This document shows positions 1 through 64,000 of a stretch of DNA of 64,000 nucleotides, one piece after another. The position numbers and the translations under genes are program-made. Source of the stretch: Streptomyces sp. NBC_00234. Its GTDB lineage: Bacteria > Actinomycetota > Actinomycetes > Streptomycetales > Streptomycetaceae. Each line of letters begins with the position of its first letter. Position 1 is the first letter of the stretch. The DNA lies in assembly GCF_036195325.1 (NCBI RefSeq), contig NZ_CP108101.1, forward strand, positions 2,108,001-2,172,000. The letters are read 5' to 3'. Under the pieces are notes generated by a model. It made no database searches. It was given only the letters and a program-made list of their open reading frames with translations, and had not been told where the DNA came from.

Positions 1-1146
1 CGCGGCGAGTTGTCCGGCGAGTGCCGCGTCGGGGCCGGGCGCGGCGCAGGCCCGCTGGACGAGCGGGGCCAGCGGTGACGCACAGGGGCCGGCCAGCAGG
101 GTGGCAAGCAGTTCGTGCACGGCACGGCGTCCGGCCGGCGGTGCGCGGTGCAGGACGGCCCGGCGCAGCAGGGGGTGACTGAAGTGCAGGCGGCTGCCCG
201 TCCGTTGGAGGACGCCGGCGATCCCGGCGGGGCCCAGCAGAACGTGGTCGAGGAAGCCGGTGGCGAGTCCGGCCCCGGCGCCCGCCCGCATCAGCAGCGC
301 GGCGTCCGCCCCCGCGCCTTCGGGTTCGTGTTCCTCCGCCGCCGCGGCCAGCAGGAGGAGGGTCCGGGTGTCGGGTGCGAGGGCGTCGAGGTGGGCCGCG
401 TGGGCGTCGAGGACGCCTTCGCCACCGGGCAGCGGATAGGGCAGCGCGGTGCGCCCGGCCAGCTGGTCGGGGGTGAGGCGGCCGGCGAGTCCGGCGAGCA
501 GGCGCGGGTTGCCCGCCGCTTCCCGCAGCAGTTCGCTCCGTACGACCGGGTCGACGCCTCCGGCCCCGTCGGTGAGCCGGTCGAGCAGCGCCGCCGCGGC
601 GTCGTCGTCGAGCGGGCCGAGCCGGAGTGCCGGCAGCCCGGCGAAACTGGCCTCGTCCTCGGCACCGATGACGACGGCGACCCGGCTGCCCGCACCGAGC
701 CTGCGGGCCGCGAAGCCGAGCGCGGCACGCGAGTCGGGGTCCCAGGCGTGCGCGTCGTCGACGCAGACCAGCAGCGGCCGTTGGGCGCCGAGGCCCCTCA
801 GGAGGGCGAGCAGGCTCCCCGGGGTGATGCCCGAACGCAGCACCTGGTCGGCCTGGGCGGGAAGGACACCGGGGGCCGAGCAGAGCAGGGCGTGCAGTCC
901 GCTGTAGGGCAGCCGTTGCTCGACGGGCTCCCCCGTCGCGTACAGCACCGGTCCCTGCTCGCGTGCGCGGTGGGTCTCGGCCGTCCGCCGCAGCAGCGAG
1001 GTACGGCCGAGGCCGGGCGGTGCGGTCAGTACGAGCGCACCGCCGTCACCCGCCCGAAGTCTGCCCAACAGGCTTTCCAGAATGGCGAGTTCACCGCTGC
1101 GGCCGTACAGCCGGAGCGGACTGTGCACGGTCGTGGATGAGGTCAC
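1..1146 (-). CDS. LuxR-family (LAL-type) ATPase regulator, N-terminal part
   Basis: The frame is open from a GTG at 1146 to the left edge, giving 382 codons without a stop, so the C-terminus and any LuxR helix-turn-helix lie outside. The start reads VTSSTTVHSPLRLYGRSGEL, the usual opening of large ATP-binding LuxR regulators. A P-loop is at residues 43-50 (PPGLGRTS) and a Walker B at about 125-131 (LLVCVDD, followed by AH). Near the visible end is FSHPLLRRAV, typical of this family. The P-loop has Arg48 where Lys is expected, so ATP binding may be altered. Family assignment is inferred from N-terminal architecture; the target genes are unknown. Confidence 0.75.
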   Translation of the reverse strand, partial: MTSSTTVHSPLRLYGRSGELAILESLLGRLRAGDGGALVLTAPPGLGRTSLLRRTAETHRAREQGPVLYATGEPVEQRLPYSGLHALLCSAPGVLPAQADQVLRSGITPGSLLALLRGLGAQRPLLVCVDDAHAWDPDSRAALGFAARRLGAGSRVAVVIGAEDEASFAGLPALRLGPLDDDAAAALLDRLTDGAGGVDPVVRSELLREAAGNPRLLAGLAGRLTPDQLAGRTALPYPLPGGEGVLDAHAAHLDALAPDTRTLLLLAAAAEEHEPEGAGADAALLMRAGAGAGLATGFLDHVLLGPAGIAGVLQRTGSRLHFSHPLLRRAVLHRAPPAGRRAVHELLATLLAGPCASPLAPLVQRACAAPGPDAALAGQLAA

Positions 1147-1238
1147 GCCGTCACGTTACTTCCGCGTAAACAACCTCGGAAGGTGCGCATCCGGATGCTC
1201 CGCCGGGACGGCCGCGTGCGGGGCACGCTCCCAACCGG

Positions 1239-1278
1239 ATGCGGCGGGCGCTGTGCCACCGCACAGCGCCCGCCGCAT
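1239..1278. terminator. Perfect 17-bp inverted repeat
   Basis: ATGCGGCGGGCGCTGTG at 1239-1255 is followed by a 6-base loop and its exact reverse complement at 1262-1278. It lies between the cutinase stop and the regulator start. It is probably the second part of a tandem terminator for the minus-strand cutinase gene; no U-tract follows, which is normal in Streptomyces. Confidence 0.65.
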
Positions 1279-1289
1279 CAGGCATACGA

Positions 1290-1323
1290 ACGGGCCGGAC
1301 CGGGGGGCACCGGTCCGGCCCGT
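1290..1323 (-). terminator. Terminator hairpin after cutinase gene
   Basis: ACGGGCCGGACCGG at 1290-1303 pairs perfectly with 1310-1323 across a 6-base loop. It sits 10 bases past the cutinase stop in the direction of transcription. Confidence 0.75.
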
Positions 1324-1333
1324 CTCCCGTCCG

Positions 1334-2260
1334 CTAGGAGGTGTGGGGGCAGTTGCCCCGGTACTCGGCGATCGTCAGACTCGCCTGCGGCAGCGGGCAG
1401 AGGAACTGCTCGTACCGGGTGTCGTTGTCGATGAACCGCTTCAGCCACGAAATGCTGTACTTCGCGATCGTGGTGTTGGAGGAGTTCGGCGTGAAGTGCG
1501 TGGCGCCGCGCAGCTCCAGATACGCCTTGTCCAGGGTGCTGGGCAGCGAGTTGTAGAACGGCTCGGAGTGCGTGGCGACCGGTGCGACGGTGTCACCGTC
1601 CGATCCGACCACCAGGGTGGGCGTCCGCACCTCGGGCCAGGTCTTGTCGGTGTTCCAGCCGGTCAGCGGGATCGCCGCCTTCAGCGAGGGACGGTCCTTG
1701 GCGGCTTCCAGGGTGCCGCCACCGCCCATGGAGTGGCCCATCACGCCGAGGCGCGAGCTGTCGATCCGGCTGCGGACCGAGCTCTGGTTCGTCAGGTAGT
1801 CGAGTGCGGCCAGGAGTTGGTCGCCACGGCTGTCCGGCTGGTCCAGCGTCGTGTTGGTGTCGATGGTGAAGACGACGAAGCCCTGGGAGGCGAGCCGCGG
1901 GCCGAGCCAGGCCATGCTGGACTGGTAGGCGGTGAAGCCGGGTGCGACGGCGATCGCGCCGAAGGTGCCGTCCGCGGTGGACGTCGGGTAGTAGATGGTG
2001 CCGCCGCCGAAGCCGCCCACCAGCGAGGAGACGGAGGTCTCCGACACGGCGTACGAGCCGCGGAGCGCCTCGATGCTCGAAACGGTCGGCGCGGGACCGC
2101 GCTGGTAGGGGTTGTCGGCGGCCTGGGCGCCGGGGACCAGCGCGGTGAACAGACCTGCGGTGGCGGCGGCGGCCAGCAGGGTCCTGAACGTGCGGGTGCG
2201 GCCCTGGGTCGTCCGGTGACCGCGCGGGGAGGTACCGCCGAAGGGGAGGAGCTGGTGCAC
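1334..2260 (-). CDS. Secreted polyester hydrolase / cutinase (PET-hydrolase family)
   Basis: 308 aa from GTG 2260, chosen because GAGAGGA lies 8 bases upstream; an upstream in-frame start would add 47 unlikely residues. Residues 1-47 form a Sec signal peptide (two Arg-containing stretches, then [20 protein letters not shown]). The 261-residue mature enzyme is an alpha/beta hydrolase with nucleophile Ser177 in GHSMGG, Asp223 in SDGDTV and His255 in GATHF. In mature numbering these are 130, 176 and 208, the triad numbering of Thermobifida cutinases. The oxyanion-hole aromatic residue is Phe109 (PGFTA), as I recall for Cut190-type enzymes. Two C-terminal cysteines (LCPLP and NCPHTS) can form the family disulfide. 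Likely role: extracellular hydrolysis of cutin-like polyesters; activity on PET is possible but not shown by sequence. Confidence 0.93.
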
Positions 2261-2305
2261 GAGGGGGGTCCTCTCGGTCGTGGCGGAACCACACCGTGAT
2301 GGGGA

Positions 2306-2331
2306 CCGAGAGCCTCGCCCAAGGCTCTCGG
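2306..2331. repeat. 10-bp inverted repeat upstream of cutinase
   Basis: CCGAGAGCCT and AGGCTCTCGG flank a 6-base spacer, 46 bases before the cutinase start codon. It could be an operator, a 5'-UTR hairpin, or a distal part of the hisF terminator. The sequence does not decide between these. Confidence 0.45.
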
Positions 2332-2414
2332 GGTACACCGCGTGGCTGCCGCCGTTGTTCGTTGGCGGTCGCCACTCTCGCGGTGCACCCCGTGCGCGCA
2401 CATCGGCGAGATCA

Positions 2415-2455
2415 CCGGTCTTCGCGACCGGGTCCCGCCCGCCCCGTCCGGGGCG
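2415..2455 (-). terminator. Tandem hairpins after hisF
   Basis: CGCCCCG-TC-CGGGGCG at 2440-2455 and CCGGTC-TTCGC-GACCGG at 2415-2431 lie just beyond the hisF stop. Both stems are short but GC-only or nearly so. They probably end the his operon transcript. Confidence 0.5.
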
Positions 2456-2460
2456 AGACC

Positions 2461-3216
2461 TCAGCGGACCGGGTGACCGGCTTCCCGCAGAGCGTCCTTG
2501 ACCTCGGAGATCCGCAGGTCACCGAAGTGGAAGACGGACGCGGCGAGCACCGCGTCGGCGCCCGCTTCGATGGCCGGAGCGAAGTCCGCGAGGCGGCCGG
2601 CGCCACCGGAGGCGATGACGGGGACCGTGACGTGCGCGCGTACGGCCGCGATCATCTCGGTGTCGTAGCCGTCCTTCGTGCCGTCGGCGTCCATCGAGTT
2701 GAGCAGGATCTCGCCCGCACCGAGCTCGGCGGCCCGGTGCGCCCACTCGACGGCGTCGATGCCGGTGCCCTTGCGGCCACCGTGCGTCGTCACCTCGAAG
2801 GTCCCCGCGGGGGTGCGCCGGGCGTCGACCGAGAGCACGAGGACCTGGCGCCCGAAGCGTTCGGCGATCTCGCGGATCAGGTCGGGCCGGGCGATGGCCG
2901 CGGTGTTGACGCCGACCTTGTCGGCCCCGGCGCGCAGCAGCTTGTCGACGTCGTCGGGGGTGCGGACACCGCCGCCGACCGTGAGCGGGATGAAGACCTG
3001 CTCGGCGGTGCGGCGCACCACGTCGTACGTCGTCTCCCGGTCACCGCTGGACGCGGTGATGTCGAGGAAGGTCAGCTCGTCGGCGCCCTCGGCGTCGTAC
3101 AGCTTCGCCATCTCCACCGGGTCACCGGCGTCCCGCAGGTTCTGGAAGTTGACGCCCTTGACGACCCGGCCGTTGTCGACGTCCAGGCACGGAATGACTC
3201 GGACCGCGAGGCTCAC
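2461..3216 (-). CDS. hisF: Imidazole glycerol phosphate synthase, cyclase subunit HisF
   Basis: 251 aa, the usual length. HisF uses ammonia from HisH to convert PRFAR into imidazole glycerol phosphate and AICAR (histidine step 5) in a cytoplasmic HisF-HisH complex. The (beta/alpha)8 barrel shows the catalytic aspartates Asp12 ([13 protein letters not shown]) and Asp131 (LSVDARR), and the phosphate loop LTVGGGVR at about 78-85. The start overlaps the ridA stop by 4 bases, so the two are translationally coupled. It is the last gene of the operon; hairpins follow. Confidence 0.97.
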
Positions 3217-3611
3217 TTCGCACCTGCCCGGAATGCCTCGACCTCGACCTCGACGACCAGGCTCGGGTCGACGAACCCGGACACGATGATCATCGAGGCG
3301 GCGGGCCGTACGTCGTCGAACAGTTCCTTGTGGGCACGGCCCACGTCCTCGACGTCCCGGGCGTGCGTGATGTACATCCGGGTGCGGACGACGTCCTCGC
3401 GGCCGAGGCCGGCCTGCTCCAGCGCCTCGAAGGCCACGTTGAAGGAGGCGACGGTCTGCTCGTACGGGCTGCCCGCCGAGATCTGGCCCTTGACCACCGA
3501 GGTGCAGCCGCTGACCAGGACGAGGCCGCCCGGCAGCTCCACGGCACGGGAGTAGCCGAACTTCTCCTCCCAGGGGGCGCCGGAGGAGATACGGCGTACG
3601 GCGTCCGTCAT
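3213..3611 (-). CDS. Rid-family (YjgF/YER057c/UK114) protein without the catalytic arginine
   Basis: 132 aa, one full Rid domain. RidA enzymes hydrolyse reactive enamine/imine intermediates and use an Arg near position 105 in a PARSxV-type motif. Here the matching stretch reads RPAASMIIV, with Ala at position 105, so the carboxylate-binding Arg is missing. The protein therefore belongs with the Arg-lacking Rid subgroups rather than true RidA, and its activity is unknown. It sits between priA and hisF with 4-base overlaps on both sides, so it must be co-translated with histidine enzymes. A role in handling an unstable amino-sugar or imine intermediate is only inference. Confidence 0.88.
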
Positions 3612-4333
3612 GCGGAGACCGCCTTGAGCGCCTCTTCCAGCGTGAACGCCTTCGCGTAGAGGGCCTTGCCGACGATCGCGCCCTCGACGCCTTCCGCGAC
3701 GAGCGAGGAGATCGCCCGCAGGTCGTCCAGCGAGGAGACGCCCCCGGAGGCGACGACGGGCTTGTCGGTGGCGGCGCAGACGTTCTTCAGGAGCTCCAGG
3801 TTGGGGCCCTGGAGCGTGCCGTCCTTGGCGATGTCGGTGACGACGTAGCGGGCGCAGCCCTCGGAGTCGAGGCGGGCGAGCGTCTCGTAGAGGTCTCCGC
3901 CGTCACGGGTCCAGCCGCGACCGCGCAGGGTGGTGCCGCGGACGTCGAGGCCGACGGCGATCTTGTCGCCGTGCTCGGCGATCACCTTGGCGACCCACTC
4001 CGGGGTCTCCAGGGCGGCGGTGCCGAGGTTGACGCGAGTGCAGCCGGTGGCGAGGGCCGCGGCGAGCGAGGCGTCGTCGCGGATGCCTCCGGAGAGCTCC
4101 ACCTTGATGTCCATGGAGCGGGCGACCTCGGCGATCTGCGCCCGGTTGTCACCGGTGCCGAAGGCGGCGTCCAGGTCCACCAGGTGCAGCCACTCGGCGC
4201 CCGCCTGCTGCCAGGTGAGGGCGGCCTGCAGGGGGTCACCGTACGAGGTCTCGGAGCCGGACTCGCCGTGGACGAGGCGGACGGCCTGGCCGTCGCGGAC
4301 ATCGACGGCGGGGAGCAGTTCAAGCTTCGGCAT
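3608..4333 (-). CDS. priA: Phosphoribosyl isomerase A (HisA/TrpF dual-substrate)
   Basis: 241 aa from ATG 4333. The barrel starts [12 protein letters not shown] with Asp11 as catalytic base and Arg19 ([11 protein letters not shown]). Asp130 (AVGLDV), Arg143 and Asp171 (TDIAKDGT) match residues used by actinobacterial PriA. In actinomycetes this enzyme isomerises both ProFAR (histidine) and PRA (tryptophan), replacing a separate TrpF. The dual role here is from family knowledge; histidine context alone would also fit HisA. The start shares one base with the hisH stop (TAATG) and the stop overlaps the Rid gene (ATGA). Confidence 0.95.
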
Positions 4334-4974
4334 TACAGCGTCTCGATCCAGTTGGTCAGCAGCTGGGCGCCGGCATCGCCGGACTTCTCGGGGTGGAACT
4401 GGGTGGCCCACAGCGCGCCGTTCTCCACGGCCGCCACGAAGCGTTCGCCGTGCGTGGACCAGGTCACCCTGGGGGCACGGATCTTGGCGTTGGTGACTTC
4501 GAGGGACCAGTCGTGCGCCGCGTACGAGTGCACGAAGTAGTAGCGGGCCTCGGGGTCCATACCTGCGAAGAGCTGGGAGTCCGCGGGAGCGTCCACGGTG
4601 TTCCAGCCCATGTGCGGGACGACGTCGGCGCGGAGCGGGCCGACGGTGCCGGGCCACTCGTCCAGGCCCTCCGTCTCCACGCCGTGCTCGATGCCGCGCT
4701 CGAACAGGATCTGCATGCCGACGCAGATGCCCATGACGGGGCGTCCGCCGGCCAGCCTGCGGCCGATGATCCATTCGCCGCGGGCCTTCTTCAGGCCCTC
4801 CATGCAGGCGGAGAACGCTCCGACGCCGGGCACCAGCAGCCCGTCGGCGTTCATCGCCGTGTCGAAGTCGCGGGTGATCTCGACGTCCGCGCCGACGTGG
4901 GCGAGGGCCCGCTCGGCGGAACGCACGTTGCCGAAGCCGTAGTCGAAGACGACGACCTTCTTCTTGTCACTCAC
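4333..4974 (-). CDS. hisH: Imidazole glycerol phosphate synthase, glutaminase subunit HisH
   Basis: 213 aa class-I glutamine amidotransferase. It hydrolyses glutamine and channels ammonia to HisF. The nucleophile Cys84 is in MGICVGMQ, and His194 and Glu196 are in QFHPEKS. Residues 120-123 (PHMG) are the conserved segment facing HisF. It follows the 55-aa membrane-protein gene after 9 bases. No unusual features. Confidence 0.97.
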
Positions 4975-4983
4975 AGACGTCCC

Positions 4984-5151
4984 TCAGTCCCAGAGTCCCT
5001 GAATCCGCAGAATGCCCGCGAGCAGGCACATCGCGGAGCCGATCCCGAGCAGGACGACGACGCCCTTGGGCATGCCCTGCTTCCAGAAGGAATAGACACC
5101 GCCGGCCAGGAAGAGGCCGACGATGATCAGAATGGTATTGAGCCCGGTCAC
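4984..5151 (-). CDS. Small two-segment membrane protein inside the his operon
   Basis: 55 aa from GTG 5151, which overlaps the hisB stop by 4 bases (GTGA). That coupling and the intact frame support a real gene. It has two hydrophobic segments, about residues 5-22 (ILIIVGLFLAGGVYSF) and 31-50 (VVVLLGIGSAMCLLAGILRI), joined by a short KQGMPKG loop. There is no signal peptide cleavage site and no known domain that I recognise. It lies between hisB and hisH, both cytosolic enzymes, so its role in the operon is unexplained. I do not assign a function. Confidence 0.8.
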   Translation of the reverse strand: MTGLNTILIIVGLFLAGGVYSFWKQGMPKGVVVLLGIGSAMCLLAGILRIQGLWD

Positions 5152-5744
5152 AGCGCGCCCTTCGTGGAAGGAAGGATTCCGGCGGCGCGCGTGTCGCGCT
5201 CGGAGGCGTAGCGCAGGGCGCGGGCGAGCGCCTTGAACTGGCACTCCACGATGTGGTGGGCGTTGCGCCCGTACGGCACGTGGACGTGCAGGGCGATCTG
5301 CGCCTGGGCGACGAAGGACTCCAGGATGTGCCGGGTCATCGTCGTGTCGTACTCGCCGATCATCGGCGCCATCTTCTCGGGCTCGGTGTGCACCAGGTAC
5401 GGGCGGCCGGAGAGGTCGACGGTGACCTGGGCGAGCGACTCGTCCAGGGGGACGGTGCAGTTGCCGAAGCGGTAGATGCCGACCTTGTCGCCGAGGGCCT
5501 GCTTGAAGGCGGCGCCGAGCGCGAGGGCGGTGTCCTCGATGGTGTGGTGCGAGTCGATGTGCAGGTCGCCGTCGGTCTTGACCGTGAGGTCGAAGAGGCC
5601 GTGGCGGCCGAGCTGGTCGAGCATGTGGTCGTAGAAGCCGACCCCCGTCGACACATCGACTTTGCCGGTGCCGTCGAGGTTGATCTCGACGAGCACGGAC
5701 GTTTCCTTCGTGGTGCGTTCCACGCGTCCTACGCGGGGGTTCAT
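5148..5744 (-). CDS. hisB: Imidazoleglycerol-phosphate dehydratase HisB
   Basis: 198 aa, the monofunctional form (no phosphatase domain). It dehydrates IGP to imidazole acetol phosphate. The two metal-binding motifs are visible: DSHHTIEDT near residues 64-72 and NAHHIVE near 161-167. The early [10 protein letters not shown] motif is also present. Start and stop overlap hisC and the 55-aa gene by 4 bases each. Confidence 0.97.
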
Positions 5745-6883
5745 GCCTCGTGCTCCTTCTTGGCGTTCTCAGTGACAAGCGTGCGCACCGCATCGAGGAA
5801 CGCGTCGTTCTCGTCCGGGGTTCCTGCGGAGACCCGCAGCCATCCCGGTACACCGTTGTCCCGGACCAGGACGCCCCGGTCGAGGATCTGCCGCCAGGCG
5901 GTGTGGCTGTCGGCGAAGCGGCCGAACTGGACGAAGTTGGCGTCCGAGTCGGTCACGTCGAAGCCGAGGGCGCGCAGCTCGTCGACGATCCGGTCGCGCT
6001 CGCTCTTGAGCTGCGCGACGTACCCGAGCAGCGTATCGGTGTGTTCCAGGGCGGCGAGTGCGGTGGCCTGGGTGATGGAGGACAAGTGGTACGGCAGCCG
6101 CACCAGCTGTACGGCGTCGACGACGGCCGGGTCCGCGGCGAGGTAGCCGAGGCGCAGTCCGGCGGCGCCGAACGCCTTCGACATGGTGCGCGAGAGCACC
6201 AGGTGCGGGCGGCCCTCGATCAGCGGGAGCAGCGAGGGGTGGTGGCTGAACTCGCCGTACGCCTCGTCGACGACGACCATCGACGGCTTGGCCGCCTGTG
6301 CCGCCTCGTACAGGTCGAGGACGGTCTCGGCGTCGACGGCGGTGCCGGTGGGGTTGTTGGGCGAGGTGATGAAGACGACGTCGGGCCGCTGCTCGGCGAT
6401 GACCTTGCGGGCCGCCGCGACGTCGATGGTGAAGTCCTCGTTGCGCGGCCCGGAGATCCACCCCGTGCCGGTGCCGCGCGAGATGAGCGCGTGCATCGAG
6501 TACGAGGGTTCGAAACCGATCGCCGTGCGCCCCGGGCCGCCGAAGGTCTGGAGGAGCTGCTGGAGCACCTCGTTGGACCCGTTGGCCGCCCAGACGTTGG
6601 CGCAGCCGACCTCGTGTCCGGCGGTGCGGGTGAGGTAGCGGGCGAGCTCGGTACGGAGCTCGACGGCGTCCCGGTCGGGGTAGCGGTTGAGGTCGCGGGC
6701 GGCTTCGCGGACCCGCTCGGCGATCCGGTCGACCAGCGCCTCGGGGAGCGGGTACGGATTCTCGTTGGTGTTCAGGCGTACGGGTACGTCGAGCTGCGGC
6801 GCCCCGTAGGGGGACTGGCCCCGGAGCTCCTCGCGGATGGGGAGCGCGTCCCAGGGATTGCGGGTGGTGCTGTCGTTCGTCAC
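5741..6883 (-). CDS. hisC: Histidinol-phosphate aminotransferase HisC
   Basis: 380 aa from GTG 6883, which overlaps the hisD stop (GTGA). It is a fold-type I PLP enzyme that converts imidazole acetol phosphate plus glutamate to histidinol phosphate. Lys236 in SRTMSKAFG is the Schiff-base lysine. NENPYP (41-46), SPNNPTG (174-180) and VVDEAYGEF (204-212) are the substrate and PLP motifs. Length and order are normal. Confidence 0.97.
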
Positions 6884-8229
6884 GCCTGCGGAACCTTCCA
6901 GCCACGGTGTTCGTCGAGTTCGCCTTCGGCGAAACGTGCCTTGAGCGCCGCGCCGTGCGCGGGGAGGTCCTCGGCCTCGGCGAGGGTCACCACGTGGTGC
7001 GTGACCTCGGCGAGCGCGTCGCGCGTGTAGTCGACGATGTGGATGCCGCGCAGGAAGGACTGCACGGAGAGGCCCGAGGAGTGGCAGGCGCAGCCGCCGG
7101 TGGGCAGGACGTGGTTGGAGCCCGCGCAGTAGTCCCCGAGGGAGACCGGCGACCACGGGCCGACGAAGACCGCTCCGGCGTTGCGGACCCGGTCCGCGAG
7201 GGCGGCGGCGTCCGCGGTCTGGATCTCCAGGTGCTCGGCGGCGTAGGCGTCGACGACCTTGAGACCGTCCTCCAGGTCGTTGACCAGGACGATCGCGGAC
7301 TGACGGCCGGCCAGGGCGGGCTCGATCCGGTCCGTGACGTGCTTGGTCGCCGCGATCTGCGGCTTCAGCTCGGCCTCGGTGGCGGCGGCCAGTTCCTCGG
7401 AGTCGGTGACGAGGACCGCCGCGGCCATGGGGTCGTGCTCGGCCTGGCTGATCAGGTCGGCGGCGACGTGCACCGGGTCGGCGGTCGCGTCGGCGAGGAT
7501 CGCGATCTCCGTCGGGCCGGCTTCGGCGTCGATGCCGATGCGGCCCTTGAGGAGGCGCTTGGCCGCGGCGACGTAGATGTTGCCGGGGCCGGTGACCAGG
7601 TTCACGGGCAGGCAGTCGGCCGTCCCGTACGCGAACATCGCGACGGCCTGGGCGCCGCCCGCCGCGTACACCTCTCGGACGCCGAGCAGGGCGCAGGCGG
7701 CGAGGATGGTGGGGTGCGGCAGTCCGCCGAACTCCTTCTGCGGCGGCGAGGAGACGGCGATGCCTTCGACGCCCGCCTCCTGGGCCGGTACGACGTTCAT
7801 GACGACGGACGAGGGGTAGACGGAGCGCCCGCCCGGTACGTACAGACCGACGCGCTCGACGGGCACCCACTTCTCGGTGACCGTGCCGCCCGGGACGACC
7901 TGGGTGGTGTGCGTGGTGCGGCGCTGCGCGCGGTGGACGAGGCGGGCGCGGCGGATCGACTCCTCCAGCGCGGCGCGTACGGCGGGGTCGAGCTGCTCCA
8001 GCGCCTCGTCGAGGGCGGCGGCCGGGACCCGGATCGAGTCGAGGCGTACGCCGTCGAATTTCTCCCCCCACTCGATCACTGCCGCTGAGCCGCGATGGCG
8101 TACGTCCTCGCAGATGGGCCGCACCGTTTCCAGGGCGGCTTCCACGTCGAACTCGGCACGGGGCAGCAGGTCGCGCAGGTCGCCGCCCTCGGGGAGGGCA
8201 TTGCCGCGCAGATCGATTCGAGAGATCAC
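6880..8229 (-). CDS. hisD: Histidinol dehydrogenase HisD
   Basis: 449 aa from GTG 8229, with GAGAG about 10 bases upstream. It catalyses the last two steps, histidinol to histidine with two NAD+. The zinc ligands Gln262 and His265 are in SQAEHDP and the catalytic pair Glu332-His333 is in AAEHLEI. GPGNIYV and EAGPTEIAI are family signatures. It is the first gene of the his operon and is divergent from the beta-helix membrane protein; the operator-like palindrome at 8270-8286 lies in the shared upstream region. Confidence 0.97.
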
Positions 8230-8269
8230 ACCGCAATTCTCTCAGACCGCTTCCGGCGCCCGGACGCCC

Positions 8270-8286
8270 GTATCACTGGCTGATAC
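8270..8286. promoter_or_regulatory. Operator-like palindrome in hisD divergent region
   Basis: GTATCA and TGATAC flank CTGGC, a perfect 6-bp inverted repeat with a 5-base spacer. It is 41 bases upstream of the hisD start and about 90 bases before the divergent gene. A TAGCGT hexamer at 8313-8318 is a plausible -10 for the plus-strand gene. The binding protein is unknown. Confidence 0.5.
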
Positions 8287-8376
8287 ATGCCCCGGCTGTC
8301 ACTGCTGACTACTAGCGTTCACGCCGTCACACAGGGGGAAGAACATGTGTACGGCATCTGCACAGAGGGGACGGCA

Positions 8377-9981
8377 GTGACCGAGCCGCAGGATGGCGAT
8401 ATCCCGGACGGCCTCAGCGCAGCGGAGCTGGGCATGTGGCAGTCCTTCCGGAACGGCACCACCTACGACCTGCGCACCCGCGACCCGGTGCGCGACGATC
8501 CGTTCGCGGCGCACATCTGGGGACCCGAGCGGAGTGTCGGCGCCCGGACGGTGGCCAGGCTGCTGCTGAGCGGGCCGCAGGCACGGCACGGCCGGGTGGC
8601 GGCGCTGAAGCTCCGGGGCGTACGGATCACGGGGCGGCTGGACCTGGCGGGCGGGCGCGTCTCCCCGTACGTCGAGCTGACGGGCTGCCGTTTCGAGCAG
8701 GAGGTGGTGCTGCCCGAGTGCCACTTCACGACCCTGCGGATGGTCGGCTGCTCGATTCCGCGGCTGGAGGCGGCCCGGCTGCACACCGAGGGCGATCTCC
8801 ATCTGCCGCGCTGCCGGATCGAGGGAGGTATCCGGCTCACGGACGCCCAGATCGGGACGGACCTGCTGATCAACCAGATCAGCATCGGCCCCGACCGGCG
8901 GGGCCGCGCCCTGACCGCCGACGGTCTCGCGGTGGCCCAGGACCTGCAGGCCGAGATGGTCGAGACACGCGGCGAGCTGAGCCTGCGCGGCGCGAAGGTC
9001 GGCGGCTCACTCAGCCTGCGCGGCAGCAGACTGCGGGGCACGGAGGGGCGGCGGGCGCTCAACGCCCCGCAGCTGACCGTCGAACGCACGCTGTACATGA
9101 CCGAGGCATGGGTGAGCGTCGACACCGGGAACCAGGGCACCACTCCCCCGTACGGCATCACGCGCTCCTCGGCCACGCCGGCGCGCGGCACCCGCTCCCA
9201 GGTCTTCGAGTGCCGGGGCGGGGTGCGGCTCGACGACGGCAGGTTCGGGGACGCGGTGGACCTGCACAAGGCGCGGTTCGTGCTGGCCCGGCACGAGGAG
9301 CTGTCGCTGCGCAGGATCGTCACCCCGGAGCTCCGGTTCAACGCGGAGCGCCCGGAGGAGGGCCGGGTCGTGCTGAACGGGGCGAAGGTCGTCACGCTGA
9401 TCGACGTGTCGAGCAGCTGGCCGGGCCCGGGCGGCCTGGCGATGGGCGGCTTTGTCTACGAGAACCTCGTCCCGTACGGGCACTTCCCGCTCTCCCGGAG
9501 GCTGGAGTGGGTGCTCGCGGCGACTCCGGAGTACGTCCCCGAGCCGTACGAGCGGCTCGCCACCGTGCTGCGCGGCTGCGGCGAGGACGCGGACGCCCGC
9601 GAGGTGCTGCTCGCCAAGCAGCGCCGGCGCCGGGAGACGCTGCCGCCCGCCGCAAGGCTGTGGGGGTACCTCCAGGACTGGACGGTGGCGTACGGCTACC
9701 GGCCGGGGCGGGCGGCCGTGTGGATGGCCGTGCTGTGGGCGGCGGGCGCGGTGGCGTTCTCCCGCTACGACCCCGAGGCGATCAAGCAGGACGAGCATCC
9801 GGAGTGGAACGCCGCCCTGTACGCGCTCGATCTGCTGGTGCCGGTGATCAACCTCGGGCAGGACGGTTACTGGCGACTGGAGGGCGGCTGGCAGTGGGTC
9901 GGGGCGGCTCTCGTCCTGCTGGGCTGGATACTGGCCACGACGGTCGCGGCCGGCGCCTCACGGCTGCTGCGCCGCGGATGA
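8377..9981 (+). CDS. Membrane-anchored protein with repetitive beta-helix-like body
   Basis: 534 aa from GTG 8377, chosen for AGAGGGG six bases upstream; GTG 8347 (GGGGGAAG upstream) is an alternative that adds 10 residues. The body is rich in short repeats of the type L-x-G-x-x-I/V-x-G-x-L-x-L, as in KLRGVRITGRLDLAG and SLRGAKVGGSLSLRG, suggesting a right-handed beta-helix like pentapeptide-repeat folds. The C-terminus has hydrophobic segments (AVWMAVLWAAGAVAF; NAALYALDLLVPVI; WVGAALVLLGWILATTV) that should anchor it in the membrane, with the N-terminal body probably cytoplasmic. Streptomyces homologues are sometimes labelled oxidoreductase, but I see no nucleotide-binding motif here. Function unknown. 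Confidence 0.85.
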   Translation: MTEPQDGDIPDGLSAAELGMWQSFRNGTTYDLRTRDPVRDDPFAAHIWGPERSVGARTVARLLLSGPQARHGRVAALKLRGVRITGRLDLAGGRVSPYVELTGCRFEQEVVLPECHFTTLRMVGCSIPRLEAARLHTEGDLHLPRCRIEGGIRLTDAQIGTDLLINQISIGPDRRGRALTADGLAVAQDLQAEMVETRGELSLRGAKVGGSLSLRGSRLRGTEGRRALNAPQLTVERTLYMTEAWVSVDTGNQGTTPPYGITRSSATPARGTRSQVFECRGGVRLDDGRFGDAVDLHKARFVLARHEELSLRRIVTPELRFNAERPEEGRVVLNGAKVVTLIDVSSSWPGPGGLAMGGFVYENLVPYGHFPLSRRLEWVLAATPEYVPEPYERLATVLRGCGEDADAREVLLAKQRRRRETLPPAARLWGYLQDWTVAYGYRPGRAAVWMAVLWAAGAVAFSRYDPEAIKQDEHPEWNAALYALDLLVPVINLGQDGYWRLEGGWQWVGAALVLLGWILATTVAAGASRLLRRG

Positions 9982-10203
9982 CGGCCCGAAGCCGCCGGAC
10001 ACCGCAACGGCCTTTGCCACAGGGGCTGTCCGCGTTCCGGACGGGGGGCGGGAACGGGCAACCGAAGGGCGGTTTCAAGCCAGAATCCGATATTTCCTTT
10101 GCCTTTTCTTGACCCTCGTCAGGGCAACCCTCCGACTCGGCACAGAAGCTTCACCTCACCCCTCTGGCGCGCCCCTCACCAGCGCTTTTCAATGGTCTGC
10201 ACC

Positions 10204-11232
10204 ATGTCATTCCTTCGCGCTCTGCTCAGCACCACGCGCATGATCCGGCACAGCCCCGAGCTGTCCGCCGGACTGCCCGCGGATGACGCTGTGCTGCTCG
10301 ACGCACCCGACGAACGGCTCTCCCCCGCCCTGGTGGCCGCCGCCCTCGGTGCGTACGAACCCGCCGCCGAACTCCTCGCCGCCACCAGGGAGGGCGCCGA
10401 GTGGGAGACCCGCGACCGGTGCCTCGCCCGCCTCGTCACCTTCGCGCACAGCCGCGACGGCTGGCTCGCCGACTGGCTGACCGCCGCCCCGCGCGACCCG
10501 GACGCACTGCTCGTCAAGGCCGGCCTCGCCGTCCACCGCGCCTGGGAGTCGCCCGCCCGCGCCGAGCGGCTGCGCGAGGTGGGTCCGCTCATCTCGGCGG
10601 CGGCCGAGGCCCAGCCGGGCGACCCGGTGCCCTGGCGGCTCGCCCTGGACCACGCCCGCGGTACGCATGCCACGCACACCGCCTTCGAGGCCCTGTGGGA
10701 GCAGGCCATACGGCGGTCCCCGCACCACTACGGCTGCCACGTCGCGGCGCTCCAGTACCTCTCCGCCGCCTGGTACGGCTCGCACCGCGAGTGCTTCGAC
10801 TTCGCCGAGCAGGCGGCCGAGGACGCCCTGCCCGACTCCCTGGTGCAGGCGTTGCCGGTACGGGCGGCGTTCGCCCTGCTGCTCGACTCGAAGCTCGCGG
10901 CACGGACCAACCCGGTGCAGGTGGACCGGATCGACGCCGCGGCCGATCTCGCGATCACGCTCTCCGGTGCGTACCGGCCCGGCGACCCCTGGCCGGCCGA
11001 GGTGCGCAACCTCCTGGCGTACGTCCTCGTCGTACGCGGGCGCTGGGACGAGGCGCTGGAACAGTTCCGGCTGATCGGACCGCAGGCGACCTCGTTCCCG
11101 TGGTCCTCGGTGTCCGACGATCCGCTCGGTCAGTTCCTCGACGCGAGGGACGGCGCACGGCTCCAGGTGGCCTCCCTGACCCCCTTGCGCAACCGGGACG
11201 GCCGCAGCCGCCCGCGCGGCCATTACGCTTGA
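10204..11232 (+). CDS. Helical conserved hypothetical protein
   Basis: 342 aa from ATG 10204; ATG 10192 is equally possible and neither has a clear ribosome site. The sequence is alanine-rich and alpha-helical. Repeating pairs of helices, for example HVAALQYLSAAWYGSHRECFDFAEQAAEDAL and VRNLLAYVLVVRGRWDEALEQF, suggest TPR-like repeats in the C-terminal half. No catalytic motif or membrane segment is seen. It lies just upstream of the LON-domain gene on the same strand. Function unknown. Confidence 0.8.
   Translation: MSFLRALLSTTRMIRHSPELSAGLPADDAVLLDAPDERLSPALVAAALGAYEPAAELLAATREGAEWETRDRCLARLVTFAHSRDGWLADWLTAAPRDPDALLVKAGLAVHRAWESPARAERLREVGPLISAAAEAQPGDPVPWRLALDHARGTHATHTAFEALWEQAIRRSPHHYGCHVAALQYLSAAWYGSHRECFDFAEQAAEDALPDSLVQALPVRAAFALLLDSKLAARTNPVQVDRIDAAADLAITLSGAYRPGDPWPAEVRNLLAYVLVVRGRWDEALEQFRLIGPQATSFPWSSVSDDPLGQFLDARDGARLQVASLTPLRNRDGRSRPRGHYA
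11224..11229 (+). promoter_or_regulatory. Possible -10 of a leaderless transcript for the LON-domain gene
   Basis: TACGCT fits TANNNT and ends 8 bases before the GTG at 11238. No ribosome site precedes that GTG. The spacing would place the transcript start close to the start codon. No good -35 is seen. Confidence 0.3.
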
Positions 11233-11237
11233 CCGTT

Positions 11238-12017
11238 GTGACCACCGCTCGCCTCCCCCTCTTCCCGCTCAACGCGGTGCTGTTCCCCGGCCTGGTGCTG
11301 CCGCTCAACGTCTTCGAGGCGCGTTATCGCGCCATGATGCGCGAGTTGCTGCAGACCGACGAGGACGAACCGCGCCGCTTCGTCGTGGTCGCGATCCGCG
11401 ACGGCCGCGAGATCGCTCCGACCTCCACCGGGATGCCGGACAGCCTCGCCGCCGCCGTCCCCGTCGACCGCGCACCGGCCGACGGCTTCGGCCCCGACCC
11501 GATCCAGTCCTTCCACCGGGTCGGCTGCGTCGCGGACGCCGCGAAGATCCGTGAGCGCGCCGACGGGAGCTTCGAGATCCTGGCCACCGGCACGGTCCGG
11601 GTCAAGCTGCTCTCCGTCGACGCGAGCGGCCCCTATCTGACCGCCGAGGTCGAAGAGCTGAGCGAGGAACCGGAGGCCGACGATGCCTCCGGGACCGGCG
11701 GGGCCGACGAGGCCGGCGCGCTCGCCGAGGGCGTCCTGCGCGCCTTCCGCAGCTACCAGAAGCGGCTCGCGGGGGCCAGCGAACGTTCACTGACCACCGG
11801 GGCCGACCTTCCTGACGACCCGTCGGTGGTCTCGTACCTGGTGGCCGCCGCGGCCGTACTCGACATCCCGTCGAAGCAGCGTCTGCTCCAGGCCCCGGAC
11901 ACCGCGACGCGCCTGCGCGAGGAGCTGGCCCTCCTGCGGCAGGAGACCGCGGTCATCCGGCATCTCCCGTCGCTGCCCGCGGTGGAACTGACCCGGGCTC
12001 CCACGCACCCCAACTGA
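11238..12017 (+). CDS. LON peptidase N-terminal (substrate-binding) domain protein
   Basis: 259 aa from GTG 11238. It opens RLPLFPLNAVLFPGLVLPLNVFEARYR, the signature of the LON substrate-binding domain (PF02190), which fills about residues 5-200. There is no AAA+ or protease domain, so this is the stand-alone form. An acidic, low-complexity insert (EEPEADDASGTGGADEAG) sits mid-protein. Stand-alone LON domains are thought to bind unfolded protein or act as adaptors; the partner is unknown. It begins 5 bases after the previous stop. Confidence 0.88.
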   Translation: MTTARLPLFPLNAVLFPGLVLPLNVFEARYRAMMRELLQTDEDEPRRFVVVAIRDGREIAPTSTGMPDSLAAAVPVDRAPADGFGPDPIQSFHRVGCVADAAKIRERADGSFEILATGTVRVKLLSVDASGPYLTAEVEELSEEPEADDASGTGGADEAGALAEGVLRAFRSYQKRLAGASERSLTTGADLPDDPSVVSYLVAAAAVLDIPSKQRLLQAPDTATRLREELALLRQETAVIRHLPSLPAVELTRAPTHPN

Positions 12018-12034
12018 CCCGAGGACCTGGCCCT

Positions 12035-12532
12035 GTGGCGAAGAAGCCGAAGAAGCAGCAGGGCGGCACCCCGGCCACGGTCGCCCTGACCGCGGCGGGC
12101 ACCGCCTTCACCGTCCACGCCTACGAGCACGATCCGTCCTCCCCGTCCTACGGCGAGGAGGCGGCCGAGGCCCTCGGCGTCTCCCCCGACCGGGTGTTCA
12201 AGACGCTGGTCGCCGACGTGGACGGCGAACTGACCGTGGCGGTCGTCCCGGTGGCCGGCTCCCTGGACCTGAAGGCACTGGCATCGGCGGTCGGCGGCAA
12301 GCGGGCCACGATGGCGGACCCGGTGGCCGCGGAGCGCACGACGGGCTACGTACGCGGCGGAATCTCCCCCCTGGGCCAACGCAAGCGCCTGCGCACGGTG
12401 CTGGACGCCTCGGCACGGACCCACCCGACCATCTGCGTCTCGGCGGGCCGCCGCGGCCTGGAGGTCGAACTGACGGCCACGGACCTGGCCTCACTGACGA
12501 ACGCGGTCTTCGCCCCGATCGGCCGGGACTGA
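12035..12532 (+). CDS. ybaK: YbaK/EbsC-type aminoacyl-tRNA deacylase
   Basis: 165 aa from GTG 12035 with CCGAGGA upstream. YbaK proteins hydrolyse Cys-tRNA(Pro) or related mischarged tRNAs in trans. The fold is shown by VFKTLVADVDGELTVAVVP, with the conserved Lys at about 56, and GYVRGGISPLGQRKRLRTVLD, the GGISP loop. An N-terminal Lys-rich tail (AKKPKKQQ) may help tRNA binding. It is 17 bases after the LON-domain gene and probably co-transcribed. Confidence 0.92.
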   Translation: MAKKPKKQQGGTPATVALTAAGTAFTVHAYEHDPSSPSYGEEAAEALGVSPDRVFKTLVADVDGELTVAVVPVAGSLDLKALASAVGGKRATMADPVAAERTTGYVRGGISPLGQRKRLRTVLDASARTHPTICVSAGRRGLEVELTATDLASLTNAVFAPIGRD

Positions 12533-12553
12533 CGCCGGGGGACCTCATCTCTT

Positions 12554-12600
12554 CAGCCCGTCCGGCGTTTGAGGACCGGGGCCTGGGCGGAGCCCCGGTT
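12554..12600 (+). repeat. Streptomyces intergenic repeat element, copy A
   Basis: The core CAGCCCGTCCGGCGTTTGAGGAC at 12554-12576 is followed by a CGGGGC...GCCCCG hairpin. It resembles the short repeat found between genes throughout Streptomyces genomes. A diverged copy is at 30510-30531 and a truncated one at 37309-37320. It probably also terminates ybaK. Confidence 0.55.
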
Positions 12601-12702
12601 CGGGAAGGGGCGGGCAGGGGCACAAGCCCGCCGCAGGCGCCCCGCACCCCGCACCCACCCACCGCGGGCTACGGGCTACGGGCTACAAGCCAAAACTACG
12701 GA

Positions 12703-13371
12703 CTACGACTGCCCGGCCCCCGGCAAGGACGCTCCCCCGTCCGGCACCGCAGACCCCTCCCACTCCGGCTCCGGCTCCGGATCCCGCGGCGCGAACAACG
12801 CCGTCAGCCCCAGATGCACCAGCATCGCCACGATCGGCCACGCCAGCACGACCCCCACCGCGTTCAGCTTCAGCGGCGCGTCGAAGACGACCCCCTTGCC
12901 GACCTCCTTGGCCCGCGCGACCACGTCCGAGGACGGTCCGAACCAGACCCCGATGCCCCAGGCCAGCAGCGAACCGAGCAGCCCGCCGAGCGCGAGCCCG
13001 GACACCAGCAGAATGCCCCCGAGGCGCCGGTAGAGGAACACCGCGAGGGCGGACACGATCCCGAAGCCGAGCGCCAGCAGCACGAACGTGCCGTCCGCCC
13101 CGATGGCCTCCTCGCCCTCGCTGTCCTTCAGGAAGACCGCGGTGTCGTCGGAGATCAGCGGCACCCGGGGCGCCAGCCACAGCCAGAGCAGCCCGAGCAC
13201 CACGCCCGCCGCCGTCAGCACCGCGGTGATCACGGCGGCCTGCCGCAGCTCCGCGGACAGGTCCTTGCCGTACACCGGCTCGTGGCCGGGTGAGGGGTGC
13301 GACCCCGACGGCGGCTTCTGCCACGGATCGTTGGACGAGGGCTGGTGCGGCGGCGTCAGAGGTGCGGTCAC
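12703..13371 (-). CDS. DUF2567-type integral membrane protein
   Basis: 222 aa from GTG 13371. A proline-rich cytoplasmic N-terminus (about 45 residues) precedes four hydrophobic segments, at about 50-70 (VITAVLTAAGVVLGLLWLWL), 98-118 (FVLLALGFGIVSALAVFLY), 123-145 (GILLVSGLALGGLLGSLLAWGIG) and 175-195 (GVVLAWPIVAMLVHLGLTALF). The C-terminus is acidic. This layout fits the actinobacterial DUF2567 family; no function is known. It runs opposite to ybaK and parallel to the ABC genes. Confidence 0.8.
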   Translation of the reverse strand: MTAPLTPPHQPSSNDPWQKPPSGSHPSPGHEPVYGKDLSAELRQAAVITAVLTAAGVVLGLLWLWLAPRVPLISDDTAVFLKDSEGEEAIGADGTFVLLALGFGIVSALAVFLYRRLGGILLVSGLALGGLLGSLLAWGIGVWFGPSSDVVARAKEVGKGVVFDAPLKLNAVGVVLAWPIVAMLVHLGLTALFAPRDPEPEPEWEGSAVPDGGASLPGAGQS

Positions 13372-13461
13372 CGTGCCATCGTGCCAGGTGACCCTGTGCG
13401 GCGCCTCACCGGACCGATTACGCCCCGGCAACGCGCCGCCGGCGCCGTACCCCGGCACCCG

Positions 13462-14328
13462 CTAGCGGACCGCCGCCCGCCGGTACGCCCACGTCGCCAC
13501 GGCCAGCGACAGCACGCCCACCACGGCGCACACCGCGAGATCCAGAGCGATGACCGGCCAGTCGGGATGCGCGTCGAAGGACCGCGCGAGCGCCTCCACG
13601 CCGTACGTCGAGGGCAGCAGGTCGCGCGCCCACCCGACCGGCCCGGGCAGCCGGTCGGCCGGCAGCACGCCCAGCAGCAGGGCCGCGGACATGCCCAGCT
13701 GCCCGAGCAGCGTCGCGAGTTCCTGACGCGGCGCCAGCAGCCCCAGCGCCGCCCCGAGACCGGCCAGCGCGGCCCCGGAGAGCGGGACCACGGCGACGAG
13801 CACCCACAGGTGCGTCATCGGGAGCTGGAAGAGCACACTGCCGGTGACGGCCGTGACGACCGTGCCGGGCACGGTGAAGGACGCGTACGCCCCGGCCGCC
13901 CCCAGCACCACCGCGGCCGGCGGTACGGGCAGCGTGGCGTAGTGGTCGAGTCCGCCACTGGCCCGCAGCTGGCCGAAGTACTGGGCGAGCAGGTTCAGCG
14001 CGACGAAGGCCACGACCAGCACGCTGGACCCGGCGACGACGGCCCGAGCCTCGGAACCCCCGTCGACGACCCCGCGCATCAGGACCATGATCCCGACGGA
14101 CTGGAAGGTCGCCACGAACAACAGCGGGATCCGGGCGACCCGGGCCCGCGAGAGCTGGGCGCGGTACACGGCGGCGAGCGCGGGCAGCAGCCCGGCCCGC
14201 GGGGCCAGCGGTGCCGGCGCCCCGGCGGAGGCGTCGGGCGGGCCTGCCGCGGCACCGAACCGTCCGGCCACCGCCCCCGCTTCCGCCCCCGGCTCCGTCG
14301 CCGCCTCCGCGCGCACGATGCTCGTCAC
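13462..14328 (-). CDS. ABC transporter permease (ABC-2 type)
   Basis: 288 aa from GTG 14328, where GAAGGGGAG precedes; GTG 14355 is an alternative. After an Ala/Pro-rich cytoplasmic head there are about six hydrophobic segments (such as ARIPLLFVATFQSVGIMVLM, VVAGSSVLVVAFVALNLLA, GAAGAYASFTVPGTVVTAVTGSVLF, LWVLVAVVPLSGAALAGLGAALGLL). DLLPSTYGVEALARSF is typical of ABC-2 exporters. It is paired with the ATPase at 14360-15385. Substrate unknown; drug or lipid export is possible. Confidence 0.85.
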   Translation of the reverse strand: MTSIVRAEAATEPGAEAGAVAGRFGAAAGPPDASAGAPAPLAPRAGLLPALAAVYRAQLSRARVARIPLLFVATFQSVGIMVLMRGVVDGGSEARAVVAGSSVLVVAFVALNLLAQYFGQLRASGGLDHYATLPVPPAAVVLGAAGAYASFTVPGTVVTAVTGSVLFQLPMTHLWVLVAVVPLSGAALAGLGAALGLLAPRQELATLLGQLGMSAALLLGVLPADRLPGPVGWARDLLPSTYGVEALARSFDAHPDWPVIALDLAVCAVVGVLSLAVATWAYRRAAVR

Positions 14329-14359
14329 CTGGCGATGCTCCCCTTCGATACGCACACGT

Positions 14360-15385
14360 TCACGCCTTCACCAGCCCCTCGGTCGCCCGGACCGCGTCCC
14401 CGCCGAGCGCCAGATAGACGTCCTCCAGGCTGGGCGTGGCGAGCGTGAAGTCGTCGAGTGCGGCGAACGCCGCACCGCCGGTCACCGCGGCCACCGCCGC
14501 CCGCGCCTCGTCGGGCGCCAGCCGCAGCACCCAGCGGCGCCCGGACTCCTGGGCGGACCCGCGCAGGGCCGCGACCTCGGGTACGTCCAGGGGGGCCCGC
14601 TCGCGCCAGACCAGTTCCACCCGGACCTCTCCCGCCACCTGCTCCTTGAGCCCGTGCGGGGTGTCGCAGGCGATGACCTTGCCGCGTTCGAGTACGGCGA
14701 CCCGGTCGAGCACCGTCTCGGCCTCGATCACGTTGTGGGTGACGAGCAGCACCGTGACGCCCCGCTCGGCCCTGCGCCGGTCGATGGCGGCCCATACGGC
14801 GCGCCGGGCGACGGGGTCCATACCGGTCGTGGGTTCGTCCAGGACGAGGACGGGACGCTCCCCCACGAGCGTGGCGGCGAAGCAGGCGAGCCGCCGCTGG
14901 CCGCCGGACAGCTTCTTCAGGGGGCGCCCGGCAAGTTCGGTCAGGCCGAGTTCGTCGAGTACGGCATCGCGCGCGGCGCGCGCCTCGCGGACCCGGAGGC
15001 CGCGCAGCCGGCCGGTGGTCTCGGCGGCGAGGGAGACGGTCAGCTCGTCGAGGGCGGTGCTTTCCTGCCCGAGGTAGCCGATCAGCCGGGAGGCCCGCTC
15101 GGGGTGGCGCACGAGGTCGTGGCCCAGCACTTCCACGCTGCCGGAGTCGGGCCGCATCAGTCCGGTGAGCTGGCGCACCAGGGTGGATTTGCCCGCCCCG
15201 TTGGGGCCGAGCAGGCCGAAGATCTCGCCCTCGCGGACATCGAGGCAGATCCCGTCGGTGGCGCGCACCTCGGGAGTGGCCGCCGCGCCGCGGCGCCCGC
15301 GGACGGCGGGATAGGTCTTGACCAGATCACGCACCGCGCACACGGTCCCGGTTCCGGTCTGTGCCTGTGCTGTGCCCGTACTCAC
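14360..15385 (-). CDS. ABC transporter ATP-binding protein (DrrA/CcmA-like)
   Basis: 341 aa from GTG 15385. Walker A is GPNGAGKST at 60-68, the signature LSGGQ at 159-163, Walker B VLVLDEP at 179-185 and the switch His217 in LLVTHN. The C-terminal ~110 residues form the regulatory extension seen in DrrA-type exporters. It ends 31 bases before the permease start and the two should form one exporter with the permease. Confidence 0.92.
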   Translation of the reverse strand: MSTGTAQAQTGTGTVCAVRDLVKTYPAVRGRRGAAATPEVRATDGICLDVREGEIFGLLGPNGAGKSTLVRQLTGLMRPDSGSVEVLGHDLVRHPERASRLIGYLGQESTALDELTVSLAAETTGRLRGLRVREARAARDAVLDELGLTELAGRPLKKLSGGQRRLACFAATLVGERPVLVLDEPTTGMDPVARRAVWAAIDRRRAERGVTVLLVTHNVIEAETVLDRVAVLERGKVIACDTPHGLKEQVAGEVRVELVWRERAPLDVPEVAALRGSAQESGRRWVLRLAPDEARAAVAAVTGGAAFAALDDFTLATPSLEDVYLALGGDAVRATEGLVKA

Positions 15386-15512
15386 GAGGTACGAGGGTAC
15401 GGGGTCGGATGCCCCGGATTGCGCCCGGGGTCACACCGGCCGGACACGAGCGGACGCGCCGCCGGCCCCGCGTCGGCGAGGCGCTCCGCCCGCCTATGGC
15501 CCCTTTCGGCCA

Positions 15513-16772
15513 TTACTCCGCGACGGGCGCGTGCTCCGCCGCGGCCCGGACGTCGATCTCGCGCCAGAATCCGGCTCTGATCGCGTACCGGTCGTGTTCG
15601 TCGATCTGGTCGTCCTTGTGGGCGAGCAGACCGAACCGGGCCGCGTACCGCAGGAGCTCGCCGTCGATCCGGTGCGGGATCCGCGGGTACATGGTCGACA
15701 GCTTCTGGAGATGGACGGTCTCCGGCAGCCGCTCCATCCACCGGCGGGCGAAGACCTGGCCGACCTCGAACGGGTCGCCGCCGACGGTCGTGATGTCCTC
15801 CTCCCGGTCCGCCCAGCGCTGTTCGGCGCTGGTGAGCTGGGCCAGGGTCGGCAGCGAGGCCGTCTCGGCGGGCTCGCCGAGCGGTCCGCCGCGCTCGACC
15901 CAGCCCTTGTCGGAGGACCAGCGCAGCGTGGCGTTGGCGGGTGCGGGCGGCGGAGTGGGGTGCTGTGCCGCCTGGCTGCCGGGGCCGCGGAGGCTCGCCA
16001 GGTCCTTGGGCGTGGGGACACCCCGGTGGCCGGGGGCGGGCTGGGTGCCGGTGTCCTGGCCGGCCGGCGCCGAGGCGCCGTTGCGGGCGGCGGCGGCCTG
16101 GGCCTCCGATGCCCGTTCGGCGGAGGCCGCCAGCGCGGCTTCCGGGAGGGGCGCGGAGAGGATCGCGGCGATCTCGGGGCGCGGGACGGGAGGCGGCGCG
16201 CAGATCCCGCCGATCTCCTTGGCCCGTACCGCCTTGGTGATCCAGGCCCGGTCCAGCACCCGGCGCTCGTCGGCCTCCGCGACCAGGTCCTCGGACTGGT
16301 TGTAGTCGCCGTCGGCGGCCTGAACGGCCCAGAGGTGGACGGCCACCCCGTGTTCCTTGGCCGACATCAGCCCCGGCAGCAGGTCGCCGTCGCCGGTCAC
16401 GAGCACCACGTCGGAGCAGGCGCGGTTCCTGGCGAGCTCGGTGAGCTCGGCGTGCATCGCCGCGTCGACCCCCTTCTGCGCCCATCGGCCGTCACTGCGG
16501 GTGAGGGCGCCCAGCCGAACGGTCACGCGGGGCATCACCCGGAGCCTGCGGTGTTCCGGCTGCGGTACGCGGTCGGGGGCGCCGTCGAACCAGTAGATCC
16601 GGAGCAGGGGCTGCTGCGTGTCCGCCTCCGCGCGTTCGCGCAGGCCCTGGATCAGGGCCGCGTGGTCGACGGTGATGCGGGAACGGGCGGGCTCTCCGGC
16701 CAGCAGGCTCGCGGCTGCGCCCAGCAGGTAGCCGGCGTCCACCAGGACGACGCAACGGTCCACGCGTTCCAC
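15513..16772 (-). CDS. NYN (PIN-like) domain protein
   Basis: 419 aa. The N-terminal ~150 residues form an NYN/LabA-like nuclease domain: CVVLVDAGYLLG with Asp12, KGVDAAM with Asp103, and VTGDGDLLP with Asp128 and Asp130 provide an acidic metal site. A Pro/Ala-rich linker (about 195-285) follows. The C-terminal ~120 residues (PTLAQLTSAEQRWADRE to EIDVRAAAEHAPVAE) look like a winged, OST-HTH-like or otherwise uncharacterised helical module. NYN proteins are usually RNases; the substrate here is unknown. Confidence 0.87.
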   Translation of the reverse strand: MERVDRCVVLVDAGYLLGAAASLLAGEPARSRITVDHAALIQGLRERAEADTQQPLLRIYWFDGAPDRVPQPEHRRLRVMPRVTVRLGALTRSDGRWAQKGVDAAMHAELTELARNRACSDVVLVTGDGDLLPGLMSAKEHGVAVHLWAVQAADGDYNQSEDLVAEADERRVLDRAWITKAVRAKEIGGICAPPPVPRPEIAAILSAPLPEAALAASAERASEAQAAAARNGASAPAGQDTGTQPAPGHRGVPTPKDLASLRGPGSQAAQHPTPPPAPANATLRWSSDKGWVERGGPLGEPAETASLPTLAQLTSAEQRWADREEDITTVGGDPFEVGQVFARRWMERLPETVHLQKLSTMYPRIPHRIDGELLRYAARFGLLAHKDDQIDEHDRYAIRAGFWREIDVRAAAEHAPVAE

Positions 16773-17028
16773 CCTCTTCCAGGAATTCGGGAACGGTTTT
16801 CGGCGGGCCCGGTCGTGGGGGGTGGGCCTGCTTACTCAGGGTTTCCTTCGAGTCTGCCCGACCACACGGGGGTTAACGTCCGGAACTCGATCATCGGCGT
16901 GGCGGATCGGAAAAACGGCGCGACACACCCCCTCACTACGCACGGTAATGATCCAAAATGCGGCGTTTGTGGCGCTATGTGAGTCTGACAGCGGTCCTGG
17001 CCCCGAGAGTCCCTATAGGAGGAACACC

Positions 17029-17211
17029 ATGGCCAAGAACAAGAACCGCAAGCAGGGCAGCCAGCAGGATCGCGCCGCGTCCGCCGCGGAGCGAAGCGCG
17101 CAGGAGGCGAAGACCTCGTCCTTCGAGGCACAGAGTTCGCCTCAGTCGCAGCCTCAGGGCAGCCCCGCTGATGTTGCCCGTAAGCACCAGCGGCGCTTCG
17201 GCCACAACTGA
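17029..17211 (+). CDS. 60-aa hydrophilic, probably disordered protein
   Basis: 60 aa from ATG 17029 with a near-perfect ribosome site (AGGAGGAAC, 3 bases before the start). The sequence starts MAKNKNRKQGSQQDRAAS and is rich in Gln, Ser, Lys and Ala, ending KHQRRFGHN. There is no hydrophobic segment. Small conserved proteins like this occur across Streptomyces; I recognise no domain. The strong translation signal and strong terminator suggest high expression. Its basic ends could bind nucleic acid, which is only inference. Confidence 0.82.
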   Translation: MAKNKNRKQGSQQDRAASAAERSAQEAKTSSFEAQSSPQSQPQGSPADVARKHQRRFGHN

Positions 17212-17247
17212 CCGGGTCCTTTGCCGGTCCGGCCGCAGGCCGACAGC

Positions 17248-17285
17248 CGAGAGGGGCGCCCCGCTTTCGCGGGGCGCCCCTCTCG
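17248..17285. terminator. Bidirectional terminator between small gene and dnaE
   Basis: A perfect 17-bp stem, CGAGAGGGGCGCCCCGC at 17248-17264, pairs with 17269-17285 over a TTTC loop. It lies downstream of both convergent genes. Confidence 0.88.
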
Positions 17286-17309
17286 TACGTACTACGGACC
17301 GCGGAGGTC

Positions 17310-20300
17310 TCAGCCGGCCAGGCAGGACGGGCCGAGCAGGACCTTCAGGTCCCCGAACAGTGCCGGGTCCGGCTTCACCCGGTGCCGGTCGAGCCGGAGC
17401 ACGGTGGTCTTCCGGGGGCCCTGGAGCCTGATCCGCACCTCGGTGTCGCCGCGGTGGTGGCTGAGGACCTCGCCGAGGCGGCTGACCATCGGCGGGGTGA
17501 TCTTGACCGTGGGGATGGTCAGCACGACCGGTGCGTTGGTCCCGGCCGAGGACACGTCGGGGACCTGCATCTCCATCGCGACCAGGCGGGGCACGTCCTC
17601 GCGCTTGTCGAGACGTCCCTTCACGAAGACGACGGTGTCCTCCACGAGCTGGGTGGAGACCAGCTGGTACGTGGCCGGGAAGAACATGCACTCGATGGAG
17701 CCCGCGAGGTCCTCGACGGTGGCGATCGCCCAGGCGTTGCCCTGCTTGGTCATCTTGCGCTGGAGGCCCGAGATGATGCCGCCGATCGTGACGATCGCGC
17801 CGTCCGAGTGCTCTCCGCCGGTGAGCTGCGAGATCGCGGCATCGGACTTGTCCGACAGCACGTGCTCGATACCGAAGAGCGGGTGGTCGGAGACGTACAG
17901 GCCGAGCATTTCGCGCTCCTGCGCGAGCAGGTACGACTTCTCCCACTCGATGTCGGAGAACTCCACGTCGAGCCCGAAGCCGGGCTCGTCGGTCTCCTCC
18001 TCGCCCATGCCGCCGAAGAGGTCGAACTGCCCCTCGGCCTCCTTGCGCTTGACCTGGACCACGTTGTCGATCATCGGCTCGTGGTGGGCGACGAGGCCCT
18101 TGCGGGTGTGGCCCATCTCGTCGAAGGCGCCCGCCTTGATGAGCGATTCGACGGTGCGCTTGTTGCAGACGATCGCCTCGACCTTGTCGAGGAAGTCGGG
18201 GAAGGAGCTGTACTTCCCCTTCGCCTTGCGGGTCTTGATGATCGAGTCCACGACGTTCTGGCCGACGTTACGGATCGCGGTCAGGCCGAAGAGGATCACG
18301 TCGTCGCCCTGGGCGGCGAAGTTGGACACGGACTCGTTCACATTGGGCGGCAGCACCTTGATGCCCATGCGCCGGCACTCGTTGAGGTAGACCGCGGACT
18401 TGTCCTTGTCGTCCTTCACGGACGTGAGCAGCCCCGCCATGTACTCGGCCGGGTAGTTCGCCTTGAGGTACGCCGTCCAGTAGGTGACCAGGCCGTACGC
18501 CGAGGAGTGCGCCTTGTTGAACGCGTATCCGGCGAAGGGGACCAGGACGTCCCAGAGGGCCTTGATCGCCGCGTCGGAGAAGCCCTTCTCCTTGGCGCCC
18601 GCCTCGAAGAGGACGAAGTTCTTCGCCAGTTCCTCGGGCTTCTTCTTGCCCATCACGCGGCGCAGGATGTCGGCTTCGCCGAGTGAGTATCCGGCGACGA
18701 TCTGGGCGGCCTTCTGCACCTGCTCCTGGTAGACGATCAGGCCGTAGGTGAGGCCGAGGACCTCCTTGAGGGGCTCCTCCAGCTCCGGGTGGATCGGGGT
18801 GATCTCCTGGCGGGCGTTCTTCCGCTCGGCGTAGTTCGTGTGCGAGTTCATGCCCATCGGGCCCGGCCGGTACAGGGCCGAGACGGCGGAAATGTCCTCG
18901 AAGTTGTCGGGCTGCATCTGGCGCAGCAGCGAACGCATCGGGCCGCCGTCGAACTGGAACACACCGAGCGTGTCACCGCGGCAGAGCAGTTCGTACGTCT
19001 TGGGGTCGTCCAGCGGGAGGGAGAGCAGGTCCAGCTTGATGCCCTTGTTGGCCTCCACCATCTTGACGGCGTCGTCCATGATGGTCAGGTTCCGCAGGCC
19101 GAGGAAGTCCATCTTCAGCAGGCCGAGCGACTCGCACTGCGGGTAGTCCCACTGCGTGATGGTGACGCCGTCGGTGTGCCGCACCCAGATCGGGGCGTGG
19201 TCGACGATCGGCTCGCTGGACATGATGACGCCGGCGGCGTGCACACCCATCTGCCGGACCAGGCCCTCGACGCCCTTCGCGGTGTCGATGACCTTGCGTA
19301 CGTCCGGCTCGTTCTCGTACATCCCCCGGATCTCGCCCGCCTCGCTGTAGCGCGGGTGCTTGGGGTCGGTGATGCCGTTGAGGTCGATGCCCTTGCCGAG
19401 GACGTCGGCGGGCATGGCCTTGGTGAGCCGGTCGCCCATGGCGTACGGATAGCCGAGGACGCGGGCGGAGTCCTTGATCGCGTTCTTCGCCTTGATCTTT
19501 CCGTACGTACCGATCATGGCGACCTTGTCGGCGCCGTACTTCTCGGTGACGTACCGGATGACCTCCACGCGCCTGCGCTCGTCGAAGTCGATGTCGACGT
19601 CGGGCATGGAGACGCGCTCGGGGTTCAGGAACCGCTCGAAGATCAGTCCGTGCTCGATCGGGTCGAGGTCGGTGATGCCCATGGCGTACGACACGATCGA
19701 GCCGGCCGCCGAGCCTCGGCCGGGGCCGACCGCGATGCCCTGGTTCTTGGCCCACATGATGAAGTCGGCGACGACCAGGAAGTACCCCGGGAACCCCATC
19801 TGGATGATGATGTCCAGCTCGTACTCGACCTGCTTCTGCCGGTCCTCGGGGATGCCGTTCGGGAAGCGGCGGTTCATGCCGACCCGGACCTCTTCCTGGA
19901 ACCAGGTGACCTCCGTGTAGCCCTCCGGGATCTCGAACTTCGGCATCAGGTTCTTCGCCTCGAACATCCCGGAGGTGTCGATCTGCTGGGCGACCAGCAG
20001 GGTGTTGGCGCAGCCCTCTTGCCAGGCGTCGGAGGAGTCGACGCCGTACATCTCGTCGGTCGTCTTGAGGTAGTAACCGGTGCCGTCGAAGCGGAAGCGG
20101 TCCGGGTCCGAGAGGTTCTTGCCGGTCTGGATGCAGAGCAGCGCGTCGTGCGCCGTGGCCTCGCCGGCGTAGGTGTAGTGCGAGTCGTTCGTCACGAGCG
20201 GCGGGATGCCGAGCTTCTTGCCGATCTCCAGGAGCCCGTCGCGGACCCGGCGCTCGATCTCGATCCCGTGGTCCATCAGCTCCAGGAAGTACTTGCCCTC

Positions 20301-20849
20301 GCCGAAGATGTCCTTGTAGTCCGAGGCCGCCTGCACCGCCTCGTCGAACTGGCCGAGCCGCAGACGGGTCTGCACCTCACCGGAGGGACACCCGGTGGAC
20401 GCGATCAGACCCTCGGACCACTGGGAGATGGTCTCCTTGTCCATGCGGGGCCACTTCTGGAGCCAGCCCTCGGCGTACGCGTCGGAGGAGAGCCGGAAGA
20501 GGTTGTGCAGCCCGGTGCTGTTCGACGCCCAGATCGTCTTGTGGGTGTAACCACCCGAACCGGACACGTCGTCGCGCTTCTGGTGCGGCTGTCCCCACTG
20601 GACCTTGCGCTTGTGCTTGCGCGACTCGGGCGCGACGTACGCCTCGATCCCGATGATCGGTGTCACACCCGCCTTCTTCGCCGAATGGAAGAAGTCGTAC
20701 GCACCGTGCAGGTTGCCGTGGTCCGTCATCGCGATGTGCGACATGCCCATCTCGTTGCACGCCTCGAACATGTCCTTGAGCCGCGCGGCACCGTCCAGCA
20801 GCGAGTACTGGGTGTGGACGTGAAGGTGCGTGAAGGGCGGCTTGGTCAC
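17310..20849 (-). CDS. dnaE: DNA polymerase III alpha subunit DnaE
   Basis: 1179 aa from GTG 20849, with GGAGG 9 bases upstream. It is the replicative DNA polymerase catalytic subunit (family C, DnaE1 type). The PHP domain opens at 8-20 (HLHVHTQYSLLDG). GPGRGSAAGS at 375-384 is the nucleotide-binding motif, and PDVDIDFDE at 416-424 carries catalytic Asp417 and Asp419. A helix-hairpin-helix region and an OB domain (GGIISGLQRKMTKQGNAWAI) precede the C-terminus. Length is normal. Confidence 0.97.
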   Translation of the reverse strand: MTKPPFTHLHVHTQYSLLDGAARLKDMFEACNEMGMSHIAMTDHGNLHGAYDFFHSAKKAGVTPIIGIEAYVAPESRKHKRKVQWGQPHQKRDDVSGSGGYTHKTIWASNSTGLHNLFRLSSDAYAEGWLQKWPRMDKETISQWSEGLIASTGCPSGEVQTRLRLGQFDEAVQAASDYKDIFGEGKYFLELMDHGIEIERRVRDGLLEIGKKLGIPPLVTNDSHYTYAGEATAHDALLCIQTGKNLSDPDRFRFDGTGYYLKTTDEMYGVDSSDAWQEGCANTLLVAQQIDTSGMFEAKNLMPKFEIPEGYTEVTWFQEEVRVGMNRRFPNGIPEDRQKQVEYELDIIIQMGFPGYFLVVADFIMWAKNQGIAVGPGRGSAAGSIVSYAMGITDLDPIEHGLIFERFLNPERVSMPDVDIDFDERRRVEVIRYVTEKYGADKVAMIGTYGKIKAKNAIKDSARVLGYPYAMGDRLTKAMPADVLGKGIDLNGITDPKHPRYSEAGEIRGMYENEPDVRKVIDTAKGVEGLVRQMGVHAAGVIMSSEPIVDHAPIWVRHTDGVTITQWDYPQCESLGLLKMDFLGLRNLTIMDDAVKMVEANKGIKLDLLSLPLDDPKTYELLCRGDTLGVFQFDGGPMRSLLRQMQPDNFEDISAVSALYRPGPMGMNSHTNYAERKNARQEITPIHPELEEPLKEVLGLTYGLIVYQEQVQKAAQIVAGYSLGEADILRRVMGKKKPEELAKNFVLFEAGAKEKGFSDAAIKALWDVLVPFAGYAFNKAHSSAYGLVTYWTAYLKANYPAEYMAGLLTSVKDDKDKSAVYLNECRRMGIKVLPPNVNESVSNFAAQGDDVILFGLTAIRNVGQNVVDSIIKTRKAKGKYSSFPDFLDKVEAIVCNKRTVESLIKAGAFDEMGHTRKGLVAHHEPMIDNVVQVKRKEAEGQFDLFGGMGEEETDEPGFGLDVEFSDIEWEKSYLLAQEREMLGLYVSDHPLFGIEHVLSDKSDAAISQLTGGEHSDGAIVTIGGIISGLQRKMTKQGNAWAIATVEDLAGSIECMFFPATYQLVSTQLVEDTVVFVKGRLDKREDVPRLVAMEMQVPDVSSAGTNAPVVLTIPTVKITPPMVSRLGEVLSHHRGDTEVRIRLQGPRKTTVLRLDRHRVKPDPALFGDLKVLLGPSCLAG

Positions 20850-21017
20850 GGCGCTGGGCCTCCGGGAGAACTCAGGATGATGGTTGGGGGGACAGCGTGG
20901 AAGTCTACGTCTCCGGACTGACAACCGAGGGGCACTCCCGGGTACGGTCGCGCGTTGAAGGGGCGGAGACGCCCGTCCCATTTGTCATGAACGCCATGCA
21001 CCAGGAGGCACCAAGAA

Positions 21018-22343
21018 ATGTCGGAAACGCAGACCGGCGCAGCTCAGCGCGGGGAGCAGATTCTCGCCGTTTTCGACACCGCCTTCGGTGAGCTGCTGGC
21101 CGCCGACCCCGCCGCCTTCAGGGTCAAGTTCCGGAAGATGGCGGGCTCGGCCTTCGCCTTCTACCGGGGCACGGCCTGTCTGTTCTACGACGACCTGGCG
21201 CGGGAGCTGCACACCGGCCCGTATCAGGACGAGCGCACCGGCCGGGTCTGGATCCACGGCGATCTGCACGCGGAGAATTTCGGCACCTACATGGACGCCA
21301 ACGGCCGGCTGGTCTTCAACGTCAACGACTTCGACGAGGCGTACGTCGGCCCCTTCACCTGGGACCTCAAGCGCTTCGCCGCCTCCGTCGCCCTGATCGG
21401 CTACGCGAAGGCGCTGAGCGACGACCAGATCACCGAGCTGGTCCAGGTCTACGCCGCCGCCTACCGGGAGCGCATCCACGCCCTGGCGACGGGCGCGAAG
21501 AACGACGAGGTGCCGCCCTTCACGCTGGACACCGCCGAGGGCCCGCTGCTGGACGCGCTGCGCGACGCCCGCGCGCTGACCAGGTTCTCGCTGCTGGACT
21601 CGATGACGGAGATCCGGGACTTCGAGCGCCGGTTCGCCGCCGACGGCGGTGCGATCGACCTGGACGCGGCGACCCGCTACAAGGTGCTCGCCGCGTTCGA
21701 CGGCTATCTGGAGACGCTGCCCGAGTCGAGCCTGACCCGCCCCGACTCCTACCGGGTGAAGGACGTCGTGGGCCGGCGCGGCATCGGCATCGGATCGGCC
21801 GGGCTGCCCTCGTACAACATCCTCCTGGAGGGCAACAGCGACGCCCTGGAGAACGATGTGGTGATCTACCTCAAGCAGGCGCAGACCCCGGCGGTCTCCC
21901 GGCACATCACCGACGCGGCCGTGCGGGAGTACTTCCAGCACGAGGGGCACCGCACCGTCATCTCGCAGCGCGCCCTCCAGGCGCACGCCGACCCGTGGCT
22001 CGGCTGGACCGAGCTGGACGGCGCGGGGCAGCTCGTCGCCGAGGTCTCGCCGTACGCGGTCGACCTGGACTGGTCCGACATCGACGAGCCGGAGGAGATC
22101 GCCGCGGTCGTCGCCGACCTCGGCCGGGCCACGGCCACGATGCACTCGGCGGCGGACGACGAGAGCGGGCACTCGCTGGTGCCGTTCTCCACGGAACGGG
22201 CGATCGACGCGGCGATCGCGGCCGACGAGGAGGGCTTCGCCGGGCTGCTCGTCGACTTCGCCCACAGTTACGGGGCACGGGCCCGGGCCGATCACCAGAT
22301 CTTCGTGGATCTCTTCCGCAACGGACGCATCCCGGGTCTGTAA
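21018..22343 (+). CDS. DUF2252 protein (kinase-like fold)
   Basis: 441 aa from ATG 21018, with AGGAGG about 9-14 bases upstream. Residues 80-89 (HGDLHAENFG) and 103-108 (NDFDEA) resemble the catalytic loop and metal motif of aminoglycoside-phosphotransferase-like kinases, which is how DUF2252 is generally classified. The segment GIGIGSAGLPSYNILLEG may form part of the nucleotide pocket. It is divergent from dnaE. No substrate is known. Confidence 0.9.
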   Translation: MSETQTGAAQRGEQILAVFDTAFGELLAADPAAFRVKFRKMAGSAFAFYRGTACLFYDDLARELHTGPYQDERTGRVWIHGDLHAENFGTYMDANGRLVFNVNDFDEAYVGPFTWDLKRFAASVALIGYAKALSDDQITELVQVYAAAYRERIHALATGAKNDEVPPFTLDTAEGPLLDALRDARALTRFSLLDSMTEIRDFERRFAADGGAIDLDAATRYKVLAAFDGYLETLPESSLTRPDSYRVKDVVGRRGIGIGSAGLPSYNILLEGNSDALENDVVIYLKQAQTPAVSRHITDAAVREYFQHEGHRTVISQRALQAHADPWLGWTELDGAGQLVAEVSPYAVDLDWSDIDEPEEIAAVVADLGRATATMHSAADDESGHSLVPFSTERAIDAAIAADEEGFAGLLVDFAHSYGARARADHQIFVDLFRNGRIPGL

Positions 22344-22390
22344 GGCTCCCCACACGCCCGGGCGATTTTAGGGATCGCTTACAGGTACAC

Positions 22391-23125
22391 ATGGCACACT
22401 CCTCGACGATGGACGTATCAGGGACGCAGCTCAGAACGGTTCGCGCGGCGCTTTTCACAGCGCTCGTCGTGACGCTCTCCGCTGCGTCCCATGTGCTGCT
22501 GTCCCGGGTTCCGCTGCCACTGACCGTGCTCGCGCCCCTGGCTGCCGGCGTCTTCGCCGTGGCCTTCGCGCTGGCGGGCCGGGAGCGCGGCTTCGGGGCC
22601 ATCGCCGGAGTGCTCGTCCCGCTGGAACTGGCGGCCGACACGGTGTTCACCACCGGACAGCACCTCTGTTACGGAGCGGCGGGCGGCCCGATCGCGGGAC
22701 CGCTGCGCTCCGTCGGCCTGGACGTCCTGTGCGGTGGCGGCGAGGTGGGCCCGGCGCAGCTGGCCGGGGTCGGTGCCGTCGGCACTCCGCTGGCCGGGGT
22801 GACCGGCGCCGGCGACCGCGCCGCGGCCCTGCTGGCGTCGCCCGATCCCCTGGTGCCGTGGCTGCTGCTCGCCGCCCATGTGACCGTCGGGCTGCTGGCG
22901 GCGGCCTGGCTGAGCCGAGGCGAGTCCGCGCTCGCGGGGCTGCTCCGCGCGGCAGCCGCCGTCGCGTTCCGCCCGCTGCTGGTCGCGGTCGCCGTGGTGG
23001 GCACGGCGCGCCGTGCCGCCGGGCGCGAGGCGCTCCCGTCGGGGCACCCGCACCCGCTCCACCCTGCCCGGCTCCTGGGGCACTCCGTGGGACGGAGGGG
23101 ACCGCCGCGCCCGGCCTGCGCCTGA
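22391..23125 (+). CDS. Integral membrane protein upstream of DsbA-like gene
   Basis: 244 aa from ATG 22391; ATG 22409 is an alternative and neither has a good ribosome site. There are about five hydrophobic segments (AALFTALVVTLSAASHVLL, LTVLAPLAAGVFAVAFALAG, GAIAGVLVPLELAADTVF, LVPWLLLAAHVTVGLLAAAWL, PLLVAVAVVG). A His occurs within or at the edge of three of them or their loops (SHVLL, GQHLCYG, AAHVT), and two Cys flank a Gly-rich loop. The tail is basic and Pro-rich. It is 51 bases before the DsbA-like gene, so the two may work together. Metal or haem handling is a guess from the His pattern. Confidence 0.75.
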   Translation: MAHSSTMDVSGTQLRTVRAALFTALVVTLSAASHVLLSRVPLPLTVLAPLAAGVFAVAFALAGRERGFGAIAGVLVPLELAADTVFTTGQHLCYGAAGGPIAGPLRSVGLDVLCGGGEVGPAQLAGVGAVGTPLAGVTGAGDRAAALLASPDPLVPWLLLAAHVTVGLLAAAWLSRGESALAGLLRAAAAVAFRPLLVAVAVVGTARRAAGREALPSGHPHPLHPARLLGHSVGRRGPPRPACA

Positions 23126-23176
23126 GCACGCGGCACGTCCCCGACCCACGACACCACGCACACACGGAGAACCACC

Positions 23177-23992
23177 ATGAGCAAGCGCAACACCCAGGCG
23201 AACAAGGCGGCGGCCCGCGAGCGACTGCGCGCCGAGCGCGAGCGCCAGGCCAAGAAGGACAAGACACGCAAGCAGGTCGTCGTGGCCGTCTCGGTGGTCG
23301 CCGTGCTGGCGATCGCGGGCGGCGTCAGCTACGGCGTGATGCAGCTGAACAAGCCCTCCGCCTGGGAGGCCGCCGCGGACGCGAAGAACGTCACCGCGCC
23401 GAAGAACACCTCGGGCGAGGACGGCACGACGGTCGTCGTCGGCAAGTCGACCGCGAAGAAGACCCTGGAGCTGTACGAGGACTCGCGCTGCCCGATCTGC
23501 GCCACCTTCGAGCAGACGGTCGGCGAGACCGTCGCGAAGGACGTCGACGCCGGCAAGTACAAGGTCAAGTACGTCGGTGCGACCTTCATCGACAACTCCG
23601 ACAACGGCGAGGGCTCGAAGAACGCCCTGAGCGCGCTGGGTGCGGCGCTCAACGTCAGTCCCGAAGCCTTCATGGACTACAAGGCCGCGCTCTACTCGGC
23701 GAAGTACCACCCGCAGGAGACCGAGGACAAGTTCGCCAAGGACAGCTTCCTGATCGAGGTGGCGAACTCGGTGGACGCGCTGAAGGACAACACCGCGTTC
23801 GAGAAGGACGTCGAGGACGGCACGTACGACGCCTGGGCCATGAAGATGTCCGCGGCGTTCGACAAGAGCGGTGTGGAGGGCACGCCGACGCTGAAGATGG
23901 ACGGCAAGACCGTCACCGCCGAGGGCAGCAAGAACGCCCCGATGACGGTGGACGAGTTCAACGCCGCGATCACCAAGGCGCTCAAGGCGTAA
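23177..23992 (+). CDS. Membrane-anchored DsbA-family thioredoxin-fold protein
   Basis: 271 aa, with GGAGAACCACC before the ATG. A Lys/Arg-rich cytoplasmic tail (1-32) is followed by one transmembrane segment at 33-55 (QVVVAVSVVAVLAIAGGVSYGV), placing the rest outside the cell. The active site is Cys105-Pro-Ile-Cys108 in DSRCPICATFE, and the cis-proline is Pro237 in GTPTL. The helical insert between them is of the DsbA/DsbG type. It probably acts as an extracytoplasmic thiol oxidase or isomerase. It ends at a strong hairpin. Confidence 0.9.
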   Translation: MSKRNTQANKAAARERLRAERERQAKKDKTRKQVVVAVSVVAVLAIAGGVSYGVMQLNKPSAWEAAADAKNVTAPKNTSGEDGTTVVVGKSTAKKTLELYEDSRCPICATFEQTVGETVAKDVDAGKYKVKYVGATFIDNSDNGEGSKNALSALGAALNVSPEAFMDYKAALYSAKYHPQETEDKFAKDSFLIEVANSVDALKDNTAFEKDVEDGTYDAWAMKMSAAFDKSGVEGTPTLKMDGKTVTAEGSKNAPMTVDEFNAAITKALKA

Positions 23993-24050
23993 CCGGAGCA
24001 TTCGCGGGGCGTCAGACGTCCGGGGCGTAATTCCGGACGGCGATTTCCCG

Positions 24051-24085
24051 ACGGGCGGGCGAACTTCCTTTGTTCGCCCGCCCGT
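24051..24085 (+). terminator. Terminator of DsbA-like gene
   Basis: ACGGGCGGGCGAAC at 24051-24064 pairs with GTTCGCCCGCCCGT at 24072-24085 across a 7-base loop. The right arm also forms the first of two GTTCGCC repeats upstream of phoD. Confidence 0.75.
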
Positions 24086-24119
24086 TCGCCTGCCCGGGCA
24101 CCGTACCGGTCAGTAGGGT
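24072..24119 (+). promoter_or_regulatory. Candidate PHO box and -10 for phoD
   Basis: Two heptamers GTTCGCC start at 24072 and 24084, with the unit GTTCGCCYGCCC repeated twice. PhoP direct-repeat units are GTTCACC-like with an 11-base period; here the period is 12 and position 5 is G, so this is a degenerate match. TAGGGT at 24114-24119 is a good -10. There is no normal -35, as expected for a PhoP-activated promoter. The GTG at 24128 is 8 bases after the -10, so the mRNA may be leaderless. Confidence 0.35.
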
Positions 24120-24127
24120 GATCGATC

Positions 24128-25777
24128 GTGACCAGTCGACACTCTTTCTCGCCCACCCGCCGTACGGTGGTCAGGGCCGCCGCCGCCACCGCGGTCGCCG
24201 CCCCCGTCCTCGCCACCGCGACCACCGCCCGGGCCGCCGAAGCCCCGGCCTTCCTGCACGGGGTCGCCTCCGGTGACCCGCTGCCCGACGGCGTCCTGCT
24301 GTGGACCCGCGTCACCCCGGCAGCCGACGCGGTACCGGGTTCCGGCCGCGGCGCCGACACCGCCGTGCGCTGGGAGCTGGCCGAGGACGCGGCCTTCACC
24401 CGGATCGCCGCGCAGGGCACGGTCGTCGCGGCCGCCGCGTCCGACCACACCGTCAAGGCCGATGTGCGCGGCCTGCGGCCGGCCACCGCGTACTTCTTCC
24501 GCTTCGCGGCGGGCGAGGGCGAGCAGGTCCTCTCCCCCGTCGGCCGCACCCGTACGGCGCCCGCCGCCGGCGCTACCGTCGCCGGTGTGCGGTTCGGCGT
24601 GGTGTCGTGCGCCAACTGGGAGGCCGGCTGGTTCTCCTCGTACCGCCATCTCGCCGCCCGCACCGACCTCGACGCGGTGCTGCATCTCGGCGACTACATA
24701 TACGAGTACGCCTCGGGCGCCTACCCGGCACCGGCCGACGGCGTACGGCAGCACCGGCCCGCCCACGAGATCCTCACCCTCGCCGACTACCGCACCCGGC
24801 ACGGCGCGTACAAGACGGACCCCGACCTCCGGTCCCTGCACGCCACCCACCCGGTGATCGCGATCTGGGACGACCACGAGTTCGCCAACGACGCCTGGGC
24901 GGGCGGTGCCGAGAACCACACGCCCGGCTCCGAGGGCTCGTGGGCCGATCGCGTCGCGGCGGCGAAGCAGGCGTACTTCGAGTGGATGCCGGTCCGCGCC
25001 TCCACGGAGGGCACCGTCTACCGGCGTCTGCGCTTCGGTTCCCTCGCCGATCTGCACCTGCTCGATCTGCGCAGCTTCCGTTCCGAGCAGTCGTCCGTCG
25101 GCAACGGCGCGGTGGACGACCCGGAGCGTTCCATCACCGGCCGGGCGCAGCTGGACTGGCTGAAGTCGGGACTGGCCGGTTCGGACGCCTCCTGGCAGCT
25201 GGTCGGCACGTCGGTGATGATCTCGCCGGTCGCGTTCGGTGCGCTGCCGGCCCATCTGCTGGCGCCGCTCGCGGAGTTGCTCGGGCTGCCCGGTGAGGGC
25301 CTGGCCATCAACGTGGACCAGTGGGACGGCTACACCGACGACCGCAGGGAACTGATCGCACATCTGCGGGACAACGCGATCAGGAACACCGTGTTCCTGA
25401 CCGGCGACATCCACATGGCGTGGGCCAACGACGTACCGGTGAAGGCCGCGACGTATCCGCTGTCGGCCTCGGCGGCGACGGAGTTCGTGGTGACGTCGGT
25501 GACCTCGGACAACCTGGACGACGTCCTGCGGGTCGCACCCCAGACGGTCTCGCTGGTCGCGGCGGCGGCGCTCAAGGCCGCCAACCGCCATGTGAAGTGG
25601 GTCGATCTGGACTCGCACGGCTACGGCGTCCTCGACGTGACCGCCGAGCGCTCGCAGATGGACTACTACGCGATCTCCGACAAGACGCGTCAGGACGCCA
25701 CGGCGTCCTGGGTCCGCTCCTACCGGACGCTCAGCGGCACGCAGAAGATCGAGCGCGTCGACCGTCCGGTGCGCTGA
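24128..25777 (+). CDS. phoD: Secreted alkaline phosphatase/phosphodiesterase PhoD
   Basis: 549 aa from GTG 24128. A Tat signal ([12 protein letters not shown], Arg11-Arg12, then an Ala-rich core ending near TTARAAEA) exports the folded metalloenzyme. The N-terminal fibronectin-like PhoD_N domain starts at [20 protein letters not shown]. The catalytic domain shows [33 protein letters not shown] and LTGDIHMAW, which carry the Asp, His and Asn metal ligands of the Fe/Ca PhoD centre, including the Cys in VVSCA. PhoD releases phosphate from esters and teichoic acid-type polymers and in Streptomyces is phosphate-regulated through PhoP. Confidence 0.95.
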
Positions 25778-25830
25778 CCGATCAATTCAAGCCATCCTGC
25801 GTCGTGTTAAGGGTGGGTCACGCCGTGACG

Positions 25831-25875
25831 GCGGGTGGTGCCGGCCGCAGACCGAATGCGGACACACCACCCGCC
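25831..25875 (+). terminator. Long hairpin after phoD
   Basis: GGCGGGTGGTG at 25831-25841 pairs with CACCACCCGCC at 25865-25875. An inner CCGCA/TGCGG stem extends the structure. It lies 54 bases after the phoD stop. Confidence 0.65.
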
Positions 25876-26062
25876 GAGGTCACTCCGCACGTTACGAACT
25901 TGTCTCAAACCTTGGTACAGACCGCAAATTTTTTCCCCCTTGCCCCTGTACGCGCCACAAATGATTGGGCCGGATCGATTCTCTTCAGGACATGACATGG
26001 CCACGTAATCTCCCGGCGGCGGGTGAGGAAGTACCTCCCCCACATGTCCGCAAGGAGTCACC

Positions 26063-27055
26063 GTGCGCGCTCTTGTACGCATATCGCCCCGACTGCGTCG
26101 TCACGCCCTGAGCACAGCCGTACTGGCCGGAACTCTGGCACTGGCTCCACTCTCCGCCGCGCCCGGCAGCGCCGTCGCCGCACCCTCGACGGCTCTGTCC
26201 GCCGAGGACTGCGCGGAGACCTCCGGTGCGAGCGCGACCGCCCGTGAGGCACGCCCCGGCGGGTCCGACCACGCCGCGGAGCCCAACGAGGTGAGCGCCG
26301 CCAAGGCCAAGGCCATGGACGCCGACCTCCAGAAGAGACTGGCGGACCGCCGCGTCAACGGCACGGCCCTCGCGGCCGGGGCGACGATCCCGGTCTACTT
26401 CCACGTCATCCACTCCGGGACCACGGGGAAGCTCAGCGCGACCGCGATCAACAACCAGCTCAACGTCCTCAACGCCGCCTACAGCGGCCAGGGAACCGGC
26501 AACACGGACTCCGGCTTCCGCTTCACGCTCGCCGGCACGGACTACACGGACAACGCCACCTGGTACAACCTGGCTTCCGGCTCCACGGCCGAGAAGAACA
26601 TGAAGACCTCTCTCCGCCAGGGTGGCGCGGGTGCGCTCAACGTCTACAGCGCCAACCTCAGCGGCGGCCTGCTCGGCTGGGCGACCTTCCCGAGCTCGTA
26701 CAACTCCAGCCCGTCCATGGACGGCGTGGTCATCCTCGACGACTCGCTGCCGGGCGGCACCGCGGCCAACTACGACGAGGGCGACACCGCCACCCACGAG
26801 GTCGGCCACTGGATGGGGCTCTACCACACCTTCCAGGGCGGCTGCAACGGAAACGGTGACTACGTCAGCGACACCCCGGCCGAGAAGAGCCCCGCGTACG
26901 AGTGCCCGACCGGCCGCGACAGCTGCGCCAGCAAGACCGGCGTCGACCCGATCCACAACTTCATGGACTACACGTACGACGCCTGCATGTACCAGTTCAC
27001 TTCGGGCCAGGTGGCGCGCATGAGCGAGTACTGGACCGCCTACCGCGCGGGCTGA
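26063..27055 (+). CDS. Secreted M43-family zinc metalloprotease
   Basis: 330 aa from GTG 26063, preceded by AAGGAGTCACC. A Sec signal peptide covers about residues 1-40 ([28 protein letters not shown]). The metzincin motif [11 protein letters not shown] at 245-255 supplies the three zinc His and Glu246. The Met-turn is at Met301 (NFMDYT). Four Cys after the zinc site (CNGN, YECP, DSCAS, DACMY) probably form two disulfides, as in pappalysin-like M43 proteases. It acts outside the cell. A segment at about 45-100 may be a propeptide. Confidence 0.93.
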
Positions 27056-27074
27056 CCCCCGCCGTACGGACCAC

Positions 27075-27104
27075 GAGGGCCCCGCGCACCGGCGCGGGGC
27101 CCTC
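27075..27104. terminator. Terminator after M43 protease
   Basis: GAGGGCCCCGCGC at 27075-27087 pairs perfectly with 27092-27104 over an ACCG loop. It serves the protease and the convergent hydrolase gene. Confidence 0.85.
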
Positions 27105-27124
27105 GCCGTCTCTCCGGGGCGCGT

Positions 27125-27694
27125 CTAGAGCGTGGCCAGGAAGCCGAGCGCGACCTTCCAGGTCTGCTCGGCCGCCGCCTCGTCGTAGTCGGGCAGCTCC
27201 GGGTCGGTGAACAGATGGCCCGCCCCCGGGTAGCGGTAGACCTCGACATCGGCGCCCGTCCGCTGCATCTGGAGATACCAGGACGTCAGCCAGTCGTGCG
27301 ACTCGAACGGATCGGGATCGGCGACATGCAGCTGTACCGGCAGCTCGTCCACCGAGGCGTTCTCCGCGATGTCCGAGGTGCCGTGGAACAGCAGCAGCCC
27401 GCGCGCCTTCGCGTCGCCGAGCGCGAGGGTCTGCGCGGTGGACGCGCCGAAGGAGAAGCCCGCGTACACGAGGCCCTGGTCGGAGTAGGGCGCGGCGGCC
27501 AGCACGGCGCGCCGCAGCAGCTCGTCCTTGCCCACCTGCTCCTTGAAGGCCAGGCCCTCCTCCACCGATTCGAAGGTGTGCCCCTCGAAGAGATCGGGCA
27601 CACGGACCTCGTGCCCGGCGGACCGCAGCCGGTCCGCAGCCGCGTGCACCGCGGGCCTCAGCCCGTACGTCGAGTGGAAGAGCATGATGTTCAT
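27125..27694 (-). CDS. Dienelactone hydrolase-family protein with serine nucleophile
   Basis: 189 aa from ATG 27694. It is a compact alpha/beta hydrolase opening MNIMLFHSTYGLRP. The nucleophile is Ser81 in AGFSFGAS where classical dienelactone hydrolases have Cys. The acid is Asp126 or Asp128 (HVADPDPF), and His160 is in PGAGHLF. There is no signal peptide, so it is cytoplasmic. Substrate unknown. It is divergent from the MscS gene with 45 bases between starts. Confidence 0.9.
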   Translation of the reverse strand: MNIMLFHSTYGLRPAVHAAADRLRSAGHEVRVPDLFEGHTFESVEEGLAFKEQVGKDELLRRAVLAAAPYSDQGLVYAGFSFGASTAQTLALGDAKARGLLLFHGTSDIAENASVDELPVQLHVADPDPFESHDWLTSWYLQMQRTGADVEVYRYPGAGHLFTDPELPDYDEAAAEQTWKVALGFLATL

Positions 27695-27739
27695 GAGGCC
27701 ATGGTGCCAGTTGTGCCCAAGAGCTTGGAGGAGCAGGGG

Positions 27740-28879
27740 ATGGAGAACGTACTGCGCCCGCTGATAGTCGTCGGCGGTGCGCTGGTGATCACCCTGCTGG
27801 TCGGCTGGCTGGTCGATCTGGCGCTCCGGCGCGCCGACAGCAGGCACCAGGAGACCCCTCTGTGGGGGTTGCTGCGCCGCTGCCGGCTCCCGCTGCAGCT
27901 GGTGATCGGTACGGCCCTGCTGGGCGCCACCTACACCCACACCCGGCTCGACCTGGTGGAGCGGCACCGGTCGGGAATCGGCCAGACCCTCACCCTGGTA
28001 CTGATCGGGGCATCGGCCTGGCTGGTGGTACGGGTCGCGGCGACGATCGTCGAGGCGTCGTACGCCCGTTACGCGGCGGCCACCCGTGATCCGGCCAGGG
28101 TCCGGCGAGTCCGTACGCAGGTGACGCTGATCCAGCGGGTGGTCATCGCCGTCGTGGCCACCGTCGCGATCGCGGCGATGCTGCTGACGTTCCCGGCGAT
28201 GCGGACGGTCGGCACGTCGATGCTCGCCTCCGCCGGTGTGCTGGGCATCGTCGCCGGCGTCGCCGCCCAGTCGACCCTGGGCAACCTCTTCGCCGGTCTG
28301 CAGATCGCCTTCGGCGACATGGTGCGGATCGGTGACACGGTGGTGGTCGACGGCGAGTGGGGCACCGTCGAGGAGATCACCCTGACCTTCCTCGCGGTAC
28401 GGACCTGGGACGAGCGGCGGATCACGATGCCGGTCTCGTACTTCACCAGCAAGCCCTTCGAGAACTGGTCGCGCGGCGGGGTGCAGATGACCGGCACCGT
28501 CTTCTTCCACCTCGACCACTCGGCGCCCGTCGCCGCCATGCGCGAGCACCTGCGGGCCGTTCTCGGCGAGTGCGCCGCCTGGGACGGCCGCGACTGGTCG
28601 CTGGCCGTCACGGACACCACCCCGTCGACGATCCAGGTACGCGCGGTGGTCACCGCGAAGGACGCGGACGACATCTGGACGGTGCGCTGCGCCGTCCGGG
28701 AACAGCTCATCACCTGGCTGCGCGACCACCATCCGTACGCACTGCCGCGGATCGCGACCTCGCCCGCGGTGCTGCCCCCGGGCGAGCAGTGGCCGACGCC
28801 GGCCCCGCTGGACGGCTGGGACGCCGCCGCGGCGGAGACGGTGGGCGGCAGCAAGGCCCCGCGTACCGGCCGGGGCTGA
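27740..28879 (+). CDS. MscS-family mechanosensitive channel
   Basis: 379 aa from ATG 27740, chosen for GGAGGAG upstream. Four hydrophobic segments appear: LRPLIVVGGALVITLLVGWLV, LPLQLVIGTALLGATY, IGQTLTLVLIGASAWLVVRVAATIV and QRVVIAVVATVAIAAMLLTF. The pore helix region reads SMLASAGVLGIVAGVAAQSTLGNLFAGLQIAF. The beta domain IGDTVVVDGEWGTVEEITL follows, then VRTWDERRITMPVSYF. It should release osmolytes on hypo-osmotic shock. Confidence 0.93.
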   Translation: MENVLRPLIVVGGALVITLLVGWLVDLALRRADSRHQETPLWGLLRRCRLPLQLVIGTALLGATYTHTRLDLVERHRSGIGQTLTLVLIGASAWLVVRVAATIVEASYARYAAATRDPARVRRVRTQVTLIQRVVIAVVATVAIAAMLLTFPAMRTVGTSMLASAGVLGIVAGVAAQSTLGNLFAGLQIAFGDMVRIGDTVVVDGEWGTVEEITLTFLAVRTWDERRITMPVSYFTSKPFENWSRGGVQMTGTVFFHLDHSAPVAAMREHLRAVLGECAAWDGRDWSLAVTDTTPSTIQVRAVVTAKDADDIWTVRCAVREQLITWLRDHHPYALPRIATSPAVLPPGEQWPTPAPLDGWDAAAAETVGGSKAPRTGRG

Positions 28880-28900
28880 CCCGGCCGGTACGCCGCCGCC

Positions 28901-30487
28901 TCAGTGCAGGCTCCGGACGTCCAGGAACCGCAGGACCCGGTCCACCACCTCGGGGTCCGCGCCCGGCTCACTGCGTGCGGAGAGCACCTCGTGACGGGCG
29001 GCCGACATCATCTCCCGCTGTACGCGGCGTACCTCCGCGAGCCGCTCGGTCCGTTTCGCGTACGCCGCCCGGCGCTCGTCGTCGACCAGTTCGGGGCTGA
29101 TCCGCGCCCCGATGTCGAACGCGGCCCGCTGGAGGCGCTCCAGGACGTCCTCCGGGAAGTCCTCGACGTCCTGGATCTCCCTGAGGCGGCCCTTCGCCGC
29201 CTTGGCGGCGCGGATCGCCAGGTCCCGTTCCATGGCCTCCACGGCGTCCGTGTCGGCGCGGACGCCGAGCTTCCGCACCAGCCAGGGGAGCGTGAGCCCC
29301 TGGAAGACCAGGGTGGCGACGATGACGGCGAAGGCGATGAAGATCATCTCGTCCCGGCCGGGGAACGGCTTCCCGTCGTCGGTCTCCAGTGGGATCGCGA
29401 GGGCCAGCGCGACCGAGGCCACGCCCCGCATCCCGGACCACCACATGATGACGGTCTCCCGCCAGCCGGTCGGGATCTCCTCGTCGGAGTCGCGGCGGCC
29501 GTGCATCCGCCCGGCCAGCCAGGACGCGGGCAGCAGCCACAGGAGCCGGACGCCCACGACGACGGCGACGATCGTCAGCCCCCACCCGAACATCTGCGCT
29601 CCGCGCCCCTCCATCGACCCGAAGACGCTGCGCACTTCGAGGCCGATGAGGCCGAACGCGACGCCCGTGACCAGGGTGTCGACGATCTCCCAGAACGACC
29701 GGCCGGCCAGCCGTCCCAGGACGTCGTCGGCGTCCGCCGTGCGCTCGGCGAGGTAGAGCGCGGTGGTGAGAACCGCGAGCACGCCCGACCCTTCGAGCTC
29801 CTCCGCCAGTACGTAGCTCACGAACGGCACCAGCAGCGAGAGGCCGATCTGCAGGGTGGCGTCCCCCAGCACGCCCATCAGCTTGATGGTGAGCCAGCCG
29901 AGTGCCAGCCCGACCGCCACGGCGACGACCGCGGACAGGACCAGCAGTCCGAAGGCTTCCGGCAGGGAGAAGGATCCGCTGAGGGCCGCCGCGATGGCCA
30001 CGTGGTAGAGCACGATCGCGGTCACGTCGTTGAACAGCCCCTCGCCCTCCAGGATCGAGACGAGCCGGCGCGGCAGCCCGACCGACCCCGCGACGGCCGT
30101 CGCGGCGACCGGGTCGGGCGGGGCCACGAGAGCGCCGAGAGCCACGGCCGCGGCGATGGGCAGCGCGGGCACGATCGCGTCGGCCACGGCGGCGACGGCG
30201 GCCGTCGTGACGAAGACCAGCGCCACCGCCAGCAGGAAGATCGGCCGCTTGTTGGCCGCGAACTGCCGCCAGGAGGTCCGCTGGACGGAGGCGTAGATCA
30301 ACGGCGGCAGCAGCGCGGGAAGGATGATCTCCGGCGGGATGTCGACATCCGGTACGAAGCTGACGAAGGCCAGCCCGAGCCCGGCGAGCGTCATCAGGAC
30401 CGGCGCGGGAAGCCCCAGCCGCTCCCCCAGCGGCACCGTGACCACGGCTCCGAGCAGGAGCAGGAGCAGCAGTGCCATCTGGTCCAC
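28901..30487 (-). CDS. Na+/H+ antiporter, CPA1 (NhaP-like) family
   Basis: 528 aa from GTG 30487 with GGAAGG upstream. About 12 transmembrane segments fill residues 1-400. The ion-binding motif region reads GEGLFNDVTAIVLYH, with the FNDVTA signature of CPA1 antiporters, and GALVAPPDPVAATAV precedes it. The C-terminal ~120 residues form a charged cytoplasmic helical tail (LRVLRFLDVRSLH end region). It exchanges Na+ or K+ for H+ at the plasma membrane. The gene stands alone. Confidence 0.94.
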   Translation of the reverse strand: MDQMALLLLLLLGAVVTVPLGERLGLPAPVLMTLAGLGLAFVSFVPDVDIPPEIILPALLPPLIYASVQRTSWRQFAANKRPIFLLAVALVFVTTAAVAAVADAIVPALPIAAAVALGALVAPPDPVAATAVAGSVGLPRRLVSILEGEGLFNDVTAIVLYHVAIAAALSGSFSLPEAFGLLVLSAVVAVAVGLALGWLTIKLMGVLGDATLQIGLSLLVPFVSYVLAEELEGSGVLAVLTTALYLAERTADADDVLGRLAGRSFWEIVDTLVTGVAFGLIGLEVRSVFGSMEGRGAQMFGWGLTIVAVVVGVRLLWLLPASWLAGRMHGRRDSDEEIPTGWRETVIMWWSGMRGVASVALALAIPLETDDGKPFPGRDEMIFIAFAVIVATLVFQGLTLPWLVRKLGVRADTDAVEAMERDLAIRAAKAAKGRLREIQDVEDFPEDVLERLQRAAFDIGARISPELVDDERRAAYAKRTERLAEVRRVQREMMSAARHEVLSARSEPGADPEVVDRVLRFLDVRSLH

Positions 30488-30509
30488 GGTGAGCCTTCCG
30501 GAGCGCCTC

Positions 30510-30531
30510 GTCCTTGATCGCCGGAGGGGCT
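30510..30531 (-). repeat. Streptomyces intergenic repeat, copy B
   Basis: On the minus strand it reads AGCCCCTCCGGCGATCAAGG plus AC, matching copy A at 12555-12576 in 18 of 22 positions. It sits in the 130-base gap before the antiporter gene. Confidence 0.5.
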
Positions 30532-30617
30532 CGACATCCGGGCACGCCGAAAGGGTCCCCCCACGCCCTTCAGGACATAGGGAAGATCAAGGACAGAACG
30601 GTAACCGAACCGAGCGG

Positions 30618-31094
30618 TCAGAGTGCGCGGCGCATCGACCGGTGCGCGATCCCCGCGTCGGGGAATTCGGGGCCGTACGCCACGTACCCGAGCCGCTCGT
30701 AGAAACCGAGCGCGTGGGTCTGGGCGTGCAGGTCGACCGCGGCCAGGCCGAGTGCGCGTGCCTCGTCCTCGATGGCGCGGACCAGGGCCGCCCCGACGCC
30801 GAGGCCACGGGCGGACCGGGTCACCGCGAGCCGGCCGAGCGAGCCGACGGTGAGGTCGCCACCGGTCCTGTCGCCGGCGGAGGCGCCGTGCAGGAGCCGT
30901 CCCGTACCGAGTGCGGAGCCGTCCGCCGCGACCGCGAGGACATGGACCGCGGTGGCGTCGAGGGCGTCGTACTCGATCTCCTCGGGCACCTGCTGCTCAC
31001 CCACGAAGACGTCCTTGCGGACCTGGAAGCAGGCCGCGAGGTCGGCCTCGTCGAGAGCCCTGCGCGTGCTGCAGGGGGCGGGCGAGCCGGTCAT
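30618..31094 (-). CDS. GNAT-family N-acetyltransferase
   Basis: 158 aa from ATG 31094, overlapping the rluD stop by 4 bases. The acetyl-CoA motif is [22 protein letters not shown] at about 96-117, with the pyrophosphate loop RGLGVG. The C-terminal [22 protein letters not shown] is typical of ElaA-like GNAT enzymes. The acetyl acceptor is unknown. Confidence 0.92.
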
Positions 31095-32032
31095 TCGCTC
31101 TCTGCCGCGATCTTGTCGAGGGCCTGCTGGAGGTCGTCCGGGTAGGTGCTGGCGAACTCCACCCAGCTGCCGTCGGAGGGGTGCTCGAAACCGAGGCGCA
31201 CGGCGTGCAGCCACTGCCGGGTCAGCCCGAGACGCTTGGCCATCGTCGGGTCGGCACCGTAGGTGAGGTCCCCGACACAGGGGTGGCGGTGCGCGGACAT
31301 GTGCACCCGGATCTGGTGCGTGCGACCCGTCTCCAGCTTGATGTCGAGGAGACTCGCGGCGCGGTACGCCTCGATGAGGTCGTAGTGCGTGACGGAGGGC
31401 TTGCCCTCGGCCGTGACCGCCCACTTGTAGTCGTGGTTGGGGTGGCGGCCGATGGGAGCGTCGATCGTGCCGCTCATCGGGTCCGGGTGGCCCTGGACGA
31501 GCGCGTGGTACTTCTTGTCGACGACGCGGTCGCGGAACTGCGCCTTGAGCAGGGTGTACGCCCGCTCCGACTTGGCGACGACCATGAGGCCGGAGGTACC
31601 GACGTCCAGGCGGTGCACGATGCCCTGGCGCTCGGCGGCACCCGAGGTCGAGATCCGGTAGCCGGCCGCGGCGAGCCCGCCGATGACCGTGGTGCCGGTC
31701 CAGCCGGGGCTCGGGTGGGCGGCCACGCCGACCGGCTTCATGATGACGACGATGTCGTCGTCGTCATGGACGATCTCCATGCCCTCGACGGGCTCGGCGA
31801 CGATCTGGACCGGAGCGGCTGCCTGCGGCAGCTCCACTTCCAGCCAGGCACCGCCGTGCACCCGCTCCGACTTCCCGGCGACCGAACCGTCCACCAGTAC
31901 CTTCCCGGCGGCTGCCAGCTCTGCGGCCTTCGTGCGGGAGAAACCGAACATCCGGGAAATGGCGGCGTCGACACGCTCGCCTTCCAGGCCATCGGGTACG
32001 GGCAGGGTGCGGACCTCGGGATGCGTACTCAC
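31091..32032 (-). CDS. rluD: Ribosomal large-subunit pseudouridine synthase (RluD-type)
   Basis: 313 aa from GTG 32032. An S4 RNA-binding domain covers about 15-75. The catalytic domain has Asp143 in [14 protein letters not shown], the RluA-family motif, and [12 protein letters not shown] further on. RluD modifies helix 69 uridines of 23S rRNA; the exact target here is inferred from family. It lies between lspA and the GNAT gene, a conserved actinobacterial order. Confidence 0.95.
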
Positions 32033-32055
32033 CTGTCGAGTATGCCTTGCGCCCG

Positions 32056-32700
32056 CTAGTCCTTGTGCACGGTGCCGTCGGGGTCCAGGCCCTTGAAGGA
32101 AAGGATCACGATCAGGATGCCGCCGCAGACGATCGCGGAGTCGGCGAGGTTGAAGACGGCGAAGTGCGCGGGGGCGATGAAGTCGACCACCGCACCCTCG
32201 AAGACTCCCGGGGCGCGGAAGATCCGGTCGGTGAGGTTGCCGAGCGCACCGCCGAGCAGCAGTCCGAGGGCGATGGCCCACGGCAGGCTGTAGAGCTTGC
32301 GGGCCAGCCGGGCGATCACCACGATCACCGCCGCGGCGATGAAGGTGAAGATGATCGTGAACGCCTCGCCGAAGCCGAACGCGGCCCCCGCGTTCCGGAT
32401 GGCGTCGAACTTCAGCCAGTCGCCGAAGATCTCGATCGGCTCCTGGTGCTCCAGCTTCGCGACCACGATCATCTTGCTGATCAGGTCCAGCAGATAGGCG
32501 AAGACGGCCACGCCGAAGAGCACGAGGATCTTCCGCCTGCCCTTGCCGCCGCCCGCGCCGGCCTCGGCGGCCGTGCCCTCGCCCTCCGGCGTATCGCCCG
32601 GGGCTGCCGTGCCCTCGGCGGGCTGCTGGGCGTCGGACCCGTCAGCCCCCTCAGCATCAGGGATATCCGGCGTATCGATGATGCGCTCCGCCTCTGCCAC
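32056..32700 (-). CDS. lspA: Lipoprotein signal peptidase LspA
   Basis: 214 aa. A 55-residue acidic, disordered N-terminal extension precedes four transmembrane segments ([19 protein letters not shown] onward). The catalytic aspartates are Asp158 in GNLTDRIF and Asp187 in FNLADSAI. It cleaves prolipoprotein signal peptides in the membrane after diacylglyceryl transfer. The extension is longer than in E. coli but common in Streptomyces. Confidence 0.97.
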
Positions 32701-32758
32701 GTGAGTCCCTCAACCTAGGTGCCTGACTGAGGACGAGGGTACGACACACCTCAACCGT

Positions 32759-33541
32759 TCAGCCGCGCCGCTCCTGCTTCTGTTTGTCCTCCACGCACAG
32801 CGTGGCCCGGGGGAACGCCTGCATCCGCGCCTTGCCGATCGGTTTCCCGCAGACCTCGCACAGCCCGTAGGTCCCCGCGTCGAGCCGGGCGAGGGCGCGC
32901 TCGCTCTGCTCCAGCATCTCCTGGGCGTTGGCGGCGAGGGAGAGCTCGTGCTCGCGGGTGATGTTCTTGGTGCCCGTGTCGGCGTCGTCGTCACCCGCCC
33001 CGTCACCGGAGTCCCGCATCAGCCCGGCGAGCGCGGCACCGGATGCCTCCAGCTCGCTGCGCAGCCGCATGACCTCGCTGGACAGCTCGGCCCGCGCCTC
33101 GGCCACCTCCTCGGGCGTCCAGGGGTCCTCCCCCGGCCGTACCGCAAGCTCCCCGGGAGCCGTCGCAGCCGCCACACGGGCCTGGGGCACCGCTGTCGCG
33201 CCCTTCCCGGCAGCTGCCGTGGTCCGGCTCGCGCTCTTCTTGGCTACCACCCTGTGGGCTCCCGTCTGCTCGGCGGCCTCGGCCGCCTCCGTCGCCGCCG
33301 CCGTTTTGGCGGGTGACTTGCCTGCGGCGGACTTCTTCGCCGCGGTCTTCTTCACTGCCTTCTTCGCCGCCTTCTTCACGGCCTTCTTCGCGGCCTTCTT
33401 CGTCGCCTTCTTCGCGGCCGGTGCCTCACCGCCCGGTTCCGGCTCCGTCTCTCCGGCCGTCCGCCCGGTCGTCTCCGCGGCTGCCGCCACCGTGGATCTC
33501 TCGGACGCCGTTCTCGATACGGCGGTCTTCTTCGCCACCAT
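32759..33541 (-). CDS. ddbA: DksA/TraR-type zinc finger protein with histone-like Lys/Ala tail (DdbA-like)
   Basis: 260 aa from ATG 33541, with GAAGGGG 8 bases upstream. Residues 43-80 form a lysine/alanine repeat (AAKKATKKAAKKAVKK and onward), like histone H1 tails. The C-terminal ~125 residues are a DksA/TraR module: a coiled-coil-like helix pair (140-225), then Cys228 and Cys231 (CEVC) and Cys249. The expected fourth Cys is replaced (LCVED, Asp252). I recall an S. coelicolor nucleoid-associated protein of this type called DdbA; the symbol rests on that memory. Likely DNA binding and compaction. Confidence 0.85.
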   Translation of the reverse strand: MVAKKTAVSRTASERSTVAAAAETTGRTAGETEPEPGGEAPAAKKATKKAAKKAVKKAAKKAVKKTAAKKSAAGKSPAKTAAATEAAEAAEQTGAHRVVAKKSASRTTAAAGKGATAVPQARVAAATAPGELAVRPGEDPWTPEEVAEARAELSSEVMRLRSELEASGAALAGLMRDSGDGAGDDDADTGTKNITREHELSLAANAQEMLEQSERALARLDAGTYGLCEVCGKPIGKARMQAFPRATLCVEDKQKQERRG

Positions 33542-33554
33542 GGCCGCGGCCCCT

Positions 33555-33567
33555 TCACATATTGTGA
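33555..33567. promoter_or_regulatory. TCACA-N3-TGTGA palindrome before ddbA
   Basis: The site is centred about 20 bases upstream of the ddbA ATG, in unusually AT-rich sequence (TCACATATTGTGA). It could be an operator within the leader. The regulator is unknown. Confidence 0.4.
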
Positions 33568-33806
33568 TCTTGCTCGCGAATCGTGCTGGGACGATAAATC
33601 GACCCCAGCCCCGCGGCAACGGGGCACGCCGCCCGTTCGCCCCTCCCCGTACCCGGGTCACGGCGCGCTTGCCTCCGTTGTTCCCAGCTCCCCGCCCGGT
33701 AATCCGCCCGCGCGGGCCCGCCGGGACTCCGTCGGGCCCCATCTGGCCATTCGGGTCACGCCCCGTCCCACGGTTAAACCGGTCGGCCGTCGGCCGTACG
33801 GGCCCG

Positions 33807-33812
33807 TACACT
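33807..33812 (+). promoter_or_regulatory. Probable -10 of ileS promoter
   Basis: TACACT fits TANNNT and would start transcription near 33819, a few bases before the T-box Stem I. No convincing -35 is seen. Confidence 0.4.
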
Positions 33813-33829
33813 GGCCGCAGCGAGAGGCG

Positions 33830-34084
33830 TGGATGGGACGAGTAGCGTCGTACGCAGCCAGGAGCGACCCGGGGACGGTGGAAGCCCGGGGGCGAGCGCG
33901 TCGTGAAGATCACCCCGGAGCCGTCGGAAGAACGCCGCAAGGCCAGTAGACCCGGCATCGCGACCCCAACTGAGGGGGCCACGGGCGGCGCCACGCCCGG
34001 GGCCAAGGAGGGTGGTACCGCGGGAACCGCAGGGTTCTCGTCCCTCCGACGGAAGTGGAAAACGTCCGCCGGAGGAAGCCGCCC
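33830..34084 (+). promoter_or_regulatory. Translational T-box riboswitch controlling ileS
   Basis: The T-box sequence is at 34005-34023 (AAGGAGGGTGGTACCGCGG), with the UGGU tRNA-acceptor bulge at 34013-34016. Stem I starts near GGGACGAGTAG (33836-33846). The specifier loop is GTGAAGATCACC with the isoleucine codon ATC at 33909-33911. The antisequestrator pairs 34007-34012 (GGAGGG) with 34042-34047 (CCCTCC). The alternative sequestrator pairs 34043-34052 (CCTCCGACGG) with 34066-34075 (CCGCCGGAGG, one mismatch), burying the Shine-Dalgarno GGAGG at 34071-34075. Uncharged tRNA(Ile) should therefore free the ribosome site. There is no terminator, so control is translational, as known for actinobacterial ileS. 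Confidence 0.93.
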
Positions 34085-37231
<3,147 letters not shown>

Positions 37232-37237
37232 CGAGCA

Positions 37238-37283
37238 CAAGCCGAAGGCCCGGCCGGATCGCTCCGGCCGGGCCTTCGGCTTG
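37238..37283 (+). terminator. ileS terminator
   Basis: A perfect 21-bp stem (37238-37258 with 37263-37283) with a TCGC loop starts 7 bases after the stop codon. Confidence 0.92.
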
Positions 37284-37308
37284 TCCGCTACCCGACCACG
37301 CCACAGTT

Positions 37309-37320
37309 CAGCCCGTCCGG
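37309..37320 (+). repeat. Truncated Streptomyces intergenic repeat, copy C
   Basis: CAGCCCGTCCGG matches the first 12 bases of the core at 12554, then diverges. It lies between the ileS and divIVA terminators. Confidence 0.4.
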
Positions 37321-37382
37321 AGGGGAAACAACCGCCCCTTCCAGGCGCCCGGCACCCCCGCACTTCCGCCCCGCCCACGGCA

Positions 37383-37420
37383 AAGGGCCGGGCCCCGGGA
37401 AATCCCGGGGCCCGGCCCTT
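37383..37420 (-). terminator. divIVA terminator
   Basis: AAGGGCCGGGCCCCGGGA at 37383-37400 pairs exactly with 37403-37420. It ends the minus-strand dcw cluster. Confidence 0.88.
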
Positions 37421-37460
37421 CAGCCTGCCGACGGCTACGCGCTCAGCGAGCGCGAACCGC

Positions 37461-38588
37461 TCAGTTGTCGTCCTCGTCGATCAGGAACCCGCGCATCGGC
37501 GACGGAGCCTGCTGCATCGGCTGCGGCGCCTGCGGCCGTACCGGTGCCATCGGCTGCGTCATCGCGGGCGACATCTGCTGCTGGCCACCGTACGAGGGCC
37601 CACCGCCCATGGACGGGTTGCCGCCCATCTGCTGGCCGGTGTGACCGCCGTGGTTGCCGCCCATGCCGTGACCCATCGCACCCGCACCGGCCGGAGCCAG
37701 CGAAGGCGACGGCGGCAGGGAAGCGGCCGCCGGCGTCCGCGGCGGAGCCAGCGAGTCGTCCGCCTGGGTCTCCAGCTGACGCAGCTGGCTCTCCAGGTAG
37801 GACTTCAGGCGGGTGCGGTACTCGCGCTCGAAGCCACGCAGGTCCTCGACCTTGCGCTCCAGCGTCGCGCGGGCCGACTCCAGCGAACCCATCGCCACGC
37901 GGTGCTTCTCCTGCGCGTCCCGCTCCAGGGCGTCAGCCTTGGCTCGCGCGTCGCGCTCCAGACCCTCGGCACGGCTGCGCGCCTCGCCGACGATCTTGTT
38001 GGCCTCGGAACGGGCCTCCGCGATCGCCTGGTCGGCGGTCTGCTGCGCGAGCGAGAGGACACGGGCGGCACTGTCGCCACCGGGGCCCTGCTGCTGCATC
38101 TGCGGCGGCTGCTGCATCTGCATCTGCTGCATCTGCTGCTGCTGCGGGTTGTGGCCACCCATGGGACCCATGGGGCCACCCTGCATCGGGCCGGGGCCGT
38201 GCGGGCCCTGCGGACCGGGACCGTGGCCACCCTGGGGGCCATGGCCGCTGGGACCGGCGGGCAGCTGAGGAGCGCCACCGGGCAGCTGGGGCGGGCCCAT
38301 CTGCGGGGGCTGCTGCTGCACCGGCGGACCGGATATGGCGGCGGGAACGGGCGCGCCGGGACGATCCTGCGGCTCCGGCTTGCGCATGCCCTGCTGCTGC
38401 TGGTTCTGCGCGGCAGCGCGCGTGGCAGCGGCCAGCTTGGCGCGCAGGTCCTCGTTCTCGCGGAGCAGGCGCGTCAGCTCGGATTCGACCTCGTCGAGGA
38501 AGGCATCGACCTCGTCCTCGTCATAGCCTTCTCGGAGGCGGACGGTCGTGAACTGCTTGTTCCGCACGTCCTCGGGGGTCAGCGGCAT
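37461..38588 (-). CDS. divIVA: Polar growth protein DivIVA (Wag31)
   Basis: 375 aa. The conserved N-terminal membrane-binding domain reads MPLTPEDVRNKQFTTVRLREGYDEDEVDAFLDEVE, followed by a first coiled coil to about residue 60. A long Pro/Gln/Gly-rich linker (about 62-170) separates the second coiled coil (about 175-275, rich in heptads such as ARATLERKVEDLRGFEREYRTR). The tail is Gly/Met/Pro-rich and ends MRGFLIDEDDN. DivIVA assembles at hyphal tips and directs peptidoglycan synthesis and branching. It is the last gene of the cluster. Confidence 0.97.
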   Translation of the reverse strand: MPLTPEDVRNKQFTTVRLREGYDEDEVDAFLDEVESELTRLLRENEDLRAKLAAATRAAAQNQQQQGMRKPEPQDRPGAPVPAAISGPPVQQQPPQMGPPQLPGGAPQLPAGPSGHGPQGGHGPGPQGPHGPGPMQGGPMGPMGGHNPQQQQMQQMQMQQPPQMQQQGPGGDSAARVLSLAQQTADQAIAEARSEANKIVGEARSRAEGLERDARAKADALERDAQEKHRVAMGSLESARATLERKVEDLRGFEREYRTRLKSYLESQLRQLETQADDSLAPPRTPAAASLPPSPSLAPAGAGAMGHGMGGNHGGHTGQQMGGNPSMGGGPSYGGQQQMSPAMTQPMAPVRPQAPQPMQQAPSPMRGFLIDEDDN

Positions 38589-38637
38589 CTCTTCTTCACC
38601 TCTACGTAGTCGTCGGCAGTCGGCAAGACCGTATCGC

Positions 38638-38922
38638 TCACAGCCTGATCACGATGCTGATCAGGATGTAGACGATGATCATCAGAACGAAGAAGGACAG
38701 GTCGAGTGCCACGCCCCCGAGACGCAGCGGCGGGATGACCCGCCGCAGAAGCTTGAGCGGTGGATCGGTGACTGTGTAGGTGGCCTCAAGAACGACCACC
38801 ATCGCCTTGCCCGGCTGCCATGAACGTGCGAACTGGAACACGTAGTCCATGACCAGCCGGAAGATCAGCACGATGAGGAAACACATCAGCGCGATATAGA
38901 CCACATCCAGTGCGACGCCCAT
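38638..38922 (-). CDS. sepG: YggT/YlmG-family membrane protein SepG
   Basis: 94 aa, the usual length. Two transmembrane segments (VVYIALMCFLIVLIFRLVMDYVF near 7-29 and LDLSFFVLMIIVYILISIVI near 73-92) flank a conserved loop with TDPPLKLLRRVIPPLRLGG. In S. coelicolor the gene at this position (YlmG) is described as SepG, helping SsgB localise and compacting nucleoids during sporulation; that role is taken from family knowledge. Confidence 0.92.
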   Translation of the reverse strand: MGVALDVVYIALMCFLIVLIFRLVMDYVFQFARSWQPGKAMVVVLEATYTVTDPPLKLLRRVIPPLRLGGVALDLSFFVLMIIVYILISIVIRL

Positions 38923-38994
38923 AGCTCGCGCTTCCCTCTCCCCTGGCTCTCGTAGCTCCGGCCTCTCGGCCGGTTCGTTCCCGGTGTCGTGTTC

Positions 38995-39618
38995 TCAGCT
39001 CTGGTTGAAGAATCCGCCCTCTGCGATCCGGGCCTTGTCCTCCGCCGTGACATCGACGTTAGCAGGCGACAACAGGAACACCTTCTGCGTCACTCGTTCA
39101 ATGCTGCCATGGAGACCGAAGACGAGTCCCGCGGCAAAGTCGACAAGTCGCTTCGCGTCCGTGTCGTCCATCTCCGTGAGATTCATGATCACCGGAGTGC
39201 CCTCACGGAAGTGTTCCCCGATGGTACGGGCCTCGTTGTAGGTCCGGGGGTGCAGCGTGGTGATGCGGTACGGCTCCCGCTCGGACACGACCTTGGGCAT
39301 GATCACGGGTGCGTTCTTCTCCATGTTCGGGCGTTCAGGTGTGATGGATGCCACGGGTGCGATTCGGGCGGGTCGTCCGCTTTCAGCGGGGAGCTGAACC
39401 GGCTCCCGCTGCGCGGGCGGCTGTACTACTCGTACCGGTTCGTCCCGTTCGCGCTCGCGTTCCCGCTCCACCTGATGCGCGGGCTGATGCCGCCGCCGGT
39501 CCCGCTCGGGCTCCGGCTCGGGTTCGAATTCATCGTCGGGGTCGAACCCCGGACCGTCGTACCCATCGTCCTCCACGAGGCCGAGGTAGACCGCCATCTT
39601 GCGCATCGCGCCGGCCAT
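38995..39618 (-). CDS. sepF: Z-ring anchoring protein SepF
   Basis: 207 aa. An N-terminal amphipathic helix ([18 protein letters not shown]) is the membrane anchor. A charged linker ([13 protein letters not shown] and repeated RERERERD) runs to about 110. The C-terminal FtsZ-binding domain contains [22 protein letters not shown] and the conserved [23 protein letters not shown]. It tethers FtsZ to the membrane; actinobacteria lack FtsA and ZipA. Confidence 0.96.
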
Positions 39619-39743
39619 GCTCTGAGTCCTCCGCTCTGTGGTGGATCGGCATTCGTCACCAAGTGCCCGCGATCCACTGTGGCCTGACCGCCTTGGGCGG
39701 AAATGACCATATTTTCTGCTGTGGTCCGACTTGCTTCGCGACG

Positions 39744-40463
39744 TTACCCGAGGCTGGGTCGGACTCCGAGTACCGCCGTACCGACGCGTACATGTGTCGC
39801 TCCGGCCGCCACCGCGTCCTCGAGATCCGAACTCATCCCTGCGGAGACCATGTTCGCAGCCGGATGGTCCGCGCGCAGGCGGGATGAGATTTCCATCAGC
39901 CGATCGAAGGCGGCCCGTTGGCGGCCCGCGTACGGACCGGCGAGCGGGGCGACCGTCATCAGACCGTCGAGCCTGAGTCCGGGAGCCCCGTCCACCGCCG
40001 CGGCCAACTCCCCGATCCCGTCCGGCGCGACGCCGCCCCGGTCTCCCCGCTCACCGCTCCCGGCGTCGAGCGCGACCTGGATGAGACATCCGAGTTCGCG
40101 CCCTTCGCGCACGGCCGCCGCCGAGAGGGACGACACCAGCTTGGTGCGGTCCACCGACTGCACGACATCGGCATAACTCACCACAGAACGAACCTTGTTC
40201 GTCTGCAATTGTCCGACAAAGTGCCACGTGAGCGACAGATCCGCACAAGCGGCGGCTTTGGGGGCCGCGTCCTGGTCGCGATTCTCGGCGACGTGCCGCA
40301 CACCGAGTCCGTGCAGGATCCGCACATCGCTCGCGGGATAGGTCTTGGTGACCACGACGAGAGTGACTTCCTCCCGCTTGCGACCGGCCGCGGCACAGGC
40401 GGAAGCAATGCGTTCCTCCACCTGTGCCAGATTTGCTGCGAGTTGAGCCCTGCGTTCCGTCAT
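39744..40463 (-). CDS. yggS: PLP homeostasis protein YggS/YlmE
   Basis: 239 aa, fold-type III PLP-binding barrel. The PLP lysine is in LVVVTKTYP near residue 40. [12 protein letters not shown], a GLMTVAP stretch and [27 protein letters not shown] are the family motifs. It is not catalytic in the usual sense but buffers PLP and affects amino- and keto-acid levels. Its place after pgeF in the dcw cluster is conserved in Gram-positives. Confidence 0.95.
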
Positions 40464-40469
40464 GTCCTA

Positions 40470-41222
40470 TCAGTCCAACCAGACATATCCGGCGAGCCGC
40501 CCGGTGGTGCGGTCGCGGCGGTACGAGAAGTGATCGCCCGATTCCAGTGTGCAGAACGGGGAACGGTGCCGGTCGCCCACACCGAGACCGTCGAGCTGGG
40601 AGTGGACTCCGGCGGTGACGTCCACGGCCGGTGTTCCCCAGCTGGTCTCGGACCACGAGGCGGGAACCGCCTCGGCGACCTCGGCCCGCATCGGCGCCGG
40701 AACCTCGTAACACCGTCCGCAGACGGCCGGTCCGGTGTGGGCGCTGATCCGGGACGGTTCGGCGCCGAGAGCGATCATGGCCTCGACCGCGGCCGGAACG
40801 ACTCCGGCGACCAGACCCGGGCGGCCGGCGTGCGCCGCGGCCACGACTCCCGCGACCGGGTCCGCGAGCAGAACCGGCGTGCAGTCGGCGGTGAGGACGG
40901 CGAGGGCGAGTCCGCGCCTGGCGGTCACCACCGCGTCCACCGCCGGGATGTCCGCGGTCCCGCCCCAGGGGCCGTCGACCACGGCCACGTCCCGTCCGTG
41001 CACCTGGTTCATCCAGACGACCTGCGCCGGGTCGAGACCGAGGGAACGGGCCGCGCGCTCGCGGTTGGCACGTACGGCGGCGGGGTCGTCCCCGACCGCG
41101 CCACCGAGATTGAGCTCCTCGTACGGAGCGGCGCTCACCCCGCCCCACCTGTCGGTGAAGGCGAAATGGGCGCCGCTTCCCGCCGAGAACACTGCGGGCA
41201 CTGCGTCGTGCGGACCTATCAC
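40470..41222 (-). CDS. pgeF: Multicopper/zinc laccase-domain protein PgeF (YfiH/YlmD)
   Basis: 250 aa from GTG 41222, which overlaps the ftsZ stop (GTGA). Metal ligands are visible: NQVHGRDV (His), [12 protein letters not shown] (Cys) and AAAHAGRPG (His). Family members act as purine nucleoside phosphorylases or, in E. coli, as a peptidoglycan-precursor editing enzyme (removal of L-Ser-containing muropeptides). The position just after ftsZ supports a cell-wall role, but activity cannot be told from sequence. Confidence 0.9.
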
Positions 41223-42433
41223 TTCAAGAAGTCCGGAACATCCAGCTCTTCGGCCTGGGTGTCCTGGTACGGACGGGCCGTCGGGACGTGCGGCGGCGAG
41301 ACCGGCGGAAGCGGGTTCTCGTTCGCCACCGGTGCGGGCTCGGCCTGCACCGGGGACTCCTCGCGCGAGGGCACGGAACCCAGTCCGCCCGTCTGACGGG
41401 CGGGCTCGGCGGCCCGGGCCGGCGCAGCCGGCTCCTCGCGCTTGGTGGAGTTGGCGCTCAGGACGTTCTCGCGACGGGCCGGCGGCTGTCCGCCGTCGAA
41501 CCCGGCGGCGATCACGGTGACCCGGACCTCGTCGCCCAGCGCGTCGTCGATGACGGCGCCGAAGATGATGTTCGCCTCCGGGTGGGCCGCCTCGCTCACC
41601 AGCTGCGCGGCCTCGTTGATCTCGAAGAGACCGAGGTCGCTGCCGCCGGAGATGGAGAGCAGGACGCCACGGGCGCCGTCGATGGACGCCTCCAGGAGCG
41701 GCGAGGAGATCGCCATCTCCGCGGCGGCCACCGCGCGGTCGTCGCCGCGGGCCGATCCGATACCCATGAGCGCCGATCCGGCCTCGGACATGACCGACTT
41801 GACGTCGGCGAAGTCGAGGTTGATCAGACCCGGGGTCGTGATGAGGTCGGTGATGCCCTGGACGCCCGAGAGCAGCACCTGGTCGGCCGACTTGAACGCG
41901 TCGAGCACGCTGACCTGGCGGTCCGAGATGGACAGCAGTCGGTCGTTGGGAATGACGATGAGGGTGTCGACCTCTTCGCGGAGTTCGGCGATGCCGTCCT
42001 CCGCCTGGTTCGCGCGTCGCCGGCCCTCGAACGTGAACGGGCGGGTGACCACGCCGATCGTCAGGGCGCCGAGCGAGCGCGCGATGTTGGCGACGACGGG
42101 TGCGCCGCCTGTGCCGGTGCCGCCGCCTTCTCCTGCGGTGACGAAGACCATGTCGGCCCCCTTGAGGACCTCCTCGATCTCCTCACGGTGGTCTTCTGCC
42201 GCCTTGCGACCGACGGCCGGGTTTGCCCCGGCGCCGAGGCCACGGGTGAGTTCACGGCCGACGTCCAGTTTGACGTCGGCGTCGCTCATCAACAGGGCTT
42301 GCGCATCAGTGTTGATCGCGATGAACTCGACGCCCTTGAGACCGACCTCGATCATTCGGTTGATGGCATTGACACCACCGCCGCCGACACCGATGACCTT
42401 GATGACTGCGAGGTAGTTCTGCGGTGCTGCCAC
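41219..42433 (-). CDS. ftsZ: Cell division GTPase FtsZ
   Basis: 404 aa from GTG 42433 with GAGAGG upstream. The tubulin signature GGGTGTG is at 103-109, NTDAQAL at 41-47 and the synergy loop with [11 protein letters not shown] near 204. The C-terminal ~85 residues form a Pro/Ala/Glu-rich linker and the conserved tail peptide ([10 protein letters not shown]) that binds SepF. It polymerises into Z-rings for vegetative and sporulation septa. The 276-base upstream region is the longest in the cluster and carries regulatory repeats. Confidence 0.98.
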
Positions 42434-42528
42434 GTCGAAGGCCTCTCGCCTCGAGTTACGTGTCGTCGCGTTGCGGTGATTCCGCCGCGACGACGGATGC
42501 CGATTGGGACGGTCCGAACGCCGACCCG

Positions 42529-42553
42529 AACCCTAACGTTGAAGTTTAGGGTT
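42529..42553. promoter_or_regulatory. AACCCTAA inverted repeat in ftsZ upstream region
   Basis: AACCCTAA (42529-42536) and TTAGGGTT (42546-42553) form perfect 8-bp arms around a 9-base spacer, about 96 bases before the ftsZ start. It lies in an AT-richer stretch where the sporulation promoter is expected. Confidence 0.5.
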
Positions 42554-42559
42554 ACCAGT

Positions 42560-42593
42560 GTGTCTGCTTCTTGGACTCTTCCGAACAGGACAC
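42560..42593. promoter_or_regulatory. Two GACAC motifs (possible WhiA sites) upstream of ftsZ
   Basis: GACAC occurs on the minus strand at 42564-42560 and on the plus strand at 42589-42593. GACAC is the core recognised by the sporulation regulator WhiA, known to activate ftsZ in Streptomyces. Five-base cores are frequent, so this is suggestive only. Confidence 0.35.
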
Positions 42594-42709
42594 TAAGTCG
42601 ACAAGTGGCGCACGTTCAACGAACACGCCGAACCTCCCGTTTTTCTTTTCACCCTATGTGATCACCCGTAGCGCTGACCAACCAGGGTGCTGGCCAGGCC
42701 AAACGTGCG

Positions 42710-43504
42710 TCAACTGTCCGATACGGCCGGGGCGATGGGTGCACTCACGTCGAAGTGCCCCGCTTTGGGAGCGGCTTTCATGAGAGCGGTGAGGACTCTT
42801 GCCTTCACCGGCCCGTCTTCACCACTGCCCCAGTTCACCGCGCGCCCCCGGGTGAGTTCCAGGGAGATCGAGTCGAACGAGGTGACCCGTACGACCCTGG
42901 TGTCCCTGGCGACGCTTCCCGGCAGTTCACCGGCGACCCGGACCGCTTCCCGCACCAGCCGGTCACTGCCGAAGCGGCGGAGGCTCGCGGACTGATCAGG
43001 TGTCAATTCCAGCAGAGGCACGCCCGGGGGCGCTTTGTCCACCGTTGCGAAGCGAACGCCTTTCGCGTCCACTTCGATGAACTTTGCGCCCTTTTCCACC
43101 AGCAGAACCGGTTTCCGTTCGGTCACTTTAAGTCCGATGTCGTGCGGCCATGACCGTACGACATCCACGGAATCGATACGAGGCAACTTCTGGCGCAACC
43201 TGTTGGCCATCGCATCGGTGTCGACGGAAATCAGCGGCGCCCCGATCGGCGCCGCGGCGGCGTCCTTCACCTCGGCCTCTGTCAGCACCTCGACACCGGT
43301 GATCCGTACCTGTTCGGCCCGTAGCCACGAAGAGCCGTAGAGCAGCCAGATTCCGCCTGCGGTGAGCAGGGCCACGAGCACCGCGATCAGGATCAGCAGC
43401 GTTCGACGACTGATCCGCTGCCCCTCGGGGCCGATGTGCGGCGGCCTGGCGGGGGTGTCCGCCTGCTGCCCTGAACCGCGCTGGGCGGTCGTCGGTCCGG
43501 CCAC
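42710..43504 (-). CDS. ftsQ: Division protein FtsQ
   Basis: 264 aa from GTG 43504. A disordered basic N-terminus (1-32) is followed by one transmembrane helix (RTLLILIAVLVALLTAGGIWLLY). The POTRA domain starts at LRAEQVRITGVEVLTEAEVKDA, and the FtsQ beta domain follows (VVRSWPHDIGLKVTERKPVLLVE). It connects FtsL/DivIC to the divisome outside the membrane. Confidence 0.96.
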   Translation of the reverse strand: MAGPTTAQRGSGQQADTPARPPHIGPEGQRISRRTLLILIAVLVALLTAGGIWLLYGSSWLRAEQVRITGVEVLTEAEVKDAAAAPIGAPLISVDTDAMANRLRQKLPRIDSVDVVRSWPHDIGLKVTERKPVLLVEKGAKFIEVDAKGVRFATVDKAPPGVPLLELTPDQSASLRRFGSDRLVREAVRVAGELPGSVARDTRVVRVTSFDSISLELTRGRAVNWGSGEDGPVKARVLTALMKAAPKAGHFDVSAPIAPAVSDS

Positions 43505-43554
43505 GCTCGCTCCTTAGCCGGACCCGGGGCGCACGCCCCGGGTCCTGCACCGCC

Positions 43555-44649
43555 TCACGCCTGGCGGCGTGCGGCAATCGCCTCGTACACCATGCCGACG
43601 AGCAGGTCGTCGGCGTCCCGCCGTCCGAACTCCGCCGCGGCGCGGGACATCTCGTACAGCCGGTGCGGGTCCGACAGCACCGGGAGGACGTTGCCCTGCA
43701 CCCACTCGGGGGTGAGCGCCGCGTCGTCCACCAGGAGACCGCCGCCCGCGTTGACCACTGGCTGGGCGTTGAGCCGCTGTTCGCCGTTGCCGATCGGCAA
43801 CGGGACGTAGGCGGCGGGAAGCCCGACGGCGGAGAGCTCGGCGACGGTCATCGCGCCGGCACGACAGAGCATCATGTCGGCCGCGGCGTACGCGAGGTCC
43901 ATCCGGTCCACGTACGGTACCGGGATGTACGGCGGCATCCCGGGCATGTTGTCGATACGCGGCAATTCGTTCTTCGGGCCGACCACATGGAGGATCTGGA
44001 TCCCGGAGCGCTGGAGCAGGGGCGCGACCCGCTGGACCACCTCGTTGAGGTGACGGGCGCCCTGCGAACCGCCGGAGACCAGCAGCGTCGGCAGGTTCGG
44101 GTCGAGCCCGAAGGCGGCACGTGCCTCGGGGCGGACCCTGGCCCGGTCGAGGGTGGCGATGGTGCGCCGCAGCGGGATGCCGATGTAGCGGGCACCGCGG
44201 AGCTTGCTGTCCGGGGTGGAGACGGCGACCCCGTGCGCGTAACGCGAGCCGATCTTGTTGGCCAGGCCCGGGCGGGCGTTGGCCTCGTGGACGACGATCG
44301 GCACCCCGGCGCGCTTGGCGGCGAGGTAGCCGGGCAGCGCCACGTAGCCGCCGAAGCCGACGACACAGTCCGCCTTGGTGCGCTCCAGGATCTGCTCGGC
44401 GGCCTTGATCGTGCCGCGCAGCCGTCCCGGGACAGTGATCAGTTCGGGGGTGGGCTTACGGGGCAGCGGCACAGCCGGGATCAGCGCCAGTTCGTACCCC
44501 CGCTCGGGTACGAGCCTGGTCTCGAGACCGCGTTCCGTGCCGAGGGCAGTGATTCCCACGGTCGGGTCCTGCCTGCGCAGGGCATCTGCGAGGGCAAGCG
44601 CGGGCTCGATGTGGCCGGCGGTCCCCCCACCGGCGAGTACGACATGCAC
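43555..44649 (-). CDS. murG: Lipid II synthase MurG
   Basis: 364 aa GT28 glycosyltransferase. It adds GlcNAc to lipid I on the inner membrane face. The N-terminal [20 protein letters not shown], the [17 protein letters not shown] loop and the C-terminal donor-binding [13 protein letters not shown] and [24 protein letters not shown] motifs are all present. It ends 50 bases before ftsQ. Confidence 0.98.
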
Positions 44650-44655
44650 CGAAAT

Positions 44656-45984
44656 TCACCGCTCTCCGGACGGACGCTTCTTGACGCGCCGTCTCATCGT
44701 CTTCCATCTCACCCCGGGCCTCCGCATGGCCAGGGCCGCTTTCGCCGCGGGATCGTCTCGCGCGAAGGCGATCATGAGCCCGACAGCGAACATCGTCGGC
44801 AGCAGGGCCGACCCCCCGTAAGAGAACAGCGGGAGCGGGACACCGGCGATCGGCAACAGGCCGAGCACCGCACCGATGTTGATCACGGCCTGCACCGTGA
44901 TCCAGGTGGTCACGCCTCCCGCGGCGTACCTCACGAAGGGGTCCTCCGTGCGTCCGGCCACGCGGATACCCGCATAGCCTAGAGCCGCGAAGAGGGCGAG
45001 TACCGACAGCGTCCCCGCCAGCCCCAGTTCCTCCCCCGTGATGGCGAAGATGAAGTCGGTGTGCGGTTCAGGTAGTTGGCCCCATTTTTCCACACTCGCA
45101 CCCAGCCCGGAACCGAACCATCCGCCGGACGCCAGAGCGTAGATTCCGTGTACGGCCTGCCAGCAGGAGCCACCGGGACCGGGCTCGCTCGCACCCATGC
45201 AGTCCAGTCGCGCCATACGGTTGGGGCTGGTCTTGATGAGCATCAGGCCGATGGCCGACGCGACGGCGAGCACCCCTACGAACAGCCGGGTGGGCGCACC
45301 GGCCAGCCAGAGCAGGCCGAACAGGATCGCGGTGAGAATCATCGCAGTTCCCATGTCGCCGCCGAGCATGATCAGCCCGAGGAGCATGAACGCGACCGGG
45401 ACGAGCGGCACGAGCATGTGCTTCCACTGGTTCAGCAGCCGCTTGTCCTGTTTGCGGGCCAGCAGGTCGGCACCCCAGAGGATCAGGGCGAGCTTGCCGA
45501 ACTCACTGGGCTGGAGCTGGAAGGGGCCGCCCAGGTAGAGCCAGTTCTGGTTGCCGCCCCTCGCCATCCCTATCCCCGGCACCTGGACCAGGACCATCAG
45601 GAAGACGGTGACCATGAGCAGGGGGTAGGCGAGGGCCCGGTGGAGTTTCACGGGCATCTTCGAGGCGATCAGCATCAGTCCGGCCCCGATGACGGCGGCG
45701 AGGAACTGCTTGCGGAAGAAGAAGGTGGCCGGCTGGTCGTAGTCCAGCGCCTTGATCATCGAGGCGGAGTAGACCATCACCAGGCCGAGCACGGTGATCA
45801 GCAGGCTGGAGCCGAGGATCAGGTAGTAGGCGGTCAGAGGGCGGTCCCAGGCCCGGCGTGCCTGCTCGTAGAGCCGACGGACGCCGCCGGCGCGGGGCCG
45901 GCGGGGGCCTCCGGACGCCCGGCGGGCCGGAGCGGTCACCCGTGAGCGGTCCCGGCTTCGCACGGAGCTCTGTTCGGCCGGCAT
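44656..45984 (-). CDS. ftsW: Septal peptidoglycan glycosyltransferase FtsW (SEDS family)
   Basis: 442 aa from ATG 45984, chosen because GGAGGGG precedes it; GTG 46002 would add 6 residues. Ten transmembrane segments begin at LTAYYLILGSSLLITVLGLVMVYSASM. SEDS motifs include QPSEFGKLALILWGADLL, GGDMGTAMIL and TDFIFAITGEELGLAG, the last near the catalytic region. The C-terminus (VRWKTMRRRVKKRPSGER) is basic. FtsW polymerises glycan strands together with FtsI; in Streptomyces it is needed for sporulation septation. Confidence 0.96.
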   Translation of the reverse strand: MPAEQSSVRSRDRSRVTAPARRASGGPRRPRAGGVRRLYEQARRAWDRPLTAYYLILGSSLLITVLGLVMVYSASMIKALDYDQPATFFFRKQFLAAVIGAGLMLIASKMPVKLHRALAYPLLMVTVFLMVLVQVPGIGMARGGNQNWLYLGGPFQLQPSEFGKLALILWGADLLARKQDKRLLNQWKHMLVPLVPVAFMLLGLIMLGGDMGTAMILTAILFGLLWLAGAPTRLFVGVLAVASAIGLMLIKTSPNRMARLDCMGASEPGPGGSCWQAVHGIYALASGGWFGSGLGASVEKWGQLPEPHTDFIFAITGEELGLAGTLSVLALFAALGYAGIRVAGRTEDPFVRYAAGGVTTWITVQAVINIGAVLGLLPIAGVPLPLFSYGGSALLPTMFAVGLMIAFARDDPAAKAALAMRRPGVRWKTMRRRVKKRPSGER

Positions 45985-46104
45985 TGTCGCTGTCCCCTCC
46001 ACTGCTCGTGCCCGGGGCTGTCGCCGGGCCCGGGGGCCGCGGCCCTGCGGCCGGTGGCCCGGTTTCCCGGTTTCCCGGACAGTACGGCGCGGAGACCGGG
46101 CCCG

Positions 46105-47532
46105 TCAGGCGCTCTCGGCCGCGAGCGTGCGGACCGCGTCCGCGAACGCCTCGCCCCGCTTGTTGTAGTTGACGAACATGTCCATCGAGGCGCAGGCCGG
46201 GGCCAGCAGTACGGTGTCGCCCGGCCGGGCGAGCTCTGCCGCTTCCCTGACCGCCTCGGACATCGCCCCAGTGTCGGTCCGGGCCAGGTCGACCACCGGT
46301 ACCTCGGGCGCGTGTCGCGCCAGGGCTTCGCGGATCAGCTGCCGGTCGGCACCCATCAGCACGACGCCGCGCAGCCGCTTCGCCGCCCCGCTCACCAGCT
46401 CGTCGAAGGTGGCGCCCTTGGCGAGGCCGCCGGCGATCCAGACGATCGGGTCGTAGGCGGCGAGCGACGCCTCGGCGGCGTGGGTGTTGGTGGCCTTGGA
46501 GTCGTCGATGTACGCCACCGACGCGATGTCCGCGACGTGCTCGATGCGGTGGGGGTCCGGGCGGAAGGCGCGCAGTCCGTCGCGTACCGCCGTCGGTTCC
46601 ACGCCGAAGGCGCGGGCGAGGGCCGCCGCCGCGAGGGCGTTGGCGATGTTGTGCGGGGCCGGCGGGTCGATGTCGCCGACCTCGGCGAGTTCCTGGGCCT
46701 GCTTCTGCCGGTTGGCCACGAAGGCCCGGTCGACGAGGATCCCGTCGACGACGCCGAGCTGCGAGGGGCCGGGGGTGGCGAGCGTGAAGCCGATGGCCCG
46801 GCAGCCCTCTTCGACGTCGGCCTCGCGCACCAGGTCCTCGGTCGCCGGGTCGGCGACGTTGTAGACGCAGGCGACGGTGTTGCCCTCGTAGACCCGGCCC
46901 TTGTCGGCTACGTACGCCTCCATGGAGCCGTGCCAGTCGATGTGGTCCGGGGCGAGGTTGAGTACGGCCGCGGAGTGGGCGCGCACCGAGGGCGCCCAGT
47001 GCAGCTGGTAGCTGGAGAGTTCGACGGCCAGGACGTCGTACGGCTTCTCGTCCAGGACCGCGTCCAGCAGGGAGACGCCGATGTTGCCGACGGCAGCCGT
47101 CCGCAGCCCGGCCGCTTCGAGGATCGAGGCGAGCATCCGTACGGTCGTGGTCTTGCCGTTGGTGCCGGTGACCGCGAGCCACGGGGCCGGCTTCCTGCCG
47201 TCCAGGCCCCGCAGCCGCCAGGCGAGTTCGACGTCGCCCCATACGGGGACGTCCGCCTCGGCGGCTGCGAGGAAGAGCGGCTTGTCGGGCTTCCAGCCCG
47301 GGGCCGTGACGATCAGCTCGGTGGACTCGGGCAGGGTCGCCCCGTCGCCGAGGCGCACGGTGATCCCGAGCGCCTCCAGCTCGGCGGCCTGGGTACGGGA
47401 GCGCTCGTCGTCGCCGTCGTTGACAACGGTGACCAGTGCCCCGAGTCCGTGCAGGACACGCGCAGCGGGGATACCGCTGACGCCGAGCCCGGCGACCGTG
47501 ACGTGCTTGCCCTGCCAGTCCACGTTGCTCAC
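46105..47532 (-). CDS. murD: UDP-MurNAc-L-Ala:D-Glu ligase MurD
   Basis: 475 aa from GTG 47532 overlapping the mraY stop (GTGA); ATG 47550 is possible. It adds D-glutamate to UDP-MurNAc-L-Ala. The Rossmann-like N-domain (VTVAGLGVSGIPAARVL), the ATP loop WLAVTGTNGKTTTVRML, ELSSYQL and IDDSKATNTHAA are Mur-ligase motifs. It is separated from ftsW by about 120 bases without a visible gene. Confidence 0.97.
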   Translation of the reverse strand: MSNVDWQGKHVTVAGLGVSGIPAARVLHGLGALVTVVNDGDDERSRTQAAELEALGITVRLGDGATLPESTELIVTAPGWKPDKPLFLAAAEADVPVWGDVELAWRLRGLDGRKPAPWLAVTGTNGKTTTVRMLASILEAAGLRTAAVGNIGVSLLDAVLDEKPYDVLAVELSSYQLHWAPSVRAHSAAVLNLAPDHIDWHGSMEAYVADKGRVYEGNTVACVYNVADPATEDLVREADVEEGCRAIGFTLATPGPSQLGVVDGILVDRAFVANRQKQAQELAEVGDIDPPAPHNIANALAAAALARAFGVEPTAVRDGLRAFRPDPHRIEHVADIASVAYIDDSKATNTHAAEASLAAYDPIVWIAGGLAKGATFDELVSGAAKRLRGVVLMGADRQLIREALARHAPEVPVVDLARTDTGAMSEAVREAAELARPGDTVLLAPACASMDMFVNYNKRGEAFADAVRTLAAESA

Positions 47533-48599
47533 TTCTTGGCTGCCCATCCCGCGTAGAAGAGGCCGAGGCCGACGATCACGCACATGCCCTGGATGATCCA
47601 GAAGCGGACCACGACAAGGACTTCGGACCACCCCTTGAGTTCGAAGTGGTGCTGGAGCGGAGCCATACGGAAGACGCGCTTGCCGGTCATCTTGAACGAG
47701 CCGACCTGGATGACCACGGACATGGTGATCATCACGAAGAGGCCGCCGAGGAGGGCGAGCAGGAACTCCGTACGGGAGCAGATCGCCAGACCGGCGAGGG
47801 CTCCGCCGAGTGCGAGCGAACCGGTGTCGCCCATGAAGATCTTGGCGGGCGAGGTGTTCCACCACAGGAAGCCGAAGCAGGCACCCATCAGGGCGGAGGC
47901 CACGACCGCGAGGTCGAGTGGGTCACGCACTTCGAAACAGGCACTGGGGTTGGTCAGGGTGTCCGCGTTGGCGCAGGACTCCTGGAACTGCCACAGCCCG
48001 ATGAAGGTGTACGCACCGAAGACCATCACCGACGCACCGGTGGCCAGGCCGTCCAGACCGTCCGTCAGGTTCACGCCGTTGGACATGGCGAGAATCATGA
48101 ACAGCGCCCAGACGCAGAAGAGCACCGGGCCGATGGACCAGCCGAAGTCCTCGACGAACGACAGCCGGGTGGATGCAGGGGTGTTGCCGCGGGCGTCGGC
48201 GAACTGGAGCGACAGCACCGCGAAGGCGATACCGACGATCAGCTGGCCGGCCATCTTCGCCTTGGCCCGCAGGCCCAGCGAACGCTGCTTGACGATCTTG
48301 ATGTAGTCGTCGAGGAAGCCGACCAGACCCATGCCCGCCATCAGGAAGAGCACCAGCACGCCGGAGAAACGCATCTCCTCGCCGGTGATCACCTTGGCCA
48401 GGACGTACGCGATGATCGTCGCCAGGATGAAGGCGATACCACCCATGGTGGGCGTGCCCTGCTTGCTGCCGTGGCTGCGCGGGCCATCGTCCCGGATGAA
48501 CTGCCCATAGCCCTTGCGGGCCAGGAGTTTGATCAGCAGCGGAGTACCGACCAGGGTCAGGAAGAGCCCGATGGCCCCTGCGAAGAGGATCTGCCTCAT
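47529..48599 (-). CDS. mraY: Phospho-MurNAc-pentapeptide translocase MraY
   Basis: 356 aa with about ten transmembrane segments. It transfers phospho-MurNAc-pentapeptide to undecaprenyl phosphate, making lipid I. Visible motifs: GTPTMGGIAF, FLDDYIKIVKQRSLGL (Asp pair), NGVNLTDGLDGLATG and FMGDTGSLALGGALA. The C-terminal APLQHHFELKGWSE contains the conserved HHH-like loop. Start and stop overlap murF and murD by 4 bases. Confidence 0.98.
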   Translation of the reverse strand: MRQILFAGAIGLFLTLVGTPLLIKLLARKGYGQFIRDDGPRSHGSKQGTPTMGGIAFILATIIAYVLAKVITGEEMRFSGVLVLFLMAGMGLVGFLDDYIKIVKQRSLGLRAKAKMAGQLIVGIAFAVLSLQFADARGNTPASTRLSFVEDFGWSIGPVLFCVWALFMILAMSNGVNLTDGLDGLATGASVMVFGAYTFIGLWQFQESCANADTLTNPSACFEVRDPLDLAVVASALMGACFGFLWWNTSPAKIFMGDTGSLALGGALAGLAICSRTEFLLALLGGLFVMITMSVVIQVGSFKMTGKRVFRMAPLQHHFELKGWSEVLVVVRFWIIQGMCVIVGLGLFYAGWAAKK

Positions 48600-50026
48600 C
48601 GGACGGCGACCTCGCCCTCGGTCGAGTTCTCCAGCAGTGCCAGGGCGACCTTCTCCAGGCCGACCGACCGGGACGCCTTCACCAGCACGACGTCTCCCGG
48701 GCGCAGTTCACTGCGCAACAGGTCGACGGCCGCCTGTGCGTCGGACACGTGCACCGACTCCTCACCCCACGAACCCTCGTTATATGCGCCCAGTTGCAGC
48801 CAGGAGGCTTCTCTTCCTCCGACTGCGACGAGCTTGCTGACGTTGAGCCGGACGGCGAGCCGTCCGACAGCGTCGTGCTCGGCGAGCGACGCGTCACCGA
48901 GCTCGGCCATCTGACCGAGCACCGCCCACGTACGCCCCCCTCCGGCCCGTGAGGCTTTGCCCATGGCAGCCAGCGCACGGAGTGCGGCTCTCATGGATTC
49001 GGGGTTCGCGTTGTAGGCGTCATTGACGACCGTCACACCGTCCGGACGCTCGGTGACCTCCATGCGCCAGCGGGAGAGGGTGCCCGCCTCGGAGAGCGCA
49101 TCGGCGATCTCAGTCACGGACATGCCCAACTCATGGGCGACGGCGGCCGCGGCGAGCGCGTTCGACACGTGGTGCTCACCGTACAGGCGCAAGGTCACGT
49201 CGCTGCACCCGGTGGGTGTGTGGAGCTCGAAAGCGGGGCGCCCATTCTCCGTCAGGCGGACATTCTCTCCCCGTACGTCCGCATCCGCGGCCTCTCCGAA
49301 GAGCAGCACCCGGGCTTTTGTGCGGGAAGCCATGGCCCGTACAAGGGGGTCGTCGGCGTTGAGGACGGCGACGCCGCCCTCCGCCGCGGAGGGCAGGGAC
49401 TCCACGAGCTCGCCCTTGGCCTCGGCGATCGTCTCGCGGCTGCCGAACTCGCCGATGTGCGCGGTGCCGACGTTGAGGACCAGGCCGATCCGCGGGGGTG
49501 TGAGGCCAGTGAGGTAGCGGATGTGGCCGACTCCGCGGGCGCCCATTTCGAGGACAAGGTGCTGGGTCAGGTCGGTGGCGCGGAGTGCGGTGAGCGGCAG
49601 GCCGAGCTCGTTGTTGAACGAGCCCGGCGTCCAGACGGTGGGGGCCTTGCGCTCCAGGAGCTGGGCGATCAGGTCCTTGGTCGAGGTCTTGCCAGCCGAG
49701 CCGGTGAGCGCGACGACGGTGGCCCCGAGGCGCCCGACGACGGCGCGGGCGAGTGCGCCGAGCGCCGCCTCGACGTCGTCGACGACGATCGCCGGAACAC
49801 CGACGGGGCGGGCGGCCAGCACTGCTGCCGCGCCCGCCTCGACGGCGCGCTGCGCGAAGTCGTGGCCGTCGACCCGCTCGCCCGGCAGGGCGACGAACAG
49901 GCTGCCTTGCTTCACCTCCCGGGAGTCGATGACGACCGGCCCGTCGACGATGACTGCCGGATCGGGTATGTCGTGCGACTGCCCGCCGACGATTTCGGCG
50001 ATCTCGGTGAGGGAAAGGGTGATCAC
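48596..50026 (-). CDS. murF: UDP-MurNAc-tripeptide:D-Ala-D-Ala ligase MurF
   Basis: 476 aa from GTG 50026, 4 bases after the murE stop. It attaches D-Ala-D-Ala to finish the pentapeptide. N-domain SLTEIAEIVGG and VVIDSREVKQGSLFVAL; ATP loop VVALTGSAGKTSTKDLIA; NNELGLPL and VVNDAYNANPESM are MurF-specific segments. Confidence 0.97.
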   Translation of the reverse strand: MITLSLTEIAEIVGGQSHDIPDPAVIVDGPVVIDSREVKQGSLFVALPGERVDGHDFAQRAVEAGAAAVLAARPVGVPAIVVDDVEAALGALARAVVGRLGATVVALTGSAGKTSTKDLIAQLLERKAPTVWTPGSFNNELGLPLTALRATDLTQHLVLEMGARGVGHIRYLTGLTPPRIGLVLNVGTAHIGEFGSRETIAEAKGELVESLPSAAEGGVAVLNADDPLVRAMASRTKARVLLFGEAADADVRGENVRLTENGRPAFELHTPTGCSDVTLRLYGEHHVSNALAAAAVAHELGMSVTEIADALSEAGTLSRWRMEVTERPDGVTVVNDAYNANPESMRAALRALAAMGKASRAGGGRTWAVLGQMAELGDASLAEHDAVGRLAVRLNVSKLVAVGGREASWLQLGAYNEGSWGEESVHVSDAQAAVDLLRSELRPGDVVLVKASRSVGLEKVALALLENSTEGEVAVR

Positions 50027-50030
50027 TTGG

Positions 50031-51770
50031 TCATCCCTGACTGTTGTTCTCGTGGGTGTGGGCGCGGTCCGCGGCGCCCTCGGAGGCGTCCTCGGTGCTC
50101 TCGCGGCCCATGGAGCGCGCGATGGCGGCGCGCAGGACCTTGCGGTCGTCGAAGGGGCGTACCACTCCGTGGATGTCCTGGCCCTGCTCGTGTCCCTTGC
50201 CCGCGACGAGGACGGTGTCGCCCGGCTCGGCGCGGGCGACGGCCGCGGCGATGGCCGCGGCCCGGTCGGCGTCGACGAGGACGTCACCGCGCTCGTGGAC
50301 GGGGACCTCGGCGGCGCCCGAGAGCATCGCGGCGAGGATGGCCAGGGGGTCCTCGGAGCGGGGGTTGTCGGAGGTCAGTACGGCGGTGTCGGCGAGGCGG
50401 GCCGCCGCGGCGCCCATCGGGACGCGTTTGGTGGTGTCCCGGTCGCCGCCGCAGCCGAGGACGATGTGGACCCTGCCCTCGGTGACCTTGCGCAGCGAGC
50501 GCAGGACGGACTCGACCGCGTCGGTCTTGTGGGCGTAGTCGACGACGGCGAGGTACGGCTGGCCGGCGTCCACGCGCTCCAGCCGGCCGGGGACGCCGGG
50601 AACGGCCGCGACACCGTCGGCGGCGATCTGCGGGTCGACGCCCGCGACGGCCAGGGTGACGATCGCGGCGAGGCTGTTGGCGACGTTGAACGGGCCGGGC
50701 AGCGGGGCCTTGGCACTGATCCGCTCACCCTTGGGACCGACGACCACGAAGGTGCTGTCCTGCGGGCCGACCTCGACGTCCTCGGCACGCCAGTCGGCGT
50801 CCGGGTGGCCCTCGGCGGAGAAGGAGACGACCGGGACGGTCGCCTCGTCGATCAGCCTGCGGCCGTACTCGTCGTCGAAGTTGACGACGCCCAGACGGCT
50901 GCGGTGCGGGGTGAAGAGCTGCGCCTTGGCCTGGAAGTAGTCCTCCATCCCGGAGTGGAACTCCATGTGCTCCGGGCTGAGGTTGTTGAAGACGGCGACG
51001 TCGAAGACGCAGCCGTCGACCCGGCCGAGCACCAGGGCATGGCTGGAGACCTCCATGGCGACCGCTTCGGTGCCGCGTTCGCGCATGACCGCGAACAGGG
51101 CCTGGAGGTCGGTGGCCTCGGGGGTGGTGCGCTCGGACTTGATGCGCACGTCGCCGATCCGCATCTCGACGGTGCCGATCAGCCCGGTGTTGCGGCCGGC
51201 CCCGCGCAGCCCGCCCTCGACGAGGTACGCCGTGGTGGTCTTGCCGGACGTTCCGGTGATCCCGATCTGGAGCAGGGCGGCGCCCGGCCGCCCGTAGATC
51301 TCCGCGGCGATTTCGCCCATCCGGCCCCGCGGGTCCTCGGTGACGAGGACCGGGACTCCGGTGGCGGCGGCGCGCTCGGCGCCCGCCGCGTCGGTGAGGA
51401 CCGCCGCCGCTCCGAGCCCCGCGGCCTGGGCGGCGAAGTCGGCTCCGTGGAAGCGGGCACCGGGCAGGGCGGCGTAGACGTCGCCCGGGCGCACGGCCCG
51501 CGAGTCGTGCGTGATGCCGGTGACCTCGCCGGACCCGGGTGGTTCGACACCGAGCATGGCTGCCAGCTGGCCGAGGGAGGTGGGCCGGAGCCGGTCCGGT
51601 CGGGGCGCTCCCGGGTAGCTCACAGGCGCGTCCTTCTGGGTGTTCTGGGACTGATCAGGGTGGGGCACGGCGGTGAGCGTACCGGGCTCACCCGGCCTCT
51701 CGCGAAGCGAGGGGCCGGGGTCGCGGTACTTCTCGTTCCGGTTCCCGGGGTCAGGGGTGATCGTTGTCAC
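50031..51770 (-). CDS. murE: UDP-MurNAc-L-Ala-D-Glu:diaminopimelate ligase MurE
   Basis: 579 aa from GTG 51770; an internal GTG at 51623 has a better ribosome site (AAGGA, 7 bases away) and would give 530 aa, so the N-terminal ~49 residues are uncertain. The ATP loop is ITGTSGKTTTAYL. LTSDNPRSEDP carries the DNPR motif of diaminopimelate-adding enzymes; Streptomyces uses LL-DAP. TPEATDL and the carbamylated-Lys region with EVSSHAL are present. Confidence 0.96.
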   Translation of the reverse strand: MTTITPDPGNRNEKYRDPGPSLRERPGEPGTLTAVPHPDQSQNTQKDAPVSYPGAPRPDRLRPTSLGQLAAMLGVEPPGSGEVTGITHDSRAVRPGDVYAALPGARFHGADFAAQAAGLGAAAVLTDAAGAERAAATGVPVLVTEDPRGRMGEIAAEIYGRPGAALLQIGITGTSGKTTTAYLVEGGLRGAGRNTGLIGTVEMRIGDVRIKSERTTPEATDLQALFAVMRERGTEAVAMEVSSHALVLGRVDGCVFDVAVFNNLSPEHMEFHSGMEDYFQAKAQLFTPHRSRLGVVNFDDEYGRRLIDEATVPVVSFSAEGHPDADWRAEDVEVGPQDSTFVVVGPKGERISAKAPLPGPFNVANSLAAIVTLAVAGVDPQIAADGVAAVPGVPGRLERVDAGQPYLAVVDYAHKTDAVESVLRSLRKVTEGRVHIVLGCGGDRDTTKRVPMGAAAARLADTAVLTSDNPRSEDPLAILAAMLSGAAEVPVHERGDVLVDADRAAAIAAAVARAEPGDTVLVAGKGHEQGQDIHGVVRPFDDRKVLRAAIARSMGRESTEDASEGAADRAHTHENNSQG

Positions 51771-51833
51771 TGAGGGTTCCCTCGGGGCTACTGCGAATCG
51801 TGAGCCCGGCCAGGACCCGCAGCGCCCGCCTTG

Positions 51834-53825
51834 TCACTCGCCGGGCTTGAAGGACACCGGCAGCCGGGCGGGCTTGCTGCCGGACGGTGCGGTCTGGAGC
51901 GACTTGAGCGCGAACTCCATGACCTTCTTGTAGATCGGACCGCAGGTCTGGCCGCCGAAGTAGCTGCCCTTGGTGGGGTTCTGGATCGCGCAGTAGACGG
52001 TGACCTGCGGGTCGTCGGAGGGCGCGAAGCCCGCGAAGGACGCGGTGTAGCCGTGGTAGCCGCCGCGGTCCGGGTCGACACGGTTGGCCGTGCCGGTCTT
52101 GCCCGCGACCCGGTAGCCCGGGATCGCCGCCTTGGTCCCGGTGCCCTCGTGGTCGTCGACCACGGACTCGAGCATGACCGCCAGCGTCTTGGCCGTCTTG
52201 CGGCTGACCACCCGGGTCTGTTCGGGGACGGGCGCGGCGGTGTATCCGCCGTCCGCGTCCTTGGTCCCGCGCACGAGGCTGGGTGCGATCCGGACCCCTC
52301 CGTTGGCGATCGTCGAGTAGACCGATGCCGCCTGCATGGCGTTCAGGGAGAGACCCTGGCCGAACGGGATCGTGAACTGCTGCGAGGTCGACCAGTCCTG
52401 CGGCTTCGCGAGGAGACCGGGCGACTCGCCGGGGTAGCCGAGCCCCGTGACGGAGCCGAGCCCGAATTTGCGCAGATACGAGTACAGGACCTTGTTGGAC
52501 TCGGCCTGGGTCTTCCCGAGCTGACCGGTCGCCAGGATGGTGCCGATGTTGCTGGACTTGGCCAGTACGCCGTTGAGCGTGAGGTACCAGGTGGGGTGGT
52601 CGACGTCGTCCCTGAACAGCCGGTCACCGCGGTGGAGCCGGTTGGGGACCGTGACGTGGGTGTCGGGCGTGGCGGCCCCCTCCTCCAGTACGGCGGCCAT
52701 GGACATGACCTTGCTGGTGGAGCCGGGCTCGTACACGTCCTGGAGTGCCGCGTTGCCCAGGGTGGCGGCGTTGACCTGCGAGAGGTCGTTCGGGTCGTAC
52801 CCGGGGGCGTTGGCCATGGCCAGCACCTCGCCGGTCCGTGTGTTCTGGACGATCACGTAACCGCGGTCCGCCTTGGACTTCTTGACCTGGTCGGCGATGG
52901 CCCGCTGGGCAGCCCACTGGATGTCGCGGTCGATGGTGAGCTCGATGTCGGCGCCGGGCACGGCCGGGACTTCCCTGGCACCGGCCGTCGGCACGCGCCG
53001 GCCGCCGGAATGGGCGTACCGGATCTTGCCGTCCTGTCCGGCGAGCTCCGTCTCGAGCTTCGATTCGAGGCCGCCGCCGCCCTTGCCCTCGGCGTTGACG
53101 AATCCGAGTATTCCGGCGGCCAGGTCACCGTTCGGATAGACCCGCCTGGTGGTGGGCTCCTGGAGCACTCCGGCCAGCACGTTGGCGCCCGGGCCTCCGT
53201 TGGCCCGATCCTCCTCGGCCTTCTCGGCGAAGACGGACTTGAGGTCCTTGATCTGCTTCCAGACCTGCGGGGTCTGCCTGGTCGCCAGCAGCGTGTAGCG
53301 GCTCTTGGGGGTCGACAGCTTCTTCGTCAGCTCGTCGACGTCCTTGCCGAGGATCGGAGCGAGGAGCGCGGCGGCCTGCTGGGGCGCGTCCGGGGCCTTG
53401 CTGTCCTCGGGGGTGAACATCTTGGGGTCGGCGGTGATGTTGTGCGCGTCGACGCTGGTGGCCAGCGCGATCCCGTTGCGGTCGGTGATCTCGCCGCGCT
53501 CGGCGGCGACCGTGTACTCGAGGTAGCGGTTCTCCTCGGCCTTGGCCGCGTACGCGCTGGCGTCGACGGCCTGGACCTGGAGGAGCCGGACGACGAAGGC
53601 CAGCATGACGAGCGTCAGGGCGAGGCTGACCAGCCGCAGACGCGGGCGCGGGCTGCCGAGGCGGAGGGAGCGCGGGGCGCCGGTGCGCTGCGCGCCGGCG
53701 CGTGGCCGCCCGGAGGAGGGGCGTGGCCTGCGGGCGCCTGGCCGCGGGCGGCCCGAGCCGCCCGCCGCGTTACGGGGGCGTGCCGGGCCGGGTACGCGGC
53801 GGCGCGGCGGTTCCTTGGACGACAC
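51834..53825 (-). CDS. ftsI: Septal transpeptidase FtsI (class B PBP)
   Basis: 663 aa from GTG 53825. A 60-residue Arg/Pro/Gly-rich cytoplasmic head is followed by one transmembrane helix (VSLALTLVMLAFVVRLLQV). The dimerisation domain begins at RGEITDRNGIALATS. The transpeptidase domain has Ser369-x-x-Lys372 in EPGSTSKVMS, KSSN (SxN) and GKTGTA (KTG). It crosslinks septal peptidoglycan with FtsW. It is preceded by ftsL with only 4 bases between. Confidence 0.97.
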   Translation of the reverse strand: MSSKEPPRRRVPGPARPRNAAGGSGRPRPGARRPRPSSGRPRAGAQRTGAPRSLRLGSPRPRLRLVSLALTLVMLAFVVRLLQVQAVDASAYAAKAEENRYLEYTVAAERGEITDRNGIALATSVDAHNITADPKMFTPEDSKAPDAPQQAAALLAPILGKDVDELTKKLSTPKSRYTLLATRQTPQVWKQIKDLKSVFAEKAEEDRANGGPGANVLAGVLQEPTTRRVYPNGDLAAGILGFVNAEGKGGGGLESKLETELAGQDGKIRYAHSGGRRVPTAGAREVPAVPGADIELTIDRDIQWAAQRAIADQVKKSKADRGYVIVQNTRTGEVLAMANAPGYDPNDLSQVNAATLGNAALQDVYEPGSTSKVMSMAAVLEEGAATPDTHVTVPNRLHRGDRLFRDDVDHPTWYLTLNGVLAKSSNIGTILATGQLGKTQAESNKVLYSYLRKFGLGSVTGLGYPGESPGLLAKPQDWSTSQQFTIPFGQGLSLNAMQAASVYSTIANGGVRIAPSLVRGTKDADGGYTAAPVPEQTRVVSRKTAKTLAVMLESVVDDHEGTGTKAAIPGYRVAGKTGTANRVDPDRGGYHGYTASFAGFAPSDDPQVTVYCAIQNPTKGSYFGGQTCGPIYKKVMEFALKSLQTAPSGSKPARLPVSFKPGE

Positions 53826-53829
53826 TGCG

Positions 53830-54453
53830 TCACCTGCCGGGGCTCGTCGTGGGCGGGGTCTCTGCTGCGGACTCGGACTCTGGTTCGGCGGGGGCCTGCC
53901 GCTGGGCTCCGGGGGTCCCGGAGGTCCGGGCGGTCGGGGTCCCGGAGGCTCCGGGGGAAGGCTGCGCGGAGGCGGACTGCGAGGCCGACGGGTCCGGCGA
54001 GGCGTCGGCGGAGGAAGCGGAGGAGCTGGGCGAGCTGTCGGGCGCGGGCTCCACCGGTTTCGGCGCGACGGTGGGCGTGGGCTCGGCGGTGGCCTCCACG
54101 GGATTGCCCCGTACCGTGCCGTCCGGGTCCAGGAAGGCGGGGCTGCCGCCCGGCACCATGCCCAGTTCCCTGGCGCGCCGTTCCAGGGCGTCCGGCTCGG
54201 AGTAGCTGTCGACGTCCCGCTGAAGGGCCTGCTGCTCGTCGGTGAGCTCCGTGGTCTCCCGCTTCAGATCGGTCAGCCTGATCGACCCTTCGTTGAGGGA
54301 CGAGTTCAGCAGGAGCAGCGTGATCAGACCGCCGCCGAGGAGCAGAACGACCAGCAGGACGAAGGGGGTACGGGCCGCGTTACTGGGCCCCGACGGCATC
54401 AGCCGGGCGAGCCGCGCGGCCCGCCCCTTCAACTGTTCGGCCGGTTTGGTCAC
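53830..54453 (-). CDS. ftsL: FtsL-like division protein
   Basis: 207 aa from GTG 54453, with CGAGG upstream. One transmembrane helix (TPFVLLVVLLLGGGLITLLLLNSS, about 29-52) precedes a leucine-zipper-like coiled coil (IRLTDLKRETTELTDEQQALQRDVDSYSEPDALERRARELGM). The C-terminal ~90 residues are Pro/Ser/Thr/Ala-rich and likely disordered outside the membrane. Position between rsmH and ftsI and topology identify FtsL despite low sequence conservation. Confidence 0.9.
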   Translation of the reverse strand: MTKPAEQLKGRAARLARLMPSGPSNAARTPFVLLVVLLLGGGLITLLLLNSSLNEGSIRLTDLKRETTELTDEQQALQRDVDSYSEPDALERRARELGMVPGGSPAFLDPDGTVRGNPVEATAEPTPTVAPKPVEPAPDSSPSSSASSADASPDPSASQSASAQPSPGASGTPTARTSGTPGAQRQAPAEPESESAAETPPTTSPGR

Positions 54454-54502
54454 GGCATCGCCTCGGACGTACCCGGTGCCGGGCCGGCCGGAGCGGAGTC
54501 GC

Positions 54503-55468
54503 TCATCGCTCCTCCTCGCGGATGCGCTGAGCGCCGCGCAGCCGCGCGGGGGCGGCACGCCGGTTCTCGGCGACCTCCTCCTCCGTGGGCAGCTCCGCGC
54601 CACGGGTCAGCAGCTTCAGCCGCGGCTGGTAGCGCTCGGGCACGACGGGCAGGCCGGGGGGCGCCGTGTTGGCGGCGCCGGCCGCGAAGACCTGCTTGAC
54701 CAGCCGGTCCTCCAGCGAGTGGTACGAGAGAACGGCGATACGGCCGCCGACGGCGAGGGACGAGACCGCTGCCGGGATGGCCCGCTCCAGGACGGTGAGC
54801 TCACCGTTGACCTCGATGCGCAGGGCCTGGAAGGTGCGCTTGGCCGGGTTCCCGCCGGTCCGCTTGGCGGCCTGCGGCAGCGCGTCACGGATCAGCTCGA
54901 CGAGGCGGGCGCTGTTGGTGAACGGCTCCTTCTCGCGCTCGCGCACGACGGCGGAGACGATCCGCTTGGCCTGCTTCTCCTCGCCGTACGCACGCAGGAT
55001 CCGTACGAGTTCGCCGGGCGGATAGGTGTTGAGCACCTCGGCGGCGCCGATCCCGGTCGTCTGGTCCATGCGCATGTCGAGGGGTGCGTCCTGGGCGTAC
55101 GCGAATCCCCGGTCCGCCTCGTCCAACTGCATCGAGGACACACCGAGGTCGAAGAGCACGCCCTGGACCTTGGGGATGCCCAGCCGGTCGAGGACCTCGG
55201 GCAGTTCGTCGTAGACGGCGTGCACCAGGGTGGCGCGGTCGCCGTACGGGGCGAGACGCTCGCCGGAGAGGCGGAGCGCCTCCTTGTCGCGGTCGAGTGC
55301 GATCAGCCGGGCCGTGGGGAACGCGGCGAGGAGCGCCTCGCTGTGTCCGCCGAGGCCGAGGGTGCAGTCGACGACCACCGGCGGCCGGGGGCCCGGGGCT
55401 TCCAGAGCCGGGGCCAACAGGTCCAGGCATCGCTGGAGCATCACCGGGACGTGTCGGGTCTGGCTCAT
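54503..55468 (-). CDS. rsmH: 16S rRNA m4C1402 methyltransferase RsmH (MraW)
   Basis: 321 aa. [13 protein letters not shown] opens the family; the SAM-binding motif is [37 protein letters not shown] and [13 protein letters not shown] are RsmH signatures. It methylates N4 of C1402 in 16S rRNA. It is the first gene of the dcw cluster here; mraZ, often found upstream, is absent. Confidence 0.97.
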
Positions 55469-55629
55469 GCGCCCTCTCAGGCTCGGATCATGCGCGGCTG
55501 CCCGTGCGGCCTGGTCCCCGCCCGCTCAGAAGGGGAGGTCCACCGGCGCCGGGGAAGGAGGCGCCGACCGACCGGAGAGCGGGAGAGGGCCGGGCCGCAC
55601 GCACGCCGCACATCACGGGGGCGTACGGA

Positions 55630-55659
55630 ATATGAAGAATGTGCGAGGTGTGTCGGTAA
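55630..55659 (-). promoter_or_regulatory. Putative promoter of the dcw cluster
   Basis: On the minus strand TTACCG, an 18-base spacer and TCATAT resemble a vegetative -35/-10 pair, about 160 bases before rsmH. The match is moderate. Confidence 0.35.
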
Positions 55660-55775
55660 CTTCGCGTCACTTTAGTCCACCCTGCCATTCGATCGATTCC
55701 CGATCAACGAAGTGGGCAGCGCGTCGCACCGGCCTCTTCGCACGCGGATGCTCACTCGACCGGGCGCACCGCTGT

Positions 55776-55806
55776 GAGGCTTGTGGGTTACCTCACAACA
55801 AGCCTC
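55776..55806. promoter_or_regulatory. Nested inverted repeat upstream of carbonic anhydrase
   Basis: Outer arms GAGGCTT (55776-55782) and AAGCCTC (55800-55806) enclose TTGTG (55781-55785) and CACAA (55794-55798). It looks like an operator about 65-95 bases before the start codon. Confidence 0.4.
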
Positions 55807-55851
55807 GTTGACGTTCTTTGTCCCTTTCCACAACACGCCGGGGCCAGTCGT

Positions 55852-55867
55852 GACGACTAACGTCGTC
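55852..55867. promoter_or_regulatory. GACGAC-TAAC-GTCGTC palindrome over a possible -10
   Basis: A perfect 6-bp inverted repeat spans TAACGT (55858-55863), a TANNNT hexamer 7 bases before the ATG at 55871. The arrangement suggests a leaderless transcript under a repressor or dimeric activator. Confidence 0.4.
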
Positions 55868-55870
55868 TCC

Positions 55871-56434
55871 ATGTCGACTTCCGCGCACTCCCCCGCCGTG
55901 CCCACCTCTCCCGCCGCGGGCGCGGCCCGTTCCGGCGGTACGGTCACCGATCGACTGGTCGAGGCGAATGCCCACTACGCGGACGAGTTCCGCGACCCCG
56001 GCATGGACGCCCGGCCGGTCCTGCAGGTGGCCGTGGTCGCCTGCATGGACGCCCGTCTCGACCTGCACGACGCGCTCGGCCTGGAGCTCGGCGACTGCCA
56101 CACCATCCGCAACGCGGGCGGCGTGGTCACCGACGACGTGATCCGCTCGCTGACCATCAGCCAGCGCGCGCTCGGCACCCGCAGCGTCATCCTCATCCAC
56201 CACACCAACTGCGGTCTGGAATCACTCACCGAGGACTTCCGGCAGGAACTGGAGCACGAGGTGGGACAGCGTCCGGTCTGGGCGGTGGAGGCGTACTCCG
56301 ACGCCGATCAGGACGTCCGGCAGTCGATGCAGCGAGTACGCACGTCACCGTTCCTGCTGCACACGGACGACATCCGCGGTTTCGTCTTCGACGTGACCAC
56401 GGGTCTGCTGCGCGAGATCCCGCCCGCCTCCTGA
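55871..56434 (+). CDS. Beta-class carbonic anhydrase-like protein
   Basis: 187 aa from ATG 55871; upstream in-frame starts exist but would extend into promoter sequence. Zinc ligands Cys58 (ACMDARLD, with Asp60 and Arg62) and His111-Thr-Asn-Cys114 match the beta-carbonic anhydrase pattern CxDxR...HxxC. The domain is short, as in the mycobacterial Rv1284-like group. It should interconvert CO2 and bicarbonate in the cytoplasm. It is divergent from the dcw cluster. Confidence 0.9.
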   Translation: MSTSAHSPAVPTSPAAGAARSGGTVTDRLVEANAHYADEFRDPGMDARPVLQVAVVACMDARLDLHDALGLELGDCHTIRNAGGVVTDDVIRSLTISQRALGTRSVILIHHTNCGLESLTEDFRQELEHEVGQRPVWAVEAYSDADQDVRQSMQRVRTSPFLLHTDDIRGFVFDVTTGLLREIPPAS

Positions 56435-56458
56435 CCCACCCCGGCGCCGCCCGGCACG

Positions 56459-56481
56459 CCGTGCGCGATCATCGCGCACGG
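56459..56481 (+). terminator. Hairpin after carbonic anhydrase
   Basis: CCGTGCGCGAT-C-ATCGCGCACGG is an 11-bp perfect inverted repeat, 25 bases after the stop codon. Confidence 0.65.
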
Positions 56482-56514
56482 AAACCGGAGCAACTCCCGA
56501 CATATCGCACCCAC

Positions 56515-56523
56515 TTATCCACA
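56515..56523 (+). promoter_or_regulatory. Isolated DnaA box
   Basis: TTATCCACA matches the classical DnaA box exactly. It stands alone in the 228-base gap before the moxR-like gene. It may be chance or a regulatory DnaA site; it is not an origin. Confidence 0.4.
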
Positions 56524-56662
56524 GGCGAGTGACACGAAGCGGTAACGGCAACAAGAATGCGGGTGTGACGTCTCCACGGGCCTTCCGCGGAGTGTCCGTA
56601 TTTCGGGGTGGGCCGGGCAGCGATGCGCGTCGGCCCTGCACAAAGGTGCCGAGGAGGGCCGG

Positions 56663-57711
<1,049 letters not shown>

Positions 57712-57712
<1 letters not shown>

Positions 57713-59085
57713 TGGCGGCCGGGGGGCCCGGCGCGGTGGAGAACGACGGCGACAAGGGCGGCCTCCGGGCAGCCCTCGGCGGGCTGACCACGCGAGGGCG
57801 GTCCTTCCTCGCGGCCGGGGTCGCCGCGGCGGTCTGCGCCTACGTCCTGGGCCAGGGCGACCTGCTGCGGGTCGGCCTGCTGCTCGCCGTGCTGCCGCTG
57901 ATCTGCGTGACGGTCCTGTACCGCACCCGCTACCGGGTCAGCGGAAGCCGCTGGCTGTCCCCGTCACGGGTGCCCGCCGGGTCGGAGGCCCGGGTTCATC
58001 TGCGGATGGACAACGTCTCCCGGCTGCCCACGGGACTGCTCATGCTCCAGGACCGCGTTCCGTACGTGCTCGGGCCACGGCCCCGGTTCGTGCTGGACCG
58101 TGTGGAGGCGGGAGGCCGCCGCGAGGTGTCCTACCGGGTCCGCTCGGATCTGCGCGGGCGCTATCCGCTGGGGCCGCTGCAGCTGCGGCTCAGCGATCCG
58201 TTCGGGATGTGCGAGCTGACCCGTTCGTTCAGTGCGTACGACACCCTGACGGTCATCCCCCGCACGGAGGCGCTGCCGACGCTGCGGCTGGCCGGTGAGG
58301 CTTCGGGGTACGGCGACGGGCGACAGCGGTCGCTGGCCCTGGCCGGCGAGGACGATGTGATTCCGCGCGGCTACCGGCACGGCGACGACCTTCGCCGCGT
58401 CCACTGGCGCTCCACCGCGCGCTACGGCGAGCTGATGGTGCGCCGCGAGGAGCAGCCGCAGCGGGCCAGGTGCACGGTGCTGCTGGACACCCGGCGTATC
58501 GCGTACCAGGGAGCCGGACCCGACTCCGCCTTCGAGTGGGCCGTGTCGGGAGCCGCTTCGGCCCTGGTGCACATGCTGGAGCGGGGCTTCGCGGTACGAC
58601 TGCTCACGGACGACGGGAATTCGGTACCGGGCGAGGGCTCCGACGGATTCGCCGGATCGACCCAGGAGTCCGCCGATTCCGCGGGACTGATGATGGACAC
58701 GCTCGCGGTCGTCGACCATTCGGACGGCGGCGGTCTGTCACGTGCGTACGACGTACTGCGTGGCGGCAACGAAGGACTGCTGATCGCGTTCTTCGGTGAT
58801 CTCGACGAGGAGCAGGTCGCGGTGGCGAGCCGGATGCGGCAGCGCAGCGGCGCCGCCGTCGCGTTCGTCCTGGACAGCGAGGGCTGGGTACGGGGCGGGG
58901 AGGAAGCGCCGCCCGCCCCGGTCGAGGGGCGACTGCGGCTCCTGCGGGAGTCGGGCTGGACGGCCGTGGCCGTTCCGCCCGGGACCCCGCTCGCCCGGCT
59001 CTGGCAGCAGGCGGGCCGGCAGCACGGCGACACACAGTCCGCCTCGACGGGCGGCACGACAGGTTTCTCTGGGGGATGGTCATGA
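57712..59085 (+). CDS. DUF58 (vWA-related) membrane protein
   Basis: 457 aa from ATG 57712, sharing one base with the moxR stop. Two hydrophobic segments near 26-70 (RSFLAAGVAAAVCAYVLG; VGLLLAVLPLICVTVLY) anchor it. The DUF58 motif lies in DVIPRGYRHGDDLRRVHWRSTARYGELMVRREE, then a vWA-like region. DUF58 proteins usually partner MoxR ATPases. An Asp/Gly-rich loop (about 300-325) is probably disordered. Confidence 0.93.
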
Positions 59086-61505
59086 GCGGTCGTGGTCGGC
59101 TGGCGCTGTGCGCGTTCGCGGCGACGCTGATGGCGTCGGGCGCCCTGCTGCCGCTGGTCGACCCGGCCAACTGGATTCTTCAGGCGGCGCTGCTGCTGGC
59201 CGTCCAGAGCGGAGTGGGAGCCCTGGCGCGCCGGGTGCCCCTGGCGCGGACCCTGACGGTCGCCGCCCAGGCACTGGTCACGCTGGTGCTGGTGACCGTG
59301 GCGTTCGCCAGGGACCAGGCCCTCTTCGGAGTGCTGCCCGGTCCCCAGGCCGTCCAGTGGCTCGCGGAACTGTTCACGGCGGGCGCCGACGACGTCGGCA
59401 AGTACGCGATCCCGGCTCCCGCGACGGACGGCATCCGGCTGATGCTGGTCGGCGGAGTGCTGCTGATCGGTCTCCTGGTGGACGCCCTCGCGGTGACCTT
59501 CCGCAGTGCGGCCCCTGCCGGGCTGCCGCTGCTCGCGCTCTACTCGGTCGCCGCCGGGCTGGCCGACGGCGGAGCGGGCTGGCTCTGGTTCCTTCTCGCG
59601 GCCTCCGGCTACCTGCTGTTGCTGCTGGCCGAGGGCCGCAACCGGCTCTCCCAGTGGGGGCGGGTCTTCGGCGGTGCGACCAGATCGTCGGGCGGTCTGG
59701 CCGCCGGCATCGCGGATTCGGGCGGGCGGGCGCTCGCTTCGGTCCGGACCGGCCGGCGCATCGGGGCACTGACGCTCGGTATCGCACTGGTCGTTCCGGC
59801 GGCGTTGCCCGCTCTCGACAGCGGGCTCCTGGCCGGCTCGGGCACGGGCTCGGGAAGGGGCGGCGGCGGAGGCACCATCTCCGCGGTCAACCCCCTGGTC
59901 TCGCTCCAGAACAACCTGAACCAGCCGGAGGACCGGGAGGTGATGTCGTATCGCACCAATTCCGGAGCCCCGGACGACTTCTATCTGCGGATCCTCGCCC
60001 TGGACCAGTTCAACGGAGCGGAGTGGCGGCCTTCGACCCGCCGGCTGACCGATGTACCGGGACGCCTCCCGGAGCCCGCCGGTCTGAAGCCGGGTGTCGC
60101 CGTCACGGAGATCAGGACGAACCTCTCCGCGTCGCCCTCGTACCAGCAGACCTATCTGCCGCTGCCCTACCCGGCGACCGAGGTGAAGATCGGCGGGCGC
60201 TGGCGGTACGAGCCCGAGGGCCGCACCCTCGTCGGGGACGACGGCCAGACGACGGGCAATGCGCAGTACGAGGTCAGCAGCCTGGTGGTGCGGCCGACCG
60301 CGGACCAGCTGGCATCGGCGGGCCCACCGCCGTCCGACCTGGCGCGTGAGTACACGAAGGTGCCCGATTCGCTGCCGGACGTCGTCCGCCGGACCGCGGC
60401 CAAGGTGACGCAGGGCTCGGCCAACGCGTACGAGATGGCCGTCGCACTCCAGGACTGGTTCGCATCGGAGGGCGGCTTCACCTACGACACGACGGTGACT
60501 TCCGGGACGGGCACGGCGGCGATCGGCCGGTTCCTCAGGGACAAGCAGGGCTTCTGCGTCCACTTCTCGTTCACGATGGCCGCGATGGCGCGGACCCTGG
60601 GCATTCCGGCCCGGGTCGCGGTGGGCTTCACCCCGGGGACGTTCAAGTCGAACGGCTCGGTGTCCGTCGGGCTGCGGGACGCCCATGCCTGGCCCGAGCT
60701 GTACTTCGAGGGTGTGGGGTGGACGCGCTTCGAGCCGACTCCGACCCGGGGCAGCACTCCTTCGTACACCCTCCCGGATGCCCCTTCGGGCAGTACGAAC
60801 GATCCGGCTCAGCCGTCGGCGGGTGCTTCGGAGGCTCCGTCGGCCGCCCCGTCCGCCTCGCAGAATTGCCCGGAGCAGCTGCGCCGACAGGGTGAGTGCG
60901 GTCCCTCGGCCCTTCCCGGCGCGGCGGGTCCCACCGATCCGGGGACTCCGGCCGGCACCGTGCTGCTGCTGGGCCTCGCCGCCGCGCTCGTCCTGGCGCT
61001 GCCCCTGGTGCCTCTGCTCTGGCGGACCCGTGCCCGCGGGCGCAGGTTGAATTCCTCCCCGGGCCGTACGCCCGGAGACGCCATGGCCCGGACCTTGGCG
61101 GCCTGGCGGGAGCTCACGGACACGGCCTGGGACCATGGCATCCCGCCGGACGATTCGCAGACGCCGCGCAAGGCGGCGGCACGCATCGTGCGGCTGGGCG
61201 GGCTGGACGGCGCCGCGGGGGCCTCGGCCCACCGGGTGGCAGGTGCGGTCGAACAGGTGCTGTACGCCCCGCAGCCGCAGGCGGCCACGGGCCTCGCCGA
61301 GGACGTGCTGGCCGTCCGGTCCGCTCTGCGGGCCTCCGTCGGCCGGACGACCCGGCTCCGTGCGACGATCGCGCCCCGTTCGGCCGTACGGGTGGTGTGG
61401 TCGGCTTCGGAGCGCTGGACGGCGCTCGTCCTCAGGTGGACGGAGCGCCCGGGGCGCGACCGGTGGGCCGGGCGGTTCCGCCGGTTCTCCCGCCAGCAGG
61501 GCTGA
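59082..61505 (+). CDS. Transglutaminase-like membrane protein (TgpA/DUF3488)
   Basis: 807 aa from ATG 59082, which overlaps the DUF58 stop (ATGA); ATG 59076 is possible. The N-terminal half has about six transmembrane segments (DUF3488). The extracellular transglutaminase domain has Cys492 in QGFCVHFSF and His535 in DAHAWPE. The third catalytic position reads FEPTP with Glu551 where many homologues have Asp. One more transmembrane helix (GTVLLLGLAAALVLALPLVPLLW) precedes a cytoplasmic DUF4129-like tail. Likely cuts or crosslinks cell-surface peptides; the substrate is unknown. Confidence 0.93.
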   Translation: MSGRGRLALCAFAATLMASGALLPLVDPANWILQAALLLAVQSGVGALARRVPLARTLTVAAQALVTLVLVTVAFARDQALFGVLPGPQAVQWLAELFTAGADDVGKYAIPAPATDGIRLMLVGGVLLIGLLVDALAVTFRSAAPAGLPLLALYSVAAGLADGGAGWLWFLLAASGYLLLLLAEGRNRLSQWGRVFGGATRSSGGLAAGIADSGGRALASVRTGRRIGALTLGIALVVPAALPALDSGLLAGSGTGSGRGGGGGTISAVNPLVSLQNNLNQPEDREVMSYRTNSGAPDDFYLRILALDQFNGAEWRPSTRRLTDVPGRLPEPAGLKPGVAVTEIRTNLSASPSYQQTYLPLPYPATEVKIGGRWRYEPEGRTLVGDDGQTTGNAQYEVSSLVVRPTADQLASAGPPPSDLAREYTKVPDSLPDVVRRTAAKVTQGSANAYEMAVALQDWFASEGGFTYDTTVTSGTGTAAIGRFLRDKQGFCVHFSFTMAAMARTLGIPARVAVGFTPGTFKSNGSVSVGLRDAHAWPELYFEGVGWTRFEPTPTRGSTPSYTLPDAPSGSTNDPAQPSAGASEAPSAAPSASQNCPEQLRRQGECGPSALPGAAGPTDPGTPAGTVLLLGLAAALVLALPLVPLLWRTRARGRRLNSSPGRTPGDAMARTLAAWRELTDTAWDHGIPPDDSQTPRKAAARIVRLGGLDGAAGASAHRVAGAVEQVLYAPQPQAATGLAEDVLAVRSALRASVGRTTRLRATIAPRSAVRVVWSASERWTALVLRWTERPGRDRWAGRFRRFSRQQG

Positions 61506-61512
61506 GCGGAGC

Positions 61513-61538
61513 CTGCGCCCCGGGATCCCGGGGCGCAG
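61513..61538 (+). terminator. Terminator after transglutaminase gene
   Basis: CTGCGCCCCGGGA is followed immediately by its exact complement (61526-61538). It starts 7 bases past the stop codon. Confidence 0.7.
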
Positions 61539-61633
61539 CCAGGCTGGGCGGGGACGGGGCCCGGCCTGCGGGCCGGACCTCGGCACGCAGGCTGCGCACG
61601 GGAACGGGCAGGGAACAGGCACGGACAGGGAAC

Positions 61634-61673
61634 GGGTGAGGGGCGGTCGCAGAAATGCGACCGCCCCTCACCC
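61634..61673. terminator. 18-bp terminator with GAAA loop
   Basis: GGGTGAGGGGCGGTCGCA at 61634-61651 pairs perfectly with 61656-61673 over a stable GAAA tetraloop. It lies downstream of the minus-strand DUF3040 gene and can serve both directions. Confidence 0.88.
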
Positions 61674-61734
61674 ATAAGTGTCTGGCGTCATGTTCTTCGG
61701 TCCGGGCCGGTTTTCTCCCGGGGGCCGGACGTAC

Positions 61735-62133
61735 TTATTGGCCCTGTTCGTCGCGGCGGCGCTGCCACCGCTGCTCGATCCGGTTCATCATCGACCGGCG
61801 CTGCTTGGGCTGTCGGCGTTCGCCTGCGCCCCCGCTCCCGGCCGGCTGTTGTTCCCCGGGCTTGGGTGCTTTGCGCCACCCAGTGACCGCGAGCACCGCA
61901 CAGCCCAGCATGACGAGGAACCCCACCACGCTGATCCAGATCTGCTGGGCGACCATTCCGGCCATGAGGAGCGCGATACCCACCAGAAAGCCAGCGACCG
62001 CCTGGTAGACCCGTCGCCGGGTGTACGTACGCAGCCCGCTTCCCTCAAGCGCTGTCGCGAACTTGGGATCTTCGGCGTACAGCGCTCGCTCCATCTGCTC
62101 GAGCATTCGCTGCTCGTGCTCCGAGAGCGGCAC
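61735..62133 (-). CDS. DUF3040 membrane protein
   Basis: 132 aa from GTG 62133. The N-terminus MPLSEHEQRMLEQMERALYAEDPKFA is the DUF3040 signature. Two transmembrane segments follow (VYQAVAGFLVGIALLMAGMVAQ and WISVVGFLVMLGCAVLAVTG). The basic C-terminus (QRRSMMNRIEQRWQRRRDE) is cytoplasmic. The family is actinobacterial and of unknown function. Confidence 0.92.
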   Translation of the reverse strand: MPLSEHEQRMLEQMERALYAEDPKFATALEGSGLRTYTRRRVYQAVAGFLVGIALLMAGMVAQQIWISVVGFLVMLGCAVLAVTGWRKAPKPGEQQPAGSGGAGERRQPKQRRSMMNRIEQRWQRRRDEQGQ

Positions 62134-62435
62134 GGAGTCCTCCTAGTCGTCGGCCGCGGGGGGCGACCGGTATGCGGCCCTTCCAGGATAGGCAGGGATT
62201 CGCCCCCGTGAAACCCGCCCTGTAGCCATTAACCAGTCCGGACCGCCATGTCGGTTCGTCTGCTGAGGCGTAGATTCCCCGACGTCCGATCCGTCATGCC
62301 GAATGGTGTCACCCGATCATACGGGGCCGGAGCCCTGAACGGGTGCCCGGAGCCGTACTCCGTCTGCAGCTGCGTTGCTGATCAGCCGCGCTCCGGCCAC
62401 CCGGCGGCCACCCCCGGCAGCCTCCCCGCCGCGCT
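62134..62435. other. Gene-free stretch between DUF3040 and methyltransferase genes
   Basis: About 300 bases, somewhat AT-richer near 62215-62330 (for example TAGCCATTAACCAG). It should hold the DUF3040 promoter and the methyltransferase terminator. I see no strong hairpin or gene. Confidence 0.5.
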
Positions 62436-63194
62436 TCAGGCGCGCTTCTCGCCCAGAACGTGCAGCTGGGTCGCGACGGCGTGGAAGGACGGCAGTTCGG
62501 CCACGGCGGCCTCCAGCTTGAGAAGTGCCTCGACCGCACCCGGTTCGGTGTCCACCAGGACGCCGGGAACGAGGTCGGCGAAGACCCGTACGCCGTGGAC
62601 CGCTCCCACCTCCATGCCGGCGGCCCCGACCAGCTCGGTGAGCTGGTCGGCGCTGAAGCGCCGGGGTACGGGGTCGCCCTCGCCCCAGCGGCCCGCCGGG
62701 TCGGTCAGCGCGTGCCGGGCCTCGGTGAAGTGCCCGGCGAGTGCCCGTGCCAGGACGGCCCCGCCGAGACCGGCGGCCAGCAGGCTGAGCGCGCCGGACG
62801 GACGGAGCGCGTCGACCGCGTTCCGTACGCCCTCGGCGGGGTCGTCCACGTACTCAAGGACGCCGTGGCACAGCACCGCGTCGTAGGCGCCGGGCTCCAC
62901 CACGTCGAACAGGCCGAGGATGTCTCCCTGGACCCCCTTGACCCGTTCGGCCACGCCGTCCTCGGCGGCACGGCGCTCCAGCGCGAAGAGCGCGTTGGGG
63001 CTGGGGTCGACGACGGTGACCCGGTGGCCGAGCCGGGCGACGGGCACCGCGAAGTTGCCGGTGCCGCCACCGGTGTCCAGGACGTCCAGGGTGTCCCTGC
63101 CAGTCGCCTTGACCCGACGGTCGAGAGCGTCCTTCAGGACCTCCCAGACCACGGCGGTACGGAGGGAGGCGCGGGGGCGCGGCTGGTCCGACAC
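62436..63194 (-). CDS. SAM-dependent methyltransferase
   Basis: 252 aa from GTG 63194, with GAGGAG 9 bases upstream. Motif I is DVLDTGGGTGNFAVPVA at about 37-53, the acidic motif II VTVVDPSP follows, and YDAVLCHGVLEYVDDP is motif post-II. It is a class-I methyltransferase of UbiE/SmtA type. The substrate is unknown. It follows the HEPN-like gene on the same strand. Confidence 0.92.
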   Translation of the reverse strand: MSDQPRPRASLRTAVVWEVLKDALDRRVKATGRDTLDVLDTGGGTGNFAVPVARLGHRVTVVDPSPNALFALERRAAEDGVAERVKGVQGDILGLFDVVEPGAYDAVLCHGVLEYVDDPAEGVRNAVDALRPSGALSLLAAGLGGAVLARALAGHFTEARHALTDPAGRWGEGDPVPRRFSADQLTELVGAAGMEVGAVHGVRVFADLVPGVLVDTEPGAVEALLKLEAAVAELPSFHAVATQLHVLGEKRA

Positions 63195-63295
63195 GGCAGT
63201 TGACTCCTCGGCACGGTGCCGCCACGGACGGCGGAGCGTGAACAGTGCAGGTGGTACGGGTCCGCCCACCCTATTGCCTCGCGCCGCCGTCCCGG

Positions 63296-63823
63296 TCACC
63301 CCGCTTCGGCCCGCCCGTTTCTCGGTTGGGGAAGCACCGGCTGGAGCACCAGCAGCCGCTCGACCAGCCGCAGGAACATGGCGGCGTCGCGCAGCAGATC
63401 GTCGGCGTCACGGCTGGTGGCGGCGCCCGGTATGCCGGCTTCGGCGCGGGCCCTGCGCACGGCCCCCGAGGCGAACAGGGCGCTCCATTCGGTGAGCTCC
63501 GGGGCTATTTCCGGCAGCACCTCCCAGGCGCTCCGGATCCGCTCCCGGCGCCGCCTGCTGGTCTCGGGGCGGCCACGGGCCGCGAGCACGGCCGCGGCGG
63601 TGCGCAGCGCGGCCAGGTGGGCGGTGGCGTACCGCTCGTTGGGTACGTCGAGCACGGCGGCCTCGTCAAGGCCGCCTCGGGCCTTGGCGAGCAGATCGAG
63701 GGCGGCGGGCGGCGCCGTGGCCCGGCGCACTACGGGGTGGACGTCGCTTGCCGGACCGGTCGGTGAGGGGGCAGGGCTGCCTGGGCGGCGCCGCGGGGCG
63801 GCTGCTGCGGACGAGCTGGCCAT
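63296..63823 (-). CDS. SAV_6107-type HEPN-domain protein
   Basis: 175 aa from ATG 63823 with AGGAGG upstream. After a Pro/Ala-rich head, residues 38-150 are helical: ALDLLAKARGGLDEAAVLDVPNERYATAHLAALRTAAAVLAAR and DADDLLRDAAMFLRLVERLL resemble HEPN four-helix bundles of the actinobacterial SAV_6107 family. The RNase-type R-x4-6-H motif of toxic HEPN proteins is not evident. Function unknown. Confidence 0.85.
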   Translation of the reverse strand: MASSSAAAAPRRRPGSPAPSPTGPASDVHPVVRRATAPPAALDLLAKARGGLDEAAVLDVPNERYATAHLAALRTAAAVLAARGRPETSRRRRERIRSAWEVLPEIAPELTEWSALFASGAVRRARAEAGIPGAATSRDADDLLRDAAMFLRLVERLLVLQPVLPQPRNGRAEAG

Positions 63824-63923
63824 GACGAACCTCCTGTCGTCGCGTGACGGCTTCGTGGCCGTCTGTATCCATGGTGACGGCCGCCACTGACAATTCCGGT
63901 CGATACCTCTCTGACCTGGCCTT

Positions 63924-63952
63924 TTGCTTCGATCGCGAGTTCGGGCTAGATT
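63924..63952 (+). promoter_or_regulatory. Promoter of the right-edge gene
   Basis: TTGCTT at 63924-63929, a 17-base spacer and TAGATT at 63947-63952 match Streptomyces vegetative promoters. Transcription would start inside the operator that follows. Confidence 0.6.
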
Positions 63953-63957
63953 TTTGC

Positions 63958-63971
63958 ACTGACCAGTCAGT
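63958..63971. promoter_or_regulatory. TetR-type operator
   Basis: ACTGAC-CA-GTCAGT is a perfect 6-bp inverted repeat at the predicted transcription start. The motif is typical of TetR-family operators before exporter or regulator genes. Confidence 0.6.
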
Positions 63972-63988
63972 TCAAAAGGGGAGGGTCT

Positions 63989-64000
63989 GTGGACAGCCCG
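63989..64000 (+). CDS. First codons of a plus-strand gene (cut by window edge)
   Basis: GTG GAC AGC CCG follows AGGGGAGGG at a good ribosome-site distance and the promoter/operator above. Only four codons are inside, so no product can be named. Confidence 0.45.

Follow-up and report, generated by a model that had tools for sequence, protein, structure and literature searches.

A LipA-type serine esterase of the PETase family behind the his genes of a Streptomyces genome, combining Cut190-like and non-Cut190 residues at its calcium-site positions

The lipA-type gene lies on the minus strand of a 64,000-nucleotide window (the whole stretch of DNA that was analysed) of a Streptomyces genome, where an uninterrupted frame runs from a GTG at 2260 to a stop at 1334 (Table 1). 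The ribosome-binding sequence GAGAGGA stands before the GTG of the query and recurs in 12 of 12 relatives compared, whose start sites coincide with it, and the gene, reported in a preliminary description as an open reading frame at 1334-2260, is real. Long antisense frames do occur in the region (e.g. 1082-2299 on the plus strand) and would suit a chance open reading frame of G+C-rich DNA, a reading that is already refuted by homology to solved enzymes spanning the entire mature part (418 bits in Pfam; E 1.4e-150 to 1JFR) and whose probability is vanishingly small. A consensus scan of 1100-2560 gave no sigma-70-like promoter.

Upstream on the lipA strand are encoded HisF, a HisA-type PF00977 protein, a HisH-type amidotransferase, HisB and an aminotransferase, in agreement with the adjacency to the his operon noted before. 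Related genes were compared at 143 distinct places, a set that excludes the window's own gene and favours sequences close to the query (it draws on the best 80 of 512 confirmed loci, within which relatives are 75-89% identical). In at least 40 of these the lipA-type gene lies no more than 1 kb downstream of a same-strand hisF match, with gaps of 190-699 bp, a lower bound because short contigs and short stretches are among the 143 places. The position behind hisF is conserved, and we see no reason for a tie to histidine synthesis. Between hisF and the hisA-type gene lies a RidA-like (PF01042) gene (3213-3611, minus strand), a match to which is present in 23 of the 25 loci having a hisF match. 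On the downstream side the window edge truncates a gene (1-1146, minus strand) for an AAA_16 ATPase-domain protein, of which the beginning is present; the product is presumably a large LuxR/MalT-type regulator that binds ATP. A 10-bp perfect inverted repeat without a T run occupies 2306-2331 between hisF and lipA. The same hairpin was not seen in 21 relatives scanned (stems of at least 8, at most four per relative), several of which show others, and since it is not common to these relatives we make no regulatory claim for it. A DasR-type (GlcNAc response) operator before lipA was rejected: against what we take to be the operator consensus the best match is 9/16, found twice in the 203-base stretch, and as 367 of the 63,984 window positions (plus strand only) score 9 or more, about one such match is expected in a stretch of this length and the finding is not significant.

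Table 1. The lipA-type gene, its parts and its surroundings. Positions are those of the window, or of the named locus for the tandem pairs; residues are numbered from the GTG start unless called mature.
Feature	Position	Strand	Basis or remark
lipA-type gene, 308 aa, GTG start	1334..2260	-	predicted secreted PETase-family (PF12740) serine esterase
N-terminal export signal-like region, residues 1-47, AQA then Ala48	2120..2260	-	read from sequence
Mature enzyme, 261 residues, numbering from Ala48	1337..2119	-	AlphaFold2 model, 1JFR match
Short beta1-beta2 loop Gly68-Phe84, Cut190 length; site 1 equivalents Ser79, Val81, Phe84	2009..2059	-	alignment
Phe109 (mature 62), equivalent of Cut190 Phe106, oxyanion position	1934..1936	-	alignment
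GHSMG nucleophile elbow, residues 175-179, around Ser177 (mature Ser130)	1724..1738	-	alignment
Asp221, equivalent of Cut190 Glu220 / TfCut2 Asp174, site 2	1598..1600	-	alignment
Catalytic Asp223 (mature 176)	1592..1594	-	alignment
Arg251, equivalent of Cut190 Asp250 / TfCut2 Asp204, site 2 replaced	1508..1510	-	alignment
Catalytic His255 (mature 208)	1496..1498	-	alignment
Cys288 (mature 241), expected C-terminal disulfide, first half	1397..1399	-	alignment
Ala298, equivalent of Cut190 Glu296 / TfCut2 Glu253, site 2 acid lost	1367..1369	-	alignment
Cys304 (mature 257), expected C-terminal disulfide, second half	1349..1351	-	alignment
hisF, 200 bp upstream of the lipA start	2461..3216	-	PF00977, 283 bits
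Tandem lipA-type pairs in other genomes	L151 3289-5401; L152 4227-6261; L153 4065-6165		directly behind hisF

The product matches the PETase family over the complete profile (PF12740, 418.5 bits against a gathering score of 28; profile 1-263 of 263, residues 46-305) and also passes the NCBIfam equivalog for bis(hydroxyethyl) terephthalate (BHET) hydrolase (NF051441, 567.5 bits, cut-off 520). Identity reaches 84.6% (220/260) with the S. exfoliatus lipase 1JFR and 81.5% (212/260) with PET40 (8A2C, Amycolatopsis), compared with 67.1% (173/258) for Cut190 of Saccharomonospora viridis (4WFI/5ZNO), which is not the closest relative as had been proposed; the values fall further to 64.5% (165/256) for the Thermobifida cutinase 5ZOA, 57.6% (147/255) for LCC and 47.8% (122/255) for IsPETase. 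An AlphaFold2 model of the mature chain, built from 58 more varied rows, has a mean pLDDT of 96.7 and a pTM of 0.94 (an earlier model, built from 22 close rows and including the signal region, had a mean pLDDT of 51.9 and was discarded). The predicted chain superposes on 1JFR with a TM of 0.99 and an rmsd of 0.5, on Thermobifida chains at about 0.7-1.0 and on Cut190 at 0.8 (Ca2+-bound 5zno) or 1.5 (Ca2+-free 4wfi); whole-chain TM values of 0.95-0.99 to the 1JFR, PET40 and Cut190 chains give the model a lidless alpha/beta-hydrolase fold. The best PDB matches by VIA-align are PET40 (Z 48.8) and 1JFR (Z 48.5), which tie. With 1JFR and PET40 as the nearest solved chains and NF051441 passed, the product is a predicted LipA-type BHET hydrolase, of a kind already studied in Streptomyces. 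The reading as a secreted lidless alpha/beta-hydrolase of the Streptomyces LipA/S. exfoliatus lipase group within the PETase family has, in our estimate, a probability of roughly 0.93.

In mature numbering, with Ala48 as residue 1, the catalytic residues are Ser130, Asp176 and His208, as previously numbered, and on this scale the Thermobifida chain 5ZOA carries Met131/Asp176/His208. No variation in the triad or in either cysteine occurs across 58/58 aligned rows, the query counted, and the triad geometry of the model was judged by whole-chain superposition. Cys241 and Cys257 are the sole cysteines and match the pair of Cut190 and the Thermobifida cutinase, so that the residues of the C-terminal disulfide described before are present and conserved, and the bond itself would be expected from the solved relatives. 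The Phe in the oxyanion-hole position (mature Phe62) was likewise read correctly, and it is not unusual, being found in 57 of 87 loci, with Tyr in the other 30. Thermobifida cutinase, LCC and IsPETase have the same triad, and the Thermobifida enzyme also the fold and the C-terminal cysteine pair, whereas all three carry Tyr at the oxyanion position. The query is not of the IsPETase type, having His176 at Trp159 and Ser220 and Thr257 at the positions of the extra disulfide Cys203-Cys239. Esters would be cleaved by the classical serine mechanism, in which Ser130 would attack the carbonyl, His208 and Asp176 would relay the proton, and the backbone amides of Phe62 and Met131 would, by the roles that we assume for the family, hold the oxyanion.

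The mature chains of 1JFR and PET40 begin at the position matching Ala48, and together with the signal-like N-terminus these solved relatives suggest that the product is probably secreted. By eye, no twin arginine is evident in residues 1-47; the S. coelicolor LipA (ScLipA) is described with a Tat signal in the available part of PMC11169514.

Substrates would comprise esters of fatty acids, polyesters of the cutin-like or aliphatic kind and small aromatic esters, BHET among them, with PET film as a side activity. In the accessible text of PMC11169514, Streptomyces LipA enzymes were deleted, over-expressed and purified, and hydrolysed BHET; ScLipA, which is 78% identical to PET40, was taken through deletion, over-expression and a BHET assay. 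ScLipA, S2LipA and S92LipA belong to the same genus and family as the query and are compared here by that paper's description, according to which one of three LipA variants made amorphous PET film rougher, in much the same way as TfCut2, and the other two had limited to no effect. From these relatives BHET hydrolysis by the query is likely, and useful activity on PET film is uncertain; because two of three LipA variants were weak or inactive on film, 'plastic-active' may here mean BHET only. The earlier designation as a candidate plastic-active enzyme from Streptomyces holds without being new, as it is preceded by LipA, by SM14est/PETase SM14 (PMC12117601, seen in part) and by the Streptomyces W2061 enzyme, given as 78.8% identical to 1JFR in the portion available of PMC11485624.

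The weak effect on film also bears on a narrower reading, which overlaps with the LipA-type assignment, namely that the enzyme is a lipase or carboxylesterase acting chiefly on natural lipids and hardly at all on polyesters. The name lipase carried by 1JFR, the closest solved relative, and the little or no change in PET film with two of three LipA variants (PMC11169514, in part) speak for such an enzyme, whereas the NCBIfam BHET-hydrolase equivalog score exceeds its cut-off, and polycaprolactone and polybutylene succinate are degraded, in the text available of PMC7851449, by a relative from Amycolatopsis that shares 75% identity with the S. exfoliatus lipase. We regard negligible polyester activity as rather unlikely, with an appreciable chance of being right, and retain the assignment to the PETase/actinomycete-cutinase family, which accords with the first description and with the intact triad and the PF12740 match.

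As given in the available parts of PMC6505623 and PMC9039725, calcium site 1 of Cut190 (Ser76, Ala78, Phe81, Asn133) is linked with activation and described as unique to this enzyme, whose site 2 (Glu220, Asp250, Glu296) is one that cutinases commonly have and is linked with thermostability; site 3 is formed by Asp204/Thr206. By alignment the query has Ser79, Val81, Phe84 and Asn136 at site 1 and the same residues as Cut190, Asp205 and Thr207, at site 3, whereas Asp221/Arg251/Ala298 replace Glu220/Asp250/Glu296, so that two of the three site-2 acids of Cut190 have become Arg and Ala. Pro227 and Ala229 of the query differ from Ser226 and Arg228 of wild-type Cut190. The preliminary description is thus partly supported: 'Cut190-like' fits the fold, triad, Phe106 equivalent and short beta1-beta2 loop and fails at the stabilising Ca2+ site 2, and the expected role of calcium is supported only in part, by residues that match most of site 1 and both positions of site 3. 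1JFR resembles the query in the oxyanion-position Phe, the D/R/A residues at the site-2 positions and Asn at the Asn133 position, and differs in a beta1-beta2 loop longer by one residue. PET40 shares the Phe and the site-2 Arg, whereas its two remaining site-2 residues are Gln and Ser, the site-3 Asp has become Thr, Leu occupies the Asn133 position and the loop is longer.

The loop measures 17 residues in both the query and Cut190, and 18 residues in 111, 16 in 23, 17 in 4, 19 in 3 and 15 in 2 of the 143 other places. The four with 17 residues are the nearest relatives, L154 and L155, together with Lentzea L078 and 'Nocardia' NRRL S-836 L082; the latter two stand elsewhere in the tree, and in them site 2 reads Glu-Asn-Glu, site 3 reads Thr-Asn and the oxyanion residue is Tyr. 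A constant association of the short loop with Arg251 is ruled out by L078 and L082, which carry Asn at 251. Equal loop length, the match of Ser79, Phe84 and Asn136 to Ser76, Phe81 and Asn133, of Asp205/Thr207 to site 3 and of Phe109 to Phe106, and the closer fit to Ca2+-bound than to Ca2+-free Cut190 (rmsd 0.8 versus 1.5) would all agree with a true Cut190-type enzyme, needing Ca2+ at all three sites for both activity and stability. Such an enzyme is quite improbable in view of D221/R251/A298 where site 2 has E220/D250/E296, of the greater closeness of the S. exfoliatus lipase and PET40, and of Val81 at the Ala78 position, ion binding being in any case something that cannot be read from sequence. 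The query instead reads as an ordinary homologue of the LipA-type polyester hydrolases, its calcium-site positions being a mosaic of Cut190-like and non-Cut190 residues, in which an activating Cut190-like site may remain in the short loop.

Arg251 occurs in 50 of the 143 places, and in these 221 is acidic throughout (47 Asp, 3 Glu), whereas 298 is acidic in 0/50, being Ala in 47 and Ser in 3. Where identity is 70% or more (108 places) the combination Asp-Arg-Ala is found in 46, with an acid at 298 in 57 of the 62 others. Gln at 221 (17 places) is accompanied at 251 by Ala, Pro, Ser or Thr and in no case by a charged residue; PET40, which lies outside the 143, is the exception with Gln-Arg-Ser. 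Among the 40 hisF-linked places residue 251 is Arg in 35 and Asn in 5. A quick tree needs 7 changes between Arg and Asn, of which the starred branches force only 1; independent pairs on starred branches likewise number one, too few for a test, so that the tight pairing cannot be taken as repeated evolution. Relatedness among the 143 sequences is a further reason for caution.

In TfCut2 the same three positions are D174, D204 and E253. In the text available of PMC4856421, the engineered variants D204R and E253R melted at the temperature of the calcium-stabilised wild type and were active at 65 degrees C in calcium-free conditions, with calcium still bringing some improvement. Because the natural Arg251 stands at the position of the engineered TfCut2 D204R, we infer that it may replace the ion, an Asp221-Arg251 salt bridge taking the place of the stabilising Ca2+ at site 2. 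The fuller proposal, that the query and most of its his-linked relatives have swapped site 2 for this salt bridge in the manner of TfCut2 D204R, and that the query's small clade, with the short loop of Cut190, may keep Ca2+-driven activation without Ca2+-dependent stability, is a conjecture that we consider unlikely. The available parts of the open-access literature mention arginine at site 2 as engineered only (PMC4856421, PMC8540959, PMC7851449, PMC9039725, PMC6505623), which is not proof that a natural one is unpublished; PMC8540959 speaks of arginine, yet the variants it names are D204A and E253A. In polyester hydrolases, which are being engineered for use in recycling, a need for calcium is inconvenient in practice. 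Should the D221-R251 pair act as proposed, the 50 Arg-type places among the 143 would be a natural example of evolution removing a stabilising Ca2+, and the Streptomyces Arg-type and Asn-type enzymes, similar in sequence, would offer a ready comparison; if not, the gene is one more LipA homologue.

Matches at E<=1e-30 are present in 90 of 199 genomes of a genus sample and in 8 of 296 genomes of a phylum sample, the own genome counted in both; the matches listed for the genus are 35-91% identical and some are partial. The nearest copies among the matches listed (90.3% and 89.4%) belong to two genomes of the genus, and both lie behind hisF. The own genome holds one strong copy and a distant second PF12740 match (50.6 bits, over the cut-off; 30% identity to the query), and no PF01083 cutinase over the cut-off, with one match below it (22.9 versus 25.9 bits). 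Three Streptomyces genomes (G354, G355, G366) have tandem lipA-type pairs behind hisF, where the own genome has its one strong copy. The most matches per genome in the sample, six of 53-60% identity, are found in a 5.9-Mb genome of the same genus (G417) and include L132, L134, L137 and L138. Among the distant homologues, L088, L089, L097 and L099 have frames of 403-433 aa that extend more than 100 residues beyond the enzyme domain, and this excess length probably reflects an added C-terminal domain.
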